A stretch of 64,000 nt of DNA from positions 64,436 through 128,435 of the forward strand of contig JAMLIO010000004.1 of assembly GCA_023954155.1 (NCBI GenBank). The letters run 5' to 3'. Source of the stretch: Pseudobdellovibrionaceae bacterium. GTDB taxonomy: Bacteria; Bdellovibrionota; Bdellovibrionia; Bdellovibrionales; UBA1609. Shown here piece by piece: positions 1 through 64,000 of this stretch. The notes beneath the pieces were generated by a model, which worked only from the letters and a program-made list of their open reading frames with translations, was not told the origin of the DNA and made no database searches. A program made the translations under genes and the position numbers. The stretch's first letter is position 1. Each line of letters starts with the position of its first letter.

Positions 1-497
1 TCAAAAGTTTGCGCCCCACTACAGGTGCAATTTTAGATGTGCATTTGATGATTGAGACTCCAGAAAAGTATATTCCTGATTTTGTGAAAGCGGGTTCTGA
101 TTGTATTACCATTCATGTGGAAGCCACTAAAGATCCTGCAGCCGTGCTTAAGAGCATTAAAGAGCAAGGAGTCAAAGCGGGGATCACGCTTCGACCTAAA
201 ACCCCACTTTCAGATATAGTGCCCTTTTTGCCTTTAGTAGATTTAGTGTTAGTGATGACAGTCGAACCAGGATTTGGTGGACAAAGCTTTATGCAGGATC
301 AAGTGGAAAAGATCAATAGGCTGGCAGAACTTCGCAACTCAAACTCTTGGACGTATTTGATAGAAGTGGATGGGGGAATCAACGACCAAACTGCTAAAGA
401 GTGCACTCAGGCCGATGTGCTTGTGGCGGGGAACTTTATTTTTAAAGGGGATTATAAAAAAAATATCGCGGCGTTAAAGGCCATTTCTAGACACTAA
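1..497 (+). CDS. rpe: Ribulose-phosphate 3-epimerase, C-terminal part (cut by window edge)
   Basis: Interconverts ribulose 5-phosphate and xylulose 5-phosphate in the pentose phosphate pathway, cytoplasmic. The reading frame is open to the left edge, so the N-terminal part (about a quarter) lies outside the window. Visible family motifs are LDVHLMIE (metal-binding His and active-site region of the TIM barrel), TIHVEA, the phosphate-loop segment VEPGFGGQSF, and VDGGIN near the end, where the catalytic Asp sits. The apparent TTG start at 9 is only an internal Leu codon. The gene is followed by about 185 bp before hutH, with no clear terminator. Confidence 0.93.
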   Translation, partial: KSLRPTTGAILDVHLMIETPEKYIPDFVKAGSDCITIHVEATKDPAAVLKSIKEQGVKAGITLRPKTPLSDIVPFLPLVDLVLVMTVEPGFGGQSFMQDQVEKINRLAELRNSNSWTYLIEVDGGINDQTAKECTQADVLVAGNFIFKGDYKKNIAALKAISRH

Positions 498-682
498 AAG
501 TGTCTAAATGAGATGCGTTTAGAAATTAGGTGCACCAAAAAAAGATGAGAAGTCTTTTCTGAAGAGTCACTACATTTAGAAAATAGTCATGTCTTCGGTA
601 AAGATGAATGATTAGAAGTCATAGAGTCAGTGGTTGGCAAAAGCGAAGCAAAGAGAAAGTTTCTAAAATAAATGGGGGAATG

Positions 683-2218
683 ATGGAAGTGTTAAAAATT
701 GATGGTCATAGTTTAAACTATAAAGATGTTTGGAAGGTGTCGGAGGGTTTACTTAAAGTAGAGATCTCTGAATCTGCTAAGGCCGAAGTTTTAAAGTCCC
801 GAGAATATTTAGAAAACCGTATGGCTGGTGGTGAAGTCATGTATGGGGTGAATACAGGTTTTGGTCATTTTTCTGATGTAAGAATCAGTGATGCGGATTT
901 AGTTGAACTGCAAAAAAATTTGATACGTTCTCATTGTTGTGGTGTGGGGACTCCTTTTTCTAAAAAACAAAGCAGAGCTATTATGCTTTTAAGAGCCAAC
1001 GCCTTAGTGCGTGGTCATAGTGGTATTCGTTTAGTGGTCATTGAAAAGATTCTTGAATTTTTAAATGCCGACATCATCCCCGTGATTCCTGAACAAGGCA
1101 GCGTGGGGGCCAGTGGAGACTTAGCTCCTTTATCTCATTTAGCTTTGGGGCTTATTGGTGAGGGCGAAGTATGGGATGAGGCAGGTCGTGACCCTTTAGA
1201 TGTGCAAACCGTATTAAAACAAAAGGCAGTGACCCATCTTGAACTTAAAGCTAAAGAAGGGTTGTCTCTGATTAACGGATGCCAAGTGATGACGGCGGTG
1301 GGGCTTTTAGCTTTATATCAAATTGAACAATTATTAAAAGTAGCCGACATTGCGGGCTCACTTACCCTTGAAGCTTTAAGAGGTTCAAGAAATGCTTTTG
1401 ATCCGCTTATTGCGGCCACTCGTCCTCATCCAGGTGAGGCGATCACCGCAAGTAATATAAGATACCTGCTTGGACCTACTTCAGAAATTGCACAAAGCCA
1501 TGAGCAGTGCAACCGAGTGCAAGATGCCTATTCCTTAAGATGTATTCCTGCGGTGCATGGAGCTACTAAAGATACATTTAGAACAGCACTTAAAGTATTA
1601 GAAACAGAAGCGAACTCCAGTACGGATAATCCCCTAGTTTTTGCTGATAATAATAAAATTTTAAGCTGTGGAAACTTCCATGGTGAGCCCGTGGCCTTCC
1701 AATTAGATTTTATGGCTATTGCTTTAAGTGCTATGGCCAGTATGTCAGAGTGTCGAGTGGAAAAGCTCATCAATCCTGCTATGAGTGGTTTGCCTGCCTT
1801 CTTGGCTCCAGATGGTGGATTAAATAGCGGGATGATGATTGTGCAGGTGGCGTGTGCAGCACTAGTGAGTGAAAATAAAATTTTATCCCATCCTGCCTCA
1901 GTAGATAGTATTCCGACTTCTGCTGATAAAGAAGACCATGTGAGTATGGGAACCATCGCTTCTAGAAAACTACAAAAGGTCGTCAATAATGCCACACAGG
2001 TTTTGGCTATGGAGATTCTGTGTGCCTGTCAGGGACTGGATATGCTGGCTCCCTTAAAGCCAGAAGGTCTGATGGCTAAGGCTATGGATGTGGTTCGTAA
2101 AGAAGTCCCTTTTGCTGATAAAGATCGGGTGTTTGCCAAAGACATTCAGAAGATTCGTTGTATGATCCAAGACTTTAAAATTGTTGAAGCCGTAGATCAG
2201 GGGAACTTGAAAATTTAG
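683..2218 (+). CDS. hutH: Histidine ammonia-lyase
   Basis: Deaminates L-histidine to urocanate, the first step of histidine degradation. The Ala-Ser-Gly triad that cyclises to the MIO cofactor is at about residues 143-145 (GSVGASGDLAPL), and the family motifs YGVNTGFG, NGCQVM and SSTDNPLVF are present. With the ATG at 683 the protein is 511 residues, the normal family length. That start has GGGGG five bases upstream; the ORF can be extended to 608, but the extra basic N-terminus is not typical of HutH. The 3' end is part of a 44-bp tandem duplication. The other hut genes lie about 3.3 kb downstream, so this copy is probably transcribed separately. Confidence 0.95.
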   Translation: MEVLKIDGHSLNYKDVWKVSEGLLKVEISESAKAEVLKSREYLENRMAGGEVMYGVNTGFGHFSDVRISDADLVELQKNLIRSHCCGVGTPFSKKQSRAIMLLRANALVRGHSGIRLVVIEKILEFLNADIIPVIPEQGSVGASGDLAPLSHLALGLIGEGEVWDEAGRDPLDVQTVLKQKAVTHLELKAKEGLSLINGCQVMTAVGLLALYQIEQLLKVADIAGSLTLEALRGSRNAFDPLIAATRPHPGEAITASNIRYLLGPTSEIAQSHEQCNRVQDAYSLRCIPAVHGATKDTFRTALKVLETEANSSTDNPLVFADNNKILSCGNFHGEPVAFQLDFMAIALSAMASMSECRVEKLINPAMSGLPAFLAPDGGLNSGMMIVQVACAALVSENKILSHPASVDSIPTSADKEDHVSMGTIASRKLQKVVNNATQVLAMEILCACQGLDMLAPLKPEGLMAKAMDVVRKEVPFADKDRVFAKDIQKIRCMIQDFKIVEAVDQGNLKI

Positions 2219-2273
2219 AAAAGATCAGTGAAGTTGTGGATCTGGGCAACTTGAAAATTTAGAAGAGATCAGT
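2183..2273. repeat. 44-bp tandem duplication at the 3' end of hutH
   Basis: The last codons and stop region of hutH (2195-2229) recur at 2239-2273 with three mismatches in 35 bases and weaker similarity before that, giving a period of 44 bp. The second copy contains the stop codon of the convergent gene that ends at 2259. This looks like a short slippage or duplication event that changed the junction between two convergent genes. Confidence 0.75.
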
Positions 2274-2819
2274 CGGGCGTTTTCTTAAAAAGCGTTTACA
2301 AGAATGGGCCCGAGTCACATCTTTAGCATTTTTATAGGTGTCAGGATTGTGAAACAGGCGATGCAGCAACACATTGATCAGATACACATCTAATTCCTTT
2401 GGAGTGCGTAGGCGTAGGCGATACTTAGTGTTTTCTGTCATCTCCCCAAAGATGGACCGATTGATAAAGTTTTCGTCAATAGATCCAAAACGAGGATGAC
2501 CATGCAGCTCAATCAGCTCCACCGTATTGATGTCGATGAAGTTTCGAATCTTAATAAAGTCATTGGGACCTTTGATTTCTGAAAGCAAGGGATCTGCCCC
2601 ACGATGTTCCATTTCGTAGGAGCCCAAGTACTGCTTTAAGGGATCATAGGACAGATACACAAGCACTGTGGCTCCTGTTTGTAAGTTAAAAACTTGGATT
2701 TGTGCTGAATTGGGCCACAACCAAAATTTGGTGCCGTAGGAATTGGTCTGAGCGTACGACCATTGGCCTACAAAAAAACTAAAAAAGATTCCTAATAGAA
2801 AATATTTGAATTTATACAA
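2259..2819 (-). CDS. Secreted protein of unknown function
   Basis: About 186 residues. The N-terminus is a signal peptide (YKFKYFLLGIFFSFF... ending near SYAQ), so the product is exported. No catalytic motif was recognised. The mature part is mixed alpha/beta with many aromatic residues (KFWLWPN, VLVYLSYDPL) and a basic C-terminus. The start is uncertain: the longest frame begins with TTG at 2861, but the TTG at 2819 follows an AGGTG ribosome-binding site and gives a compact signal peptide. The gene is convergent with hutH and its end overlaps the duplicated hutH tail. The gene is probably real because the signal peptide is well formed. Confidence 0.6.
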   Translation of the reverse strand: MYKFKYFLLGIFFSFFVGQWSYAQTNSYGTKFWLWPNSAQIQVFNLQTGATVLVYLSYDPLKQYLGSYEMEHRGADPLLSEIKGPNDFIKIRNFIDINTVELIELHGHPRFGSIDENFINRSIFGEMTENTKYRLRLRTPKELDVYLINVLLHRLFHNPDTYKNAKDVTRAHSCKRFLRKRPTDLF

Positions 2820-3013
2820 AATACACCTATACAGAAAAAATAATTTATACAACGGCACCAATATAGAAAAATATTATGCAAACAGTACTAATTTAACCCA
2901 ATCTCAAGAGTTTTTAAGTTTGCCACCATCAAGACAATATATTCAATAAAACTAACCAGTAAAAGCTCCAAGGGGTATCCTTGTAAATTCTTTATTAAGA
3001 GTGCCTGTGCCAT

Positions 3014-3181
3014 CAGCCTCCTGGTCGCATATTTATTCTAAGCCAAATATCAATGTTATGCGAGCAGCTTGATGATGTCCAAGTCAACCACCAAGCCGCA
3101 ATTTGTTCTATACTAAACATCAATGGCATGTGAGCCACCCGACAACGCTCAACTCAGCCACCAAGTCTCATATTTATTCTA
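3014..3181. repeat. Decayed about 70-bp tandem copies of the HNH gene's 3' end
   Basis: Three versions of one sequence occur at 3014-3040, 3085-3110 and 3155-3181 (for example CAGCCACCAAGTCTCATATT), spaced 71 and 70 bp apart, and the intervening bases also align. The third copy is the true 3' end of the HNH gene (last codons Met-Arg-Leu-Gly-Gly-stop on the minus strand). The other two are degenerate copies downstream of the stop. Together with 2862-3013, in which nothing else was recognised, this fills the gap between the two minus-strand genes. Confidence 0.7.
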
Positions 3182-4161
3182 TGTCTCTGGTTACAGTGAA
3201 AACATAACAGTCGCAAATTATGCACGTGAGTCTGCCCACCTAGAGCCACAGGTTTGATATGATCTAAGTGTAAATTAGTAGTGGAATGACATCGAGTGCA
3301 CTGGGCTTTATCTCTATGCCAAACATAGTGCTTTATCTTTTGCGAAATATATCTAGGATTTTTATTAAAATGATCTTTATAATGACAAGTTGATTGTTGC
3401 AAATCACCCTGAACGTTCAGGGTAGGAGGAGTTGTTTTTTTACAAGAGCTTGAACTTGTTTTATGAAGAATTAAATCAGTGTCGTGAGTCGTTGAACTCG
3501 AAATTGTAGATTGCTGATGAGAAACGCCTTCGGCGCTTCTTTTTTTGCCAAACTTCTTTTCTTGAAGTTTTTCAGAGGCAAGATCAGCTAGGGTTTCAAT
3601 GAACTCTGCCATAGACATATTATAGGCTTTGGGTCCCAATAGAGATTTCAGGCTTTCTAGTTTTTGCTCTAAATGTTCTGACATGTTAAAGCTCACATGA
3701 GTATGTGTGGGACTGACTTGTTTTTGAGTTTCTTGGGGCAAGGGTTTTTGCGGGGAAAGCTTTAAAATTTCTTTTTGTCCCTCACGAACAGATTTATTGG
3801 CGAGTTTTTTAAGGACTAGAAGCTTTTCGGGTTTAGTAGAGATTTTGTTTTCATTAAAAAACCTTTGAGCTTGATTGATATTAGAAAGACTAAGTTCACC
3901 AGAGTTAATCTTTGGAGCCACTTCAGGTATTTGCTTTAAAAGTCTCATGGCTTGAATTCGTCTATAGGCTTGATCTGAAGAGTATTTAAGTTCCCTGCAA
4001 GCATAATCAAATAAGCTACTGCATTTATATTCCACAAAAAGTTTACGATGTTCTACTTCTTTAAGATGATACAGAATAGTTGTTAGGAGAGTTCTTTCTT
4101 CTGCAACTAGTTTTCTTAAATCAGAATTCAGTTGATCGTCAGTTAAGTGTTTTAAGTTCAT
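3154..4161 (-). CDS. HNH endonuclease-family protein
   Basis: A 335-residue protein with a C-terminal HNH domain: two zinc-type cysteine pairs (CTRC near residue 288, CFHC near 319) flank the LHLDHIKPVALGG motif that supplies the metal-binding His/Asp. The N-terminal 100 residues are helical (SSLFDYACRELKYSSDQAYRRIQ), a layout seen in the multi-copy HNH proteins of Bdellovibrio relatives. The middle is low-complexity and Ser/Thr/Lys-rich. A perfect 18-bp palindrome (3406-3423) sits in frame in the middle and encodes Thr-Leu-Asn-Val-Gln-Gly. The target is unknown; a self-spreading or defence role is possible but unproven. Confidence 0.8.
   Translation of the reverse strand: MNLKHLTDDQLNSDLRKLVAEERTLLTTILYHLKEVEHRKLFVEYKCSSLFDYACRELKYSSDQAYRRIQAMRLLKQIPEVAPKINSGELSLSNINQAQRFFNENKISTKPEKLLVLKKLANKSVREGQKEILKLSPQKPLPQETQKQVSPTHTHVSFNMSEHLEQKLESLKSLLGPKAYNMSMAEFIETLADLASEKLQEKKFGKKRSAEGVSHQQSTISSSTTHDTDLILHKTSSSSCKKTTPPTLNVQGDLQQSTCHYKDHFNKNPRYISQKIKHYVWHRDKAQCTRCHSTTNLHLDHIKPVALGGQTHVHNLRLLCFHCNQRHRINMRLGG
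3406..3423. repeat. 18-bp perfect palindrome inside the HNH gene
   Basis: ACCCTGAACGTTCAGGGT is a perfect palindrome. Closely related copies lie in the noncoding stretches at 4613-4748 and 9442-9588. Here it is read through in frame as part of the low-complexity linker of the HNH protein. Confidence 0.8.
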
Positions 4162-4612
4162 GATTTGGTATCCAGGGTTAAATATATTTTTTGTGGTTAG
4201 TGAATGGGTTTTTTTCTATTTCTATTCAACACAGATATACCACGAGTTTTAAAAATGTAATTTTCTAAGATTTGAAGTGCAGTGTAAACACCATTATATA
4301 AGAGATACAAAGCCCTTCTAAAGAAGCTCCGAATGCTTGAGACAAAAGTTTTGGGATAACTAAATAGCAATTATTGTCGGAGGTTTTAGGGATCAAGAAA
4401 ATGTGTCAAATTATTTTTGTAATTTTATATTTTGCGTCGGTACCTTATGAGATGTAATTATAACTCAAGTGGAGAAACTCTTAAAATAGAAATAATTTTG
4501 AAACAAAAGTGAGAACTAACATAGATGCTAACTTATGTTTAAATACGGACACAATTTTAAACATGACTACGAGTATTGGCGAGAAGTGATTTTGGCTTCC
4601 ATTTTTTTTGCT
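4162..4612. other. AT-rich gap upstream of the HNH gene
   Basis: No convincing coding sequence was found. Short open frames on the minus strand (for example 4481-4663) contain the repeat-encoded LNVQ peptide and are likely chance. The segment next to 4161 presumably carries the HNH gene promoter, but no clear consensus boxes were found. Confidence 0.4.
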
Positions 4613-4748
4613 CTGAACGTTAAGAACAGTTAAATGATTTAGACGCCTAAACGTTAAGAGCAATTAAATTATTTACGCACCTAAACGTTAAGAGCAGTTA
4701 AATTATTTGCGTATCTGAACGTTCAGGGTAGTTAAATTATCTACACAG
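4613..4748. repeat. Four tandem 34-bp repeats
   Basis: Units start at 4613, 4647, 4681 and 4715, each 34 bases, with the pattern CT(A/G)AACGTT(A/C)AG followed by an AATTAAATTATTT-like tract. The middle two units differ by only a few bases. The fourth carries the full CTGAACGTTCAG palindrome found elsewhere in the window. Spacing is exact with no unique spacers, so this is not a CRISPR array. It could be an operator array or a simple satellite. Confidence 0.85.
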
Positions 4749-4985
4749 TTGTTCGGGAGAGCAGCCCTCTTGATCGGGCTTTATATACCAACACTTGGGA
4801 AACGATACCTGCGTGTTCTTTTATCGATAGCTCCGCCCTCTCGGTCACGCTTTGTACACTCCTCGAAAATAAAGCTATTTTCACGGCATGAGACACTTTT
4901 TGTCACTTTTATATTTCTTTGGGCTTTCGGGTGCATGGATATTGAGTATGAGTTTTGCTTCCTGAACTGGTTTAAAGGAAATCAG

Positions 4986-5355
4986 ATGATACGAATGAAT
5001 GTTTTTTTTTCTTGTGTTTTTGCTTTCAGTACAGGTGTTTGCTACAGAATGTCCTAAGCAGACCGTAGAAGGACTCTATACGGGTTCAGAGCGCAAAGTT
5101 CGACAACTCACAATAGCTGGAGAAACAATATTCAGTTCATCTGATTGCAAACCTGTTATCCAAATCCATTCGACTGATCAATGGCAACAGTGCGAAGGTT
5201 GGCGAATCCGTATTTTGGGCTAAGAGCTTTTCAACAATGTTGCATGTTCAAATAAAATTGTTTTTGACGATCCAAATGGATTTTTAAAAAGCATACCCCA
5301 TGGCAGCGAAGTCACGATGGATGTCAGCTGTTTGGAAATTATATCCATTAAGTAA
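4986..5355 (+). pseudogene. Broken gene for a small secreted protein
   Basis: An AAAGGAA ribosome-binding site precedes ATG 4986, which starts Met-Ile-Arg-Met-Asn and then meets a run of nine T. Removing one T would join this charged start to a good signal peptide (LVFLLSVQVFA) and a mature part TECPKQTVEGLYTG. The frame then meets TAA at 5221. After it the same frame stays protein-like (NNVACSNKIVFDDPNGFLKS) to a second TAA at 5353. So a protein of about 120 residues appears disabled by a frameshift in a homopolymer and an in-frame stop. A T-run phase switch or a sequencing error at the homopolymer cannot be excluded. Confidence 0.5.
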
Positions 5356-5461
5356 ATCATATCTCAAATTAAAGACAGAATTTAACTATAAAGTAATCCT
5401 TGGGCTTCCTTCGCAACCCTTGGATGCTGCTTATAGCTTAGCCAGAGGGGGTTCCCTTCAA

Positions 5462-5482
5462 ACGCAACATAATATTTTGCGT
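5462..5482. promoter_or_regulatory. Possible operator in the hutU leader
   Basis: ACGCAA and TTGCGT form an inverted repeat with a 9-base spacer about 90 bp before hutU, a spacing typical of a dimeric repressor site. No recognised HutC-type consensus was found and no regulator gene is adjacent. The rest of 5356-5570 shows nothing else clear except the AGGGGAG ribosome-binding site of hutU. Confidence 0.3.
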
Positions 5483-5570
5483 CACACTTCACTTAATACC
5501 AACTGCGTTTTGAATTTCTGCCAGACTCAGCTTAAGCTGTGCGGGTTAAAATTTTATAAGGGGAGTAATT

Positions 5571-7220
5571 ATGGCCGCAAGAACTGTGAAAGCACCAACG
5601 GGGACTCAATTGAATTGCAAAGGCTGGTTGCAAGAGGCCGCCTATCGCATGATCCAAAACAATCTTGATCCCATTGTGGCAGAAAAACCCGAAGACTTAA
5701 TCGTTTATGGGGGCCTAGGTAAAGCTGCCCGTAACTGGGAGTCTTTTGATAAAATTTTAGCCAGCCTTAAAGACCTGGAAAATGACGAGACTTTATTGGT
5801 TCAATCTGGAAAGCCTATTGGAATTATCAAAACTCATTCTCATTCTCCACGAGTTTTGATTGCAAACTCTAACCTTGTTCCTAAGTGGGCCAACTGGGAT
5901 GTGTTTAACGAGTTAGATCAAAAAGGCCTAATGATGTATGGTCAGATGACCGCAGGTTCATGGATTTATATTGGAACTCAAGGAATCATTCAGGGTACAT
6001 ACGAATCCTTTGTCGAAGCGGGCCGCAAATACTTTAACGGTAATCTTAAAGGGAAATGGATTTTAACCGCAGGGCTTGGTGGAATGGGGGGAGCACAACC
6101 TCTAGCGGGAGTCTTTGCAGGATGTAATGTTTTAGCCGTAGAGGTGGACCCTGAAAGAATTGAAAAAAGATTAAAAACAAAATATGTGGATGAAGTGGCC
6201 ACCTCTTATGAGGATGCGAAAGCCAGAATTCAAAAGTATAACTCTGAAGGCAAAGCCGTCAGTGTGGCTCTGTGTGCAAATATGGCAGAGATTTTGCCAA
6301 AATTTATTGCAGATGGTTTTGTGCCAGACATTTTAACCGATCAAACTTCAGCTCACGATCCTTTAAATGGTTACATCCCTGTGGGTTACAACTTAAAACA
6401 GGCCGAAGACTTAAGAAAATCCGATCCTAAAAAATATGTGGAGCTTTCAAAAAAATCTATGGGTGAGCATGTAAAAGCCATGTTGAAACTCAAAGACATG
6501 GGAGCTGTGACGTTTGATTACGGTAATAACATTCGCGCCATGGCTCAAGATGTGGGAGTGGAAAATGCGTTTGATATTCCAGGTTTTGTACCTGAATTTA
6601 TTCGTCCTTTATTCTGTAAGGGAAGTGGTCCATTCAGATGGGTGGCTCTTTCTGGAGACCCTCAAGATATTTACACCACAGATGAGGCCTTAAAAGAGCT
6701 GTTCCCTCATAAAACTCACCTTATCAATTGGTTGGAAAAAGCCAGAGAGCGCATTGCTTTTCAAGGTTTGCCAGCACGTATCTGTTGGTTGGAATATGGT
6801 GAACGAGAAAAAGCAGGTCTATTGTTTAACGAACTTGTACGCACTGGAAAGGTCAAGGCTCCTATTGTGATTGGGCGTGACCATTTGGACTGTGGTTCTG
6901 TGGCGTCCCCGAATCGTGAAACGGAAGCCATGAAAGATGGTTCGGATTGTGTTTCGGATTGGCCTTTATTAAATGCCATGGTGAATACCGCTTGCGGGGC
7001 TACGTGGGTGAGTTTGCATCATGGCGGGGGTGTGGGCCTTGGATACAGTCAACACGCAGGACAAGTGATTGTGGCAGATGGAACAGCACTTGCCGAAGAA
7101 AATCTAAAGAGAGTCTTAACAGCAGACCCTGCAATGGGTGTGTTCAGACATGTGGATGCAGGTTATGAAGATGCTGTGCAAGTGGCTAAAGAACGTGGCG
7201 TGAAGTCGCTTTGGATTTAA
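5571..7220 (+). CDS. hutU: Urocanate hydratase
   Basis: Hydrates urocanate to 4-imidazolone-5-propionate, second step of histidine degradation, cytoplasmic, using tightly bound NAD+ as an electrophile. The 549-residue length is normal. The Rossmann NAD-binding loop [18 protein letters not shown] is near residue 165, and the family signature around the reactive Cys is present (GLPARICWL, then [19 protein letters not shown]). The C-terminal [16 protein letters not shown] is also typical. The start has AGGGGAG eight bases upstream. hutI follows after 178 bp, so the two may be cotranscribed. Confidence 0.96.
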
Positions 7221-7398
7221 GAGGCGTTGGGCACGCTAGATTTAAAAAACATTGGATATGCGTTGTGCAACCATATTTAAAAAAATATTGAATATGCTTT
7301 GGGCTTAAGGAATATGAGATGGCATGAGGCGTGACGGACTTTGGATTTGAAATGTGCTTGGAAGATGCCGAGTTTCATGCGCTAAGAGGTGAATTTTT

Positions 7399-8643
7399 AT
7401 GATGCAAGTGATTCGAGGAGCGGAGGAAGCTCTGACCCTTAAAGGTGTCGTGCAAAAAGACGGACGCCATGTAATTGAAAAGGACCTAGGCATTTTATCA
7501 AAACCCGTAGTGGTAAAAGATAAAAAACAACTGCTATTTGTCGGGACAGAAAAGACCTTTGATACCTATTACAAACAAAATAAAAAGCAATTCAAAGAAT
7601 ATGAGAAAAAGAAAAAGCTCAAAGAGATTCATTTAGATGGTGGAAGTTTACTACCTGGATTTGTTGAATCTCACACTCACAGCATTTTTGCAGGTAACAG
7701 ACAGAATGAGTTTGAACTCAGAAATCAAGGTGTAAGTTATCAAGAGATTGCGGCTCAAGGCGGAGGCATTGCTTATTCTGTAAAACAAACCCGTGCGGCT
7801 TCTCAAGATGAATTGGAACAAACAGCCCAAACCCGAGCCAAACTGTTTAAGGCTCAGGGTGTGGTGCTGCTAGAAAGCAAAAGTGGTTATGGACTTGAAC
7901 ACAAAACGGAAGTGAAGTCTTTAAAAGCCATTCATAAAATGAAACTTAAGGGCATGAACATTGTGTCCACCTATTTGGGGTTGCATGGTGTACCTCAAGG
8001 TAAAGACAAGTCAGAATATTTACAAGAGTGCTTTACCAAAACTATTCCTTATCTGGCGCAAAACCACCTATGCCAAAGAGCCGACATCTTTGTGGAAAAA
8101 AATTATTTTGACACCCAAGATTTAGAAAAATTGGTTGAGGTTATTCGCCCTTATGGTTGGAGTTTTTGCGTTCATGCAGAACAGCTCAGTCATTCGGGAG
8201 GAATCCGTAAAGCTGTAGAACTCGGGGCACAGTCCGTCGAGCACTGCGTGGAAGCGTCAGAGGATGATATTAAAGCTCTGGTAAAAAGCTCCACAGTGGC
8301 TAATCTTTTACCTGCAGCCGATTTTTATTTGCGCATGAAGTATCCCCCAGCAAGAAAGATGTTAGATGCTGGGGTCAAGGTGGCTTTAGCCACAGATTTC
8401 AATCCTGGTACAAGTCCCACTCAGTCTTTGAATTTTGTAGGAGTGCTATCCCGTCTTGAAATGCAGATGAGCCGTGCCGAGGTGCTTGCGGCCTATACCT
8501 TTAACGCGGCTTCAGTACTTGGGAAACAGAAGCGATATGGAGCACTTATTGACGGATATTCCTCTGACATTCTTCACTCCGAATCCTCTTGGGCGGATTT
8601 GTTTTATCAAGTGGGTTCTTCTGATCAGTTGAATGTTTTGTAA
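7399..8643 (+). CDS. hutI: Imidazolonepropionase
   Basis: Hydrolyses imidazolonepropionate to N-formimino-L-glutamate, third step of histidine degradation. It is an amidohydrolase-fold metalloenzyme of 414 residues, the usual size. Metal-ligand and substrate motifs are visible: VESHTHSIFAGNRQNEFELR, HAEQLSHSGG, SVEHCVEAS and ATDFNPGTSP. The start is ATG 7399 or the adjacent ATG 7402 after GAGGTG. No gene for the fourth step (HutG or HutF) is next to it, so formiminoglutamate processing must be encoded elsewhere. The 178-bp gap upstream contains two near-copies of a TTTAAAAAA(C/T)ATTG(G/A)ATATGC sequence. Confidence 0.95.
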   Translation: MMQVIRGAEEALTLKGVVQKDGRHVIEKDLGILSKPVVVKDKKQLLFVGTEKTFDTYYKQNKKQFKEYEKKKKLKEIHLDGGSLLPGFVESHTHSIFAGNRQNEFELRNQGVSYQEIAAQGGGIAYSVKQTRAASQDELEQTAQTRAKLFKAQGVVLLESKSGYGLEHKTEVKSLKAIHKMKLKGMNIVSTYLGLHGVPQGKDKSEYLQECFTKTIPYLAQNHLCQRADIFVEKNYFDTQDLEKLVEVIRPYGWSFCVHAEQLSHSGGIRKAVELGAQSVEHCVEASEDDIKALVKSSTVANLLPAADFYLRMKYPPARKMLDAGVKVALATDFNPGTSPTQSLNFVGVLSRLEMQMSRAEVLAAYTFNAASVLGKQKRYGALIDGYSSDILHSESSWADLFYQVGSSDQLNVL

Positions 8644-8683
8644 TCCGTCTTTTAGGGATTAGGTCTAACCTTAGGCATTATAA

Positions 8684-8714
8684 TAAAAAAGGCCACACCC
8701 TGTTGGATGTGGCC
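8684..8714 (-). terminator. Rho-independent terminator of the 8769-9242 gene
   Basis: On the minus strand GGCCACA and TGTGGCC form a seven-pair stem with a 10-base loop, followed by six T. It lies 55 bp after the stop of the minus-strand gene. The plus strand has no T run after the stem, so termination of hutI is not strongly supported. Confidence 0.75.
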
Positions 8715-8768
8715 CTAAAGAAAACATGTAATATTTAATGAAGTCAGTGTTTATTTATTCAGCAAAAC

Positions 8769-9242
8769 TTATTTGCTCAGTTGGTTGTAAATGTCTTGAG
8801 GATCAACCAGTGGGGCTGAAGTGCTATAGCAACCGCCAACGTGTCCTGAAGAATGAATGGCGTCAAAGGGATAAATAAAGTCAGACATGCCATCGCTGCC
8901 TTGGTAGCTTAAAGTCAAAGTCACAATCACATCCCCATTGTCGTCAAGGACGCGGAACTCACTGCCTTGCATAGGATAGATGTACTCCTCACCATCAGTT
9001 GGATCTACATAAGGAACCGCAACAAACTGGGCCTGTGTCGCCAATGTTAAAACCATAAACTCTTCATTAAGTTCGTCGTACATGTCGACGCCTGTGTAGC
9101 TTACAACTTTAGTATCTGCATTGTAGACAATGGTGAAAAAGGGCTCAGTGAAAGAACACACAAGCACTTCTTCTTGGTTGGCTGCAAAAGCGGATGTGGC
9201 AAAACCAAATAAAACAACGAACGATAGAACTAATTTTTTCAT
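8769..9242 (-). CDS. Small secreted protein of unknown function
   Basis: About 157 residues with a textbook signal peptide (MKKLVLSFVVLFGFATSAFA). The mature part is acidic with several YxxxVD/DDNGDV segments suggesting beta strands. Two Cys, one early (VLVCSF) and one late (GGCYST), could form a disulfide in the periplasm. The start is taken at 9242 because AGGGGAGAAAGT directly precedes this ATG; the longer frame to 9329 would bury the signal peptide. It is monocistronic, with its own terminator at 8684-8714. No family was recognised. Confidence 0.8.
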   Translation of the reverse strand: MKKLVLSFVVLFGFATSAFAANQEEVLVCSFTEPFFTIVYNADTKVVSYTGVDMYDELNEEFMVLTLATQAQFVAVPYVDPTDGEEYIYPMQGSEFRVLDDNGDVIVTLTLSYQGSDGMSDFIYPFDAIHSSGHVGGCYSTSAPLVDPQDIYNQLSK

Positions 9243-9859
9243 ACTTTCTCCCCTAAGAATGTTGTCTTTAAACGGCAAGAACGGCCTTAAAGATATGCCT
9301 CTAATGGCGAATATTGCTCTAGAAATCAATGAAAAACCCCCAGTGGCCCATCGCAGCCTCCGTCAACGCGCTCAAGCTGCATCTGAGTGTAGACAGACCC
9401 CATGTGTGCTGCCGCTTGAACGACTTGTTGGGATTCAAATCACTCTGAATGTTCAGGGTGGTTAGACTCAAATCCAACCCGCGTCCGTGCCAAAAGCCCA
9501 TCTTTCACTCTGAACGTTCAGAGTGGTTTGGGCCTCAGCGAGTTTGTGGGTGAATAGAACCTTGGACGATAATCAGTACGTTCAGGGTTATTTGAGTCTC
9601 AGTGGGTAGATGATATCTAAGTCATTGAAATTGAGCGACAAATGGTGAAAAAATCTCAAAAAATCCAAAGCAGTATTGAAAACTAATAGACAGTGGTTAT
9701 CAAAAAATATACAAGAAATGCTAACCGAATCCGCAGCTTTAGTGAGGGGTTAAAATTAGAGCGGTACAGGGTTTGGGGCGTTGGGTATATTCATGCTGTG
9801 TTTGATTTATGTTAAATCACAGGCTTTAATAAGTACCATTTAGTTTTAAGAGGTGGGGT
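9243..9859. other. 617-bp gap with palindromic repeats upstream of the TonB operon
   Basis: No convincing gene. It holds the promoter of the minus-strand secreted protein at its left end, three GAACGTT palindromes (9442-9588), and the leader of the TonB-dependent receptor at its right end. Open frames here contain the repeat-encoded LNIQ/LNVQ peptide and look like chance. Confidence 0.6.
9442..9588. repeat. Three dispersed GAACGTT palindromes
   Basis: Copies are at 9442-9459 (one base off symmetry), 9506-9525 (CACTCTGAACGTTCAGAGTG, perfect over 20 bp) and 9578-9588 (half copy ACGTTCAGGGT). Each is followed by GGT-rich or GTTATTT sequence, as in the HNH-gene copy and the fourth unit of the 4613-4748 array. 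Spacing is irregular, about 65-70 bp. They could be regulator sites or a small dispersed repeat. Confidence 0.75.
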
Positions 9860-12493
9860 TTGATTTTTAAAGCAATAAATTGTCACTCTTTCGGTTTTCT
9901 TACAAATATTAAAACCATAATATGTTATTGTCTGAATGGTTTTGCTCACATCAAAACAGTGTTGATATGTTTTACCGTTTTTTTAAGTCTCTGTGTGTCT
10001 TTGGCCCACGCTCAATCCGATGGACAAAATGCTTCAGATTCCGATGCCTTAGTGGAAACAGAACAAGTCATCTCTAGCCGTTTAAAGAAAATGGACATCG
10101 GTGGCCCTTCCCCAGAAGTGGTGATCTCTGGTGCTGATATTGCCAGAGCTGGTTATAACTCTATCTCTGATTTACTTCGTGATAACCCTATTTCTTCTTT
10201 TGGTGCAGCGAAAGAGACTTCGGGACTGGCTGCTCGTGCAGGGCTTGCCACAATCGACATCCGCGGTATGGGAGCTTCAAATACACTGGTGCTTTTAAAT
10301 GGGATGCGTATGGCTCCCATTTCAGGCGGTGATACTGTGGATATGAACCGTATCCCTGTGTCCATCGTCAAAGAGATCCGTATCATCAAAGATGACCTTT
10401 CAAGTATTTACGGGTCTGACGCCATTGGTGGAGTTGTGGATGTGATCACTCACGATGCTTACAACCACCTTACAGTTTCGGGCGGAGTGACTGTTTCGGA
10501 ATTAGGTGGGGGAAACAGATACGATTTTAATATTATTGGTGGATCAAGTTCAGCGACAACCAGTACGTTTTATTCACTTTCTCATCGTCAGAATAATGAG
10601 ATCTTTGCTAACCAAAGAGAATGGAGTCGCGAAGGTGTGAGTACAACGGGTAGCCCAGGTTCATATATGAACGTGAATGACCCTGGAGTGTGGTACACTG
10701 ATCCTAATTGTACAACGGTCATGGATGCTGGCCCGCAAGGAAATTTCTGTACCTTTAATTATGCAAGATACTCCACCACTTTGCCTAAACTGACTCAGAC
10801 TGCGGCTTTTGCCCGTATGGAACATCGTTTATCTGATTTTATGACGTTCTACACTGAGGCTCTGTTTAATCGTAACCGTACAACGTATGTAATGGCTCCA
10901 GCTCCTGGGATTTTTAATATTCCAGGTGCAGTAGCGGATGGTTTTGGTTTACCCAACCACATTGCAGGCAGTGACATTCAGGTTCGGTATAGAATGTTGG
11001 AGCTTGGAAATCGTGTGGATGATCAAGAGAATAATTTTCTAGGTCTAACATCAGGTTTTAAATGGGATTTTCTTGATACATGGACGGCTAAACTGGCTGG
11101 AACCTATGGTAGAGAGAAAAATGATGCTGTTGGTGTAGGTAACGCTGTGGCGGCATCATTAGAACGTTTGATTCAAGATGGGAGCTTTAATCCTTTTGCA
11201 CCTGCGGGTTCCAGAGGGGATGTGAGTTCTGCGGTTTATCAAACTTGGTCAAAACAGGTTTCAAATTTTTATATGGCTGACCTTCAGCTTGAAGGGGAAA
11301 TTCTAGAAGTTGCAGGTAAGCCTGTGGTTTTAACTGTGGGTCAATCCTATATGGAGCGTGATTATGACAATCGTGTGGACGCTCTTTCTAAAAGACAAGA
11401 AACATTTACGGGTGCAGGATCTGACGGTTATGCAGAAAGAACTGTGCACAGTACGTACGGACAACTGACTGCTAAACCTTTCAGTCGATTGGATTTGTTT
11501 TTATCAGGCCGTTACGACAAATTTAGTGATTTCGGGGATACATTTAACCCTAAATTTGGTTTTAAATTCAGAATTGATGATGATCTGATGTTAAGAGGGA
11601 CTGTGGGTACAGGTTATAAAGCGCCTGCTCTTGCGACCTTATACGCTTCACAATCTGAAAGTTATATTACGTTTGTGGATTGGTATGCCTGTGAACAAGA
11701 AAGAACTCTTGGTGGAGCAACTCCATCGTGCTCACCGCAGCAGTATAGAACTGTATATGGGGGAAATCCCAACTTAAAAGAGATCACCAGTTTTTCTTAT
11801 AATACAGGCTTAGTTTATAATCCCAGTTCAAACTTTGATATCAACTTGGACTTTTGGTCGATTGTGATGAAGGGACTGTCTTGGGGCGCAAGTGGCGGAG
11901 CACTTGAGGATGTGACAAGGGCAGAGTTGGCAGGAATCACGCCTGATGCTTACGGAATCCACATGAATCGTACTGCGGGAGGGTACTTGGATGCTACAAA
12001 TCCAATTATAGCTCCTAGTATGAATATTGGAGAAAGGAAAACAGCAGGTTTAGATTTAGAACTCAACTGGGCTTTGCCTGCACCTGTGGGAGTATTTAGG
12101 ATTTCAGAAGTATTTTCGTATCGTCTATGGGATATTACAATCCCTTTCCCTGGTTTACCAGAACGTGATTACGTTAAAGAGCACTGGGTGAGCCGTTGGC
12201 GTAATCAGTTGCGCTTGGGTTATCAACTAGCAGGGCATGATTTTGGCTTTATTGTGGTTTCAACAGATAAGTACTTAAACGCTCTGCAATCAGGATATGT
12301 GGATGGGTTCCATCGTTTAGATTTTGCCTACAATTATTCAGGATTTGAAAATGCCAGTTTCACTTTAGGGGTTCAAAACTTGTTACGCTTAACACCTCCT
12401 CTTGATGAGACTGACCCAAACAATATGCTTAATGAGAGTCTGTACTCTCAGACAGGTCCTGTTGTTTATAGTAATTTTGTTTACCATTTTTAA
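9860..12493 (+). CDS. TonB-dependent outer-membrane receptor
   Basis: An 877-residue receptor importing an unknown ligand across the outer membrane. After a long signal peptide (hydrophobic ICFTVFLSLCVSLAHAQ) comes the plug domain (IDIRGMGASNTLVLLNGMR, then IYGSDAIGGVVDVIT) and a C-terminal beta barrel ending in VYSNFVYHF with the terminal aromatic residue required for barrel insertion. The start is a TTG preceded by AGGTGGGG, which leaves an unusually long N-region. It heads the operon encoding the energising complex, so the receptor is probably dedicated to it. The plug and barrel resemble receptors for large organic ligands (sugars, siderophores, peptides), but the substrate cannot be told. 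Confidence 0.9.
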   Translation: MIFKAINCHSFGFLTNIKTIICYCLNGFAHIKTVLICFTVFLSLCVSLAHAQSDGQNASDSDALVETEQVISSRLKKMDIGGPSPEVVISGADIARAGYNSISDLLRDNPISSFGAAKETSGLAARAGLATIDIRGMGASNTLVLLNGMRMAPISGGDTVDMNRIPVSIVKEIRIIKDDLSSIYGSDAIGGVVDVITHDAYNHLTVSGGVTVSELGGGNRYDFNIIGGSSSATTSTFYSLSHRQNNEIFANQREWSREGVSTTGSPGSYMNVNDPGVWYTDPNCTTVMDAGPQGNFCTFNYARYSTTLPKLTQTAAFARMEHRLSDFMTFYTEALFNRNRTTYVMAPAPGIFNIPGAVADGFGLPNHIAGSDIQVRYRMLELGNRVDDQENNFLGLTSGFKWDFLDTWTAKLAGTYGREKNDAVGVGNAVAASLERLIQDGSFNPFAPAGSRGDVSSAVYQTWSKQVSNFYMADLQLEGEILEVAGKPVVLTVGQSYMERDYDNRVDALSKRQETFTGAGSDGYAERTVHSTYGQLTAKPFSRLDLFLSGRYDKFSDFGDTFNPKFGFKFRIDDDLMLRGTVGTGYKAPALATLYASQSESYITFVDWYACEQERTLGGATPSCSPQQYRTVYGGNPNLKEITSFSYNTGLVYNPSSNFDINLDFWSIVMKGLSWGASGGALEDVTRAELAGITPDAYGIHMNRTAGGYLDATNPIIAPSMNIGERKTAGLDLELNWALPAPVGVFRISEVFSYRLWDITIPFPGLPERDYVKEHWVSRWRNQLRLGYQLAGHDFGFIVVSTDKYLNALQSGYVDGFHRLDFAYNYSGFENASFTLGVQNLLRLTPPLDETDPNNMLNESLYSQTGPVVYSNFVYHF

Positions 12494-12537
12494 GAAGATT
12501 TTTAAAACTTGTTAAGAGTTTAATAAAGGGATGAAAG

Positions 12538-13365
12538 ATGAATTTAAAGGATAGTAGAAAAAATAAGCTGTGTGTTGCGATTTTGGCAATGCTTGTTGTG
12601 CTTCCCACTTTTGCCAGTACGGTGAAAAGTGTGACAGAAGAACAAGGAACTAACATTAAGGCAGCTAAGGATTCACAAAAGACAGTGAACGCCATATCAG
12701 ATGAATCTCAGGCTCTAAGAAATGAATATCGTCAGATTTTACAGGCCATTGAAAACAACAAAACTTATAATCAACAGCTTCGTGACCTGATTGAATCACA
12801 AAAGATCGAGATGGCACAGATCGAAGAAGATATCGAAAAGATCAAAGACACCACTCGTAATATTACTCCTTTGATGACCAAGATGAAGGACTCTTTAGCA
12901 GAGTTTGTAAATCTTGATTTGCCATTTTTACAAGAAGAGCGTCAAAAGAGATTGAAAAATCTGGATGAGCTTTTTGTAAAATCAGGAGTGAGTGTTTCTG
13001 AAAAGTACAGAAAAGTTTTGGAAGCTTATTTGGTTGAAAGTGAATACGGTCAAACCTTAGAGGCTTACAAAGACAGTATGGATTTGGATGGGACTAAAGT
13101 GACTGTGGATTTTTTAAAGGTAGGTCGTATAGGTTTATACTATTTGACGAAAGACGGTAAAAAAGGAGGCGTTTGGAATCCTGAAAGCCAAAAATGGCTA
13201 CCCCTCACCTCATCTCAGAGAAACCATGTCAAGGGTGCACTTAAAGTAGCTTTAAAGCAAACATCACCCAGCCTTCTTACATTACCTGTATACAAAACTT
13301 CGACCAAAGAGGTGGCTGTAGAAAGCATGTCTTTAACCCCTTCTTCACAGACTGAGGTGCAATAA
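12538..13365 (+). CDS. DUF3450 periplasmic coiled-coil protein of the TonB2-type system
   Basis: 275 residues: signal peptide (LCVAILAMLVVLPTFAS), then a coiled coil to about residue 110 (ALRNEYRQILQAIENNKTYNQQ, QIEEDIEKIKDT), then the LDLPFLQEERQKRL and GLYYLTKDGKKGGVW motifs of the DUF3450 family. In Vibrio-type loci this protein accompanies TtpC, ExbB2, ExbD2 and TonB2. Here it has the same order and ends one base into the next gene's ATG, showing translational coupling. It probably couples the ExbBD motor to the periplasm; its exact role is unknown. Confidence 0.85.
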   Translation: MNLKDSRKNKLCVAILAMLVVLPTFASTVKSVTEEQGTNIKAAKDSQKTVNAISDESQALRNEYRQILQAIENNKTYNQQLRDLIESQKIEMAQIEEDIEKIKDTTRNITPLMTKMKDSLAEFVNLDLPFLQEERQKRLKNLDELFVKSGVSVSEKYRKVLEAYLVESEYGQTLEAYKDSMDLDGTKVTVDFLKVGRIGLYYLTKDGKKGGVWNPESQKWLPLTSSQRNHVKGALKVALKQTSPSLLTLPVYKTSTKEVAVESMSLTPSSQTEVQ

Positions 13366-14711
13366 TGAAAACAGTATTTAGTTTTTTAACATTGATTTTT
13401 GTGGTTACTGGGTTTTCTTTCAGTGCTTGGTCGAATGAAAAGTTAGACTCTTTATTGCAAAAAGTTTTACAAGAAAGAAGTGAAGAATCACAGATTTGGA
13501 AAGAACGAGAAGCCGAGTTTTTAAAAGAAAAAAATCAACAAGCAGCTCTAGTGGCTAAAGCCAAAAAAGAACTTAAAGATATCGAAGCTGTTGGGAATCA
13601 ACTCAGTAAAGTATATGAAACCAATGAAACTCAACTTCGCGAATTAGAAGAAAATAAAAGCACAGTTATGGGTGCGTTTGGTGAACTTTATGGTGTTGTA
13701 CGTCAGATGTCTGGGGACTTTTTTACCCAAATTCAATACTCACCAACATCAGCACAGAAGCACGATCGTTTTAAGACGTTACAATCTCTAGCGCAAACCA
13801 AGACTCTTCCCAGTTACGACCAACTTGAAAGCTTTTGGTTTATTTTGCAAGAAGAGATGACGCTGCAAGCGCAGACCGCACAATTTACGGCACAAGTTAC
13901 TGACGCCAAAGGTGTAGCTTCTCAGAAAGAACTTCAACGTGTCGGAGCCTTTAGTTTATTTACGGGCAAAAACTTCGTCAGCTATAATGGTCTTAATAAT
14001 GTCATCGAAGTGTATCCAAGACAGCCAGAAGCCAGATACACAAGAAGTTTAAGTAAATTTGCTGATGCTAAAGCTGGTGATGTGGCTTTAGTTTCATTTG
14101 ATCCAGCAAAAGGCGCTCTGCTTGAAACTTTGATTCAAGCCCCTAGTTTTTTGGAAAGAGTGGATCAGGGTGGGCTTATTGGTTACATTATTTTATTTAT
14201 CTTAGCTTTTGGAATAGTCATTTCTGCTGAACGTCTGTATTTTTATCATCAACAAGAAAAAAAGATGAAGACTCAACTTGCTAATAAGAGTAACCCAGAC
14301 TTGAGTACTCCTTTAGGTGTGCTTTTAGACTCGTTTAATACGTATAAAGATAAAGAGTCTGCGGATGTGATTTCTTTAAGACTTTCGGAAGTGATCTTGC
14401 ATGAAATGCCAAGACTACAGCGTGGACTAAGCACAATTAAAACCTTTGTGGCGGTGGCACCGTTGTTAGGACTTTTGGGGACTGTGACAGGTATGATTGT
14501 CACTTTCCAATCTATCACAATGTTCGGCTCTGGTGACCCTAAGCTTATGGCGGGAGGTATTTCTCAGGCCTTGGTGACTACGGTTCAAGGTTTATCATGT
14601 GCGATCCCACTTTTGTTAATTTATAGTTATGTGAACGGCAAGTATCTAAATATTGTGACTTTTCTAAACGAACAACTTGCTGGAATGTTAGCAGAGAAGG
14701 AAAGCAAATAA
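13365..14711 (+). CDS. ttpC: TtpC-type large ExbB-like protein
   Basis: 448 residues: signal peptide (FLTLIFVVTGFSFSAWS), a periplasmic coiled coil of about 100 residues, then a C-terminal MotA/TolQ/ExbB domain with three membrane segments (near GLIGYIILFILAFGIVI, VAVAPLLGLLGTVTGMIVTF and LVTTVQGLSCAIPLLLIYS). The conserved LLGLLGTVTGM helix is intact. This is the extra component that separates TonB2-type systems from classical ExbB/ExbD/TonB. The gene overlaps the stop of the upstream DUF3450 gene and the start of exbB by one base each. Confidence 0.9.
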   Translation: MKTVFSFLTLIFVVTGFSFSAWSNEKLDSLLQKVLQERSEESQIWKEREAEFLKEKNQQAALVAKAKKELKDIEAVGNQLSKVYETNETQLRELEENKSTVMGAFGELYGVVRQMSGDFFTQIQYSPTSAQKHDRFKTLQSLAQTKTLPSYDQLESFWFILQEEMTLQAQTAQFTAQVTDAKGVASQKELQRVGAFSLFTGKNFVSYNGLNNVIEVYPRQPEARYTRSLSKFADAKAGDVALVSFDPAKGALLETLIQAPSFLERVDQGGLIGYIILFILAFGIVISAERLYFYHQQEKKMKTQLANKSNPDLSTPLGVLLDSFNTYKDKESADVISLRLSEVILHEMPRLQRGLSTIKTFVAVAPLLGLLGTVTGMIVTFQSITMFGSGDPKLMAGGISQALVTTVQGLSCAIPLLLIYSYVNGKYLNIVTFLNEQLAGMLAEKESK

Positions 14712-15250
14712 TGTATATGTTATCTGAAGCCTTTATTAGTATTTTTGAAAAGGGAGGACCTGTGCTTATGGTTATCTTTTTTCAATTTTTGCTATTATGG
14801 TATTTTGCTTCAGAAAAAATTTTATACTTTAAAGTCGGCTTTAAAAAAGACTTTGAAGAGTTTAAAAATAAACTGTCCAAGATCACAGCCCCTAATGAAT
14901 TTTTATATGAGGCCAAAGTACAAAAAGAAACCTCACTGATTCAACAAAAGATCAAAAGGCATGTGTCTATTGTAAAGGTTCTGGTGATGGTGTGTCCTTT
15001 GTTAGGTCTATTGGGTACAGTGACGGGAATGATCTCGGTTTTTGATGTTCTATCTACTGTAGGCTCTGGTAATGCTAGAGCTATGGCCAGTGGGATTTCA
15101 AGAGCGACGATACCTACTATGGCGGGAATGATTGGAGCTTTGGGCGGATTATTTGTGATTAAAATTTTAAAAGATTATATTCGAGCAAGCACTTCGGATG
15201 TGACCGAGTACTTGCACAAAATGACTTTGGCGAAAAAGACAAAGGGTTAG
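14711..15250 (+). CDS. exbB: ExbB proton-channel subunit
   Basis: 179 residues with three membrane segments (VLMVIFFQFLLLWYFA, VLVMVCPLLGLLGTVTGMI, TIPTMAGMIGALGGLFVI) and the MotA/TolQ/ExbB signature. With ExbD it forms the inner-membrane motor that uses proton motive force to drive TonB. It overlaps ttpC by one base and is three bases from exbD. Length is short, as in the TonB2 class. Confidence 0.92.
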   Translation: MYMLSEAFISIFEKGGPVLMVIFFQFLLLWYFASEKILYFKVGFKKDFEEFKNKLSKITAPNEFLYEAKVQKETSLIQQKIKRHVSIVKVLVMVCPLLGLLGTVTGMISVFDVLSTVGSGNARAMASGISRATIPTMAGMIGALGGLFVIKILKDYIRASTSDVTEYLHKMTLAKKTKG

Positions 15251-15253
15251 ATT

Positions 15254-15673
15254 ATGGCCATTAAGTTTGATTTTATAAAAAATAGTGAAGCAGAAGAAGA
15301 GACAAACATTGATTTAACTCCCATGTTAGACATGGTATTTATTCTTTTGATCTTTTTTATTGTGTCCACATCTTTTGTGAAAGAGTCGGGGATTGAAGTG
15401 TCTAGGCCCTCTGCAAAGACAGCCCAGACCCAAGACAATGCCCATATTCTGATTGCGATCACCAGCAATGGCGAGGTTTGGATTCAGCAAAGACAAGTAG
15501 ATTTGCGTGCAGTAAGGTCCAACGTCGAACGGTTACGTGCTGAGAGCCCCGAAGGTGGGGTTGTCATTCAGGCTGATAAAGGTTCAGACACCAATACCTT
15601 AATTGAGGTGATGGATCAGGTGAAGATGGCAGGAATTGAAGACATTTCTATTGCAGCTAAAAGACAAGAGTAG
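15254..15673 (+). CDS. exbD: ExbD motor subunit
   Basis: 139 residues, a single N-terminal membrane helix (MVFILLIFFIVSTSF) after the NIDLTPMLD motif, whose Asp is the essential proton-carrying residue of the family. The rest is periplasmic and dimerising. It is the third motor gene of the operon and lies between exbB and tonB with spacings of three and eight bases. Confidence 0.93.
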   Translation: MAIKFDFIKNSEAEEETNIDLTPMLDMVFILLIFFIVSTSFVKESGIEVSRPSAKTAQTQDNAHILIAITSNGEVWIQQRQVDLRAVRSNVERLRAESPEGGVVIQADKGSDTNTLIEVMDQVKMAGIEDISIAAKRQE

Positions 15674-15681
15674 GTCAGACT

Positions 15682-16350
15682 TTGAATAAAAAGTGGAGTT
15701 TAAAAATCTTAAAAACATCGGCTTTAGTAATGGCACCCGTTATTACGGTAGCTTTGTTTGTACTCATGGGAGTTTTGATCTTTCAAGATCCTAATTTTCG
15801 TTTGGAAAAGACAAAACACACTCATATCAATTTCTTGCGATCTTACAAAGAGACCCAAGTTGAGGCTTTAGATCGTAAAAAACCAGAAAAACCTCAAGAA
15901 CTTAATCAAGAGACCTTGGCCCCGCCTGTGTCAGTACAACAGACTCAACAAAGCCAAATGCCACAAAATTTTCAATCTTTTGAAACCTTTGACTCCACGG
16001 ATTTTAGTGGCGGTGTTGCTGTGAGTGGTGTTGGTGGTGTGACAGGTGCAGGGGTGTCTACAGGTAACAGTGGTTTGACACCTTTAGTGCGTGTACAATG
16101 CGATCCTCCTCGCCAAGCTAAAATTGAAGGAATTAAGGGTTCTATCACGCTCAGATATAATGTGAATACCAATGGAATGGTGGAACATGTAGAAGTGGTG
16201 GATAGCAAACCCGCTCGAGTTTTTGATCAAAATTGCATCAGAGCCATGTTACAGTGGAGATACAAACCTAAAATGCTTGATGGAAAACCTATCGCAGTAA
16301 ATGGGAATCAATTTACATTTACTTTCGATTACTCTAAGGAGACGAACTGA
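15682..16350 (+). CDS. tonB: TonB energy-transducing protein
   Basis: 222 residues: N-terminal membrane anchor (ALVMAPVITVALFVLMGVLIF), a Pro/Gln/Gly-rich periplasm-spanning linker, and a C-terminal TonB domain (SITLRYNVNTNGMVEHVEVVDSKP cut here at its core, ending in WRYKPKMLDGKP). The start is TTG, eight bases after an AGG element. Its last base is shared with the ATG of the following TPR gene. It is expected to contact the TonB box of the receptor at 9860. Confidence 0.92.
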   Translation: MNKKWSLKILKTSALVMAPVITVALFVLMGVLIFQDPNFRLEKTKHTHINFLRSYKETQVEALDRKKPEKPQELNQETLAPPVSVQQTQQSQMPQNFQSFETFDSTDFSGGVAVSGVGGVTGAGVSTGNSGLTPLVRVQCDPPRQAKIEGIKGSITLRYNVNTNGMVEHVEVVDSKPARVFDQNCIRAMLQWRYKPKMLDGKPIAVNGNQFTFTFDYSKETN

Positions 16351-17786
16351 TGAAAACTGCCTTAGTGTGTCTTCTTATTGTATTGGGTGCGAATCCCATT
16401 TGGGCGAATATAAAAGCACCAGGTGCCCAAGATCAAAGTGAAGGCCATGAGAGTGATCAGAGTCAAGAAAACGCTGTGAACCCACTTGCACCAGAAGGGT
16501 CACTTTCACAGGACAAAGACTCGCCGCAGACGAAGTCTGGTGCTAATAAAGAGTCTAAGTCTCTTACCGCAGAAGAGATTGTTAAGCATAAAGTTTCAGA
16601 AGATGAGAAGAAAAAAATTGCAGCTGAAGCTGAGGTGATTAAAGCCAGATGGAGTAAAAAGATGCCTAGAAGTGTATCTTTAGCCACCTCTAAAAGACAG
16701 CTTCGGGCACAAAAATATTTAGCTTCTAAAAATTATAAAGGAGCGATTTCAGTTTTAGACAAAGTGCTGTCGCGTTCCAGCACAGAAGATTATGAAAGAG
16801 CAAAAACATTAGTGCTGATGGCCCAAGCATATATGAGTGAGACTAAAAATGCCGAAGCAGAGGCCTCTGTGGTGGAAGCGATTCGACTTGAAAGCTTAGG
16901 ATATCATGAGGCTTGTGATGCTTTGCTTTTTCTGGCTCAAATACAATTGATCACACGTAACTTTAAAGAGTCCCAAGTGAATGCTTTGAAGTACATCCAT
17001 ATTGCGCCTACAAAAGTCCCTGCTGCTTACATTATGTTAGGGACTATTCAGTATGAATTACAAGAGTTTCAAGATGCGCAAAAATCAGTAGAAACAGCTT
17101 TGTCACTGACTAAAGAACCGCAAGAGACATGGTTGTTTTTTGCTTCTGCAGTATTTGCAAAAAACAAAGCGTATCAGAAATCGGAAAACATTTTAAAAGG
17201 TCTTTTAGAAAAACGTCAGAATAATAAAAACTATTGGATGGCTTTAGTCGGAGTTTTATTTGAACAAGAAAAATTAGATGAGGCTCTGAGATATTATGAG
17301 TTGGCTGAAAAGTCAGGACTGATTAAGTCCACTGGTGAGATCAACAATCGAGCTTCGTTATTTGCGGGCCTAGAGATCCCTTATAAAGCGGCAGCCATCA
17401 TCGAACATGGTTTAGACACTGGAAAGCTTGAAAAAAATCGCAGGAATTATGAAAACCTAGCCAACAACTGGTTTATGGCTAGAGAATATGAAAAGGCCAT
17501 TGCAGCTTACCAAAAAGCCAGTGAAAAATCTGAAAATGGTGAAATTGATATTTTACTAGGGCAAGTCTACCTTGAAAAAGAAGACTGGACACAAGCGGAA
17601 AAATCTTTCAAAGCCGCTCTTAAAAAAGGCAAACTCAAACAACGTGAAGGTCACGCTCTGATTGGTCTAGGAATGGCCACTTACTTCCAAGACGATAAAG
17701 AAAGTGCGCTGAAGTACTTCAACCGCGCTGTAAACTACAAAGCCCAAAAAGAAGCCGCCTCAAAATGGCTAAGCTACCTAAAGTAA
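16350..17786 (+). CDS. TPR-repeat periplasmic protein of the TonB2-type operon
   Basis: 478 residues with a signal peptide (VCLLIVLGANPIWA), an acidic Gln/Asp/Ser-rich stretch to about residue 90, and at least eight tetratricopeptide-like helical pairs in the rest. It is the last gene of the receptor-TonB operon and overlaps tonB by one base. TPR proteins in this position are part of the standard TonB2/TtpC layout and probably scaffold the complex. It ends 20 bp from the convergent tlpA-like gene with no clear terminator between them. Confidence 0.88.
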   Translation: MKTALVCLLIVLGANPIWANIKAPGAQDQSEGHESDQSQENAVNPLAPEGSLSQDKDSPQTKSGANKESKSLTAEEIVKHKVSEDEKKKIAAEAEVIKARWSKKMPRSVSLATSKRQLRAQKYLASKNYKGAISVLDKVLSRSSTEDYERAKTLVLMAQAYMSETKNAEAEASVVEAIRLESLGYHEACDALLFLAQIQLITRNFKESQVNALKYIHIAPTKVPAAYIMLGTIQYELQEFQDAQKSVETALSLTKEPQETWLFFASAVFAKNKAYQKSENILKGLLEKRQNNKNYWMALVGVLFEQEKLDEALRYYELAEKSGLIKSTGEINNRASLFAGLEIPYKAAAIIEHGLDTGKLEKNRRNYENLANNWFMAREYEKAIAAYQKASEKSENGEIDILLGQVYLEKEDWTQAEKSFKAALKKGKLKQREGHALIGLGMATYFQDDKESALKYFNRAVNYKAQKEAASKWLSYLK

Positions 17787-17805
17787 ATATATAAATATTT
17801 ACCGT

Positions 17806-18339
17806 TTAAAAGTGTTCTTGGATGAGGGATTGGATTTTTGAGCTTTGCCATTGGGTCGCCCCCTCCATTTTGAGAAGGATATTGCCTTGGGCGTCGACCA
17901 GTAGGTGAGAAGGTAGGACTTCTAGTTCAAACTTTTCTACAAAAATATTTTCAGGATCGAAAAATAAAGGAAACTTTAGGCCATAGTTTTTATACATTTC
18001 AGTGGCTTTAGTGGAGTCTGCCTCTTGATCACAATTCACACTGATGACTTCAAAGCCTTTGTCTTTCCATTTTTGGTGTAGCTTTTGGATTTCAGGAAAT
18101 TCGGTTTTGCAGCTGGTGCACCAGGTGGCCCAGAAGCTGATCAGATTGACCTTTTTTAAATGAGGTTCAAAAGGTGTGGGACCGATGTTTTCGATCAGCT
18201 CATCTTTGGTCGTAATTTTGGTGATTTTGACCCGAAGTTGCGATTGATACCAAAGGTTTAGCACCACTATGCCGATAAGAAGTATAGCGACGAGTTTCAT
18301 CCATAAAAAAGGCTGTTTCCAAGGAGAGGAATTTGGCAT
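17806..18339 (-). CDS. TlpA/ResA-like thiol-disulfide oxidoreductase
   Basis: 177 residues: one N-terminal membrane anchor (LVAILLIGIVVLNLWY), then a periplasmic thioredoxin fold with the active site WATWCTSCK (Cys-Thr-Ser-Cys) near residue 75 and the cis-Pro region EVLPSHLLVD. Such proteins reduce disulfides in the periplasm, for example in cytochrome c maturation or peptidoglycan enzymes, but no cytochrome genes are nearby. The first 13 codons may be untranslated, since another ATG at 18300 starts right at the membrane helix. Its 5' end overlaps the divergent small gene at 18333. Confidence 0.88.
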   Translation of the reverse strand: MPNSSPWKQPFLWMKLVAILLIGIVVLNLWYQSQLRVKITKITTKDELIENIGPTPFEPHLKKVNLISFWATWCTSCKTEFPEIQKLHQKWKDKGFEVISVNCDQEADSTKATEMYKNYGLKFPLFFDPENIFVEKFELEVLPSHLLVDAQGNILLKMEGATQWQSSKIQSLIQEHF

Positions 18340-18602
18340 CTTTAAAACCTAGATCGAATGTGAAAGGAAGTCAAAGCACTCAAGTGCTAAGAGACCCGAA
18401 TGACCCTCGTTTACAAGGTCAGCGCGGTCAATTGGTCATTGAGTATGTTTTGCTTCTTGCCATGGTGACCACCATTGGAATGCTTTTGATCACTTTAATG
18501 GTGGGCCGAGGTGGTGTGGGTCAGGGTGGAACTCCAGGACTGATTGTGCAGCAGTGGATGGCTCTTGTGAACGCTGTGGTCAGTGATATGCCTGACAACT
18601 AG
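18333..18602 (+). CDS. Small pilin-like (TadE/Flp-type) membrane protein
   Basis: 89 residues. A basic N-terminus is followed by GQRGQLVIEYVLLLAMVTTIGMLLITLMV (shown to its key residues: Gly-Gln, then Glu five positions into a hydrophobic helix), the arrangement of type IV/Flp and TadE pilin-like signals. The rest is Gly-rich. The start is TTG with AAGGAGAGG just upstream, so the gene shares seven bases with the start of the divergent tlpA-like gene. It precedes glpK by 39 bp. The assignment rests on the helix motif only. Confidence 0.6.
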   Translation: MASLKPRSNVKGSQSTQVLRDPNDPRLQGQRGQLVIEYVLLLAMVTTIGMLLITLMVGRGGVGQGGTPGLIVQQWMALVNAVVSDMPDN

Positions 18603-18641
18603 TAGCTTGCCCAAAGGTGAGGCTCACGTTTAGATGGTGTT

Positions 18642-20162
18642 ATGACACAAACACCAGATTCTACAAAAAAATATATTCTAGCTATTGACCAAGGGACAAC
18701 GGGAACGACAGCTGTGATCTTTGATCAGCAAGGAAAAGCTGTGGCCAAGGGGTATGAAGAGATCCCGCAGCATTACCCCAAACCTGCATGGGTGGAGCAT
18801 GACCCTGGGGACATTATGGCATCAGTAAAACGTTCCATATCTTCTGCCCTAGAGCAAGGTAGTGTGAACGCTAAACATGTGGCCGCTATTGGCATTACAA
18901 ACCAAAGAGAGACCATTGTGGGATGGGACCCTACAACGGGAAAATCTAGACATCGTGCTATAGTTTGGCAGTGCCGTCGTACCTCTGAGTACACAGAGAA
19001 ATTGAAGAAAAATAAAAAATTAGCCCAGAAGATTTTTAAAACTACAGGTTTGGTTCTAGATCCTTATTTTTCAAGTTCAAAGATCGCTTGGCTGATAAAA
19101 AATAAATTCATCACTAATAATGATATTGTAGGAACCATAGACAGTTATTTGGTGTGGCACCTGACTGGGGGACAGAAGCATGTCACCGATGTCAGTAATG
19201 CGTCTCGCACTCAGTTGATGTCACTTAAAACTTTAGAGTGGGATAAGGAGATGTTAAAAATCTTTAAAATCCCTCGTCAGATTCTGCCAGAGATATGCCC
19301 CTCTTCAGGCGTGTTAGGACATACGAAAGGTTTTGCTCCGTTGCCTGATGGGATTCCTATCTCGGGTCTGATTGGGGATCAGCAGTCCGCTCTTTTTGGT
19401 CAAGGTGCTTTTGCACAAGGAGATGCTAAGTGCACTTTTGGTACAGGAAGTTTTATCTTGATGAACATAGGTGACAAAATAAAATTCTCTGGCAAAAAAC
19501 TTTTAACCACAGTGGCTTGGCAACTTGAAGGGCAAAAGCCAGTCTACGCTTTTGAAGGTGGGGCTTTTGTGTGTGGGGCTGCCGTTCAATTTTTGCGCGA
19601 TCAACTGAAGTTCATCAAGTCTGCTAAAGATGTGGAAGACTGGGCTAAGAAGGCCAACCCAGAAAGTTGGGTGCAGTGTGTTCCTGCTTATTCTGGTTTA
19701 GGAGCCCCGTATTGGAATCCTGATGCGCGCGCCGCTTTTTTGGGAATGTCTAGAGGGGATGGAATTGCAGAACTGTGCTATGCCACCTTAGAGGGAATGG
19801 CTTTGCAAAATGCAGACATCATCACAGCTATGGAGTCTGATGCTAAATTCAGGTTGAAATCTTTAAATGTAGACGGGGGGGCCGCCAGCAACGATCTTTT
19901 ACTGCAAATGCAGGCCGACGTTTTAGGAACGAAGGTTTTACGTCCCGCTTGGATTGAAAGCACCAGTCGTGGCGCTGCATTTTTAGCAGGTTATGGAGCA
20001 GGGCTTTGGTCGATTGCTGATATTAAAGGTATCATTGCAGGCGAGATGACAGAGTTTGCATCTCATAAAAACAAAAAATGGCGAACCCAAAGGCTAGGCG
20101 GGTGGGAGCAAGCTGTAAAATCAGTGCAGCTGTACTCTAAGTCTCGCGCTGGTTTAAAATGA
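18642..20162 (+). CDS. glpK: Glycerol kinase
   Basis: Phosphorylates glycerol to sn-glycerol 3-phosphate using ATP, cytoplasmic. The 506-residue FGGY-family protein has the N-terminal DQGTTGTTAVIFD phosphate loop, the ITNQRET substrate segment, the FGGY signature region GLIGDQQSALFGQ and the adenosine motif VDGGAASNDLLLQMQADVLG. Length is normal. The ribosome-binding site is weak (GGTGTT). Neither a glycerol facilitator nor a glycerol-3-phosphate dehydrogenase gene is adjacent. Confidence 0.96.
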   Translation: MTQTPDSTKKYILAIDQGTTGTTAVIFDQQGKAVAKGYEEIPQHYPKPAWVEHDPGDIMASVKRSISSALEQGSVNAKHVAAIGITNQRETIVGWDPTTGKSRHRAIVWQCRRTSEYTEKLKKNKKLAQKIFKTTGLVLDPYFSSSKIAWLIKNKFITNNDIVGTIDSYLVWHLTGGQKHVTDVSNASRTQLMSLKTLEWDKEMLKIFKIPRQILPEICPSSGVLGHTKGFAPLPDGIPISGLIGDQQSALFGQGAFAQGDAKCTFGTGSFILMNIGDKIKFSGKKLLTTVAWQLEGQKPVYAFEGGAFVCGAAVQFLRDQLKFIKSAKDVEDWAKKANPESWVQCVPAYSGLGAPYWNPDARAAFLGMSRGDGIAELCYATLEGMALQNADIITAMESDAKFRLKSLNVDGGAASNDLLLQMQADVLGTKVLRPAWIESTSRGAAFLAGYGAGLWSIADIKGIIAGEMTEFASHKNKKWRTQRLGGWEQAVKSVQLYSKSRAGLK

Positions 20163-20279
20163 TACACTTTTGCAACATTTTAAAACTGGACTGAGGTGTC
20201 TTAACATGAGCTAAAGATATGTCTCAGTTCAGCCGATTTTCTTGACATGAGACGATCTATACTAATGATAGGACTATCT

Positions 20280-21392
20280 ATGAAGAGTTACTTTTCAAGC
20301 TTTTTGGTTGTAATGTTGTGTTACGGTTTGGGGTTATATTCGCCTGCGGCTTCGGCAAAACCACAAGCGGCGGACTACGATGCTGTTCGTAAGTACGTTA
20401 ACAGCAAAGAGAAAAAATCAATCAGACAGATGTTTGTCAAATTCGGTGATTCTCTGCCTAGCAAGATGGTGGAAGAGGCTTTGAAGTTATCTAAAGGCAA
20501 AGAAGCCTCAAATGTTTGGTTTGACGGTGTCAAGATGGGCCCTAATTACGTGTATATGCGTATAGGAAAAGTCAAATTATTTGCAAGAGCGGTGACAGAT
20601 CCAAGCGGTCAAAGATATATCATGTTAAATAAAACCAAAATCACTCTTGACGATTATCGTGATATCAAAAATGTCCAAACTAAAATATTTATGGCTTATA
20701 TGAACGAAGCCTTATCTAAGAAAGGTATTTTTTCATACCTATTCACCCCAGAAGTTTTTGCTGGGAGTGAAGAGCGTATAAGCGATGGTAGTGGTAAGCC
20801 GTTAGAGCCTGGTGCTGTAACTCCTATTGATGCCTGTGTTGAGGCGCAGAAGATCTTTATGGCCGAGATTGGTAAACCACCAAAAACTGCACAGGAAAAG
20901 CAACAGTGTAAAAAGGCCCTTGATGATGCGAAAACCGCTTGTTGTCATCAAGAGCAGTACAAGGATGGAGAGGTTTGTAAGCGAAATGCCTGTGATGATG
21001 ATATGGCAGGAGCCGCCGCTGGTGGTGGAAACGGCTGGATGTGGCTGTTAGGTCTTGGTGCTGCGGCATTGTTATTATTCTTATTATTGAAGAAAGATAA
21101 AAAAGACAAACCTTCAAAACCACCTGTTGAGCCACCACCAGTTGATGACCCACCAGAAGATGATGATGGTGTGGGACGTGGACCGATCATGTGTCAAGGT
21201 CAACCTGGATGTGGTGGAAACACGACTTACCCTGAGCCGCCAAGCTACGGCAGTCCATCAGATTCTAGTGGAAGCAGCAGTAGCGACCCTTATCCTGACA
21301 CGGGTTCTAACTCTAACCTTGGCAACTCTGACAACGAGACGGCCACAGGAGTAGGGCGTGAGAAGTCCCGCGCACGTGTGAAGACAAAATAG
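20280..21392 (+). CDS. Secreted or membrane-anchored protein with TM and Pro/Ser-rich tail
   Basis: 370 residues from ATG 20280, chosen because AGGA lies six bases upstream and a signal peptide follows at once (FLVVMLCYGLGLYSPAASA); the frame extends to 20247. The central part has six Cys (around DACVEAQ, KQQCKKALDDAKTACCHQ, EVCKRNACDD), suggesting disulfides. Then come a Gly-rich turn, a membrane helix (MWLLGLGAAALLLFLLL), a Lys-rich stop-transfer, a Pro/Asp-rich segment and a Gly/Ser-rich tail. No family was recognised. A strong terminator follows at 21418. Confidence 0.8.
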   Translation: MKSYFSSFLVVMLCYGLGLYSPAASAKPQAADYDAVRKYVNSKEKKSIRQMFVKFGDSLPSKMVEEALKLSKGKEASNVWFDGVKMGPNYVYMRIGKVKLFARAVTDPSGQRYIMLNKTKITLDDYRDIKNVQTKIFMAYMNEALSKKGIFSYLFTPEVFAGSEERISDGSGKPLEPGAVTPIDACVEAQKIFMAEIGKPPKTAQEKQQCKKALDDAKTACCHQEQYKDGEVCKRNACDDDMAGAAAGGGNGWMWLLGLGAAALLLFLLLKKDKKDKPSKPPVEPPPVDDPPEDDDGVGRGPIMCQGQPGCGGNTTYPEPPSYGSPSDSSGSSSSDPYPDTGSNSNLGNSDNETATGVGREKSRARVKTK

Positions 21393-21417
21393 AAAACACA
21401 CTCATGATTAAAAATTT

Positions 21418-21450
21418 AAAAGCCGTTGCTGAGACAACGGCTTTTTTTTT
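21418..21450 (+). terminator. Rho-independent terminator
   Basis: AAAAGCCGTTG pairs with CAACGGCTTTT around a six-base loop and runs into nine T, 26 bases after the stop of the gene ending at 21392. Confidence 0.9.
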
Positions 21451-21467
21451 GTCTTGATGTCAGTCTT

Positions 21468-21575
21468 ATGAATCGTGCTCAGACTTTAAATGTTATTACA
21501 GACATCATTGCAGAGTCATGTAAGGTCTTATGGGGAATGGTGTTGTTTGTGACTGCAATGTGGATGTTGCGATGA
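21468..21575 (+). CDS. Possible 35-residue membrane peptide
   Basis: The frame starts with MNRAQTLNVITDIIAESCK and continues with one hydrophobic helix (VLWGMVLFVTAMWML) before the stop. It sits just after a terminator and has no good ribosome-binding site, so it could be chance. The rest of the 21576-21771 gap shows no gene and presumably holds the promoter of the transglycosylase. Confidence 0.25.
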   Translation: MNRAQTLNVITDIIAESCKVLWGMVLFVTAMWMLR

Positions 21576-21771
21576 AAAACTAAAGTTTGAAAAGAAGATC
21601 GACACTAACACGCTTAACAGGCCTTTGGTCTAGGTTAAGTTGTGTATTTATATTGTGAAAAGCGATGGGTGGCTTTGGGTCAAAGTGGTTTGCATTGAGA
21701 CGCAATAAAAAATGAAATCCGTCGATAATAATTAAGAATCCAATAGGGATTTTTAAATAATTTCATGTACA

Positions 21772-24312
21772 ATGGGTGTTATGTTTAATTCAAAGCTTTT
21801 TAGATTTGTCAGTTTGAAATTTTCAACATTAAGCTTATGTGTTTGTGCCACCTCATCGGTTCATGCGCAAAGTTTGCAGGCTCCAGCCATTTGGTCGCAG
21901 CTCAAATACACTTTGCAAGCCAAACCTACTGAAGACAAAGCCACTCAAGAAGAAAGCTTAGCTTTTTTTGAACCTCGTAAAGAGCAGCTTTCGGATTACA
22001 CTTATGGGGTTTTAGCATTTCAGCGTGGTGATCATGTTGAAGCCGAAAAGTTTTTAAATAAAAGTCTAGAAGTCAAAGAACTTGCCCCTTATGTGCATTT
22101 TTATCTGGGACAAATTTTAACAGCAAAAGGAGGCAGCGCTAAAGAAGCGTTGTCTCATTTTAATAAAGCTCTGGATTATAAACCCCAACAGGATTTGCAA
22201 AGACACATTCGATTTGAAATGGCAAAGACCTTAGTGGCTCATAACCGATTGACTGAGGCCAGAGCCCATTTAGAGGGTGTGCGTTCTTCTTTCCGCAAAA
22301 CAGAGTTTTATCCAGATATCATGTGGAACTTGCTAGTCGTGGATCAAAGACTGCAAAAGAATTCTGTCTGTACATGGTTTAAAACCCTATTTCGCAGCTA
22401 CCCTACATACAATTCAGAAACCACACTGTGGACAATGACAGATACGTCTTGGCAGGTGAGAGTTAAAGATAAAAAAATGAAGTTAGGTTGTAGCATTAAA
22501 GCTAGTGATCGAAGAGCCCATGTGCACCAACTGATCGCTTTAGGGCAGTACTCTAAATTGCAATACGAGTTGAATGATCCATCGCTCAACATTCCTGAAC
22601 TAGAGCTGTTAGATCACAAAACCGAGTATGAGTTGCGCGCGGGTGACCCCGAGAAGGCGTTTAAGCTGCTTTCAGAAAAGTACAACAAGTTCCAAAATGA
22701 TGACGACTTTCTTCAGCTTTACGGCAAGGCGGCTTCTAGATCTTTAAATCATGATGCGGCATTAAAAACCTATGATGAAAGAATCCGTTTGGCTAAGACG
22801 GCAACTCAAAAGGCTCAGACCGTTTTTAGAAAAGGGTTTTTAGAATATGAATTAGGAAAGTACGCCGAAGCTTATAATACGTTTATGGCTGTCCCACAAA
22901 TTCATGCCAATAACATTTATCAAGGGGATGTGCTCTGGTATTTAGGTTGGACGTCTTATTTGCAAAAAAACCATGATCTTGCCATTAAACATTTTGAAGA
23001 TTTATTAGAACATATCAACAAAAGACGTCGCCTTCGCAGTCGTGACAATTACAGCAAAGAAAGGGTGAAGTACTGGTTGGCCCATGCTTATCGTTTAAAA
23101 GGCGAGGACATGGTGGCCAATGCTCACTTTAGAGAAATCGTTGAGTCCCAAGATTTGGGTTACTATGCTTTTCTATCAGCTGCATTTTTAAACCGCACTA
23201 AAGGTAAAGCCAAGGTCAATAGTAATAAAAAAGTGGTGGCCAGTAAGACTTCGGATTTGTCTGATCCGTTATTACAGACTTTGCGTGTACCCTGGGCGGG
23301 TCCTTATCGTGTGCTGAATTCTGTGGAAGCTCCTAATCTTGTGACCACACCTGTTGCGGTGGAAGAAGTGGACCTGGATCTTAACTCGCAAAGCTTTGTC
23401 GACAGTGTGCAAGAAACTCTAGAGAAAAACATTCAGGATGATCGTCCACAAATGGTGTCAGCCACAATGTCACGAGCTGAACTGTTAAAAGTCTTTTCTG
23501 AAGAGAGATTCCAGCCTTATGCTGACCGTTTCCGTTTGTTGTCTATTTTGGGTTTTAGTAAAGAGGCGCGTTGGGAACTTTATGAATTGGAAAAGAAAGC
23601 ACGAAGTAAGGAACAGAAAAAAGCGTTGGCCATTTTGTATTACCAAGTGGAAGACTCTCATCGTGCTTCTCGAATTCTAACCTTAGATTTCCAACAGGAA
23701 AGAATGAGTCCTGCAAGCTTTGAACATGATCCTTTTTATTTATGGTCTTCGACTTTTCCTCAACCTCATAAAAAGGTGGTCGAAGCTTCATCTATGCTCT
23801 TCCATGTGCCAGAAAATTTAGTTTACTCGATCATGCGTGCAGAAAGTTTTTACTCTCATCAGGCGATGTCAGGGGCTGGGGCGAGAGGGCTTCTGCAGTT
23901 GATGCCATTTACTGCTAACAGAGTGGCGGACCTTTTAGGAAAAGATGGTGTGCAGCCTGATGAACTGTTTGAGCCTTATATCAACATTCAATTAGGTGTG
24001 AGATATTTGAAACGTCTACTTAAGGCCTTTGACAATGACCAGATCTTAGCGATTGCAGGTTACAATGCAGGACCACATCGCGTGGAGTGGTGGGTGAGTC
24101 GCTTTGGGCACTTAAGACAAGATGAGTTTATTGAACATATTCTCTTCTTAGAAACGCGCAATTATGTGAAGAAAGTCATGCGTTACAACTGGATTTATGA
24201 CCTCCTATATAACGCAGAACAGCCGATGAGCCTTGCAGATATTAAGAATCCTCTAGGCTTCCAGCTGACTCGGGTGCCCTCTATGACAGAGCAGTGGGAC
24301 TCCACAGAATAA
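21772..24312 (+). CDS. Soluble lytic murein transglycosylase, Slt70-like with TPR superhelix
   Basis: 846 residues. A signal peptide (LSLCVCATSSVHAQ) is followed by a long alpha-helical TPR-like region and a C-terminal SLT domain from about residue 680. Catalytic Glu is near 690 in IMRAESFYS; the GARGLLQLMP and AIAGYNAGPHRVEWW motifs complete the goose-type lysozyme fold. It cleaves glycan strands of peptidoglycan to 1,6-anhydro-muropeptides in the periplasm. It is considerably longer than E. coli Slt70. A second such enzyme is at 38848. The peptide importer downstream could recover released peptides, but that link is inference. Confidence 0.9.
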   Translation: MGVMFNSKLFRFVSLKFSTLSLCVCATSSVHAQSLQAPAIWSQLKYTLQAKPTEDKATQEESLAFFEPRKEQLSDYTYGVLAFQRGDHVEAEKFLNKSLEVKELAPYVHFYLGQILTAKGGSAKEALSHFNKALDYKPQQDLQRHIRFEMAKTLVAHNRLTEARAHLEGVRSSFRKTEFYPDIMWNLLVVDQRLQKNSVCTWFKTLFRSYPTYNSETTLWTMTDTSWQVRVKDKKMKLGCSIKASDRRAHVHQLIALGQYSKLQYELNDPSLNIPELELLDHKTEYELRAGDPEKAFKLLSEKYNKFQNDDDFLQLYGKAASRSLNHDAALKTYDERIRLAKTATQKAQTVFRKGFLEYELGKYAEAYNTFMAVPQIHANNIYQGDVLWYLGWTSYLQKNHDLAIKHFEDLLEHINKRRRLRSRDNYSKERVKYWLAHAYRLKGEDMVANAHFREIVESQDLGYYAFLSAAFLNRTKGKAKVNSNKKVVASKTSDLSDPLLQTLRVPWAGPYRVLNSVEAPNLVTTPVAVEEVDLDLNSQSFVDSVQETLEKNIQDDRPQMVSATMSRAELLKVFSEERFQPYADRFRLLSILGFSKEARWELYELEKKARSKEQKKALAILYYQVEDSHRASRILTLDFQQERMSPASFEHDPFYLWSSTFPQPHKKVVEASSMLFHVPENLVYSIMRAESFYSHQAMSGAGARGLLQLMPFTANRVADLLGKDGVQPDELFEPYINIQLGVRYLKRLLKAFDNDQILAIAGYNAGPHRVEWWVSRFGHLRQDEFIEHILFLETRNYVKKVMRYNWIYDLLYNAEQPMSLADIKNPLGFQLTRVPSMTEQWDSTE

Positions 24313-24348
24313 CGCGCTGAATATCCATACCTCAGGCCGCAGATTGTA

Positions 24349-24375
24349 AATTCCTCCTCTAAAGGTGGAGGAATT
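24349..24375 (+). promoter_or_regulatory. Hairpin hiding the oppA ribosome-binding site
   Basis: AATTCCTCC (24349-24357) pairs perfectly with GGAGGAATT (24367-24375), leaving a nine-base loop. The second arm contains the whole Shine-Dalgarno GGAGG and ends at the base before ATG 24376. In RNA this would block initiation until the stem opens, as in an RNA thermometer or a translation-coupled or protein-opened switch. Confidence 0.7.
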
Positions 24376-25968
24376 ATGCGATATGTGCTTCTTTTTTCGG
24401 CACTGCTTTTTGTGCTTTCGGGTTGCCAAAAAAAAATAGGAGCCAACAGTTACGGGTTAGATAAATCAGACACCTTACGCTTGATTCTATCCACAGAACC
24501 CCCCACCTTAGATTGGACCAAGTCTTCTGATACCACTTCCGCTTTTGTGCAAGAGAACATCATGGAAGGGCTCGTGGAGTTTGATTACACAAGTCCCACC
24601 CTAGAGCTTGAGCCTGCCTTAGCTGAATCTTGGACTTCTAATTCTGACAATACCCGTTGGACGTTTAAACTTCGCAAAGGTGTTCTTTGGAATGATGGTG
24701 TGCCTTTGACCATCCAACATGTTTTTGATGGGTGGAAGAGACTTTTAGACCCCGAGACCGCTTCTATATACTCTTACTTTTTATTCTCGATCAAAAATGC
24801 ACAGCAGTACAATAGTGGTGAACTGAAAGATTTTTCTAAAGTGGGTGTAAAGATTGAAAGCGAAGACACGATTTCTGTAGAGTTAGGAGTTCCCACAAAT
24901 TTTCCTTATTTACTGACCCATCACTCTACCTTTCCAGTGCGTTTAGATGTGATTGGTAAACATGGAGAGCGTTGGACTATACCCAGCAACATTGTCACTT
25001 TGGGTGCCTATAATTTAAAAATTTGGGATCATGACAAGGCTGTGGTTTTGGAAAGAAACGAAAAGTACTATGGTGAAAAGGCGATCATTAAAAACATTTT
25101 AGCTTATGTGATCGAGCAAGACGTTACAGCCCTAAATCTTTATGTATCTAAAGAGGTGGATGCGCTAAGAACCTTATCCTCTGCGGCTTTAAAGAAACTC
25201 AAAACATGGCCTGGATACTCGCAGGTTCCTATTCTTACAACGTATTACTATGGCTTTAATACGAAAAGACCTCCGACTGACAATGCAGATCTCAGACGTG
25301 CGATCATCTCAGCTGTAGATCGTAGTCAGATTACAAAAATGCTAGATGGAGGCCAAAGGCCCATTTCAGGTTGGATTCCTACGGGGATGTTTGGTTTTGA
25401 TGATGAGGCAGGATTAAAATTTAATATTGAAAAAGCTTTAGAGTATTATCACAAAGCAGGATACAGTAAAGAAAACCCTGCTCCTCGAATTTCTCTGTCT
25501 TTTAACACCAATGAAGATCACAAAAGAGTGGCTGAAAATATTCAAGCCCAGTTAAAGAAGAACTTAAATCTGAGTGTTGAAATTAAGAACGAAGAGTGGA
25601 AAGTGTACTTGGGTACATTGCGTTCCAATCCTGCTAATTTCTATCGTATGGGATGGGTGGCCGACTATCCAGACCCTCATAATTTTTATGATCTGATGAA
25701 TTCCAAGTCGGATAACAACTATACAGGTTGGAAGAGCACAGAATTTGATAAGTATTTGGACTTAGCTTTAAGGTCTAAGGACGAAGAGCAAAAGTTTAAA
25801 TACTATCAAGGGGCAGGACAGTTGCTGTTAGTAGAGGGGGCTGCGGTTCTGCCTATCTATTCTGGCACACGTCATAATCTTGTAGACTCGAGAGTTTTAA
25901 ATTTTCCAAGCAATGCTATGGACAGGTATCCGCTTAAGAAAGTTAGGTTAAAAGATGAATCTAAATAA
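24376..25968 (+). CDS. oppA: Peptide ABC transporter substrate-binding lipoprotein
   Basis: 530 residues of the SBP_bac_5 family. The lipoprotein signal ends in LSGC (Cys near residue 17), so the mature protein is lipid-anchored in the periplasm. Typical motifs: STEPPTLDWTKSSDTTSAFV, LRKGVLWNDG, NTKRPPTDNADLRRAIISAVDR, GWVADYPDPHNF. It captures oligopeptides for the permeases encoded by the next two genes, overlapping oppB by 14 bp. The symbol follows the family; dipeptide or murein-peptide specificity is equally possible. Translation may be controlled by the hairpin at its start. Confidence 0.88.
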   Translation: MRYVLLFSALLFVLSGCQKKIGANSYGLDKSDTLRLILSTEPPTLDWTKSSDTTSAFVQENIMEGLVEFDYTSPTLELEPALAESWTSNSDNTRWTFKLRKGVLWNDGVPLTIQHVFDGWKRLLDPETASIYSYFLFSIKNAQQYNSGELKDFSKVGVKIESEDTISVELGVPTNFPYLLTHHSTFPVRLDVIGKHGERWTIPSNIVTLGAYNLKIWDHDKAVVLERNEKYYGEKAIIKNILAYVIEQDVTALNLYVSKEVDALRTLSSAALKKLKTWPGYSQVPILTTYYYGFNTKRPPTDNADLRRAIISAVDRSQITKMLDGGQRPISGWIPTGMFGFDDEAGLKFNIEKALEYYHKAGYSKENPAPRISLSFNTNEDHKRVAENIQAQLKKNLNLSVEIKNEEWKVYLGTLRSNPANFYRMGWVADYPDPHNFYDLMNSKSDNNYTGWKSTEFDKYLDLALRSKDEEQKFKYYQGAGQLLLVEGAAVLPIYSGTRHNLVDSRVLNFPSNAMDRYPLKKVRLKDESK

Positions 25969-27049
25969 AATAAGTTCTTTTATTGGAAGTCAATTTTTAA
26001 ACATTTGGCTTGTATTTGTAATCGGGGTCATCATCACTCATTTGCTGGACTATATTATTCCCAGCTTTGTGATCTGGATGTTGGTGCTCAGTGCAGGCTT
26101 GGGATTTGCGATCTTTGTTGTGAAACAAGATTTGATTCTTTATACCTTAAAACGTCTTGGGGAAGCTCTGGTTGTTTTGTGGGTGATTGTCACTTTGACA
26201 TTTTTGCTTCTTAGGGTGATCCCTGGTGGGCCATTTGATCAAGACAAAGCGCTACCACCAGAAATCAAGGCCAACATTGAAAAGAAATACAATTTAGATA
26301 AACCTCTTTTGCAGCAGTATGGAAGTTATCTGGGTGGACTTTTAAAAGGGGACATGGGTGAGAGTTATAAGTATCTGGGGCGTCCCGTTTCTGAAATTGT
26401 AAAAGATGGTTTACCAGGATCATTTGTTCTAGGGTTTTATGCTTTACTTATTGCCTTTGCGATAGGAATTCCTTTGGGCCTTTATGCAGCCGCAAGACAT
26501 AACAGCTTTGCCGATAATGCGTCTATGGTGCTAGCGATCAGTGGGGTGAGTCTCCCCAACTTTTTGGTCGCGGCCATACTGGTGCAGCTCTTTGCCTTAA
26601 AGTGGGGGATTTTACCTACTTCGGGTTGGGGTTCTGTGTATTACTATATTTTACCCGTAGTCTGTTTGGGTGTACGTCCCATTGCTTTTATTGCGCGTTT
26701 AACTCGTTCAAGCGTGCTGGATGTGATTGGGTCTGACTACATCAGAACAGCAAGAGCAAAGGGCCTGTCAGAGCGAGTGGTGCTGTATAAACATGTGTTA
26801 AAAAATTCTTTGATTCCTGTTTTGACGTACTCTGGTCCTATGGTGGCTGCGATTTTAACAGGATCGTTTGTGATCGAAATCTTCTTTTCTATTCCTGGAA
26901 TAGGGAAATATCTAGTTCAAGGGGTCACTAACAGGGACTACCCGTTGATTCTTGCTTTAACTTTATTGTATTCGGCGGTTCTTGTGATTGCCAATCTTAT
27001 TGTCGATTTGCTGTACGCTTACTTTGATCCAAGGATTCGTTTAGGATGA
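25955..27049 (+). CDS. oppB: Peptide ABC transporter permease, OppB/DppB type
   Basis: 364 residues with an extra N-terminal pair of membrane helices before the usual start (LGEALVVLWVIVTLTFLLLR). The permease core follows with the EAA loop YIRTARAKGLSERVVLYKHVLKN (core residues AKG) that docks the ATPase, and IFFSIPGIGKYLVQ. It overlaps oppA by 14 bp and oppC by four bases, so the three are cotranscribed and translationally coupled. Confidence 0.92.
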   Translation: MNLNKISSFIGSQFLNIWLVFVIGVIITHLLDYIIPSFVIWMLVLSAGLGFAIFVVKQDLILYTLKRLGEALVVLWVIVTLTFLLLRVIPGGPFDQDKALPPEIKANIEKKYNLDKPLLQQYGSYLGGLLKGDMGESYKYLGRPVSEIVKDGLPGSFVLGFYALLIAFAIGIPLGLYAAARHNSFADNASMVLAISGVSLPNFLVAAILVQLFALKWGILPTSGWGSVYYYILPVVCLGVRPIAFIARLTRSSVLDVIGSDYIRTARAKGLSERVVLYKHVLKNSLIPVLTYSGPMVAAILTGSFVIEIFFSIPGIGKYLVQGVTNRDYPLILALTLLYSAVLVIANLIVDLLYAYFDPRIRLG

Positions 27050-27930
27050 AAAAATCAACTAATAGTTTATGGAATGATTCGTTTAAGAGGCTTAAGAAAA
27101 ATAAAGGCGCCATGGTGTCTTTGTGGTTCATAATTTTTATTTGCCTTGTGGCTTTGTTTGCTAAATACATTGCTCCTTACTCTTTTGATGCTCAAAACAT
27201 GGATGCGATTTATGAAGAACCTAATTCTACCTATTGGTTGGGTACGGATGGTTTGGGGCGTGACTTGTTATCACGCACCATTTATGGGGCAAGAATGTCT
27301 ATGGCCGTGGGGATATTTACGGCACTCATCTCTATGATTTTTGGTACCATTTACGGTTGCATCTCGGGCTGGATGGGTGGCCGAGTGGATTCGGTGATGA
27401 TGAGAACTGTGGATATTCTAATGTCGTTCCCTTCATTGATTCTTATGATTTTAGTCAAAGTGGTTTTTGATTCTGTACAAATCGTAGAAAATCCTGAACT
27501 TCGTGCACTGACTTCAATGCTTTTGGCTTTAAGTATTGTGGGTTGGGTGTCTCTAGCTAGGATTGTCAGAGGTCAAGTGTTACAGGTCAAAGAGCTGACC
27601 TACGTGGAAGCCGCAAGGGCCTTAGGAACTCCGAGTTGGAGAATTTTGATCAAGTATATTTTGCCTAATATTTTAGGTCCTATCATTGTGCTTTTGACGT
27701 TTCAAATTCCATCTAACATTTTATATGAATCATTTTTAAGTTTCATCGGCTTAGGTTTACAGCCCCCGTTTAGCAGTTGGGGAGTGTTGGTGAATGATGG
27801 GTACACGTCTTTTGTAGTATACCCTTATCTGATCTTTCCACCAGCAGTAGCCCTCTTTGTGACCATGCTAGCTTTTAACCTCTTTGGTGACGGCCTTAGA
27901 GACGCCTTCGACCCCAAGATGAAGAAATAA
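27046..27930 (+). CDS. oppC: Peptide ABC transporter permease, OppC/DppC type
   Basis: 294 residues: N-terminal OppC_N helix (GAMVSLWFIIFICLVALF), YWLGTDGLGRDLLSRTIYGAR, then the permease domain with EAA loop YVEAARALGTPSWRILIKYI (core EAARALG) and the C-terminal GDGLRDAFDPKMKK. No ATPase (OppD/OppF) gene follows within the window, so these must be supplied from elsewhere. The last nine codons and the stop are copied in inverted form on the far side of the intergenic hairpin at 27904-28131. Confidence 0.92.
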   Translation: MKKSTNSLWNDSFKRLKKNKGAMVSLWFIIFICLVALFAKYIAPYSFDAQNMDAIYEEPNSTYWLGTDGLGRDLLSRTIYGARMSMAVGIFTALISMIFGTIYGCISGWMGGRVDSVMMRTVDILMSFPSLILMILVKVVFDSVQIVENPELRALTSMLLALSIVGWVSLARIVRGQVLQVKELTYVEAARALGTPSWRILIKYILPNILGPIIVLLTFQIPSNILYESFLSFIGLGLQPPFSSWGVLVNDGYTSFVVYPYLIFPPAVALFVTMLAFNLFGDGLRDAFDPKMKK

Positions 27931-28131
27931 ATTCCTTAGCTTTTTTTGTAGAAAGTTTGTAAGTAGATATCTCTATTGAGGCAGACACGCCCCTCCTGGG
28001 CTCTGCCAGCATTTGCCCTTTGGGCAAAGCGCGTCCCGCTTGCTGGAGGTCTGCCTCAATAGAGATATCTACTTACAAACTTTCTACAAAAAAAGCTAAG
28101 GAATTTATTTCTTCATCTTGGGGTCGAAGGC
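27904..28131. repeat. Long hairpin A: perfect 83-bp inverted repeat around a 62-bp loop
   Basis: Left arm 27904-27986 and right arm 28049-28131 are exact reverse complements over 83 bp. The left arm starts inside oppC and includes its last nine codons and stop; the right arm ends at the base before the stop codon of the convergent peptidase gene, so the arms fill the whole intergenic space. The loop has its own small stem (TTTGCCC/GGGCAAA, with GCCAGCA/TGCTGGA-like ends). Its sequence differs from the core in loci B-E. It would act as a two-way terminator. Confidence 0.95.
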
Positions 28132-28971
28132 TTAGTTTTCTATGGTGAAGAGGTAGGCTTGGTCGAGTTCGACTTTTTGGGAGCCTGCGTAGAGTTCGCT
28201 CCAGAGACTGAATTGGATTTTGCCTCTTGTGATGACGTAAGGGGTGACTAGGATTTGGTGGGGCATGTTGGGGTCGGCCACTACTAGACGTTGGCTGGCG
28301 GAGTCTGCGCCTAAAATCAGAATGGCATGGCGAGAGTCTGTGAGGGAGGCATCCATAAACTTCACACTTCCTGCAACTAAGGCGTCACGGCTTTTAAGTA
28401 AGTAAAAGATATGGGTCGAGCTTTGGATGTCTAGGTTTCTGGCTTTAAGCCCCATTTCCTTAAGCATAAAACTACCTTCACTCATGTAGTATTGAATAAA
28501 AGTTCCTTCTCTAGGGTCCATATAAGGAAGTTCTTTAATGCTTAAAGTATAGTTAAAATATTTATCTAAAATACTTTTGACCAGTTGCGGAGAATTTTGG
28601 CTCCAATAGTCTGAAGGGGTTTTAGACATAAGGCTATCTTTGGCAATATAAGCATTAGCAAGACAAGTAGGACCACATAACCCGCCGCCTTCTTTAAGTA
28701 GTCCCATCTCCCCAAGTCTTGGGTCTGACTGATTAAGAAGCTTAGCCGTAGTGGCCAGATTTACAAACTCTTTGGCCCAATTGTTATTACCAAAATAGGT
28801 GCTTTGTAGAAGGGTTGAAGACGTAGAATAAAGATGCGCAGTAGGAACATTGTTTAAATACTTCTCACAGCGACCATATTGAGCCCATACAGAAGTATTC
28901 ACTCCTATAAGCATCCAATAAAACGCAAAAAAAGAATAAAAAATATAACCCTTTATCACATTCTCAAACAT
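28132..28971 (-). CDS. C39-like cysteine peptidase family protein, secreted
   Basis: About 279 residues: a signal peptide (GYIFYSFFAFYWMLIGVNTSVWA), then a papain-like C39 arrangement with the likely catalytic Cys near residue 99 in GGLCGPTCLANAY, His in DSRHAILILGAD, and Asp in VVADPN. It would act in the periplasm or outside the cell. Start taken at 28971, where the signal peptide begins; the frame extends to 29034, but those 21 residues fall partly in hairpin B. It is convergent with oppC, separated only by hairpin A. Substrate unknown. Confidence 0.75.
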   Translation of the reverse strand: MFENVIKGYIFYSFFAFYWMLIGVNTSVWAQYGRCEKYLNNVPTAHLYSTSSTLLQSTYFGNNNWAKEFVNLATTAKLLNQSDPRLGEMGLLKEGGGLCGPTCLANAYIAKDSLMSKTPSDYWSQNSPQLVKSILDKYFNYTLSIKELPYMDPREGTFIQYYMSEGSFMLKEMGLKARNLDIQSSTHIFYLLKSRDALVAGSVKFMDASLTDSRHAILILGADSASQRLVVADPNMPHQILVTPYVITRGKIQFSLWSELYAGSQKVELDQAYLFTIEN

Positions 28972-29014
28972 AGCAAACCCTATGCCCACAAGACCGCCAG
29001 CAGAGTCCTCAGTT

Positions 29015-29285
29015 GCCCAAAATAGGGAGCACATTTAAAGTTAAGGTTCTTGCTTATAGATTTTAGATTACGCCTTCAATTCCAACGCAACAGAGCGGGT
29101 GCAAAGCGTCTTCGGCTTTCGTCATAACTTTTAGATTGAGAGAAACCCCTTTGGGGTCCCCCCTCAATCTAAAACCTATGCCGCAAGTCGGATACGCATT
29201 GCTCGCCTCTGAGGTTGAAATCGAAGGTGTAATCTAAAATCTATAAGCAAGAAACTTAACTTTAAATGTGCTCTCTATTTTGGGC
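29015..29285. repeat. Long hairpin B: 72-bp arms, conserved core with nested palindrome
   Basis: Arms 29015-29086 and 29214-29285 match with five differences in 72 bp. The core carries the family sequences GCGGGTGCAAAGCGTCTTCG and TCGGATACGCATTGCTCG. Its centre holds another hairpin, TTTTAGATTGAG/CTCAATCTAAAA, with an ACCCC/GGGGT inner stem. Both arms contain an ATG followed by the same eight codons (MCSLFWAT), facing outward. It lies between divergent genes, so it is not simply a terminator. Confidence 0.9.
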
Positions 29286-29607
29286 TACGTTCTGCTTGCT
29301 AAGAGCATAAAAATTGGAGTTTCATTTTAAGATGTGAAGGCTAAGTTTTGCTTAAAATTTATCTAAGAGTTTTACATTTTTTCTTTAAAAAAGTGTCTCA
29401 TTGTCTGTAAGGGGCGGTATAATTGAATTTAGTGGGATTTTGTGTCTCACTGTCTTAAGTTGAGAATTTTAAAAATCTCCTGTTTGTTCGTCTAGGATGG
29501 GCTTTCGTCGATAGTCTAGAAGGTGAGGCCTAATGTTTTATTAAGCGAGCCTAGGGACGGATCGCAAGGTATATTAAATACTGAAGCAATTTCTAAGGGA
29601 GTAGAAA
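29286..29607. promoter_or_regulatory. Leader of the VWA gene pair with a direct repeat
   Basis: No gene seen. GTGTCTCATTGTCTGTAA (29393-29410) recurs nearly unchanged at 29442-29458, flanking a TATAAT at 29418-29423 that could be a -10 box. Repeats on either side of a -10 could be regulator sites. No good -35 was identified. Confidence 0.35.
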
Positions 29608-30669
29608 ATGAAAGAGAGTAGGTTTAAAAACGGTTTTAAAAATACATTACCAGCTCTAGTTTTTATTTTTGCCATGGGGTGTGGAGGTGGTAAGTCTTCC
29701 ATTTCTGTTATGCCCTCTGCAGAAACCTTTGAACAGCATGATATTACAGATGTGGCTATTGATATTTTCTTTATGATAGATGACTCAGGTTCAATGGCTC
29801 CTGGACAAACTGCGATGCGTGACAACCTAAACCACTTTATTGAACTTTTTAATCAGAAAGGTTTTGATTTTAGAGTGGCTGTAGGGAAGACATCTGCTTA
29901 TGGCCAAACTAACCCAGACTTCTTTGCACCAGGGCATGGCCGTCATATTTTAGGTTCTGTAGCGGCTCAAGCAGAAAGTTATGATTTGATCGATTTATTT
30001 GGGGAAACAGTCATTGGCGTAGGTGTAAGTGGTTCTGGCTCAGAAAGAGCATTAAGATCAGTACAAGATATACTTGATGAGCGAGCCTCTTCTCGTAATT
30101 TTCCAAGAGCAGGGGCCCATTTAGCTGTGATTTATATTGGTGATGAAAATGACCAATCAGGTGGAACAGTGCAAAGCTGGTATGATCAACTAGAGGCTTT
30201 GGTGAATGTTAGAGCTGCTTCTGGTTTTTCTACCCACGCTATTCAAGTGACGGGTCAACCTAATTGTACTGCGAGTTCGGGATACTATGGTGGAAGTTCA
30301 ATCTATGGTACAATCCATAGTGCCGCTACAGCTGGAACAAGGATGTTTGAAATGGCAGACTTGTCATTTGGTGGGATGTCTTTAAGTATCTGTTCTAATT
30401 TTGCTAACTCTTTATCTGATCTTGGTGACGGTATTGCCTCTTTGGCTTCTGCATTTCCTCTTTCAGAAGTGTTAGATGCTAACGGAATTGCAACGTTAAA
30501 GGTTTATGTGGAAGGCTTAAACGGCAACAATCCTATTCCAAAAAGCTCCACAAATGGATACACCTACGATGCAGGAACTAATAGTATCATCTTCCATGGT
30601 TCTATGATTCCGCCTCAAAACGCCCTGATTGGTGTGAACTATACATGCTCAACCATAGGTTGTTTGTAA
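29608..30669 (+). CDS. VWA-domain lipoprotein (first of a pair)
   Basis: 353 residues. The lipoprotein signal ends in FAMGC, followed by a Gly linker. A von Willebrand A domain begins near residue 50 with the metal-ion adhesion motif IDDSGSM (DxSxS). Later VWA strands (GAHLAVIYIGDENDQSGG) are present, and the C-terminus is a beta-rich segment (VEGLNGNNPIPKSSTNGY). It is probably displayed on a membrane facing the periplasm or cell surface as an adhesion or scaffold module. The start has AAGGGAG upstream. Its neighbour is a clear paralogue with the same domain plan. Confidence 0.87.
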   Translation: MKESRFKNGFKNTLPALVFIFAMGCGGGKSSISVMPSAETFEQHDITDVAIDIFFMIDDSGSMAPGQTAMRDNLNHFIELFNQKGFDFRVAVGKTSAYGQTNPDFFAPGHGRHILGSVAAQAESYDLIDLFGETVIGVGVSGSGSERALRSVQDILDERASSRNFPRAGAHLAVIYIGDENDQSGGTVQSWYDQLEALVNVRAASGFSTHAIQVTGQPNCTASSGYYGGSSIYGTIHSAATAGTRMFEMADLSFGGMSLSICSNFANSLSDLGDGIASLASAFPLSEVLDANGIATLKVYVEGLNGNNPIPKSSTNGYTYDAGTNSIIFHGSMIPPQNALIGVNYTCSTIGCL

Positions 30670-30729
30670 TCTCAGTTTTAAAATGAAAGATAATAATCTT
30701 ATACCTAAACTAGTGATGATGGCGGGGAT

Positions 30730-32040
30730 ATGAGAGCATCGGAAGTTCAGCATAATGTTTTAAAAATTACGGTAGCCTGTTTGCTAAGTGCATTGTGGGT
30801 CGGTTGTGGTGGTGGTAAAGCCAGAATCTCGGTTTTACCTTCTATAGATGAATTCCAACAGCATACAAATGCCGATGTAAAGATTGATATTTTATTTGTG
30901 ATTGATGATTCAGGTTCTATGAAGCCTGTCCAAGATAATCTTCGTGATAATTTTGAAAGTTTTATTGGTGACTTTTATGATAAGGGTTTTGACTTCAGAG
31001 TGGCTGTAGCAAAAACTTCGGCTTATGGAACAGAGTCTGCTGCGCAAACTTCAGGAGGAAACTCTTACTATGAAGCGGGAAGAACAGTAAAGTACTTTAG
31101 ATGTGGTTATGGCAATGATTGTGGGGCAGGAACTCAAAGTTATGGACAAGCATGTACAGGCACTTATAGTACAACACCCACAACGAATGGAAACGGAACT
31201 CCTGGGCCCACCACAGAACATATCTTATCTTCTTTCAATAATACACGATCTCATATGATTACAAAGTTTAAACGTAATGCGGATGTGGGGCTATGTGGTT
31301 CGGGTGATGAGCGAGCCTTTCAATCTGCAGAATCTGTTTTAAGAGCACACAATTCTAGTGGTATGGTGTCTACTGATCCTGACTTGGCCTTTCCAAGACC
31401 TGGAGCACACTTAGCGGTGATTCATGTAGGCGATGAGCCTGATGGAAAGTGGGATGCGGGCACTTCATCTAACGACGGTTTATCGGCGGGATCATTAAGA
31501 AGAGGTACATCGTCCAGCACTAATAATCTTACAGACTTACCGCGCGCCACTGCGGACCCTGTGGATGTTGAAGAACATAAATCAGTTGTAGAGGCCTATC
31601 TTGCCGCTTTAGAAGCCCATGAGCCTTCTGCAGAAGTGTCTGTTCATGCCATTCAAAATTTAACGGCTTCTGGTTCAGGAGGCGGTTGTGACCCTGCTTC
31701 ACAAATTGGTTGGCCTCAACTTTATATGGCAAGTATAGCTAATGGATTTGAGATCAGTATCTGTAATGATTTTGCCACACCACTGGGACAATTGAGTGAT
31801 CATATTTCTTCTTTGGCTTCAAGTTTTGAATTGAGCGAACAGTTAGACTCCAACGGAGATGATACTCTGAAAGTTTATGTGCAGGGTTTAAATGGTAACA
31901 ACCCTTTGCCTCGCAATACAACCAATGGTTTTCAGTATGATATACTTACAAACAAAGTTACATTTTACGGAAGTATGGTGCCACCTCAAGGCGCTTTAAT
32001 CGGTGTGACCTATACGTGCGCCACATTTGATTGTAACTAA
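30730..32040 (+). CDS. VWA-domain lipoprotein (second of a pair)
   Basis: 436 residues, paralogue of the preceding gene: lipobox LWVGC, MIDAS VIDDSGSM, GAHLAVIHVGDEPDG, and the near-identical end VQGLNGNNPLPRNTTNG and PPQGALIGVTYTC. It differs by an insert of about 80 residues after the MIDAS (Cys-, Gly- and Thr-rich, FRCGYGNDCGAGTQS), so the pair arose by tandem duplication and then diverged in the exposed loop. The 60-bp gap suggests cotranscription. Convergent with mutS2. Confidence 0.87.
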   Translation: MRASEVQHNVLKITVACLLSALWVGCGGGKARISVLPSIDEFQQHTNADVKIDILFVIDDSGSMKPVQDNLRDNFESFIGDFYDKGFDFRVAVAKTSAYGTESAAQTSGGNSYYEAGRTVKYFRCGYGNDCGAGTQSYGQACTGTYSTTPTTNGNGTPGPTTEHILSSFNNTRSHMITKFKRNADVGLCGSGDERAFQSAESVLRAHNSSGMVSTDPDLAFPRPGAHLAVIHVGDEPDGKWDAGTSSNDGLSAGSLRRGTSSSTNNLTDLPRATADPVDVEEHKSVVEAYLAALEAHEPSAEVSVHAIQNLTASGSGGGCDPASQIGWPQLYMASIANGFEISICNDFATPLGQLSDHISSLASSFELSEQLDSNGDDTLKVYVQGLNGNNPLPRNTTNGFQYDILTNKVTFYGSMVPPQGALIGVTYTCATFDCN

Positions 32041-32065
32041 AATATAATTATAAAACCTTAAAGAC

Positions 32066-34411
32066 TCAAACAAGAAGTTCGGCGATGGTCACACCATCGC
32101 TTTCGTTGTAAGCTCGGCCTGAGAGCCAACCTTTAACAAAGGTATTACGAGACAAATAGGTACGCACGGACTTTTTAAGTCGGTCTTGTGTGCCGTGACC
32201 ATGAATGATTTTAAGTTTTAAAAGTTGATGAGATACAGCGCGATCCAATTCTTCTTCTAAAATATCTAAAGCCTCATCAATGGTCTTGCCTCGTAAGTCG
32301 ACCGTGCGCTCTGTTTCTAGGGTCTCTTTGCGGCTGTACGACACCCGAGCCCCTGCTCCTTGTAAAGAGGTTTTTTGTGAGGGGCTACTACTTCCACCAG
32401 AGCCTAAAACAATATCTGAAATAGGAACTTGAATGTGCATGGATTGCGACAAAACAGGAACCTCTTGTTTCGAGTTAGGTTTACCCTGAACGATGGCTTG
32501 TTTTTTTAAACTTTTAACAAACACAGATGTTCCTGGTGGACATTTCTTTTCAAAGTTTTCAGGTGTAAGGCCACTGTCTTCAGGTGTGGGAGAGGAGTAC
32601 TTTACCACATTAGGCAAAGTGCTTTTCAGTTTTTCAAGATTTTTAATATTGTCAAATTTGGATTTGATCTCATCAAACTTGATAAGGTCTTCGAGTTGCT
32701 TCTGATACTCGTTTAAGTTGTCTTTAAAGAAAGTTTTTTTATCGCTTTCAAACTCTTGCCTAGCACGCTGAAGCCTGTCTTCGGTTTGCTTTACCTCTTG
32801 CAGTTTGTGTTTGTATTCGGCTTGCAGTTCTATAAGTTGGGCCTTGGTGTTTTCAATCTCTTCAAGGCCAGAGAACTTTTTTTGAGCTTCGGGTGTCAGG
32901 TAACCTGTAGCCCTTTGAATGATATGCTCAGATACTCCGTATCTCTTAGCTGTGGGAATAGCTAAAGATTCTCCTGCAAGCCCCATCACAAAACGAAAAG
33001 TGGGTTGAGACTTGTGCGGATCGTACTGCATGCTTCCATTGATCACGCCTTCCTGCCAGTGGGATCTTAAGGGAGCTAAGTGACTGGTGATCACACCAAA
33101 CACTTCATTCTGACGATACTCCTCAATAAAGGCGCGCGCTAAGGCCGCACCTTCTTGCGCCTCGGTCGCTCCACAAATCTCATCAATCAATAAGAGTTGG
33201 TCTGGGCCCTTTAAAGAGGTGGCGTGATTGAGTTTTTTTAAATGGCCACCAAAGGAACTTAAACTGGCTTCGATGTCCTGTTCGTCGCCAATGGAGATAA
33301 AGATATTGTTAAAGAAAGGGATGATGGCTGTGCCTTGTGTGCACACAGGCCAACCCCAGCGCGCCATCTCGCAGGCCAGCCCAATGCTTTTAAGCAAAAC
33401 TGTTTTTCCCCCAGCATTGGGTCCAGATAAAATTAAAATACGGTGACGAGTGTTCAGTTCCACACCGTTTGCGACCACATTGGGGCTTTCAATGACTAAA
33501 AGAGGGTTGCGGCACTCAGGTAAAAATAATTCGGTGTTATTTTCAGACCACTTAAACTCTTTAAGTTCGGCTTTGGCAGCAAACAGAGCAATGGCATGCA
33601 GGCCATCAAGTTCTTGTAACAAAAGATAAGAGGCGTGAATGGACTTGAACTCGCGGTGAATATGTTCGCTAAGTTCTTTGAGGATGCGTTCAATCTCGGC
33701 TTGAATTTTAAGTTCCACCTCTGAGATTTTATTATTCACAGGGATCGCCGTTTGGGGCTCCATAAATACGGTCTGTTTGCTTTGGCTGGAGTCATGGATG
33801 ATGCCACCAAAATCATGTCGCATGCCACTGATCACAGGCAAGACCCATCGGCCCTCTCGAGTGGTGACAAAGCGATCTTGCAAGATACCCTCAAGGTCTT
33901 GATCTTTGACGATCTTATTTAAAATATTTTTGACTTGGCTCTGTAAAGATTTTTTCTCATTAAAAAGTTTAAATAAGGTTTCACTTGCATCAGAACGAAT
34001 TTCGCCATTCTCTGATAGGACGATGTTGATATAGGTGAGCAAAGAATCAGGGTTGAGCAACTGGCTCTGGAGTGCAGTGAAGTAGGGAAGATGTTCAACC
34101 TGTGGGAGTTGTTCGTGAATATCGGTGAGGTCTTCAAGAAAAAGTCGTAAGTCCTTTAAGTCTAAAAGATTTAAAACCTGGTTTTTTTCTACACGTCTTA
34201 GCCAAGTTTGCACCAGATCAAGACCGTGTAAGCGCAAAGTCAACGAGGCGCCCTCTACCGTAGCTATAAATTGCAAAATCTCTTGTTGTCTTTGTGATGC
34301 GGCCTCTTTGGTGTCAAAGGCCTTTTGTGAGCCAAGCCAGTCCTTACCTCTGTCGGTAAGACATTGGGATTCAATATGTAAAAGCAGTTCCTGCCAATCA
34401 AGTTCGTTCAT
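32066..34411 (-). CDS. mutS2: MutS2-family ATPase with Smr nuclease domain
   Basis: 781 residues: MutS-like core and lever helices, ATPase with Walker A SGPNAGGKTVLLKS near residue 330 and Walker B LLLIDEICGATEAQEG, a long coiled coil, a KOW-like segment, and a C-terminal Smr domain (VDLRGKTIDEALDILEE, IIHGHGTQDRL). MutS2 proteins act on branched DNA and on collided ribosomes rather than in mismatch repair. It overlaps the 3' end of lnt by 14 bp and is cotranscribed with it. Confidence 0.92.
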   Translation of the reverse strand: MNELDWQELLLHIESQCLTDRGKDWLGSQKAFDTKEAASQRQQEILQFIATVEGASLTLRLHGLDLVQTWLRRVEKNQVLNLLDLKDLRLFLEDLTDIHEQLPQVEHLPYFTALQSQLLNPDSLLTYINIVLSENGEIRSDASETLFKLFNEKKSLQSQVKNILNKIVKDQDLEGILQDRFVTTREGRWVLPVISGMRHDFGGIIHDSSQSKQTVFMEPQTAIPVNNKISEVELKIQAEIERILKELSEHIHREFKSIHASYLLLQELDGLHAIALFAAKAELKEFKWSENNTELFLPECRNPLLVIESPNVVANGVELNTRHRILILSGPNAGGKTVLLKSIGLACEMARWGWPVCTQGTAIIPFFNNIFISIGDEQDIEASLSSFGGHLKKLNHATSLKGPDQLLLIDEICGATEAQEGAALARAFIEEYRQNEVFGVITSHLAPLRSHWQEGVINGSMQYDPHKSQPTFRFVMGLAGESLAIPTAKRYGVSEHIIQRATGYLTPEAQKKFSGLEEIENTKAQLIELQAEYKHKLQEVKQTEDRLQRARQEFESDKKTFFKDNLNEYQKQLEDLIKFDEIKSKFDNIKNLEKLKSTLPNVVKYSSPTPEDSGLTPENFEKKCPPGTSVFVKSLKKQAIVQGKPNSKQEVPVLSQSMHIQVPISDIVLGSGGSSSPSQKTSLQGAGARVSYSRKETLETERTVDLRGKTIDEALDILEEELDRAVSHQLLKLKIIHGHGTQDRLKKSVRTYLSRNTFVKGWLSGRAYNESDGVTIAELLV

Positions 34412-35951
34412 AATAATATTTTAGCCATCCATAAACCACAAAAACAAAAGTAGTGAAAAGTAGCAAGATCCAGTGTGCATACCAACCCCACACTTGAAAA
34501 GCCGTGGGTTTGCGGTCTTTATGATAGGGCACCTTTAAAACCTCAGCCCACTCTGATCCTAAGGTGGAAAGCTCAAGCACTTCTCCTGTTTCAAGCACGG
34601 CAGTGGTGTAGCCCGTATTTGTGGACCGTAAAAGCGGGATGCGATTTTCAATGGCTCTTCCTGCGGCGATGTAAAGGTGCTGCCAGGGCTCAAAGGTCTT
34701 CCCATACCAAGAGTCATTAGTTAAATTCACAAAAAAATCAGCGCCGTCAAGAGCCAGTTTGCGAGCAAAGTTAGGGAATAAAGCTTCATAGCATATCAGT
34801 GGGCCGATGACATACTCATCTAGCTTTCGCACTTCAGGGCCTGGTCCTTGTTGGAAGTCTGACACCATGGGAGCGAGTTTTTTAAGCCATGGAAACCACT
34901 CTGCCCCAGGCAGGTACTCTCCAAAGGCAAGCAGAATGCTTTTGTGTGTGGGAGCATCGGTCAGATGACCCTCGCGGCTCACATACAGCATGGCATTTGA
35001 AGGGCGGTCATAGCCAGGAGTGTAGTCGTAAAAACCTGTGATAAAGCTGGCAGAATAACGTTGAGCCATGTCGTAAAGCTCAGCATTTTGAACTGAAAAA
35101 TTGTCTTTATCCACGTAGCTGGGATAGGCGGTTTCGGGCCAGATGATCATATCTGGTTTGACGACAGACTTGTCTAAAGCGGTCTCAGTCATATTTAAAA
35201 ACTTGTTCACCACCACTTCGCGATAACGGTTTTGGTGAAGGGCATACTGTTTTTCTAAATTGCCGATGTTGGCCTGAACAAAGAGAACATTGATGCTATG
35301 GCTGGTTTGCGAAATATTAAACTGATGGAAAAACCCAAGAGTGTTGATGGAGGCAAAGGCCAGCAAAAAAGCTCCTAACCATACCTGGTAGTTCTTTTTG
35401 TAAAAAGCCATAAAAATTAAGAAGTTAAGGCCAATAGTTAAAGTGGAAATTCCGTCTATGCCCACCACATCAGCCAGTTGGACGCCAGGAAGATGACCAA
35501 ATAGCCATGGGTGCCCATAATTCCATGGGAAGAGCGTGGGGAAGAAATAAGCAAAGCAAGCGGTCACAAGAGGTAAAAGGATCAGTTTAAAATGGCCACG
35601 GGTTTTGTAAGTCAAAAACTTCCAGACAAGACCCGCAAGGGCAAAGTGAATGTTAGCAAAGATGCAAAAAAGCAAAAGCACAAGTAGGGAGACGGCCCAA
35701 GGCAGATGGCCGAATTCGTGGGCTGTGTATGCGATCCAGTGAAAACCGATCAAAGTTCCGATAAAGAAACAGAGGCTTGTGCCCCAGAATAATTTTTTTG
35801 CAGGGGCCTGAATCCAGAATAGCCAGAGCGGCACAAGACAGAAGAATAAGGCCCATGGTGGAAAAGGGACGTAACTGGTGCCATGAAAAAAACCAGCAAG
35901 GATAGGCAGGCTATAAGGTTTGAGTCTTTCGATCACTTTCATGAAGAGCAT
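34398..35951 (-). CDS. lnt: Apolipoprotein N-acyltransferase
   Basis: 517 residues. Adds the third acyl chain to lipoproteins at the outer face of the inner membrane. Six or more N-terminal membrane helices precede a nitrilase-like periplasmic domain with the catalytic Glu (MIIWPETAYPSY), Lys region (LAFGEYLPGAEW) and Cys (GPLICYEALFPNF); a final helix (WILLLFTTFVFVVYGWL) closes the protein. Translation could begin at ATG 35951 or ATG 35942. It agrees with the many lipoproteins in this window. Confidence 0.94.
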   Translation of the reverse strand: MLFMKVIERLKPYSLPILAGFFHGTSYVPFPPWALFFCLVPLWLFWIQAPAKKLFWGTSLCFFIGTLIGFHWIAYTAHEFGHLPWAVSLLVLLLFCIFANIHFALAGLVWKFLTYKTRGHFKLILLPLVTACFAYFFPTLFPWNYGHPWLFGHLPGVQLADVVGIDGISTLTIGLNFLIFMAFYKKNYQVWLGAFLLAFASINTLGFFHQFNISQTSHSINVLFVQANIGNLEKQYALHQNRYREVVVNKFLNMTETALDKSVVKPDMIIWPETAYPSYVDKDNFSVQNAELYDMAQRYSASFITGFYDYTPGYDRPSNAMLYVSREGHLTDAPTHKSILLAFGEYLPGAEWFPWLKKLAPMVSDFQQGPGPEVRKLDEYVIGPLICYEALFPNFARKLALDGADFFVNLTNDSWYGKTFEPWQHLYIAAGRAIENRIPLLRSTNTGYTTAVLETGEVLELSTLGSEWAEVLKVPYHKDRKPTAFQVWGWYAHWILLLFTTFVFVVYGWLKYYYERT

Positions 35952-36088
35952 TGTCGCACAAAGAGCATGTTAGGCCAACACCGAGCGAGTCAGTTTAGGG
36001 TTTGAGAGTGGAGTTGGCCTAAGACAAAAAATAAAGTCCCATGAGATTTTTAGCTTGAGACTGGGGCAGAGTTTGGTAGCCTATAACT

Positions 36089-36114
36089 ATATATAGTCGA
36101 CGTCGTCTATATAT
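36089..36114. promoter_or_regulatory. 26-bp near-perfect palindrome before the zinc-ribbon gene
   Basis: ATATATAGTCGAC is followed by its reverse complement with a single T/T mismatch. It ends 16 bases before the preferred TTG start at 36131 and covers the alternative ATG at 36113. It could be an operator or an mRNA hairpin just upstream of the GGAGAAGG ribosome-binding site. Confidence 0.55.
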
Positions 36115-36130
36115 GGGAGAGGAGAAGGCA

Positions 36131-37081
36131 TTGGAACCAAAGTATCATGGAATGGATCCGAATGGAGATCAAAAGACCACTACGAACTCAGCACATAATG
36201 GTGTTGAACAAGTTGTGGAGATGCACCTTCGTTGCCCCACTTGTTTTAAGCTTTATGCTGTGGATGCAAAAACTATTTATGTTCCCAAGCCTGAATTTCA
36301 ATGCACCCAATGTGAACAAAAGTTTTGGGTGAACTTTCCTGAAGCCCTAGAGTTTTCTGAAGTGGTGGCCTTCCCTGTGGAATGGAGTGAGAACTACAAT
36401 GTTTCAGCCACTGCTGATGAGATGGCAGAACTGGCCTTAGCAGAAGAACTAGAATCTAACTTGCTATCAAAGATGTCCTTTGAAACAGAAAAATTAAAAT
36501 TAGATTATCAAGAGGCAAGTGAAGACGAAAACTCAGAGCGCAGTGCTTTGAAGTTTGGGATTGAATATGAAAAAAGCGTTAAAGGACCTGTGAGACCACA
36601 AGACTTAGACTTTGTTGAAGAAGAATATTTAAATACACCCGAGGTCGGTAGCGTTCAATGGTTGATTGATCGTGAGTGGGAAAAAGTGATCAATCATTAT
36701 GACGTAAAAGCCTTTCACGATGGCTTTATTTCAGAGGGCAAAAAACTCAATGCCCTAGAATTAGTCTACGAAAAATACAAAAACATCAAAGAAGCAAACT
36801 CTTTTGATCCTGTCGCAAAAGCAAGATTCAAACAAGTCGAGCGCATGGTACAAAGGTACGCCACAAGCAGCAACAGCATAGACAAACCTATATCAACATC
36901 ACCTACACAAAGGGGTCTAAAATCCTACTATAAATATTTACCATGGATATCCCTAGGTGTGGCAGGAATCCTAGTTGCGGCAGGCTTCAGCCACGAAAGC
37001 TTAAATCATTTAGCAGGCTTGGGCTTCGCTCTGATCTTTCTTACTGGCGCCCTCTCATTACTCAAAGAATCCGACCTCTAA
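36131..37081 (+). CDS. Zinc-ribbon membrane protein
   Basis: About 316 residues: an N-terminal MJ0042-like zinc ribbon with two Cys pairs (RCPTCFKLY and QCTQCEQKFW), an acidic middle part, and two C-terminal membrane helices (WISLGVAGILVAAGF, LAGLGFALIFLTGALSLL). Such proteins are common in delta-proteobacteria-like lineages and often of unknown function. Start chosen at TTG 36131 because GGAGAAGG lies just upstream; ATG 36113 has no ribosome-binding site and lies in a palindrome. Separated from the protease gene by hairpin C. Confidence 0.75.
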   Translation: MEPKYHGMDPNGDQKTTTNSAHNGVEQVVEMHLRCPTCFKLYAVDAKTIYVPKPEFQCTQCEQKFWVNFPEALEFSEVVAFPVEWSENYNVSATADEMAELALAEELESNLLSKMSFETEKLKLDYQEASEDENSERSALKFGIEYEKSVKGPVRPQDLDFVEEEYLNTPEVGSVQWLIDREWEKVINHYDVKAFHDGFISEGKKLNALELVYEKYKNIKEANSFDPVAKARFKQVERMVQRYATSSNSIDKPISTSPTQRGLKSYYKYLPWISLGVAGILVAAGFSHESLNHLAGLGFALIFLTGALSLLKESDL

Positions 37082-37105
37082 CACACACAAAAAAATTACA
37101 ACTGA

Positions 37106-37342
37106 GTTCTCTTTTTGCGGGAGCTTTTTCCTAATTCATTTTAGAGTTTTGGATTATACCTTAGATTGCAACCTCCAGAGGCGAGCAATGCGTATCCGAC
37201 ACGCGTTGGCCTGTGGGGCCGTTAGGTCCCAGAGGGTGACGCGTGCCGAAGACGCTTTGCACCCGCTCTCTGCTGCGTTGGAAGCTAAGGTATAACTCAA
37301 ACTCTAAAATGAATTAGGAAAAAGCTCCCGCAAAAAGAGAGC
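37106..37342. repeat. Long hairpin C: conserved core in inverse orientation
   Basis: Perfect 42-bp arms at 37108-37149 and 37299-37340 are followed inward by a short unmatched stretch and then TTATACCTTAG (37154-37164) against CTAAGGTATAA (37285-37295). The 120-bp core between is the reverse complement of that in loci D and E, with only a few substitutions relative to E. It lies between two co-directional genes. Bases 37343-37549 show no further gene, only the leader of the protease gene. Confidence 0.92.
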
Positions 37343-37549
37343 GTCTCATGTTGATACGCTTTTTTATCTGTTGTGAAAAAAAGAGGAGGTTTGAGATTCC
37401 TATGGGTGGTTTGTGTAACTTTTAAACAGGCTTTCAGGCTCTGTTCAAAAACAGACGAAAGTCTCAAACTAAGTCTAGTGATTTCAGGACTTTATGCCGA
37501 TAGGCTTGGCATCACGTTTGCTTAAGTAAAAGTAGGCGGGGGTATTAAG

Positions 37550-38836
37550 ATGTTAAAGCAATTGAGCTTCAGAAAGTATTCACTATTGCTCTTATCGGTT
37601 TACTTTTTAGGCGATCATATTTCAAGTCAAAGAATCAGCTCTTTAAATGAGCACGACCTTAGTCAAGCGACTGGGGCCTCTGTAGTTGCTGCACCAACAG
37701 GTATCAGAAGTACAGTTTTGACCGATGCTAACATTGCCCCTAAAAAATCTAGTAAAAAAGAGATCAATGTTCTTTTGAACGACCCTGCGATGCCTCACAC
37801 TTGGGGTTTAAAACAAACAGATGTACAAAAAGCGTGGAAGATTTCACAGGGCAGTAAGAAAGTTGTAGTTGCTGTGATTGATACAGGCGTGGATATTAAA
37901 CAAGAAGACATTAAAAATAACTTATGGATCAATCCCAACCCTACTAAGGGTGACCTGCATGGATGGAATTTTGTGAATGACAATAATGATCTTTCTGACA
38001 ACCACGGACATGGAACGCATATCGCAGGTATTATTGGGGCTGAAGGTGGTAATGGTAAGGGGATCAGTGGAGTGTCTCCACAAGTGAGCCTTATGATCTT
38101 AAAGTATTACGATCCTAATAGTCGTGGTTCAGACAACTTAAAAAATACGATTCGTGCGATTCACTACGCTATTGATAATGGGGCGCACATTATTAACTAT
38201 TCGGGTGGTGGTTTAGATTACAGCGAAGAAGAAAAAGCCGCCATTGAAAGAGCAAGACGTCGTGGAATTTTATTTGTTGCAGCTGCGGGTAATGAAAGAT
38301 CAAATTCAGATATCAAGAAGTATTATCCTGCGGACTATGATTTAGATAATATCATCTCTGTTACTGCTTTAGATCAAAAGCAACAGATTTTACCTTCAAG
38401 TAACTATGGTGTGCAAACGGTGCATATCGCAGCTCCTGGAAACAATATTTACTCAACACTTCCTAATAACCGCTATGGATATATGACGGGAACATCACAG
38501 GCCACAGCCTTTGTGAGTGGTGTGGCGGCTTTGATTTTAGCTCATCATCAAGATTTAAAACCTTATCAAATTGGCGCTTATCTTAAGAACACAGGAGATT
38601 TGATTGATGGTTTGAAGGACAAGACTGCCACAAGTCGTAAAATCAACTCTTATCGTGCTCTTTCAATTTTAGGGCAGGGTATGGGTGCCACAGGTGTGAT
38701 TGCGACAAACTCTTCAAATCTCAATACAACTTTTAATCCTAGTAGCCAGCAGCAAGCTAGACAGGCTCGTCGTGAATCTCAAAAAGAAGGTTCACTAGAA
38801 AGTTTTGCAAATAGCTTGTTACAAAAAATTCAGTAG
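37550..38836 (+). CDS. Subtilisin-like serine protease (S8 family)
   Basis: 428 residues with a signal peptide (SLLLLSVYFLGDHISS) and a short propeptide-like segment. Catalytic residues are Asp about 111 (VAVIDTGVD), His about 154 (NHGHGTHIAG) and Ser about 316 (MTGTSQATAFVSG), with the oxyanion Asn about 248 (AAGNERS). It is exported and degrades proteins in the periplasm or outside. The C-terminal 50 residues are Gln/Ser-rich and may be a linker. The GGGGG ribosome-binding region lies upstream. Convergent with the transglycosylase, 11 bp apart. Confidence 0.94.
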   Translation: MLKQLSFRKYSLLLLSVYFLGDHISSQRISSLNEHDLSQATGASVVAAPTGIRSTVLTDANIAPKKSSKKEINVLLNDPAMPHTWGLKQTDVQKAWKISQGSKKVVVAVIDTGVDIKQEDIKNNLWINPNPTKGDLHGWNFVNDNNDLSDNHGHGTHIAGIIGAEGGNGKGISGVSPQVSLMILKYYDPNSRGSDNLKNTIRAIHYAIDNGAHIINYSGGGLDYSEEEKAAIERARRRGILFVAAAGNERSNSDIKKYYPADYDLDNIISVTALDQKQQILPSSNYGVQTVHIAAPGNNIYSTLPNNRYGYMTGTSQATAFVSGVAALILAHHQDLKPYQIGAYLKNTGDLIDGLKDKTATSRKINSYRALSILGQGMGATGVIATNSSNLNTTFNPSSQQQARQARRESQKEGSLESFANSLLQKIQ

Positions 38837-38847
38837 GATTTTTTGTT

Positions 38848-40806
38848 TTATAATCCTGCGGGGAACCACTCTCCGATAGGATTGTTGTTAAGATAGCTGT
38901 AAATAATAAAATTTCTTAAAACTAGTTTGTTATAGTTGCGGGTTTCTTTATAAGGAATCTCTTCGATGAATTCAAGCCAATTGCCTTTAAATCTAGTTTT
39001 AAACCAAACTTGGGCCTTCTTTTCGTCAGCATTATAACCTGATAGTGCCATAACCAATGATTGGGAATTGCGATTGTATAGACTTCTGAGGTGAAAGCTT
39101 CCTAATTGGATGTTCTTTTCTGGTTGGTAAAGATCTAAAGAGTTTTTGTACTCCACGCCCACCTTAGGAGCGATCTCTTTTGCTAGTGAGGGCAGAAGCT
39201 GCATTAAACCTCTGGCATCAGCCCAACTTTTGGCAATGGGGTTAAAGACAGATTCTTGGCGAATAATAGAAAAGACAAGCTCGGCAGGAACTTGATACTT
39301 TTGTGCCGATTGAGTGACTAGAGTTTTGTAAGGTGTAGGAAAGAGATCGGCACAAGGTGAATCCTTTGCCATACAAAGTTCGGGTTTAAGTTTGATGTCC
39401 AAAAATAAATTGTGAGTGTCTCCATTTCGGGCCAGCAAACGTTTAACAAATAAACGTTCGGCTTTGCTAATTTTATTTTTGTACTGTTTGTAATAACTTT
39501 TTAAATAGGCTTGAGTAGCGACCACAGAAACTTCGTGGAGCTGTTTATAAAGGGTGAAGTTTAAACTGGCTGGGCGTTTTTTATAAGCCGCAGATTCTAG
39601 GTTTTCAAGTTGTGAAGAGGGAAAATCAATATTGCGGTGTTTTCTTACAAGGGCTGCATAAAAAGAAAGAGGATAGCGCTTTAAAAGTAGATCTTCGATG
39701 CCAGCGATTTCTTTTTTAATGTCCTCAGTCTGCTCCTTTTTTTGTAGCATTTCTTTGAGCCAATAATACAGACGAGACCTGCTGTCCTCGGGGTCGTTCA
39801 CTTTAATGGCGTCACGCAAGGCTTGTTCGGCGATATCGAGCTTGTTGCTTTTATAGTTGTCCCAAAACTTTTGCCAATGCAAAGTTAAAAGGTCATCTAA
39901 GTTTAAAGATTTCTCTGCTAAAGCTAAATCAATGTACTTTAGCGACTCAGTAAGGTTGGAGCGCTCTTCAAATAGACGAGCCTTAATCCAATATGCAGTT
40001 TGCAATGAGATGTGAGGTTTAAGTATTGGGATCAGCTCATCTAGGGTCTTTTCGGCACTTGAAAGTGACTGATAGGTCCATAAGGTTCTGACATGGGCGA
40101 TACCTATGCGGTTCATCTGTGTGGCTGTGATATTTTTTTTCTTAAATTGCTCAAGGGCAAAGTTATAATGTCGGTCAGAGGCTTTGATAAAGACCTTACC
40201 GCGCTCTTTAAGTTTATGGGTGAGAACAATTTGATTTAAGGCGCGTAATTTGCCCTCAACATCATTAGAACATTTAAAGTTGGCATCGAATAATTTTAAA
40301 CTCAACTCAAACTTTCTGAATTCACGAAATTTTTGTGCACGCTCAAAGTTGGGGCGGCAGTCTTCGAGGTTGATCTTTTCGTTTGTAAGTTCATAAAGAG
40401 CTTTTTGTGCCTCTTCATTAGAGATGTTCATACTGGTTTGAGTTTCAATGATTTTATCTAAAAGGCTTTTTTGTAAGGGAGCAAAGTCGGCTTTATCAAA
40501 AAGTTTATAAAGAATTTTAATCTTGTGGTCTGAATTGGAAATACTATCTACAAAACTTAAATCTGTCTGTAAAATATCAAGAATATAACTTTCAACCCAG
40601 GGGTAATCAGACATCAGCTCAAGTAAGGAACTGATATCATTGTTTTGAATAGCTGAGATCAATGGAGAGTAGTCGGTGATTTTTTTGGTGTGAGAGGAGC
40701 TAGCTTGTGAAGCCAAAGGAATAAAAAGGGAAGATAAGAAGATAGCCGTCGATAAAAGAGGTGCGACATACGAATTAAAATAGGAATGAAAAAAAACCTT
40801 TTGCAT
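38848..40806 (-). CDS. Lytic murein transglycosylase, Slt family
   Basis: 652 residues: signal peptide (LLSTAIFLSSLFIPLASQAS), an alpha-helical superhelix to about residue 490, then a C-terminal SLT domain with catalytic Glu about 514 (IIRQESVFNP), ARGLMQLLPS and ALSGYNADEKKAQVW. In most relatives the last motif reads GYNAG; here Asp replaces Gly. It cuts peptidoglycan in the periplasm. It is closer to E. coli Slt70 in length than the enzyme at 21772. It is followed upstream by an unrelated EamA gene. Confidence 0.88.
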   Translation of the reverse strand: MQKVFFHSYFNSYVAPLLSTAIFLSSLFIPLASQASSSHTKKITDYSPLISAIQNNDISSLLELMSDYPWVESYILDILQTDLSFVDSISNSDHKIKILYKLFDKADFAPLQKSLLDKIIETQTSMNISNEEAQKALYELTNEKINLEDCRPNFERAQKFREFRKFELSLKLFDANFKCSNDVEGKLRALNQIVLTHKLKERGKVFIKASDRHYNFALEQFKKKNITATQMNRIGIAHVRTLWTYQSLSSAEKTLDELIPILKPHISLQTAYWIKARLFEERSNLTESLKYIDLALAEKSLNLDDLLTLHWQKFWDNYKSNKLDIAEQALRDAIKVNDPEDSRSRLYYWLKEMLQKKEQTEDIKKEIAGIEDLLLKRYPLSFYAALVRKHRNIDFPSSQLENLESAAYKKRPASLNFTLYKQLHEVSVVATQAYLKSYYKQYKNKISKAERLFVKRLLARNGDTHNLFLDIKLKPELCMAKDSPCADLFPTPYKTLVTQSAQKYQVPAELVFSIIRQESVFNPIAKSWADARGLMQLLPSLAKEIAPKVGVEYKNSLDLYQPEKNIQLGSFHLRSLYNRNSQSLVMALSGYNADEKKAQVWFKTRFKGNWLEFIEEIPYKETRNYNKLVLRNFIIYSYLNNNPIGEWFPAGL

Positions 40807-40813
40807 CCATATA

Positions 40814-41722
40814 TTATGACTTTTTTCGCACCAATGTCCACGACACTCCGGTCACAACTAAAAAGGCCCCGACCCATCCTATCCAACTGGTGTTCTCTCG
40901 AGGCATCCAAGAAATATTGAGCAAATTTCCAAGATAGATCAGGCCCAAAGTCCCGAGAGGATTGACCGTAATAATAAGACTGACACGGCTTGCGGGAGCA
41001 CGCTTAAGTGCCTCTGCCAGACACCCATAACCCACAAGGGTATTTAAACCCAAAAGGACTAAGATGAACCACTCCCATGCGCCTAAACTGAGAGTTTGTT
41101 TTAGGTCGGCATTTAGGCAAAGAAGTAACCCAGCGGCAAAATAAATCACCAGATTAAGAGTTTGAGGATTCCACTGGTCGCCTAAAATTTTTTGAATCAC
41201 AGCATAAGCCGCCCAAACTAGGGCTGCGACAATCAGCCAGATATTACCACTGGTCATATACACAGATTCTGCTAGCCCTATTTTATCGTAATAGAAAAAG
41301 ATAAAACCTAAAGAGGCCACAATGATCCCTAACATCTGTCTGCGAGTAAAACTCTCTTTAAAAAGAAAGACGCCAGCAAGAGCTAAACTTAAAGGACCTA
41401 TCTGAATCATGATTTGGGAGTTTCCAGCGCCAGTGAGTTCCACTCCTTTCATAAAACCAAAATAGTTAAAACCTAAAAAACTCCCAGCGACTAAAGCGAG
41501 CCATGGAAAGTTCTTTTTTAAAACTACGAACTCTTGACGTTTAAAAAGAAGATAGATGAGCAGCAGACCTGCAAAAGCCAGTACAACACGAAGGGCTGCA
41601 ATGTTGGCGGTGGTTGTAAATGTAAGCGCGTACTTGAGTCCAATAGCTAAAACGGCCCAGCATAGGGCCGTAATCCAAGCGAACAGAAGTCCGAGGTTTC
41701 TTTCTGACATATTTATTTTCAT
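40814..41722 (-). CDS. EamA/DMT-family transporter
   Basis: About 302 residues with ten hydrophobic helices in two EamA repeats (LFAWITALCWAVLAIGLKY opens repeat one, WLIVAALVWAAYAVIQK opens repeat two). It is an inner-membrane drug/metabolite exporter; substrate unknown. Start taken at ATG 41722, which has AAAGG upstream; the frame extends to 41743. ATGGGA/TCCCAT flank this ribosome-binding site and could form a weak hairpin. It ends seven bases from the transglycosylase start, so the two may be cotranscribed. Confidence 0.85.
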   Translation of the reverse strand: MKINMSERNLGLLFAWITALCWAVLAIGLKYALTFTTTANIAALRVVLAFAGLLLIYLLFKRQEFVVLKKNFPWLALVAGSFLGFNYFGFMKGVELTGAGNSQIMIQIGPLSLALAGVFLFKESFTRRQMLGIIVASLGFIFFYYDKIGLAESVYMTSGNIWLIVAALVWAAYAVIQKILGDQWNPQTLNLVIYFAAGLLLCLNADLKQTLSLGAWEWFILVLLGLNTLVGYGCLAEALKRAPASRVSLIITVNPLGTLGLIYLGNLLNISWMPRENTSWIGWVGAFLVVTGVSWTLVRKKS

Positions 41723-41760
41723 GGGACCTTTTCTAGATCCCATCTATTTAGGTGCAGGGC

Positions 41761-42657
41761 CTAAAGGCTATTGACCTTTAAGGCATGGATTCTTTCTTCA
41801 AGAGGAGGGTGGGTCATGAAAAGGTGCTTGATGCCTTTTTTAGACACGCCTGAAATCTTAAGTGAAGCCACTGCGGGATCTTGTTTGCTTTGTAAAACAG
41901 TTCTGTATCCCATAGCAAGCTTTTCTAAAGCTTTGATCATTTTATTTTTACCTGCATACATGGCTCCACCATAATCAGCACGAAATTCACGACGACGTGA
42001 AAACCAATTGACCAAAATAGAACCAAAAAGAGCAAGCACAAAGCTCACAAGCATATAAATTCCAAAGCGTGCAGCCCCTCGGCCTCTTTCATCTAGTTTT
42101 GAAGCTATAATATCTGCAAGCAGTCTTGAAACAATCATGACAATCGCATTCACTACACCTTGAATCAGAGTCATAGTGACCATATCCCCATTAGCAATGT
42201 GAGCCACTTCGTGGGCTAACACACCTTCCACTTCATCGCGGTCCATGGCTTCGAGTAAACCAGAAGACACGGCCACAAGGGAGTTGGACCTAGAGGGTCC
42301 CGTTGCAAAAGCGTTAAGTTCATTAGCTGGGTAAATGGCCACTTCAGGCATTTTGGGCAGGCCCGCTTTTTTAGCTAAAGCATAAGTGGTGTCCACCAAC
42401 CATTTTTCAGTAGGGTGGGAAGAGTTAGGAGAAAGCATTTCTAAACGCATAAGACGTTTAGCCATCCACTTGGAGGTCCAAAGTGAAAAGAACGCACCAC
42501 CCATACCAAGAATAAGATAAAAGGTGATCACATAAGCGTAATACCCATCAAGAGGGACATTAAAATATTCACGTAAAACAAACATGGCCACAGAGGCCGT
42601 CATCACCATCAGAATGTTCACACCAAAAAATAACAGGAACCTTTTAATTGTAGCCAT
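41761..42657 (-). CDS. htpX: Membrane zinc protease HtpX
   Basis: About 298 residues of peptidase family M48. Two N-terminal membrane helices precede the zinc motif HEVAH (about residues 149-153) in GVLAHEVAHIANGDM; two further hydrophobic segments follow, and the third ligand region is REFRADYGGAMYAG. It removes misfolded inner-membrane proteins under stress. Start taken at ATG 42657 (MATIKRFLLF); an ATG at 42678 lies upstream but the AGGAG falls between them, about 11 bases before 42657. It is preceded by hairpin D. Confidence 0.94.
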   Translation of the reverse strand: MATIKRFLLFFGVNILMVMTASVAMFVLREYFNVPLDGYYAYVITFYLILGMGGAFFSLWTSKWMAKRLMRLEMLSPNSSHPTEKWLVDTTYALAKKAGLPKMPEVAIYPANELNAFATGPSRSNSLVAVSSGLLEAMDRDEVEGVLAHEVAHIANGDMVTMTLIQGVVNAIVMIVSRLLADIIASKLDERGRGAARFGIYMLVSFVLALFGSILVNWFSRRREFRADYGGAMYAGKNKMIKALEKLAMGYRTVLQSKQDPAVASLKISGVSKKGIKHLFMTHPPLEERIHALKVNSL

Positions 42658-42751
42658 AGTCGTTTTGTCTCCTCTCATAATTATGAGTCAATTATGGGGC
42701 TCTTTCAGACCAGGTCAAGCTATGATGGACGACAAAACTCCACAATTTCAA

Positions 42752-42988
42752 CTAGCTAGTTTGGGAATAACTGAAATTAAATCATAAATCTTCAGACATT
42801 TAGATTTAGATTATACCTTAGCTTCCAACGCAGCAGAGAGCGGGTGCAAAGCGTCTTCGGCCTGCGTCACTTTGTGCCGCAGGTCGGATACGCATTGCTC
42901 GACTCTGGAGGTTGCAATCTAAGGTATAATCTAAATCTAAATGTCTGAAGATTTATGATTTAATTTCAGTTATTCCCAAACTAGCTAG
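42752..42988. repeat. Long hairpin D: perfect 70-bp arms around a 97-bp core
   Basis: Left arm 42752-42821 and right arm 42919-42988 are exact reverse complements over 70 bp, ending inward with TTATACCTTAG. The core contains GCGGGTGCAAAGCGTCTTCG and TCGGATACGCATTGCTCG, and its centre is a short stem CCTGCG/CGCAGG instead of the longer centre of C and E. The right arm ends one base past the clpA stop codon, so the left arm carries an inverted copy of it. It lies between two minus-strand genes, clpA and htpX. Confidence 0.95.
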
Positions 42989-45150
42989 CTCAGTGTGAGT
43001 AAGTCTTTGTCGACTTTCAGTGCTAAAGTGGCACCAGTTTTTTTCTTGCCATTGCGAGTTCCGAAAAGAAGAGGTTCGACAAGTAAGGGTTTGATGTGTT
43101 CGTTGATGGTGCGTTGGAAAGGACGGGCTCCCATTAACGGATCAAAGCCTTTTTCGTAAAGCCATTCGATCACTTCTGGGGTCCAGGTGAGTTTGAAGTT
43201 TTTGGCTTCGACCTGAGTTTTAAGTTCGTTCATAAATTTTATGATCACATCTAGCAGTTGGTCCTTTGGAAGCGGATCAAACTTAATGATGCCTGTGAGA
43301 CGGTTGATGAACTCTGGGGCGAAGAATTTTTTAACGGCATCGTCGCTAAATTTAGAGGTGCTTTCTTTATGAAAGCCCATCAGATTTTTAGAGGCTTCGC
43401 GTGCACCAAGGTTACTGGTCATAATGATAATGGCGTTGCTAAAGTTGACACTTAAACCTTTAGAGTCTGTCAGTTGTCCCGAGTCCATAACCTGTAATAA
43501 AATATTTAACAGATCAGGATGGGCTTTTTCGATCTCATCAAGCAAAATGACGGAGTGAGGATTTTCACGAATGGCAGTGGTCATCTGCCCACCTTCGTCG
43601 TAACCCACATATCCTGGAGGCGCACCAATAAGTTTGGCGACACTGTGTTTTTCCATGTATTCACTCATATCAAACTTCATAAAATGAATATTGAGTTCAC
43701 GGGCAAGTTGACGACTGACTTCTGTTTTTCCTACGCCCGTGGGTCCTGTAAATAAAAAACTTCCTATGGGTCCTTGCAAAGGACCAAGGCCTGAACGGGA
43801 GAATTGGATGGCGGCCACAAGTTTTTCAATGGCGGGGTCTTGGCCAAAAATTTTAGTTTTTAAGCGTTCTTTTAAATTCTTTAAAGCATCCAGTTCATTG
43901 ATCTCTGCGGTCTCTTCAGGAATCTTGGCCATTCTGGCGACCACTCGTTCAATGATTTTAGTGCTGACTTCTGTCTCTTGTAACAGTTGGGCCATGGCTC
44001 CTGCTTCGTCTATAACGTCTAAAGCCTTATCTGGCCATTTACGCTCATGCAGATGTTTACCCGAAAGATCGACGGCTAAACCGATAGTGTCTAAATCATA
44101 GGTGACCTTGTGGTGAATTTCGTAGTCTTGAATTAAACCTTCTACAATATCATAACACTCTTCGCGTGTGGGTTCGTCTAATTCTAACTTTTGGAAACGT
44201 CTGACAAATGCAGGTTCGTTTTCAAGTTGCTTGCGCATTTCAGAGGGGGTGGTGGCTCCAATAAAACGAATATTGGATTTTTCTAGATAGGGTTTTACTA
44301 GATTGGCTAAATCAGAGTTGCCTCCCGTTGTGCGTCCCGCTCCCACAAGGTTATGAACGTCGTCGATAAACACAATAGGGTTTTCAAATTGTTTAAGTTC
44401 TTTGAACAGTCCATCAATACGACTTTCTAAGTCTCCACGATATTTAGTTCCTGCAAGTAAAGCCCCGATTTGCAGAGAATACACTTGCGCATTTTTTAAG
44501 GCCTTGGGTGGCTTTTGAGTTAAGCTTTGGACAAAACCCATCACAAAGGCGGTTTTTCCTACACCTGTGTCGCCCACAATCAGGGCATGATTTTTATGTT
44601 TACGCATCAGCGTGCGATAAAGAGTACGAATCTCTTCGGCGCGGCCAATGAACTTTTGCGGGTAGTCTTTCAGATAAGCATTGAGCAGCAAGGTGTACTT
44701 TTCGACATAGGACTCCGCCCCTTCGGCTTCTTCGCCTTGTTGTGAGAGGTAATCCATAAATAATAAAGGGTCTATGCCGTTTTTTTCTAATACATAAGGG
44801 ACATAAGAGTCCTCTTCGTCAAAGCTTGCGATAAGAACGTGACAAGATTGGATGCTTGATTTTCCAGCATTTTGAGCTTGGTTTAGGGCGCGGTTTAAAG
44901 TGCGATGCAAGGAGAGGGTGGGTTCAGGAGGTGTGTTGCCCGAAACTGTAGGGTTATGTTTTTGGATCAAGTCTTGAATTTCAATCAGAACGGCCTGCAT
45001 ATTTAGCGATGACCAGGAAAAGAATGAAGCGCCTTCTTTGGATAGACAGAACTGTTCTAGAAAGTGCTCTAGGGTGACAAATTCGTGGTGCTCAGCTAAT
45101 GCTTTTTCCGTAGATTTTTGTAAAATAAGTTGAAGGTCATGAGATAACAT
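42985..45150 (-). CDS. clpA: ATP-dependent Clp protease ATPase subunit ClpA
   Basis: 721 residues, two AAA+ modules: Walker A VGDTGVGKTAF about residue 195 and FTGPTGVGKTEVS about 470, with an N-terminal Clp-N domain. It unfolds substrates and feeds them to ClpP, whose gene is not in the window. The start abuts the stop of clpS with no gap, giving translational coupling with its adaptor. The gene ends inside hairpin D, which may serve as its terminator. Confidence 0.95.
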   Translation of the reverse strand: MLSHDLQLILQKSTEKALAEHHEFVTLEHFLEQFCLSKEGASFFSWSSLNMQAVLIEIQDLIQKHNPTVSGNTPPEPTLSLHRTLNRALNQAQNAGKSSIQSCHVLIASFDEEDSYVPYVLEKNGIDPLLFMDYLSQQGEEAEGAESYVEKYTLLLNAYLKDYPQKFIGRAEEIRTLYRTLMRKHKNHALIVGDTGVGKTAFVMGFVQSLTQKPPKALKNAQVYSLQIGALLAGTKYRGDLESRIDGLFKELKQFENPIVFIDDVHNLVGAGRTTGGNSDLANLVKPYLEKSNIRFIGATTPSEMRKQLENEPAFVRRFQKLELDEPTREECYDIVEGLIQDYEIHHKVTYDLDTIGLAVDLSGKHLHERKWPDKALDVIDEAGAMAQLLQETEVSTKIIERVVARMAKIPEETAEINELDALKNLKERLKTKIFGQDPAIEKLVAAIQFSRSGLGPLQGPIGSFLFTGPTGVGKTEVSRQLARELNIHFMKFDMSEYMEKHSVAKLIGAPPGYVGYDEGGQMTTAIRENPHSVILLDEIEKAHPDLLNILLQVMDSGQLTDSKGLSVNFSNAIIIMTSNLGAREASKNLMGFHKESTSKFSDDAVKKFFAPEFINRLTGIIKFDPLPKDQLLDVIIKFMNELKTQVEAKNFKLTWTPEVIEWLYEKGFDPLMGARPFQRTINEHIKPLLVEPLLFGTRNGKKKTGATLALKVDKDLLTLS

Positions 45151-45465
45151 TTAGTCTTTCTCCATTTTACATCTTAGAGGGTATTTGTGTTCTTTAGCTA
45201 GGCGTTGAACTTTAAGGACTTTGGACTCTGCAATTTCACGAGTGTACTTGCCAGCTAGACCTTGGCCCTTTTCGTGGACTTCAGTCATAATAGCAATCGC
45301 TTGAGCATTATTGTGCTGGAAGATATTTTCTAGGATATGAACAACAAAATCCATGGGTGTGAAGTCATCGTTGAGCAGAAGCACTTTATAAAAACGAGGA
45401 GTTCGGGTTTTGCTAAGTGTATCAATTTGATCATCAGATTGAGAGTGTTCTCTAATTTTCGACAT
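45151..45465 (-). CDS. clpS: ClpA adaptor ClpS
   Basis: 104 residues. Delivers N-degron substrates to ClpA. The core motif LLNDDFTPMDFVVHIL is present, with MTEVHEKGQGLAGKYTREIAE near the C-terminal half. The flexible N-terminal 25 residues are charged, as expected. It is first in the clpS-clpA operon. The start has AAGGAAGG (reverse strand) upstream. Confidence 0.95.
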   Translation of the reverse strand: MSKIREHSQSDDQIDTLSKTRTPRFYKVLLLNDDFTPMDFVVHILENIFQHNNAQAIAIMTEVHEKGQGLAGKYTREIAESKVLKVQRLAKEHKYPLRCKMEKD

Positions 45466-45700
45466 ACACCTTCCTTACTTTTGTCTCAATATCTACCATC
45501 ACAGTTTATTTTAGCACTTGTTTTGAATTTAATCTGCTCTAGACATATCTCGTCGTCGTTTTGAACTTATAACACAAATATTTTTAGAATAAAGGTCGAG
45601 GAGGACTACCACATGGCTCGTATTTTCGCTTAAACTAGTCGATATAGTATATGAGCGTAAATAACCTACTATTTTGTACGTATACGCGGGGGGTTTAAAT

Positions 45701-46240
45701 ATGAAACGAAAAAGTCAAAAGGGTTTTACCTTAATTGAGCTGATGATCGTGGTGGCGATCATTGGGATTTTGGCCACTTTAGGTGTGCCGCAGTTCCAAA
45801 GATTCCAAGCCCGAGCCAGACAAGCCGAAGCCAGAACCAGTTTATCAGGTATCTATATGGCCATGAAGTCATTCCAAGCAGAATGGAACAGGTACTACGG
45901 AAATTTAGAAGCTATTGGCTATGCTGTTGATGGGCGAATTTTATACGATGCAGGATTTTCTGCTAGTGGTGATGGACCACCAGAGCATCCAGTAATTGAG
46001 TATAGAAGTTCAACTACAGATAAATCGCGCTTACGTAATATTTGTAGGAATAATGCAAGTTGTTCGATGATCACTCCTGCAAACAATCAAACATGTGATG
46101 CAAACGGTGAAGTTCAAACTAGTTTAAGTCGGTTTAGAGCTATTGCGAGTGGAATGGTTTCTCCAAGAGAAAGTGCTGTTTGTGACGTGTGGAGTATCAC
46201 TGAGCAAAAAATGGTTGAGAACGATACTCCAGGTATCTAA
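45701..46240 (+). CDS. pilA: Type IV pilin
   Basis: 179 residues from ATG 45701, which follows a GGGGGG ribosome-binding tract; an upstream ATG at 45674 would add nine residues. The class III signal KRKSQKG is cut before FTLIELMIVVAIIGIL, with Glu at mature position 5. The mature protein has two Cys pairs in the globular head (NICRNNASC, QTC...VC). It is the pilus building block (adhesion, twitching, and prey attachment in predatory relatives). It stands alone, with a strong terminator at its end. A family-level alternative is a minor pilin or type II pseudopilin. Confidence 0.88.
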   Translation: MKRKSQKGFTLIELMIVVAIIGILATLGVPQFQRFQARARQAEARTSLSGIYMAMKSFQAEWNRYYGNLEAIGYAVDGRILYDAGFSASGDGPPEHPVIEYRSSTTDKSRLRNICRNNASCSMITPANNQTCDANGEVQTSLSRFRAIASGMVSPRESAVCDVWSITEQKMVENDTPGI

Positions 46241-46271
46241 ATTATACTGTTGAAATCTCTAATTAAACTTG

Positions 46272-46314
46272 AAAAAAAACACAACTCCGCAGAAAATGGA
46301 GTTGTGTTTTTTTT
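46272..46314 (+). terminator. Strong terminator directly touching the next gene's ATG
   Basis: AAAAAAAACACAACTCC pairs with GGAGTTGTGTTTTTTTT around a nine-base loop, 17 pairs including the A/T ends. The T run ends one base before ATG 46315. The only Shine-Dalgarno-like bases (GGAG) are in the 3' arm, so the following gene has no free ribosome-binding site unless the stem opens. Confidence 0.88.
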
Positions 46315-47001
46315 ATGAAAAAGATGATTTTCCAAAAACAAAAACTCTTTAAATACTTTCTGCTTCTTGCTATAGCATTTACCTTCGCTTCTGTTTTAAA
46401 AGGCATGCTGCAAGCAGTAGAAGAACGCGTTCTGCCTCCACCAGGTGGGATGGAGTATTATTCTTTTGGTTTTGAAGAGACCTTGTCAGACCTGTTATGG
46501 CTCAACTTCATTCAAAACTCCTATGAATGCACACAAAAAAAAGTCTGTGTGCACGATTGGGGATATAGAACACTAAAGCAGGCTACACTGTTAGCCCCCA
46601 AATTTAGATCGTTATACAGTTTAGGAGCTACTAACTTAAGTATTTTGGCGGACGATGATCGTGGTGCCAAAGAGATATTTGACCGAGGATTAGCCGAATA
46701 TCCCAACGATTGGGAGATTAACTATCGAGCGGGTTATCATTATCTCTTAGAACTAGACAATCCCGAAAGAGCAGCCCAACTTTTTGATCAAGCCGCCAGA
46801 TATGGCGCCCCCTTATGGACCAGATCTCTATCTGCTAACCTCTACAGTCGTGTCGGTCAGCTAGAAACCAGCGAGCGCATCTTAAAAGACATGTTAAACT
46901 ACGAAATGGGCGAAGAATGGGAACAAGCCCTTAAAACTCGACTCGAAGAAGTGCAAACCCGCCTCCGCACCCAAAAAATCCAAGACTCCCTCAAGAACTA
47001 G
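46315..47001 (+). CDS. TPR-like protein with N-terminal membrane anchor
   Basis: 228 residues: anchor or signal segment (LFKYFLLLAIAFTFASVLKG), the YYSFGFEETLSDLLWLNF segment, then helical repeats (AKEIFDRGLAEYPNDWEINYR, key residues AxxxFxxGL, and RAAQLFDQAARYGAP) of TPR type. It is probably a periplasmic or membrane-associated scaffold. The position directly after the pilin suggests pilus-related work, but a terminator lies between. Convergent with dnaJ, separated only by hairpin E. Confidence 0.7.
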   Translation: MKKMIFQKQKLFKYFLLLAIAFTFASVLKGMLQAVEERVLPPPGGMEYYSFGFEETLSDLLWLNFIQNSYECTQKKVCVHDWGYRTLKQATLLAPKFRSLYSLGATNLSILADDDRGAKEIFDRGLAEYPNDWEINYRAGYHYLLELDNPERAAQLFDQAARYGAPLWTRSLSANLYSRVGQLETSERILKDMLNYEMGEEWEQALKTRLEEVQTRLRTQKIQDSLKN

Positions 47002-47006
47002 CCCTC

Positions 47007-47283
47007 CTTTTCTGTCCGAGATCTAAGGAACTTTTTAGACTTAGACTTTCATTTAAGTTTAGACTTGAAGATTGAGATTATACCTTAGCTTCGCAGAGAG
47101 CGGGTGCAAAGCGTCTTCGGCACGCGTCACCCTCTGGGACCTAGCGACCCCACAGGCCAACGCGTGTCGGATACGCATTGCTCGACTCTGGAGGTTGCAA
47201 TCTAAGATATAATCTCAATCTTCAAGTCTAAACTTAAATGAAAGTCTAAGTCTAAAAAGTTCCTTAGATCTCGGACAGAAAAG
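47007..47283. repeat. Long hairpin E: 82-bp arms around a 113-bp core
   Basis: Left arm 47007-47088 and right arm 47202-47283 match with one difference in 82 bp. The core carries GCGGGTGCAAAGCGTCTTCG, a centre closed by CACGCGT/ACGCGTG, and TCGGATACGCATTGCTCG; it is nearly identical to the inverted core of C, apart from an eight-base deletion on its left side. The arms fill almost all of the space between two convergent genes (five and ten bases remain). Confidence 0.95.
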
Positions 47284-47293
47284 ATGGGCGTCG

Positions 47294-48409
47294 TTAGAAC
47301 CAGGATTTGCCTTTGATGTCTTCGCCTTTGTCTTTGGCGATTTCGCGTAGGGCTTTTTCTTCTTTGGCGGAGAGAGTGCTGGGGAATTTGACTTTGATTT
47401 TTAGCATCAGGTCGCCGCGTGAGCTGCCGCGTAGGGCAGGGAAGCCACGTTTTTTGATTCTTAAAATGTCGTTAGGTGAAGTTCCTGGTTTGATATTTAG
47501 GACTTGTTCGCCGTCAAAGGTTTCTACTTTTTTGTCGACACCTAGTAGGGCTTGTAAATAAGAAATTTCGATCTCGCCGTAAAGGTCTAGGCCTTGGCGA
47601 TAAAACTTTTTATCTTCTTTCACGCGCAAAACAACGTAGAGATCACCCTTGGGGCCACCCTGTTTTCCTGCATCGCCTTCACCTGTCACACGCAGTTGCG
47701 TTCCATCTTCTATGCCTGCGGGAACGGCAATGCTCAGTTTGCGCATAAAGCTTTCGCGACCTGTGCCTCGGCATGTGGAGCACTTGTCGACAATCATTTG
47801 TCCTGTGCCTGAACAGTGGTGACAGCTGGTAGCAAACGAGAAGAAACCTTGTTTTTGCACAAGCTGTCCCGTGCCGCCACAGTACTGGCACACTTGCGGA
47901 GAAGTTCCAGGTTTTGCCCCACTCCCATTACAAGTGCCACAGTCTTTTTCAGATTCAAATTCAATATCTTTAGCAAGGCCAAGGTAAGATTCTTTGAGCG
48001 TGATGTCTAAAAAATATCTAAGATCAGAGCCCTTACGTGGACCGTGTCGACGAGAAGAAGAGCGTCTTGAGCCTCCCGCCGTCTGTCCTCCAAAAAAATC
48101 TCCAAAGATATCCCCAAAACTTTCAAAAATATCAGACACATCGTGAAAGCCACCAGAGTAACCTCCACCAGGACCGCCACCCATGCCCATTCCTGCATGA
48201 CCATATTGATCATAACGGGCTTTTTTTTGCGGATCGCTCAAAACATCATAAGCTTCTGCTGCTTGTTTGAACTTTTCTTCTGCAGCTTTGTCACCAGGAT
48301 TTTTATCAGGATGGTACTTCATTGCCTGCTGGCGATAAGCTTTTTTAATTGTGTTTGCGTCTGCGGTGCGCTCTACGCCTAAAATTTGGTAATAATCTTC
48401 TTTTGCCAT
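47294..48409 (-). CDS. dnaJ: Chaperone DnaJ
   Basis: 371 residues from the ATG at 48409 ([12 protein letters not shown]); the frame runs on to 48475 but without the J-domain start. The J domain with YHPDKNPGD (His-Pro-Asp) is followed by a Gly/Phe region, four zinc-binding repeats ([32 protein letters not shown]) and the C-terminal substrate domains. It stimulates DnaK's ATPase and delivers unfolded proteins. It is unusually divergent from dnaK rather than downstream of it. grpE is not in the window. Confidence 0.96.
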
Positions 48410-48602
48410 AAGGCTAAATGTGGGTTTTTTCTGCAAAAGGTCAAGGGGCTCAAACAAAAAAGCGCATATTAGCATAGGGAAGAGGCAATCTAAGAACTAG
48501 AACTTGCTTAAAAATGAGACATGTCTGATCTTTATGGGATAAATTCCAAGAATTTCAGGGACTTTCCTTGACAACTGTCGGCTTAGGTTCAGATTTTAGG
48601 CG

Positions 48603-48624
48603 TTATAGTGTTTGTGTTATAACG
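48603..48624. promoter_or_regulatory. Inverted repeat in the dnaJ/dnaK intergenic region
   Basis: GTTATA and TATAAC, spaced by 10 bases, lie about 65 bp before dnaK. A TTGACA is at 48569-48574 but no good -10 box sits at the normal distance. The repeat does not match the CIRCE consensus used by HrcA, so if it is a heat-shock operator it is of another type. The whole 48410-48690 region must carry both divergent promoters. Confidence 0.4.
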
Positions 48625-48690
48625 GCTTTTTACATGCGAATGCGATGGCGCTATGAATGCCAAAAGAAGAAACGTTAAGGAGATGATTTA

Positions 48691-50604
48691 ATGGGTAAAG
48701 TGATTGGAATAGATTTAGGAACAACAAACTCAGTGGTCGCAGTGATGCAAGGTGGTGATCCCGAAGTGATCGTCAACGAAGAAGGCGCAAGAACGACACC
48801 TTCGGTTGTGGCCTTCACAAAGGATGGTGAAAGATTAGTGGGACAAGTGGCAAAACGCCAAGCGGTCACTAACCCTGAGAACACCATTTTTTCCGCAAAA
48901 AGATATATTGGACGGCGTTTTGAAGAGGTAGAAAAGGAGCGTTCAAAGGCTCCGTACAAAGTGATTAAAAAAGGCAATGACTGTGCCTTTGAAATCCAAG
49001 GCAAAGAGTACTCTCCAGAAGAGATCTCGGCTTCAATTTTAACGAAACTTAAAAAAGTGGCAGAGGATTATTTGGGGCAAGAAGTGACGGAGGCTGTGAT
49101 CACAGTTCCTGCTTATTTTAACGATGCTCAAAGACAGGCCACCAAAGATGCGGGTCGCATTGCGGGTCTTGATGTGAAAAGAATCATCAACGAGCCTACG
49201 GCAGCAGCTTTAGCTTACGGTTTAGATAAAAAGAAAGATCAAAAGATCGTGGTCTATGACTTAGGAGGAGGAACTTTTGATGTTTCTATTCTTGAAGTCG
49301 GTGACGGCGTTGTGGAAGTCAAAGCCACTAATGGTGACACAACTTTAGGTGGTGATAACTTTGACGAAGCGGTCTTAGACTGGATGATTGCCGAGTTTAA
49401 AAAAGACCAAGGCATTGATCTTTCTAAAGATAAAATGGCATTACAGCGCTTGAAAGAAGAAGCGGAAAAAACCAAAGTAGAACTCAGTTCTTTAAACGAA
49501 CGTGAGATCAACATACCTTTTATCACAGCTGATGCCAGTGGTCCTAAGCACTTACAGCTTAAACTGACCAGAGCTAAATTCGAGCAACTCGTAGCTGATT
49601 TAGTAGCTCGCACTTTAGAGCCCTGTCGTATTGCTCTTACGGATTCTAAGTTTTCAAAGACAGAGATTGATGAAGTGGTTCTTGTCGGGGGGTCTACTCG
49701 TATCCCTGCTGTGCAAAAAGCGGTGAAGGATTTTTTTGGTAGAGAGCCCAGTAAATCTGTAAACCCTGACGAAGTAGTGGCTTTAGGTGCTGCGGTTCAA
49801 GGTGGAGTTTTAACAGGGGAAGTGAAAGATATTTTACTCTTGGATGTGACCCCACTTTCTTTAGGACTTGAAACTATGGGTGGAGTTTTCACTAAATTGA
49901 TTGAAAAGAACACCACGATTCCTACGAAAAAGTCACAGGTGTTCTCCACTGCGGCAGATAACCAACCCAGTGTGGACATTCATGTGCTCCAAGGTGAACG
50001 CGAAATGGCGGCTTACAATAAATCTTTAGGACGATTTGAATTGGTAGGAATTCCACCTGCACCACGTGGCGTGCCACAGATCGAAGTGACGTTTGATATT
50101 GATGCCAACGGGATTTTAAATGTGTCTGCCAAAGATTTAGGAACAGGTAAAGAGCACGCCATTAAGATCACAGCACAATCAGGTCTATCTGAAGAAGAGA
50201 TCAAAAGAATGGTCCGAGAAGCTGAAGAGCATGCAGATGAAGACAAAAAGAAAAAAGAAGTCATCACAGCTAGAAACAATCTTGATGGCCTAGTTTACCA
50301 AACTGAAAAGTTAATTAAGGACAACAAAGACAAATTGCCTGCCGCTGAAGTTAAAGATACCGAAGACGCTGTAGCAGAGGCTAAAAAAGTCTTAGCTGAT
50401 ACACCAGATGACTTGGGTCAAATCAATGCGTCTCAAGAAAAGCTCACAGGTTTAAGTCATAAATTGACTGCGGCTTTGTATGAGCAAAATAAACAAGAGG
50501 CTCCTGCGGCTGAACCTGTAGATGTGGAGACCGCTACGGACGATGCTTCTGCTGGTGATGACGACAACGTCATTGATGCAGACTTTAAAGATGTGAACGA
50601 CTAA
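48691..50604 (+). CDS. dnaK: Chaperone DnaK (Hsp70)
   Basis: 637 residues. ATPase domain with [14 protein letters not shown], the [14 protein letters not shown] phosphate loop and [10 protein letters not shown]; linker [14 protein letters not shown]; substrate-binding domain with [15 protein letters not shown] and an acidic C-terminal tail ending in [12 protein letters not shown], close to the family's EEVKD-like end. ATG has AAGGAG upstream. Terminated at 50633-50663. It pairs functionally with the divergent dnaJ. Confidence 0.97.
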
Positions 50605-50632
50605 ATATTATAAATTGAATCGGTTACGAAAT

Positions 50633-50663
50633 AAAAAAGGGAGATACTAAGCTCCCTTTTTTT
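50633..50663 (+). terminator. dnaK terminator
   Basis: AAAAAAGGGAG pairs with CTCCCTTTTTT around an eight-base loop and ends in a T run, 29 bases after the dnaK stop. Confidence 0.9.
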
Positions 50664-50681
50664 GTATGAAAGGAAGTAAAG

Positions 50682-51170
50682 TTGTCATCTGAATTAGAAA
50701 TAAAAAATTATTCTATTGTAACTTACAGCCCTAAGTGGGCTAAAGAATTTGAGCGACTCAATAAGCAATGGATTGAGAAGTATTTTAAAATGGAAGCCCT
50801 TGACGAAGAGATGTTGTCACAGCCTGAAGAGCATATTTTAAAAGATGGTGGACAGATATTTTTTGCGCTAACAGAAACAGGGGAATGTATTGGGACTTGC
50901 GCTCTAAAAAAGATGAGCGAGAGCCAGGCTGAATTTACAAAAATGGCTGTAGAAGAAAATTTAAGAGGCTTAGGTGTGGGTCAAAGGCTTATGGATGTCA
51001 GTTTAGAATATGCTAAAAACCATGGGTTTAAAGATATTTTAATCATCTCAAACACGAGTTTGGACGCGGCAATCCATTTGTATAAGAAAAACGGGTTTCA
51101 AGTTAAACATATTGGTCCTGGAACAGGCTATGAGCGTGGGGATATTGTGCTTACGCTCAGTTTCAATTAG
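50682..51170 (+). CDS. GNAT-family N-acetyltransferase
   Basis: 162 residues. Start TTG at 50682 with AAAGGAAG upstream. GNAT acetyl-CoA pocket: FTKMAVEENLRGLGVGQRLM (the V-x-x-x-x-RG-x-G-x-G-x-x-L pattern), followed by ILIISNTSLDAAIHLYKKNGF. The substrate cannot be inferred. Nine bases separate it from the methyltransferase gene, so the two form an operon. Confidence 0.87.
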   Translation: MSSELEIKNYSIVTYSPKWAKEFERLNKQWIEKYFKMEALDEEMLSQPEEHILKDGGQIFFALTETGECIGTCALKKMSESQAEFTKMAVEENLRGLGVGQRLMDVSLEYAKNHGFKDILIISNTSLDAAIHLYKKNGFQVKHIGPGTGYERGDIVLTLSFN

Positions 51171-51179
51171 GATGCCCCC

Positions 51180-51791
51180 ATGTCATTTAAAGAAACAAAA
51201 GCTTTTGTGCGGGCGGCGTTAAAAAATCCAAGACAAGTGTCTACGGTTTTTAAATCTTCAAAGTATTTGGCTCAAGCTTTAGTGAATGCTGTAGATCTAG
51301 AAAACAGCCAACGTATTTTAGAAATTGGTTGTGGTACAGGTGCTATTACAAAGGTGATTCAAAAAAATATTGTAGCTATACAAAAGCAAAACCCTCAAAA
51401 GTCTTATGACTACTTAGGGGTAGAGATCAGCCAAAGCTTAGTTATGTTTTTGAAAGAGACTTTTCCTGATTTGAGCTTTCATTGTGGAAGTGCGGGTGAG
51501 TTACAGTCTATTTTAGAAGACAACAGTGTTGATAGTGTGATTTCTAGTCTACCATGGACTTTGTTCTCTAGAGATATAAGAGAGCAGATTTTAAATGAAG
51601 TGCTTCGGGTTTTAAAACCAGGGGGAACTTTTACTACTTTTATTTGTACGAACACTTTTTTAACCCCAAATCCTTATGTGCTAAAAAAGTTCTTTCATAA
51701 TAAGCTGGTCAATTTTCAAAAGACGGAAATGGTTTTTCAAAATATTCCGCCTTCTATCGTTTATAAGGGCAATAAACCGTCAAAGATTTAG
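51180..51791 (+). CDS. SAM-dependent methyltransferase, phospholipid N-methyltransferase-like
   Basis: 203 residues with the class I SAM-binding loop ILEIGCGTGAITKVI, the acidic VEIS, and ISSLPWTLF at the catalytic position, followed by EVLRVLKPGGTF. The order and the short length resemble bacterial PmtA-type phosphatidylethanolamine methyltransferases. An rRNA adenine methyltransferase-like enzyme is a weaker alternative. The stop overlaps the stop of the convergent gene by a few bases. Confidence 0.75.
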   Translation: MSFKETKAFVRAALKNPRQVSTVFKSSKYLAQALVNAVDLENSQRILEIGCGTGAITKVIQKNIVAIQKQNPQKSYDYLGVEISQSLVMFLKETFPDLSFHCGSAGELQSILEDNSVDSVISSLPWTLFSRDIREQILNEVLRVLKPGGTFTTFICTNTFLTPNPYVLKKFFHNKLVNFQKTEMVFQNIPPSIVYKGNKPSKI

Positions 51792-52387
51792 AAGGTGAAT
51801 CTTCCCATGATACTGACATAGGAAAATGAGTCCTTAAGATCAAAACCGCCTTCACCCACAATGGTGAAGTTATCAAAGGCTTCAAGATCAAGTTCCACTC
51901 CCAATGCGAGTTGTAGGAAGATGTCGGTTTTGTCATGGTCGGCATCTAACATATAGTAAATTCCAATGGGGATGGCCGCATAAGGGCTCATAGCCCCGTA
52001 TTCCCATCTAAAAGATTTGCTGATCAAAGGAGCAAAGCGGGTATAAAGTACGTCAAAATTGTTGTCGCTGGCCCACTCGACTTCCATGATGGCCCCAATA
52101 GCGGGTTGGTGATTGATGTCTGGGATGGGGATCCACTTTACACCACCACCTGCATTAAATTCTGTTTGCCCTGTACCTGCGTGTAGGCGTAAGTTCCAAG
52201 CAGAGTTAATAGGTAAATACACGTGCCCCGCGAAATTGATTCCCCCTGGTTCGTCAGTGATACCTTGAAGCTGGATTCCTAACTTGTATTTTCCAGACTC
52301 AATGATCTCTCCAGTGTCAAGAACAGTAAGTAAGGCAAACGATTTGACGGGCAGTAGCAAAACTAAACCTAACAAAAACTTTATCAT
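51788..52387 (-). CDS. Secreted, probably outer-membrane beta-barrel protein
   Basis: 199 residues with a signal peptide (FLLGLVLLLPVKSFA) and alternating-hydrophobicity strands typical of a small outer-membrane barrel (WNLRLHAGTGQTEFNAGGGV, SFRWEYGAMSPYAAIPIG), ending with an aromatic residue (VSIMGRFTF). Function unknown. Its stop lies inside the end of the methyltransferase gene, so the two genes are convergent with a four-base overlap. Confidence 0.75.
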   Translation of the reverse strand: MIKFLLGLVLLLPVKSFALLTVLDTGEIIESGKYKLGIQLQGITDEPGGINFAGHVYLPINSAWNLRLHAGTGQTEFNAGGGVKWIPIPDINHQPAIGAIMEVEWASDNNFDVLYTRFAPLISKSFRWEYGAMSPYAAIPIGIYYMLDADHDKTDIFLQLALGVELDLEAFDNFTIVGEGGFDLKDSFSYVSIMGRFTF

Positions 52388-52544
52388 TATTCCTCCGAGT
52401 TGTGCGTCATGGTCCTAGATTTTTCAATTCTTTTATAATTATAATTTAAGAAGACGTTGTTAGGTATATAGATTTATACACAATAACGCGAATAAGCAAA
52501 GTGATGACAAAGACGTTGCCACTTTTAGCCAAGGAGAATGAATC

Positions 52545-52832
52545 GTGATCCCCTATGAAACTCACGAAGTCAATAAGGCTTTAGAAAACCTACAAGGCTG
52601 GAGCTATGATGGTGCCAGCAAATCTATTAACAAAAAGTATACATTCGAAGACTTTAATGAAGCATTTGGTTTTATGAGTCGTATTGCCATGTATGCCGAG
52701 TCCAAAGGACACCACCCAGAATGGTTCAATGTTTATAACCGTGTGGAAGTGGTCCTGAGCACTCATGATGCTTTAGGCGTCACGCAAAAGGACATAGATA
52801 TGGCAAGATTCATGGATCAGGTGGTTCAATAA
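52545..52832 (+). CDS. phhB: Pterin-4a-carbinolamine dehydratase
   Basis: 95 residues, the usual length. Recycles the tetrahydrobiopterin-type cofactor after aromatic amino-acid hydroxylation. The family motif is present with its active-site His pair: KGHHPEWFNVYNRVEVVLSTHD (here His-His-Pro and the second His in STHD). Start is GTG with AAGGAG upstream. No phenylalanine hydroxylase gene is adjacent. The stop overlaps the next ATG by one base. Confidence 0.92.
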   Translation: MIPYETHEVNKALENLQGWSYDGASKSINKKYTFEDFNEAFGFMSRIAMYAESKGHHPEWFNVYNRVEVVLSTHDALGVTQKDIDMARFMDQVVQ

Positions 52833-53920
52833 TGCTGTTGATACATTATCTATTTCAAAGTCAAATTCGTGAATCTGTACAAACCATAAGCAAAGCGGTT
52901 ATTTTTCTAGGATTATTCTTTCCTGTATGGAGTTTTGCTGCCGACACTGTAGTCGTGGGAACATGGAATGTCAGACAGTTGTCGTCCATCAAAGCAGATC
53001 GCACTATAGATGTGGTTTCTGAAAAGACCCAAATGCCTGTCAAAGATTTCATCTCAAGTTGGATTCAAAATCGTGACGTGGACGTTTTGGCTATGCAAGA
53101 GGTGTATGAAGAACATGTGCTAAGCACCGATAAGCGTTCACACCCCATGTCTCTTGTGCGTAAGGTTTTGCCGAAGCATTACAAGATCATTAAAGGGGAG
53201 TCCATCCGCGCCCCGATTGCTAAAGGTAAAGACAAAGTATGGCGTGAGTACTGCCCTATTATTTACAATTCAAAAAGGGTGAACTGCTATACTTCTAAAG
53301 ACTCTATGGTTCCTACCAATTTAAAAAATAAAAAAGGGGGAGACATAGATGAGTTAAGAAGAGGGCACTGGGCCTATTGCCAAACGGTAGACAAAAAGTT
53401 TGATTTTGTTTTTACTTGCCTTCACCTTAACTATCGTTATGCCAAGGTAGACTTAGCGGGTTTACAAACTGTCATCCAATCCGTACTTCAAGCCAACATT
53501 GATCTTCCCAAAGAGTTATCTGCATCTAATAGGGACTTTATTTTTGCAGGAGATTTCAATTTGGATCGCAGAACGGCAAGAGCCTATGGACGTTGGCAAA
53601 TGACTATTGGGGACGACGAATTTGTTTTAGATAAAATTTTACCTAAATTCCCTGAGGGCACAGTCTGGGAGTCGAAGTCTTTTACTAAACTTAAAGATAT
53701 TTATAATTTTGAAGAGTTATCGCAACGAAGTGCGGTGATCTACGACGATGTTGTAGGGACGCCCACTGTGAAGGAGTCATTGCTTTCCAAACAAGTTGAT
53801 CCCATGTTGGACAGCTTTTTTATGAATAAAAAAGGTTTGCCAGATATCGAAGCTCTCTTAAGTTTAAGTGATCACTTGCCAGTACTGGTCGAATACGACG
53901 CTACCAGTGATACTGACTAA
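52832..53920 (+). CDS. Secreted endonuclease/exonuclease/phosphatase-family protein
   Basis: 362 residues: a signal peptide (AVIFLGLFFPVWSFA), then an EEP fold with the N-terminal Asn (VVGTWNVRQLSS), metal-binding Glu (LAMQEVYEE), Asp-Asn pair (FAGDFNLDRR) and C-terminal catalytic His (LSDHLPVLVEYD). It could hydrolyse extracellular nucleic acid or phospholipid head groups; the sequence does not say which. It is translationally coupled to the pterin dehydratase gene. Confidence 0.85.
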   Translation: MLLIHYLFQSQIRESVQTISKAVIFLGLFFPVWSFAADTVVVGTWNVRQLSSIKADRTIDVVSEKTQMPVKDFISSWIQNRDVDVLAMQEVYEEHVLSTDKRSHPMSLVRKVLPKHYKIIKGESIRAPIAKGKDKVWREYCPIIYNSKRVNCYTSKDSMVPTNLKNKKGGDIDELRRGHWAYCQTVDKKFDFVFTCLHLNYRYAKVDLAGLQTVIQSVLQANIDLPKELSASNRDFIFAGDFNLDRRTARAYGRWQMTIGDDEFVLDKILPKFPEGTVWESKSFTKLKDIYNFEELSQRSAVIYDDVVGTPTVKESLLSKQVDPMLDSFFMNKKGLPDIEALLSLSDHLPVLVEYDATSDTD

Positions 53921-54044
53921 ATAGTACGTCATTTGCATGGCTAAATCCTAGATCACACTTGGTGAGGACTTATTTTTTGCAATAGGATGTGGTGGCTCTA
54001 TCTGTTTGGCGTACAAAGCTTCTAATGTTAATTGTCCTTGAGAA

Positions 54045-56177
54045 TTAAAATGTGTAGGCGACTTTAAAGTAACCTTCACGGCCTCTATTTAGGCCCCACG
54101 CATGTCTGTTATCAAAGTGGGCATGACCATCATGGAAGTGCCATACTGCAGGCCCGTCGTTGTGACGAAGCTGAGTTTCATCTAAAAGGTTGTCTACCCC
54201 TAAGGTGAAGTCCCACTGATTGTATGTGTAACCCATGGAAGTTTGAATAGATAGAAACCCAGGTGCTTTAAGGTTTTTAGGTGCAGATGCCCCAAAGATC
54301 CCTTCATACACATTATAAAACTCATCATACTGGGCATAAGGCTTTAAGCTGCGGGGTAAAACGTAATTGGCATTGACGTACCATCTGAAGTTGCCGCATT
54401 CGTAGGAAGACTTAAAGCCAATACGATGTTCAATAGCGGCTGCAGGAAGTTTACTTTTATAGTCCTTATCATAATTAAAACTTTCAAAACTTAACTCCAA
54501 CAACCAATCATGATGTGGCTTATAACCTGCCAGCATTTCTAAGACAAAGATATGATTGTCTTGGTCGTTGTTTAGAAAAGTGATGGGAGTGGTGTGAGCA
54601 ATTTCAGGTTCTTCATCGTAAGCCATATTTTGCAAAAGGGTGTAATGAGCACTTGGCGTGAAATAGTAGTCCTCGTAGTTAAAGCTCAGCATGTAAATGA
54701 AAGAGTGGGCTCTTTCCAGTTTATCTGTATTGATGATAAACCCGTCATAGGTTCCATGGGCTGCTTCTGTAAAACTTAAAGGCATACGATGTCCCATCCC
54801 ATAACTTAAATAATGGGAGATATTTTCTGTAGGGGAGTACTTGGTATTGAGGCGTGGGGAAAGGCTCACTTCGTTAAGTTTTGTTTCCTCATGTCTGTGA
54901 ATATAATGATTGTCCAAACGTAAAGCCGAAGAGACTTCAAAGTGGTCTGAAATGTGCCAATCCATTTGGGCAAAAGCAGAAGCCGTGGTGTAGTCGAAGT
55001 CATCTTTGGGCAACCCGTTGGTGTCGTACATGATGATAGACTCTGAACGTAAAGACTCCTGTCGAAGTGAAGTGCCTACAGAGGTGAAGATGTCTTCATT
55101 AAAAACTTTATACCACTTCACGTCTCCATAGAGAATGGGGTTGGTGTTGTTATAATCAAACGCATGAGAGTAAATGGCCTCTTGCATGTAAACAGCACCA
55201 CCTAGATTCGCTTCCAGTTCTGAAGTTTCTGATACCGTGTATTTGGCCTGAGCGTGTAAGTCTGCGCGGTTTATTTGTAAATAGTCAGTGATCTTTGCAG
55301 GGTCACCAGTATAGCGTCTTCTGACGTCACCACCGATAAAGTCTGTTTCATCAGCTTGCAATGTGATGGGGCGTTTTAGGCGAACCTCCTCGGTGCTCCC
55401 TCCAAAGACATCCACGTGGGAGTAGCTGGCCCGAAGACTCAGTTGTAGGTCTGGACTGACTTGATATTGGGTTTTGACGAAGGTGGACAGTCTATGTCGG
55501 GTAGGAGATTCGCTGACATAATTGTTGTCGGTATCCCAATATCTTTGCCAGTCTAAATCACCACCGTAACTGGTTTTAAATTTTGAGGTGACATGACTAT
55601 AGAGCGCTTCACCACGAAAGTTATTATGGGTGGAGTGCTGGTAACTGACAAAGCCCCCTGTTTGCAAAGGGGTTTTCGTGATCAAATTCAGAGTTCCACC
55701 GATACTGTCTGGATAAATCAATGCACTTCCAGAGCCTCTACGCACTTCAACCTCTTGAATTAAAAGAGTGGACATGGTGTCGGTCCCATATACCGAGGAC
55801 ACGGATGAGAAGAGAGGAATGCCGTCGGTAAGAATGGTGGTGTGTTCTCCTTTTAGGCCATTGATGGTCAGCCTTTTTGCGCCACAGTTGACGCAATAGT
55901 CTTGAACATCAATACCTGCTTGGTTTTTCACAAGCTCATTCAAGTTACCATGATTTTTTTTACGGATTTCTTTTTCAGAGATGCCTTGTATAGGTGTGAC
56001 CGCATGATCTTTGTGAAAATTTAAAGTTTGATCTGATTGAATTAAAATTTTATCTAAACGTTCTGGCGACGTGGTATCAGAAGGGTCTTTATGCGCCAAA
56101 GCGGTAGGGCTAGCAAACCCTACCGCTATCAAATACGGTAATAAAAAGTTTAATTTCATTTTGGAAAAAAGATTCAT
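54045..56177 (-). CDS. TonB-dependent receptor, probable metal receptor
   Basis: 710 residues: signal peptide (FLLPYLIAVGFASPTALA), plug domain with DYCVNCGAKRLTINGLKGEH (shown to its 20 key residues: a Cys-Val-Asn-Cys pair), GTDTMSTLLIQEVEVRRGSG and YPDSIGGTLNLIT, and a barrel ending in GYFKVAYTF. The Cys pair in the plug and a His-rich loop before the last strand (VWHFHDGHAHFDNRHAW) suggest a metal ligand, perhaps copper or zinc. It follows a secreted protein with a His-rich tail, in the same direction. A palindromic operator lies upstream of the pair. Confidence 0.85.
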   Translation of the reverse strand: MNLFSKMKLNFLLPYLIAVGFASPTALAHKDPSDTTSPERLDKILIQSDQTLNFHKDHAVTPIQGISEKEIRKKNHGNLNELVKNQAGIDVQDYCVNCGAKRLTINGLKGEHTTILTDGIPLFSSVSSVYGTDTMSTLLIQEVEVRRGSGSALIYPDSIGGTLNLITKTPLQTGGFVSYQHSTHNNFRGEALYSHVTSKFKTSYGGDLDWQRYWDTDNNYVSESPTRHRLSTFVKTQYQVSPDLQLSLRASYSHVDVFGGSTEEVRLKRPITLQADETDFIGGDVRRRYTGDPAKITDYLQINRADLHAQAKYTVSETSELEANLGGAVYMQEAIYSHAFDYNNTNPILYGDVKWYKVFNEDIFTSVGTSLRQESLRSESIIMYDTNGLPKDDFDYTTASAFAQMDWHISDHFEVSSALRLDNHYIHRHEETKLNEVSLSPRLNTKYSPTENISHYLSYGMGHRMPLSFTEAAHGTYDGFIINTDKLERAHSFIYMLSFNYEDYYFTPSAHYTLLQNMAYDEEPEIAHTTPITFLNNDQDNHIFVLEMLAGYKPHHDWLLELSFESFNYDKDYKSKLPAAAIEHRIGFKSSYECGNFRWYVNANYVLPRSLKPYAQYDEFYNVYEGIFGASAPKNLKAPGFLSIQTSMGYTYNQWDFTLGVDNLLDETQLRHNDGPAVWHFHDGHAHFDNRHAWGLNRGREGYFKVAYTF

Positions 56178-56221
56178 AAACCCATAGTTTAAAAATTATC
56201 GCTCATGGTCATCAGCATGAT

Positions 56222-56755
56222 TTAGTTGTGATCGTGATCGTGATCGGCGTCAGTGTCTACATCATCGTCTGAGTTGGGATCTGAAGTGGCGCCAAAATTA
56301 TTAAAAAACTCTTCAGCTAGAATGATCTCATCGCCTTGGGCTTCCACTAGATTTTCGCAAAAAGCGGGGTCGTAGTGGTTGTGGTGCAGAACAGATACGG
56401 CAAAACGTAAGGGTTCAGAGGTCTGAGCATCTAAGAAGAGAGCGGCTTGTTTGATAGTGGGCATAACTTCACTAGAATTGAAAACATAAGCTTGTCTTGT
56501 GGTATCAAAAATGAGTTCTAGCTCCTCAGTATAGATGTATTTCCCTTCATGAGCCATATACACTAAAGCTTCTAAGTGAACATCGGCGGCATCGGCTTCG
56601 TTGATCTTCACAGCACAAGCTTGAGCCGTAGACAGTCCCGCTTTGGCGCTACCCCAATAATAGGTGACCTCAGTGGGTCCCGCAGCAAAGGCCGCATTTA
56701 TGGAAAAGAACACCCCGAAAAAAGACCATAAGGATATAAAACCTAAAATATTCAT
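56222..56755 (-). CDS. Secreted protein with His/Asp metal-binding tail
   Basis: 177 residues from ATG 56755 (MNILGFISLWSFFGVFFSI signal peptide ending near AFAA); the frame extends to 56815, but the signal peptide begins here and AGGGAG lies just before this ATG. The mature part is acidic and has three Cys and a HHNHYDP segment. It ends in an alternating Asp-His tail (ADHDHDHN), a strong sign of metal binding. It is followed after 44 bp by the TonB-dependent receptor and precedes it in the same operon. Probably a periplasmic metal chaperone; no named family recognised. Confidence 0.75.
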   Translation of the reverse strand: MNILGFISLWSFFGVFFSINAAFAAGPTEVTYYWGSAKAGLSTAQACAVKINEADAADVHLEALVYMAHEGKYIYTEELELIFDTTRQAYVFNSSEVMPTIKQAALFLDAQTSEPLRFAVSVLHHNHYDPAFCENLVEAQGDEIILAEEFFNNFGATSDPNSDDDVDTDADHDHDHN

Positions 56756-56846
56756 TTGAAACTCCCTTTTTGTTTTCAACCCCAAGAGCGTGTGCCCCGA
56801 GATCCTTATTAGCAAAAACCTTGTCTCTACAAATTGCCCATCTTAA

Positions 56847-56869
56847 TTATTGCAAGATTCTTGCAATAA
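56847..56869. promoter_or_regulatory. Perfect 23-bp palindromic operator
   Basis: TTATTGCAAGA, one central T, then its exact reverse complement TCTTGCAATAA. It lies about 92 bp upstream of the His-tailed secreted protein, in the only gap that can hold the promoter of this gene pair. The 11-1-11 layout resembles sites for Fur-family metal regulators (Fur, Zur, PerR), although the bases do not match their standard consensus sequences. Confidence 0.75.
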
Positions 56870-56933
56870 GAAATAAAAGAAAGCTCAAGGCCTGTCAATG
56901 GTAAAACTGTGGGTATTTAAAAAAAGGAAACAA

Positions 56934-57884
56934 TTACGCGCCGAATAGCTCTTGGGACAAAGCCACGCGTTCCTCCACACTCATATCCTCAGAATTCAGG
57001 TGTTTAACTTGGTTGAGACGAGGGATCAGGCCTGCCATATTGGCGATCTGAATAGAAAGACCAGGTCTAGCATTCATCTCAAGAAGTTGAGGACCTAGGA
57101 TAGGGTGAATGACGATATCGACCCCTAGATAGCCAATCGACACCAATTTAGAACATTGAGTGGCTAAAATCAGGGTTTCTTTCCAGTAAGGGATCTCTTG
57201 TCCTTTAAGCTCAACATTAAAATCAGGATGTTGATCAATAAGAGTGTTGTTCATAACTGCCGCCACTAAACGACCTGACTTTAAGTCAATCCCACACCCC
57301 ACAGCCCCTTGGTGAAGATTGCCCCGTCCTCCTGAAATACTAGTGGGCAGACGGACCATAGACATTACAGGAAAGCCATTAGATACAATCACTCTGACAT
57401 CGGGAATGCCTTGGTAGCTGATTTCCCGTAGTACGGGATGAACTGTGAGGCGTTGTTGAATGAGCACTTTATCGGGCTGACCATTTAAAGAGTATAAACC
57501 ACTTAAAATTGTGGAGATGTAGTAAATAAAGGCGGAATAATCAATTTCACTTTGTCGTGTAGTAATAAAGCGAGTTTTATTTTTATCCTTATCCCAATTT
57601 AGTCCTTCGATGATCATGATCCCATTGCCTTTAGAGCCTCTGGCAGGCTTCACCACGAAGTCACTGAGGTTTTTTACATTCTCATGTAAAGAGTAAGTGT
57701 CGCCCATATGCTCTATGGTAAAGTAAAGATCAGGAACGGGAATGCCAGCTTTGCGGGCTAAAGAGTCTGTTTTGATCTTGTCATCCACAAGAGGGTAGTG
57801 GGACCTTTTGTTATTGGGCAAAATAAATTCGCTGATCCGCGCATTATTTCCCAGAACACCAAGTTGTTTGAGATAGGAGCTCAT
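56934..57884 (-). CDS. ATP-grasp, alpha-L-glutamate ligase-like protein
   Basis: 316 residues of the RimK-like ATP-grasp family: ATP-binding lysine region DFVVKPARGSKGNGIMII, the EISYQGIPDVRVIV segment and the C-terminal LLEMNARPGLSIQIAN with the metal-binding Glu and Asn. Such ligases form amide bonds with glutamate or another amino acid. It is last in a three-gene operon with a 7TM protein and a retropepsin-like protease; the overlap with the preceding gene is four bases. Confidence 0.85.
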   Translation of the reverse strand: MSSYLKQLGVLGNNARISEFILPNNKRSHYPLVDDKIKTDSLARKAGIPVPDLYFTIEHMGDTYSLHENVKNLSDFVVKPARGSKGNGIMIIEGLNWDKDKNKTRFITTRQSEIDYSAFIYYISTILSGLYSLNGQPDKVLIQQRLTVHPVLREISYQGIPDVRVIVSNGFPVMSMVRLPTSISGGRGNLHQGAVGCGIDLKSGRLVAAVMNNTLIDQHPDFNVELKGQEIPYWKETLILATQCSKLVSIGYLGVDIVIHPILGPQLLEMNARPGLSIQIANMAGLIPRLNQVKHLNSEDMSVEERVALSQELFGA

Positions 57885-59500
57885 GATGCAGATCCCTTAA
57901 GCCCAGAAAATCTAATGTACTCCATAAGACGGTAGCCCTTGTAGCTTCCAATAAAAATATTAAGCCCAATAGAAAGCAACAACAATTCAGGGTTGTTAAA
58001 TAAGAAGACCTTAAGCCAAGTAAAGGACAGCAGCACATAACATAAAGTGGCTACCAGTAAAGTGCCTCCTGCTGTTTTTAGGGTATTGCGAGGGCCTTCT
58101 TCAATAAAATAGATACTGAGCCGTTCAATAAAGACAGTGATGATGACAATAGGGAAGTAATTCAAATTTCTATCCCCCACATTTAAGAATCCAAAATACT
58201 CAATGATCAGAGCAAATCCTACATAAAGCATAATTACGATGGTCAAAAGAATAGATAGGCGCGGGACGGCAAGAAGATAAAACTTGTCTAAGATATATCT
58301 TTGTAAAAAACCCAAGACAACAACAAGAACAAAAAAGCTAAATCCAAAGATAAATGAAGTTTCAAGGAAGAATAAAGTTAATAAAATAGGGGTGAATATT
58401 CCAAAAGTATTTACGCCAATCATAACTCTGCAAAAGGAAAGAATCACTGTCCCAAAGGGGATCAGCAGTAAACCAAAAAAAATAGCTTGAATGGACAGTG
58501 GAAATCTATGTAAAGACAGTAAAGACCAAAATTTATGGTCATTGGAAAGTTTACCTACGTACTCTTCGGAGGTACCAAAGTTAGTGAACTTGATCGGTTC
58601 TGCGTAAATTGAAAGTAGGTCTCGATGATTAAGAATCAGTATGAGGTCCTCACAGTCACGATGAACCACTACAAAATCGTCAGGCAATGACCCAAACTCT
58701 TTATGGTTGGGGTTAATGGGGGCCCATCTTCCGTTGATGAAAACTTCAGTGTAAAAGACTCTTTGATATTTATAATTCTTTTTATTGCCTTGATCTAAAA
58801 TCTGTACACCAAAGGCCATGCGTGCGGGGATGTCATTAAGGCGAGCTAGGGCAGTTAATAATTTCGCTTGGCCAATTTGGCTTCCGCTATTAAGTCCAAT
58901 CACTTCTCGGATGTCATCCACATTGGGCTGTAAGATCATTTCATCAGACATGTAGAAAAAGATCTTGCGAAGTTTTTGCAGGGAAGTGTCAGTGGTGAAG
59001 ATAAGAGAAGAAGAGAGGCTTTTTAAATCTTCTAAGGCAGCATCACTTAAGGCACTGAGATCTTTGTATTTGGTCTCTTCAAGTGGATCTAATTTTCCAT
59101 TAAGCTCAGTCTGTGTGAGATCAGAGTGTCCAAAGAGTTGCAACTGTGCCGACACGGCAAAGGTGCGTTTTTTTTCAACTTCCTTGGGAGCGAGTTTTAA
59201 TAAAGGGCCACCCGCATTTTCAATTACAGAGACTTTATTTCCCGTAGGACTTGTGATGACCGATTTGATGATCTGTGAGGGTGTGGACTGCAAAAGAGGC
59301 AATATTAAGTTATCAGCATTGAGTCTAGAGTCTTGGGAAGCGATCTTCCAGTTTAAGGAGATCTCAATATCCCAAAGGTTTTTGGCTTCTTGGGGAATGA
59401 GGCTCATATTTAAATACTGACTTTTGTAAAACAGTGTAAACAAAGGAATTAGCAAGCATAAAAACGCTAGAGTGTATTTGATACGATTCATGTTGATCAC
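57881..59500 (-). CDS. Inactive transglutaminase fused to 7TM domain
   Basis: 539 residues: N-terminal anchor (LAFLCLLIPLFTLFY), a periplasmic transglutaminase-like domain in which the normal catalytic Cys is not visible (GLNSGSQIGQAKLLTALARL, cut to its core), and seven C-terminal membrane helices beginning near residue 340. This domain pair is known from a conserved bacterial operon with an ATP-grasp ligase and an aspartic protease, exactly the present neighbours. Overlaps both by four bases. Confidence 0.85.
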   Translation of the reverse strand: MINMNRIKYTLAFLCLLIPLFTLFYKSQYLNMSLIPQEAKNLWDIEISLNWKIASQDSRLNADNLILPLLQSTPSQIIKSVITSPTGNKVSVIENAGGPLLKLAPKEVEKKRTFAVSAQLQLFGHSDLTQTELNGKLDPLEETKYKDLSALSDAALEDLKSLSSSLIFTTDTSLQKLRKIFFYMSDEMILQPNVDDIREVIGLNSGSQIGQAKLLTALARLNDIPARMAFGVQILDQGNKKNYKYQRVFYTEVFINGRWAPINPNHKEFGSLPDDFVVVHRDCEDLILILNHRDLLSIYAEPIKFTNFGTSEEYVGKLSNDHKFWSLLSLHRFPLSIQAIFFGLLLIPFGTVILSFCRVMIGVNTFGIFTPILLTLFFLETSFIFGFSFFVLVVVLGFLQRYILDKFYLLAVPRLSILLTIVIMLYVGFALIIEYFGFLNVGDRNLNYFPIVIITVFIERLSIYFIEEGPRNTLKTAGGTLLVATLCYVLLSFTWLKVFLFNNPELLLLSIGLNIFIGSYKGYRLMEYIRFSGLKGSAS

Positions 59501-60219
59501 TCACCTAACAGACGCGATTGCGAGACGTCTACGATGTAATGCCCTAGCAACAAGTTTCTACCAATAAGGAAGTTGTGTCTAAGGGTTCTTCTGTTGTTGA
59601 GGTTCACATTAGCAGAAATCTTTTCTCCACCAAAGTCAAAATCGAGGCGAATCACGTATCTTCTTTCAGAACTTCCAGAAGTGCTTTTAACAATGGTGCG
59701 TTTGACGATCTCTTTTAAAAAAGTATGCCTGACACCTGTATCGTCTTCCGTAGAAAACTCCACATACTTTTTACCTTCGATCTCCTTTTCAACAATATTC
59801 TCAGCATGAATAGAACAAGTTTGTGCCCCTGTATCTACGCGTGCCATAAATCTGGCTTCAGGGTTGATGACGGAAATCCATTCCACACGACCAATCACAG
59901 TCTTTTTAAAGACTTTATCCTTAAGCTCTTTTTGCTGACGAGTAAGTATGTTGCTAGAGTAGGTGGAGACCTCTCGAAGCTCGGGTAAGATTTCATTCCT
60001 AATGGTTTTAACTAGTTCTTTATGAAGATCATCGCGAAACTTTTGATTGTCTTCAGCAATTTGCTCTTTAACCTGGTCTGCATCTAACATGACAGGATCA
60101 GGATTGGGATTTCTTAGAGTTTGGCAGGCTGTATTGAAAAACAGTAGACTGCTCAGTACTAGAAGGGATAAAAATTTATGTTCAAACAAAAGCCACTCCG
60201 CAAGTCGTATTTTGATCAT
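59497..60219 (-). CDS. Retropepsin-like aspartic protease lipoprotein
   Basis: 240 residues. A lipoprotein-type signal ends in FNTAC, followed by an acidic coiled-coil segment and the retropepsin fold: active-site motif MARVDTGAQTCSIHA (Asp-Thr-Gly-Ala), then LIGRNLLLGHYIVDVSQS with the ILG-like loop. Some databases call this family ATP-dependent zinc protease, but the Asp-Thr-Gly motif argues for an aspartic protease. It is the first gene of the operon; its ATG touches an AAGG. Confidence 0.85.
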   Translation of the reverse strand: MIKIRLAEWLLFEHKFLSLLVLSSLLFFNTACQTLRNPNPDPVMLDADQVKEQIAEDNQKFRDDLHKELVKTIRNEILPELREVSTYSSNILTRQQKELKDKVFKKTVIGRVEWISVINPEARFMARVDTGAQTCSIHAENIVEKEIEGKKYVEFSTEDDTGVRHTFLKEIVKRTIVKSTSGSSERRYVIRLDFDFGGEKISANVNLNNRRTLRHNFLIGRNLLLGHYIVDVSQSRLLGE

Positions 60220-60679
60220 CCTTCAAACGTACCTAGTGTATAAATTTAGGCACAAAGTTTGTGTCGTAAAACGGGCTAAAATTATGCTGATTTAAGCTTA
60301 ATTTCAAGTTGCAATTCCTATCGGTAAAATTCTTACTGGATTTGGCAGCCAAATGTGTAGTTTTTTAAAAATAATTGCAGTTCAAGACATGGTGCTAGGT
60401 CTCTTTGGGCGCTACCTTGCTTATAAATGTTTCATTTTGAGACGCTTAACTGTCAGTTTCCCTAAAAAGTTATATGAGGACACGGGTATGCGGTCAAAGT
60501 CCTTTGGGAATTACACTATGACAGAATCGCTTGGGAAGTACATTGAGGCTTTAGCTTTGCGGTCCACGAACTTATAGCCTGCTGTCAATGAACTGGTCAT
60601 TAAACCTTGATCAAATAGACCTAAATGGTCACCCACATGGCGTGTATTTTGCTTTCTATACCCTATTAGGGGGGAAGAT
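60220..60679. other. 460-bp divergent gap with possible broken minus-strand ORF
   Basis: Promoters for the retropepsin operon and the wall-hydrolase gene must lie here. On the minus strand a frame starting at 60600 (MTSSLTAGYKFVDRKAKASM) with AAGG upstream stops at 60511 and then stays protein-like in the same frame (FPKDFDRIPVSSYNFLGKL) to 60421. It could be a decayed gene. A plus-strand frame at 60353-60577 is likely chance. Confidence 0.3.
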
Positions 60680-62002
60680 ATGAGGTTTGGGGGACCTATC
60701 ATTATAGCTATAAGCTTTATGATGCTTGGCCATGGGGCTGGAGCAAGGACCTCGTCTGTGTCTATCAAAACCCGATCTTCTGTTGTGGATGTATATTTAT
60801 CTGATATTCCTGTCCCTCATAGTGCCTTTGAATGGAATCGTACGTCTCGAAGACTTATCCGATCCACAGAAGCTCCTCGAAAAGATATTAAGTTCTCTAT
60901 TCCCAGTTCATATATTGTCAGAGACAGTGCAGGCAAGATTGATGTGCAGAAGTCATTTGCTAAGTGGCAGGCCTCTCCTGGGGTGGCCGCTCTAAATTCT
61001 CCGATCACTTCAGGTGGTGTCACTTATTATCCTTATGTGGCGAACAACAGAACTTATTATTACCCAGTACAAGAATTGGTGAACAATCCCCAGCCTACAA
61101 CTGTTTTTTACACTCAAAACCAAGGACGTCTTGAAATTTTAAAAGCGGAATCTGTGAATGAGATGGCGACGTTTGGCCGTCGTTGGGAGCAACAACAAAG
61201 AGCTAAGCGAGAAGCCGCGGCACTGACTGCTGCTTCAGGCGTGGACGAAGCTGGCTCTGCCAGTAAGCCAGAAACAGAAACTCCAAGTCGTGGGGGACGA
61301 ACTGTATTTTTTGATGCTGCTGCCCCTGATGTGCGTGCGGGGTATGGGCCATCTCGAAAGCTTTCTGCTGAAGAGTTAAAAATTCGTAATGCAGAATTGG
61401 ATAAGAATAGAATCAGCAGTGATTACACAGAAAAGATTGCTCCCGAGCCTGCCTTTAAGGTTCCTAACATGAGTCTTGCGACCACAGGAAAAATAGGACA
61501 AGATTTAAATCAAATCGCTAATATGAGTTCTTTACGATGCAATCGTACGAACAATGTCGCTCAATGTATGGTGTGCAACTGTTTGGGTGAAGCCAGAGGC
61601 GAAAAGGATGAAGGACAAGTGGGAGTAGGTCGAGTGACTCTTACTAGATATGCTAGAGAAGGTTATCCTAATACCATCTGTGGAGTGGTGTGGCAGTATC
61701 GAGCTTTCTCTTGGACTCTTACGCATCGTGACCGAACATTCAGAGATCCTGCAGCGATTCGTAAGTGTGCACTAAATATGAAAAAATCATTCACATTAGG
61801 CATTTGGCAGTGGGATCATTTTTATGCTTCTAAGGGCCCCAATAAGATGAGGCGTCCTCCAACATGGGCCCCTGAGATGGAAGCAAGTCATGGTTTTGCA
61901 CAAATAGAAAACCATAGATTTTTAAACTCAGGCAAAAGCATTCAAAATAATTATGTGATGGCAAGAATTCAAGAAGGTGAACAGGCCTCTTCGATTGAAT
62001 AA
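60680..62002 (+). CDS. SleB-type cell wall hydrolase
   Basis: 440 residues: signal peptide (GPIIIAISFMMLGHGAGA), a long Ser/Thr/Ala-rich linker, and a C-terminal SleB/Hydrolase_2 domain from about residue 285 with the catalytic Glu in CNCLGEARGEKDEGQVGVG (key residues GEARGE), the VGRVTLTRYA helix and CGVVWQYRAFSW. It cuts peptidoglycan glycan strands, as germination and predation enzymes of this family do. The start has GGGGGGAAG upstream. The small secreted-protein gene follows after 11 bp. Confidence 0.87.
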   Translation: MRFGGPIIIAISFMMLGHGAGARTSSVSIKTRSSVVDVYLSDIPVPHSAFEWNRTSRRLIRSTEAPRKDIKFSIPSSYIVRDSAGKIDVQKSFAKWQASPGVAALNSPITSGGVTYYPYVANNRTYYYPVQELVNNPQPTTVFYTQNQGRLEILKAESVNEMATFGRRWEQQQRAKREAAALTAASGVDEAGSASKPETETPSRGGRTVFFDAAAPDVRAGYGPSRKLSAEELKIRNAELDKNRISSDYTEKIAPEPAFKVPNMSLATTGKIGQDLNQIANMSSLRCNRTNNVAQCMVCNCLGEARGEKDEGQVGVGRVTLTRYAREGYPNTICGVVWQYRAFSWTLTHRDRTFRDPAAIRKCALNMKKSFTLGIWQWDHFYASKGPNKMRRPPTWAPEMEASHGFAQIENHRFLNSGKSIQNNYVMARIQEGEQASSIE

Positions 62003-62013
62003 AAAGGATGATT

Positions 62014-62574
62014 ATGAACTCAAGATCACTATTCCAAATTTTAGTTTTTTCTACTTTTCTGTTTACCAGTGCCAAGGCCTTTTCCCAAAGCCGTCTTGTG
62101 GAGCCAAAGTTTGAAAATCAAAAGTTAGTTGTAGGCGAAGACATCAAAAAAGCTATGAGAGAGGAAAATTCCAAGTTTAAAATATTAAAACCCAAGAACT
62201 TTTCTAAAAGCAGTCTTAAGTTATCAGATAATCAACCCATGGCTGTGATTGCCGATTATAACTCTGATGGAATAAAGGATATCGCTCTTTATGGTGTGGA
62301 TCGCTCTAAAAGAAAAGCGATGGTGTATTTACTGGTCTCATCTAAATCAGAGGGGAAGTATAAGGCCTTTGAAGTGATGAGTGAGGATTTAAATAAAAAT
62401 GTAGTTTCAGAAAACAACACGTATCTGTCAGGAAATCAGATTTTAAAATATAAACGTGATGTTTTAATGGTTGAGTTTTTTGATGATAGTTTTGCGGGCC
62501 ATAGCGTATACTACTTCTCAAACTCTCAAAATCAGGTCATTGCTTATGACAAATATGATAAGTTTCTAGAGTAA
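62014..62574 (+). CDS. Small secreted protein with an FG-GAP-like calcium loop
   Basis: 186 residues with a signal peptide (LFQILVFSTFLFTSAKAFS). The segment IADYNSDGIKDIALYGVD has the D-x-N-x-D-G-x-x-D pattern of FG-GAP or dockerin-type calcium loops. No enzyme motif. Start at 62014, because AAAAAGGA lies six bases upstream; the frame also has an ATG at 62008. It probably shares a transcript with the wall hydrolase 11 bp upstream. Confidence 0.75.
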   Translation: MNSRSLFQILVFSTFLFTSAKAFSQSRLVEPKFENQKLVVGEDIKKAMREENSKFKILKPKNFSKSSLKLSDNQPMAVIADYNSDGIKDIALYGVDRSKRKAMVYLLVSSKSEGKYKAFEVMSEDLNKNVVSENNTYLSGNQILKYKRDVLMVEFFDDSFAGHSVYYFSNSQNQVIAYDKYDKFLE

Positions 62575-62891
62575 TAGACATAGAATGGTCTTAAAGATTA
62601 AGATGTATTAGGTAAAATGACATCCGATTGTACTATTATGTGCATCGTTGCATAGATAGCATTTTTTGTCAGTGTTTAGGTATCAATGCAGGTTCTATTG
62701 GGCAGAGATATGCCATTGCTACTGCGCTCCATCTTGTCTCAAGATGAGTATATGCCATATAATGATCAGAGCTGTTTTTCATCGAAAAAATCTTTAAGAG
62801 TATGTTGGCGTAGCCGATAAGACTATATTAACAACGAGATTATTTTTACAATAATAAGGACAGCTTAAGACACACCCCTTAGGAGGATGAT
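62575..62891. other. 317-bp gap, nothing recognised
   Basis: No coding frame, stem-loop or repeat of note. The right end carries AGGAGG, the ribosome-binding site of the next gene, so its promoter is presumably in this gap. Confidence 0.5.
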
Positions 62892-63452
62892 TTGAAAAAC
62901 ATAGGCTGGTTTACACTGCTTTGTATGGTTTCTTTTGTGACAACGGGAATGAGCGACAGTGCCTTTGCTAAAATGACTGTAAATGCCAAAGAGTCTAAGC
63001 AGGTGAATGGTAAACGCAAGATTGCTACGACTCAAAAACTTGTGGTCACGGAAGTGGTGGAACGACTGGGAGTCAAAAACAGTTCAGATTATGCTCTTGC
63101 TCCTGGGGCTCACGAAGATTGTTTAGAAGGCAAGCTAAGAGTCCGTGGCTTAGAAGATGGCTCTATCAGCATTATGGTCGGCGAACGGGTTTTGGTTTTT
63201 GATGTTGTTGAAGGCGAAGCGGAATTTGACAATTCTGAACGTGATTGTCAGATCATTATTAAGACCCATTTTAAAGGCTCGCAAATCAGTTTCCAAGAAA
63301 ATTATAAATGTAAAAAACAAAAGCCTTTTAGTACTAAAAAGCTTCTTAGCTTTTCAAAAGCAAAAGATAAATCCATATTAGAATATACCATATCTGTTAT
63401 TGAGGGACGTAAATCGCAACAAAAAATAAAATGTAGATTGGAGTCCCAATGA
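62892..63452 (+). CDS. Secreted protein of unknown function
   Basis: 186 residues. Start is TTG, with a perfect AGGAGG five bases upstream; the signal peptide GWFTLLCMVSFVTTGMSDSA follows. The mature part has four Cys (EDCLEGKL, RDCQII, YKCKKQ, KCRLES), likely two disulfides, and is basic at the C-terminus. No family recognised. Its TGA overlaps the next gene's ATG by four bases, so the two proteins are translationally coupled. Confidence 0.8.
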   Translation: MKNIGWFTLLCMVSFVTTGMSDSAFAKMTVNAKESKQVNGKRKIATTQKLVVTEVVERLGVKNSSDYALAPGAHEDCLEGKLRVRGLEDGSISIMVGERVLVFDVVEGEAEFDNSERDCQIIIKTHFKGSQISFQENYKCKKQKPFSTKKLLSFSKAKDKSILEYTISVIEGRKSQQKIKCRLESQ

Positions 63453-64000
63453 TTAGAGTTATAATGAGTTTGATTCTGATTATTCCTATATTCAGTGCAA
63501 ATGCTGAAGTCAGTAGTGGGAGCGGTGCAGATCAAGGAACAACAGCAAGGGTAGCTCAAAAGACTGACGGTCAAAATTATAGTGTGAGACACTATGATGC
63601 GATTTTGAATCCAGACCCTAAAAAAAGACAAGCAAGTGCGGATTGTGATTTATTTATTGATAATAATGGAAGCTTTGGAACCTATGGTGAAGAACTTATA
63701 CGTACTACTCGTAACGAGGACTTTAAAGCTTGTTTTTACGAAAAGATTGATTTTTCTTATTTATGCCCTAGTTACTCTAGGTTTAGAGAGGAAAAAAAGA
63801 GCCAGTTTCTAGCCTTTCTGTTTGCCTCTATGGCTACCTATGAAAGTGCCTGTCGGAAGGGTAGCAGCGCGCCAGGTGTTAATGGTAAGGCTGATGGTCT
63901 GTTTATGCTTGAGTATAGTCAGTCTCAAAGAAGAGCCGCAGGGAGAGATCCAAAGTATTGTGCTACCAATGAGAGCGTGGACACCCAAGGGATTACTTTT
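63449..64000 (+). CDS. Secreted, possibly lysozyme-like protein (cut by window edge)
   Basis: The frame is open from ATG 63449 to the end, at least 184 residues. A signal peptide (IMSLILIIPIFSANA) precedes a mature part with LFASMATYESACRKGS and GVNGKADGLFMLEYSQSQRR. A Glu after an amphipathic helix followed by a G-x-x-x-L-E-Y segment recalls the lysozyme-like fold of lytic transglycosylases, but this is a weak match. It overlaps the previous gene by four bases. The C-terminus is outside the window. Confidence 0.7.
   Translation, partial: MIRVIMSLILIIPIFSANAEVSSGSGADQGTTARVAQKTDGQNYSVRHYDAILNPDPKKRQASADCDLFIDNNGSFGTYGEELIRTTRNEDFKACFYEKIDFSYLCPSYSRFREEKKSQFLAFLFASMATYESACRKGSSAPGVNGKADGLFMLEYSQSQRRAAGRDPKYCATNESVDTQGITF

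What the first reader, a model, noticed from the sequence alone, without database searches (positions are those of the whole stretch)
27904..28131. The end of oppC is copied in reverse next to the neighbouring gene's stop codon
The perfect 83-bp arms include the last nine codons plus stop of oppC. The inverted copy abuts the stop of the convergent peptidase gene without a base to spare. Coding DNA in an arm shows the arm was made by copying the flank, not brought in by an element. The 62-bp loop differs from the shared core of the other four loci, so this may be a second element type or a core-less product of the same process.
Basis: seen in the sequence. Interest (0 to 1): 0.75.

Follow-up and report, generated by a model that had tools for sequence, protein, structure and literature searches.

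The report
Repeated hairpins with flank-copied arms
In this Bdellovibrio-like bacterium, dozens of copies of a small repeated DNA hairpin sit just behind genes, and the two arms of each hairpin are near-perfect mirror copies of the local DNA, sometimes including the last codons of the neighbouring gene, so the arms seem to be made by copying the neighbourhood rather than carried in.

Summary
In detail: arms 27904-27986 and 28049-28131 are an 83-bp perfect inverted repeat around a 62-nt loop. The left arm holds the last eight codons plus stop of oppC, and the right arm abuts the convergent gene's stop. The loop is not unique. It is the core of a repeat family with 20 copies in this genome, about 100 in a sister genus (UBA6776) and a few in another family of the order. 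The other four window hairpins belong to a second family (about 22 copies here), whose core is conserved in four more genera. In nearly every copy examined outside UBA6776, arms of 32-103 bp are near-perfect and mostly locus-specific, while the core stays conserved. The oppC end is native (relatives share GDGLRDAFDPKMKK*) and no relative has a hairpin there, so the right arm is the copy. Native gene ends also lie in the arms of at least three other loci. Arm edges coincide with the 3' ends of genes more often than chance (permutation p = 1e-4). Best explanation: a mobile hairpin whose core makes replication fold back, copy the flank and keep the arms identical. The mobilising enzyme, any function and the direct before/after proof are missing.

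The parts
27046..27930 (+). oppC (oligopeptide ABC transporter permease); its last eight codons and stop lie in the left arm
   Evidence: Pfam BPD_transp_1 and OppC_N; C-terminus shared with relatives
27904..27986 (+). left arm, 83 nt; outer 27 nt are native oppC coding sequence
27967..27986 (+). inner arm zone shared (with variation) by the type-1 family (..ATCTC.nT..AGGCAGAC)
27979..28055 (+). conserved type-1 core (outer stem, GCCC..GGGC hairpin, CCAGCA..TGCTGG stem carrying two small hairpins, invariant CTGGAGG)
   Evidence: 13 BLAST matches in own genome, 20 by covariance model, structure
28049..28131 (+). right arm, exact inverted copy of the left arm; abuts the stop of the convergent gene
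28132..29034 (-). convergent ORF, 300 aa, weak C39-like peptidase match; no match in 58 relatives
29012..29288 (+). type-2 hairpin, arms 29012-29086 / 29214-29288, 92%; overlaps the first codons of the convergent ORF
37108..37340 (-). type-2 hairpin; outer arms 37108-37149 / 37299-37340 are 100% complementary
42752..42988 (+). type-2 hairpin, arms 78 nt 97%; right arm includes the stop of a ClpA-like gene (42985)
47001..47289 (+). type-2 hairpin, arms 91 nt 96%; fills the gap between two convergent genes (TPR gene ends 47001, DnaJ gene ends 47294)

Best explanation
A repeated hairpin element landed behind oppC. Its conserved, multi-hairpin core (about 77 nt) makes DNA synthesis fold back on itself. 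A nascent strand that has passed the flank and the core pairs with itself at the core stem, copies the flank in reverse, and then returns to its template. The result is flank - core - inverted flank. Repeats of the event in either direction keep the arms identical and push them outward. At oppC the copy ran from the oppC side across 27 nt of coding DNA to the other side, ending exactly at the convergent gene's stop; copies that went further would have destroyed that gene. Shown: the repeat family, near-perfect arms around a conserved core, native coding DNA in arms, and arm ends tied to gene 3' ends. Inferred: fold-back (template-switch) synthesis as the copying step and selection at gene ends. 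Not shown: how the element moves and whether it has a function.
For: Family of 20 copies in G000, about 100 in UBA6776 and 4 in G046. Arms are 98.2% Watson-Crick in G000, with 5 G.T and 11 A.C cells of 1087; RNA-level selection would tolerate many more G.U. In two subfamilies arm differences between copies are mostly joint, both arms changed alike: 52 joint against 11 single, 20 of the joint ones transversions. The core lies in the opposite orientation in homologous flanks, L048 against L062, as template switching predicts (PMC8604942). Native coding ends lie in arms: oppC, ABC exporter, siderophore-interacting protein, M23 peptidase. Where both neighbours converge, one arm end overlaps a gene by 4-27 nt and the other stops 0-12 nt short of the opposite stop in 6 of 7 close cases. 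Template switching is documented to create and maintain perfect stems (PMC8794818, PMC6649704).
Against: No orthologous junction with and without the element was available. Copies far from any gene end have arms of only about 45-65 bp, although nothing would stop them growing. In G055 three arms end exactly at the base of a terminator stem on the donor side; selection at gene ends does not predict that, although a physical stop to copying would. In subfamily 1 single changes outnumber joint ones, 102 to 44, so homogenisation is not constant. Arms of 80-100 bp are longer than the template-switch events in the papers read (largest 59 bp, PMC8794818).
Confidence: 0.6

Rival explanations
1. The flank is copied by the insertion machinery itself: a dedicated transposase, HUH nuclease or reverse transcriptase inserts the core as a hairpin and synthesises the second arm from the target or from a transcript, stopping at a gene 3' end, terminator stem or RNA end. 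Arms would be made once per insertion and then decay.
For: Arm ends coincide with gene 3' ends (20 of 34 within 15 nt, permutation p 1e-4), with a tRNA 3' end (L060), and with terminator stem bases in G055. Arms are perfect in some copies and decayed in G011, as one-time synthesis would give. Core mismatches are conserved across genera while arms differ, suggesting the core is recognised.
Against: No consistent enzyme: Y1_Tnp is absent from G000 and G046 and common in genomes without detected copies, and Y1 genes are not flanked by the hairpins except one. Reverse transcriptases in G000 and G011 are retron-like and unrelated to each other, and none was found in G046. Homologous arms with joint changes show that arms are also inherited and re-matched.
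Confidence: 0.22
2. The hairpins are functional RNA structures at the 3' ends of genes (terminators or 3'-end protectors); pairing of the arms is kept by selection.
For: Location right behind stop codons; 82 of 103 flanking gene ends in G011 are 3' ends. Very stable folding. A.C cells outnumber G.T cells two to one in G011 (162 against 80), which would fit weak selection on the opposite-strand RNA.
Against: The core occurs in either orientation relative to the adjacent gene. Arms are almost pure Watson-Crick. Relatives' oppC genes have no such hairpin. Selection cannot plausibly hold 83-103 perfect pairs, including inside coding DNA.
Confidence: 0.1
3. Assembly or library artefact (fold-back chimeras).
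For: The window is from a draft assembly; fold-back chimeras are a known artefact of some amplification methods.
Against: The pattern recurs with a conserved core at dozens of loci in several separate draft genomes. Arms plus loop are close to or shorter than common read-pair spans.
Confidence: 0.03

Closest known systems
Template-switch (quasi-palindrome correcting) mutations; Ripley model; PMC8794818, PMC8604942
   Same: Flank copied in reverse next to itself, arms homogenised, spacer inverted, multi-base changes in one step
   Different: Known events are mostly short and scattered; here they centre on a conserved repeated core and give arms up to 103 bp at dozens of loci
Repetitive palindromic and stem-loop families of bacteria (REP, ERIC, GTAG/CGTC repeats; PMC3733652, PMC2267715)
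   Same: Interspersed, mostly intergenic hairpins in tens to hundreds of copies, with no dedicated transposase for some families
   Different: Described REP stems are 5-13 bp with family-specific sequence; here the tip is conserved and the long stem is locus-specific
MITEs
   Same: Short non-coding repeated elements with inverted ends
   Different: MITE inverted ends are the conserved part and recognised by a transposase; here the outer arms are the unconserved part
Perfect inverted repeats in nematomorph mitochondrial genes (PMC6649704)
   Same: Long perfect arms that include coding DNA, with suspected repeat conversion by template switching
   Different: No conserved core; mitochondrial; inside genes
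Integron attC sites (from general knowledge)
   Same: Cassette-specific hairpin stem directly behind a stop codon; conserved mismatches in a palindrome
   Different: attC conserves the outer ends, here the tip is conserved; copies are scattered, not in cassette arrays (arrays not searched for)

Membership tests
REP / RAYT-mobilised repeats | A Y1 (RAYT) transposase in the genome | tested here: not met
   No Y1_Tnp in G000; absent in G046 as well
REP / RAYT-mobilised repeats | Repeats flank the Y1 gene | tested here: not met
   1 of 18 Y1 loci fetched has a type-1 hairpin nearby
MITE | Terminal inverted repeats conserved between copies | tested here: not met
   Arm ends are locus-specific; homology between arms stops 42-50 nt from the core
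MITE | Target-site duplication | not tested
   No empty sites available; direct repeats flanking the arms were not searched for
Stem-loop repeat families (SLS) | Many copies able to fold as a stem-loop, conserved sequence and structure | tested here: met
   20 type-1 copies in G000, about 100 in G011; about 22 type-2 copies in G000
Template-switch product | One arm is native flank and the other an exact inverted copy | tested here: met
   oppC C-terminus native in relatives; three further loci
Template-switch product | Ancestral junction lacking the copy | not testable with these tools
   No congeneric genome in the relatives set and no homologue of the convergent gene
Known Rfam RNA | Match at gathering threshold | tested here: not met
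   No match in the window; no credible match at E<=1
Intrinsic terminator | Conserved hairpin behind oppC in relatives | tested here: not met
   Longest perfect inverted repeat behind oppC in 15 relatives is 6-14 bp, against 56 bp outside the coding part here

The most novel reading that the evidence does not exclude
A previously undescribed kind of bacterial element: a conserved hairpin core that, wherever it lands, causes its own stem to be built from host flank up to the 3' end of the neighbouring gene or terminator, so that element and host sequence become one perfect hairpin that is continually re-copied.
Probability: 0.3. Interest if true: 0.88.

Novelty: new variant of a known kind. Interest (0 to 1): 0.68.

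Why it matters
Template switching is known to tidy small palindromes one at a time. Here a repeated core seems to aim the process at dozens of places, writing mirror copies of gene ends into the genome. That gives many natural replicates with arms of known origin and sharp ends, which makes it possible to ask what starts and stops such copying in bacteria. It also means that noncoding arms can feed changes back into coding ends.

Tried and rejected
Conserved terminator: rejected, relatives' oppC genes lack it. Core-less product: rejected, the loop is a repeat family. RAYT/Y1 mobilisation: no Y1 in G000; Y1 genes are widespread and not flanked by hairpins. Reverse-transcriptase run-off on 3' UTR RNA: the RT genes are retron-like, differ between genomes and are missing from G046; no core lies next to them. 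Known RNA family: none. Phage or plasmid origin: no match. Simple unbounded arm growth: copies far from gene ends are shorter, not longer. RimO C-terminus (L123) as a further native end: alignment stops at residue 461 and the arm codes residues 462-464, so it was not counted.

Full report
Observation. The window holds a perfect 83-bp inverted repeat, 27904-27986 and 28049-28131, around a 62-nt loop, far beyond chance (z about -22 to -25). The left arm contains the last eight codons and the stop of oppC (27046-27930). The right arm ends one base before the stop of a convergent 300-aa ORF (28132-29034), whose peptidase label is weak.

The loop is a repeat. The 228-nt query hits 13 places in the own genome G000 (2.44 Mb, 15 contigs). 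A covariance model built from those copies finds 20 copies in G000, about 100 in the sister genome G011 and 4 in G046 of another family. G011 is Bdellovibrionaceae bacterium UBA6776: contig lengths 153196 and 132600 agree with DKGG01000005 and DKGG01000025. The core folds into an outer stem, one hairpin and a second stem carrying two small hairpins. It matches no Rfam family, phage or plasmid record. The other four window hairpins are a second family with about 22 copies in G000. Its core is conserved in G025, G055, G005 and G022, including internal mismatches, while the arms are unrelated.

Arms. In G000 nearly every copy has its own near-perfect arms of 45-103 bp. Three zones can be told apart in type 1: about 16-20 inner nt shared by most copies; out to 42-50 nt shared only within small subfamilies; beyond that, sequence found only at that locus. 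At oppC the outer 27 nt are coding. Pairing in G000 arms is 1067 Watson-Crick of 1087 cells, with 5 G.T and 11 A.C; in G011 the arms have decayed to 2889 of 3380, with 80 G.T and 162 A.C. Between copies with homologous arms, most differences in subfamilies 2 and 3 are joint, changed alike on both arms (32 transitions and 20 transversions against 11 single), though subfamily 1 shows 44 joint against 102 single. L062 carries the core inverted relative to flanks it shares with L048. These are marks of copying between arms at the DNA level.

Direction of copying. OppC ends GDGLRDAFDPKMKK* in G025, G008 and G009 exactly as here, with similar ends in 12 further relatives, and none of the 15 has a long hairpin behind the gene. 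So the left arm is original and the right arm is the copy. Native gene ends lie in arms at three more loci, where alignments to solved structures run through the arm-coded residues: an ABC exporter (to residue 483 of 485), a siderophore-interacting protein (268 of 271) and an M23 peptidase (338 of 341; overlaps). The donor lies on either side of the core.

Where arms end. The outer arm end lies within 15 nt of a neighbouring gene's stop in 20 of 34 copies; shuffling arm lengths within each family gives 11 on average (p = 1e-4; median distance p below 1/20000). One arm ends 4 nt from a tRNA-Pro gene. In G025 both arms begin at the stop codons of the two convergent genes. In G055 three arms begin exactly at the base of an intrinsic terminator stem. 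Arm interiors are 26-36% G+C and their outermost 10 nt 50-54%. Gene starts are avoided: one arm in 34 comes within 15 nt. Gene calls here are open reading frames, not curated annotation.

Mechanism. The best account is fold-back copying by template switching at a repeated core, repeated over time and limited by genes or by GC-rich structure. The literature read shows that such events create perfect stems, homogenise arms and invert spacers (PMC8794818, PMC8604942) and are suspected for coding palindromes in nematomorph mitochondria (PMC6649704). The position of the arm ends is not fully explained: copies far from genes are shorter rather than longer, and the G055 edges lie on the donor side. 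A physical stop to copying, or an enzyme that builds the arm at insertion, would explain this; I leave that as the main rival. No mobilising enzyme was identified.

Novelty. Stem-loop repeat families and template-switch palindromes are both known. The combination, a conserved hairpin tip with long locus-specific arms copied from host flank up to gene ends at dozens of loci and in several genera, was not found in the papers searched, a search limited to open-licence full texts. I rate it a new variant of a known kind.

Noticed in passing
29012-29288, 37108-37340, 42752-42988, 47001-47289: Four type-2 hairpins with near-perfect locus-specific arms; one exactly fills the gap between two convergent genes.
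   Followed up: yes
L098, L099, L101, L106 (G011 contigs 68, 46, 1, 54): In UBA6776 the hairpins occur in dense clusters of mixed orientation with several core variants, including long inverted repeats over kilobases.
   Followed up: partly
L053:1793-2611: An IS3-type transposase (rve domains) lies 159 nt from a type-1 hairpin of subfamily 1; subfamily-1 copies share 200-330 nt of flank and may ride in a larger repeat.
   Followed up: partly
L054:1429-1645: One copy has a C-rich insertion of about 25 nt between core and right arm while the outer arms stay perfectly complementary.
   Followed up: no
L205:1020-2307: HTH gene overlapping a reverse-transcriptase gene in G000, retron-like; the RT in G011 (L201) is of another type.
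   Followed up: partly
L145, L153, L156 (G055): Arms start exactly at the U-tract of an intrinsic terminator, so the T-run is copied in reverse on the far side.
   Followed up: yes
4613-4748 and 2185-2272: Tandem repeats: four 34-bp units and two 44-bp units.
   Followed up: no
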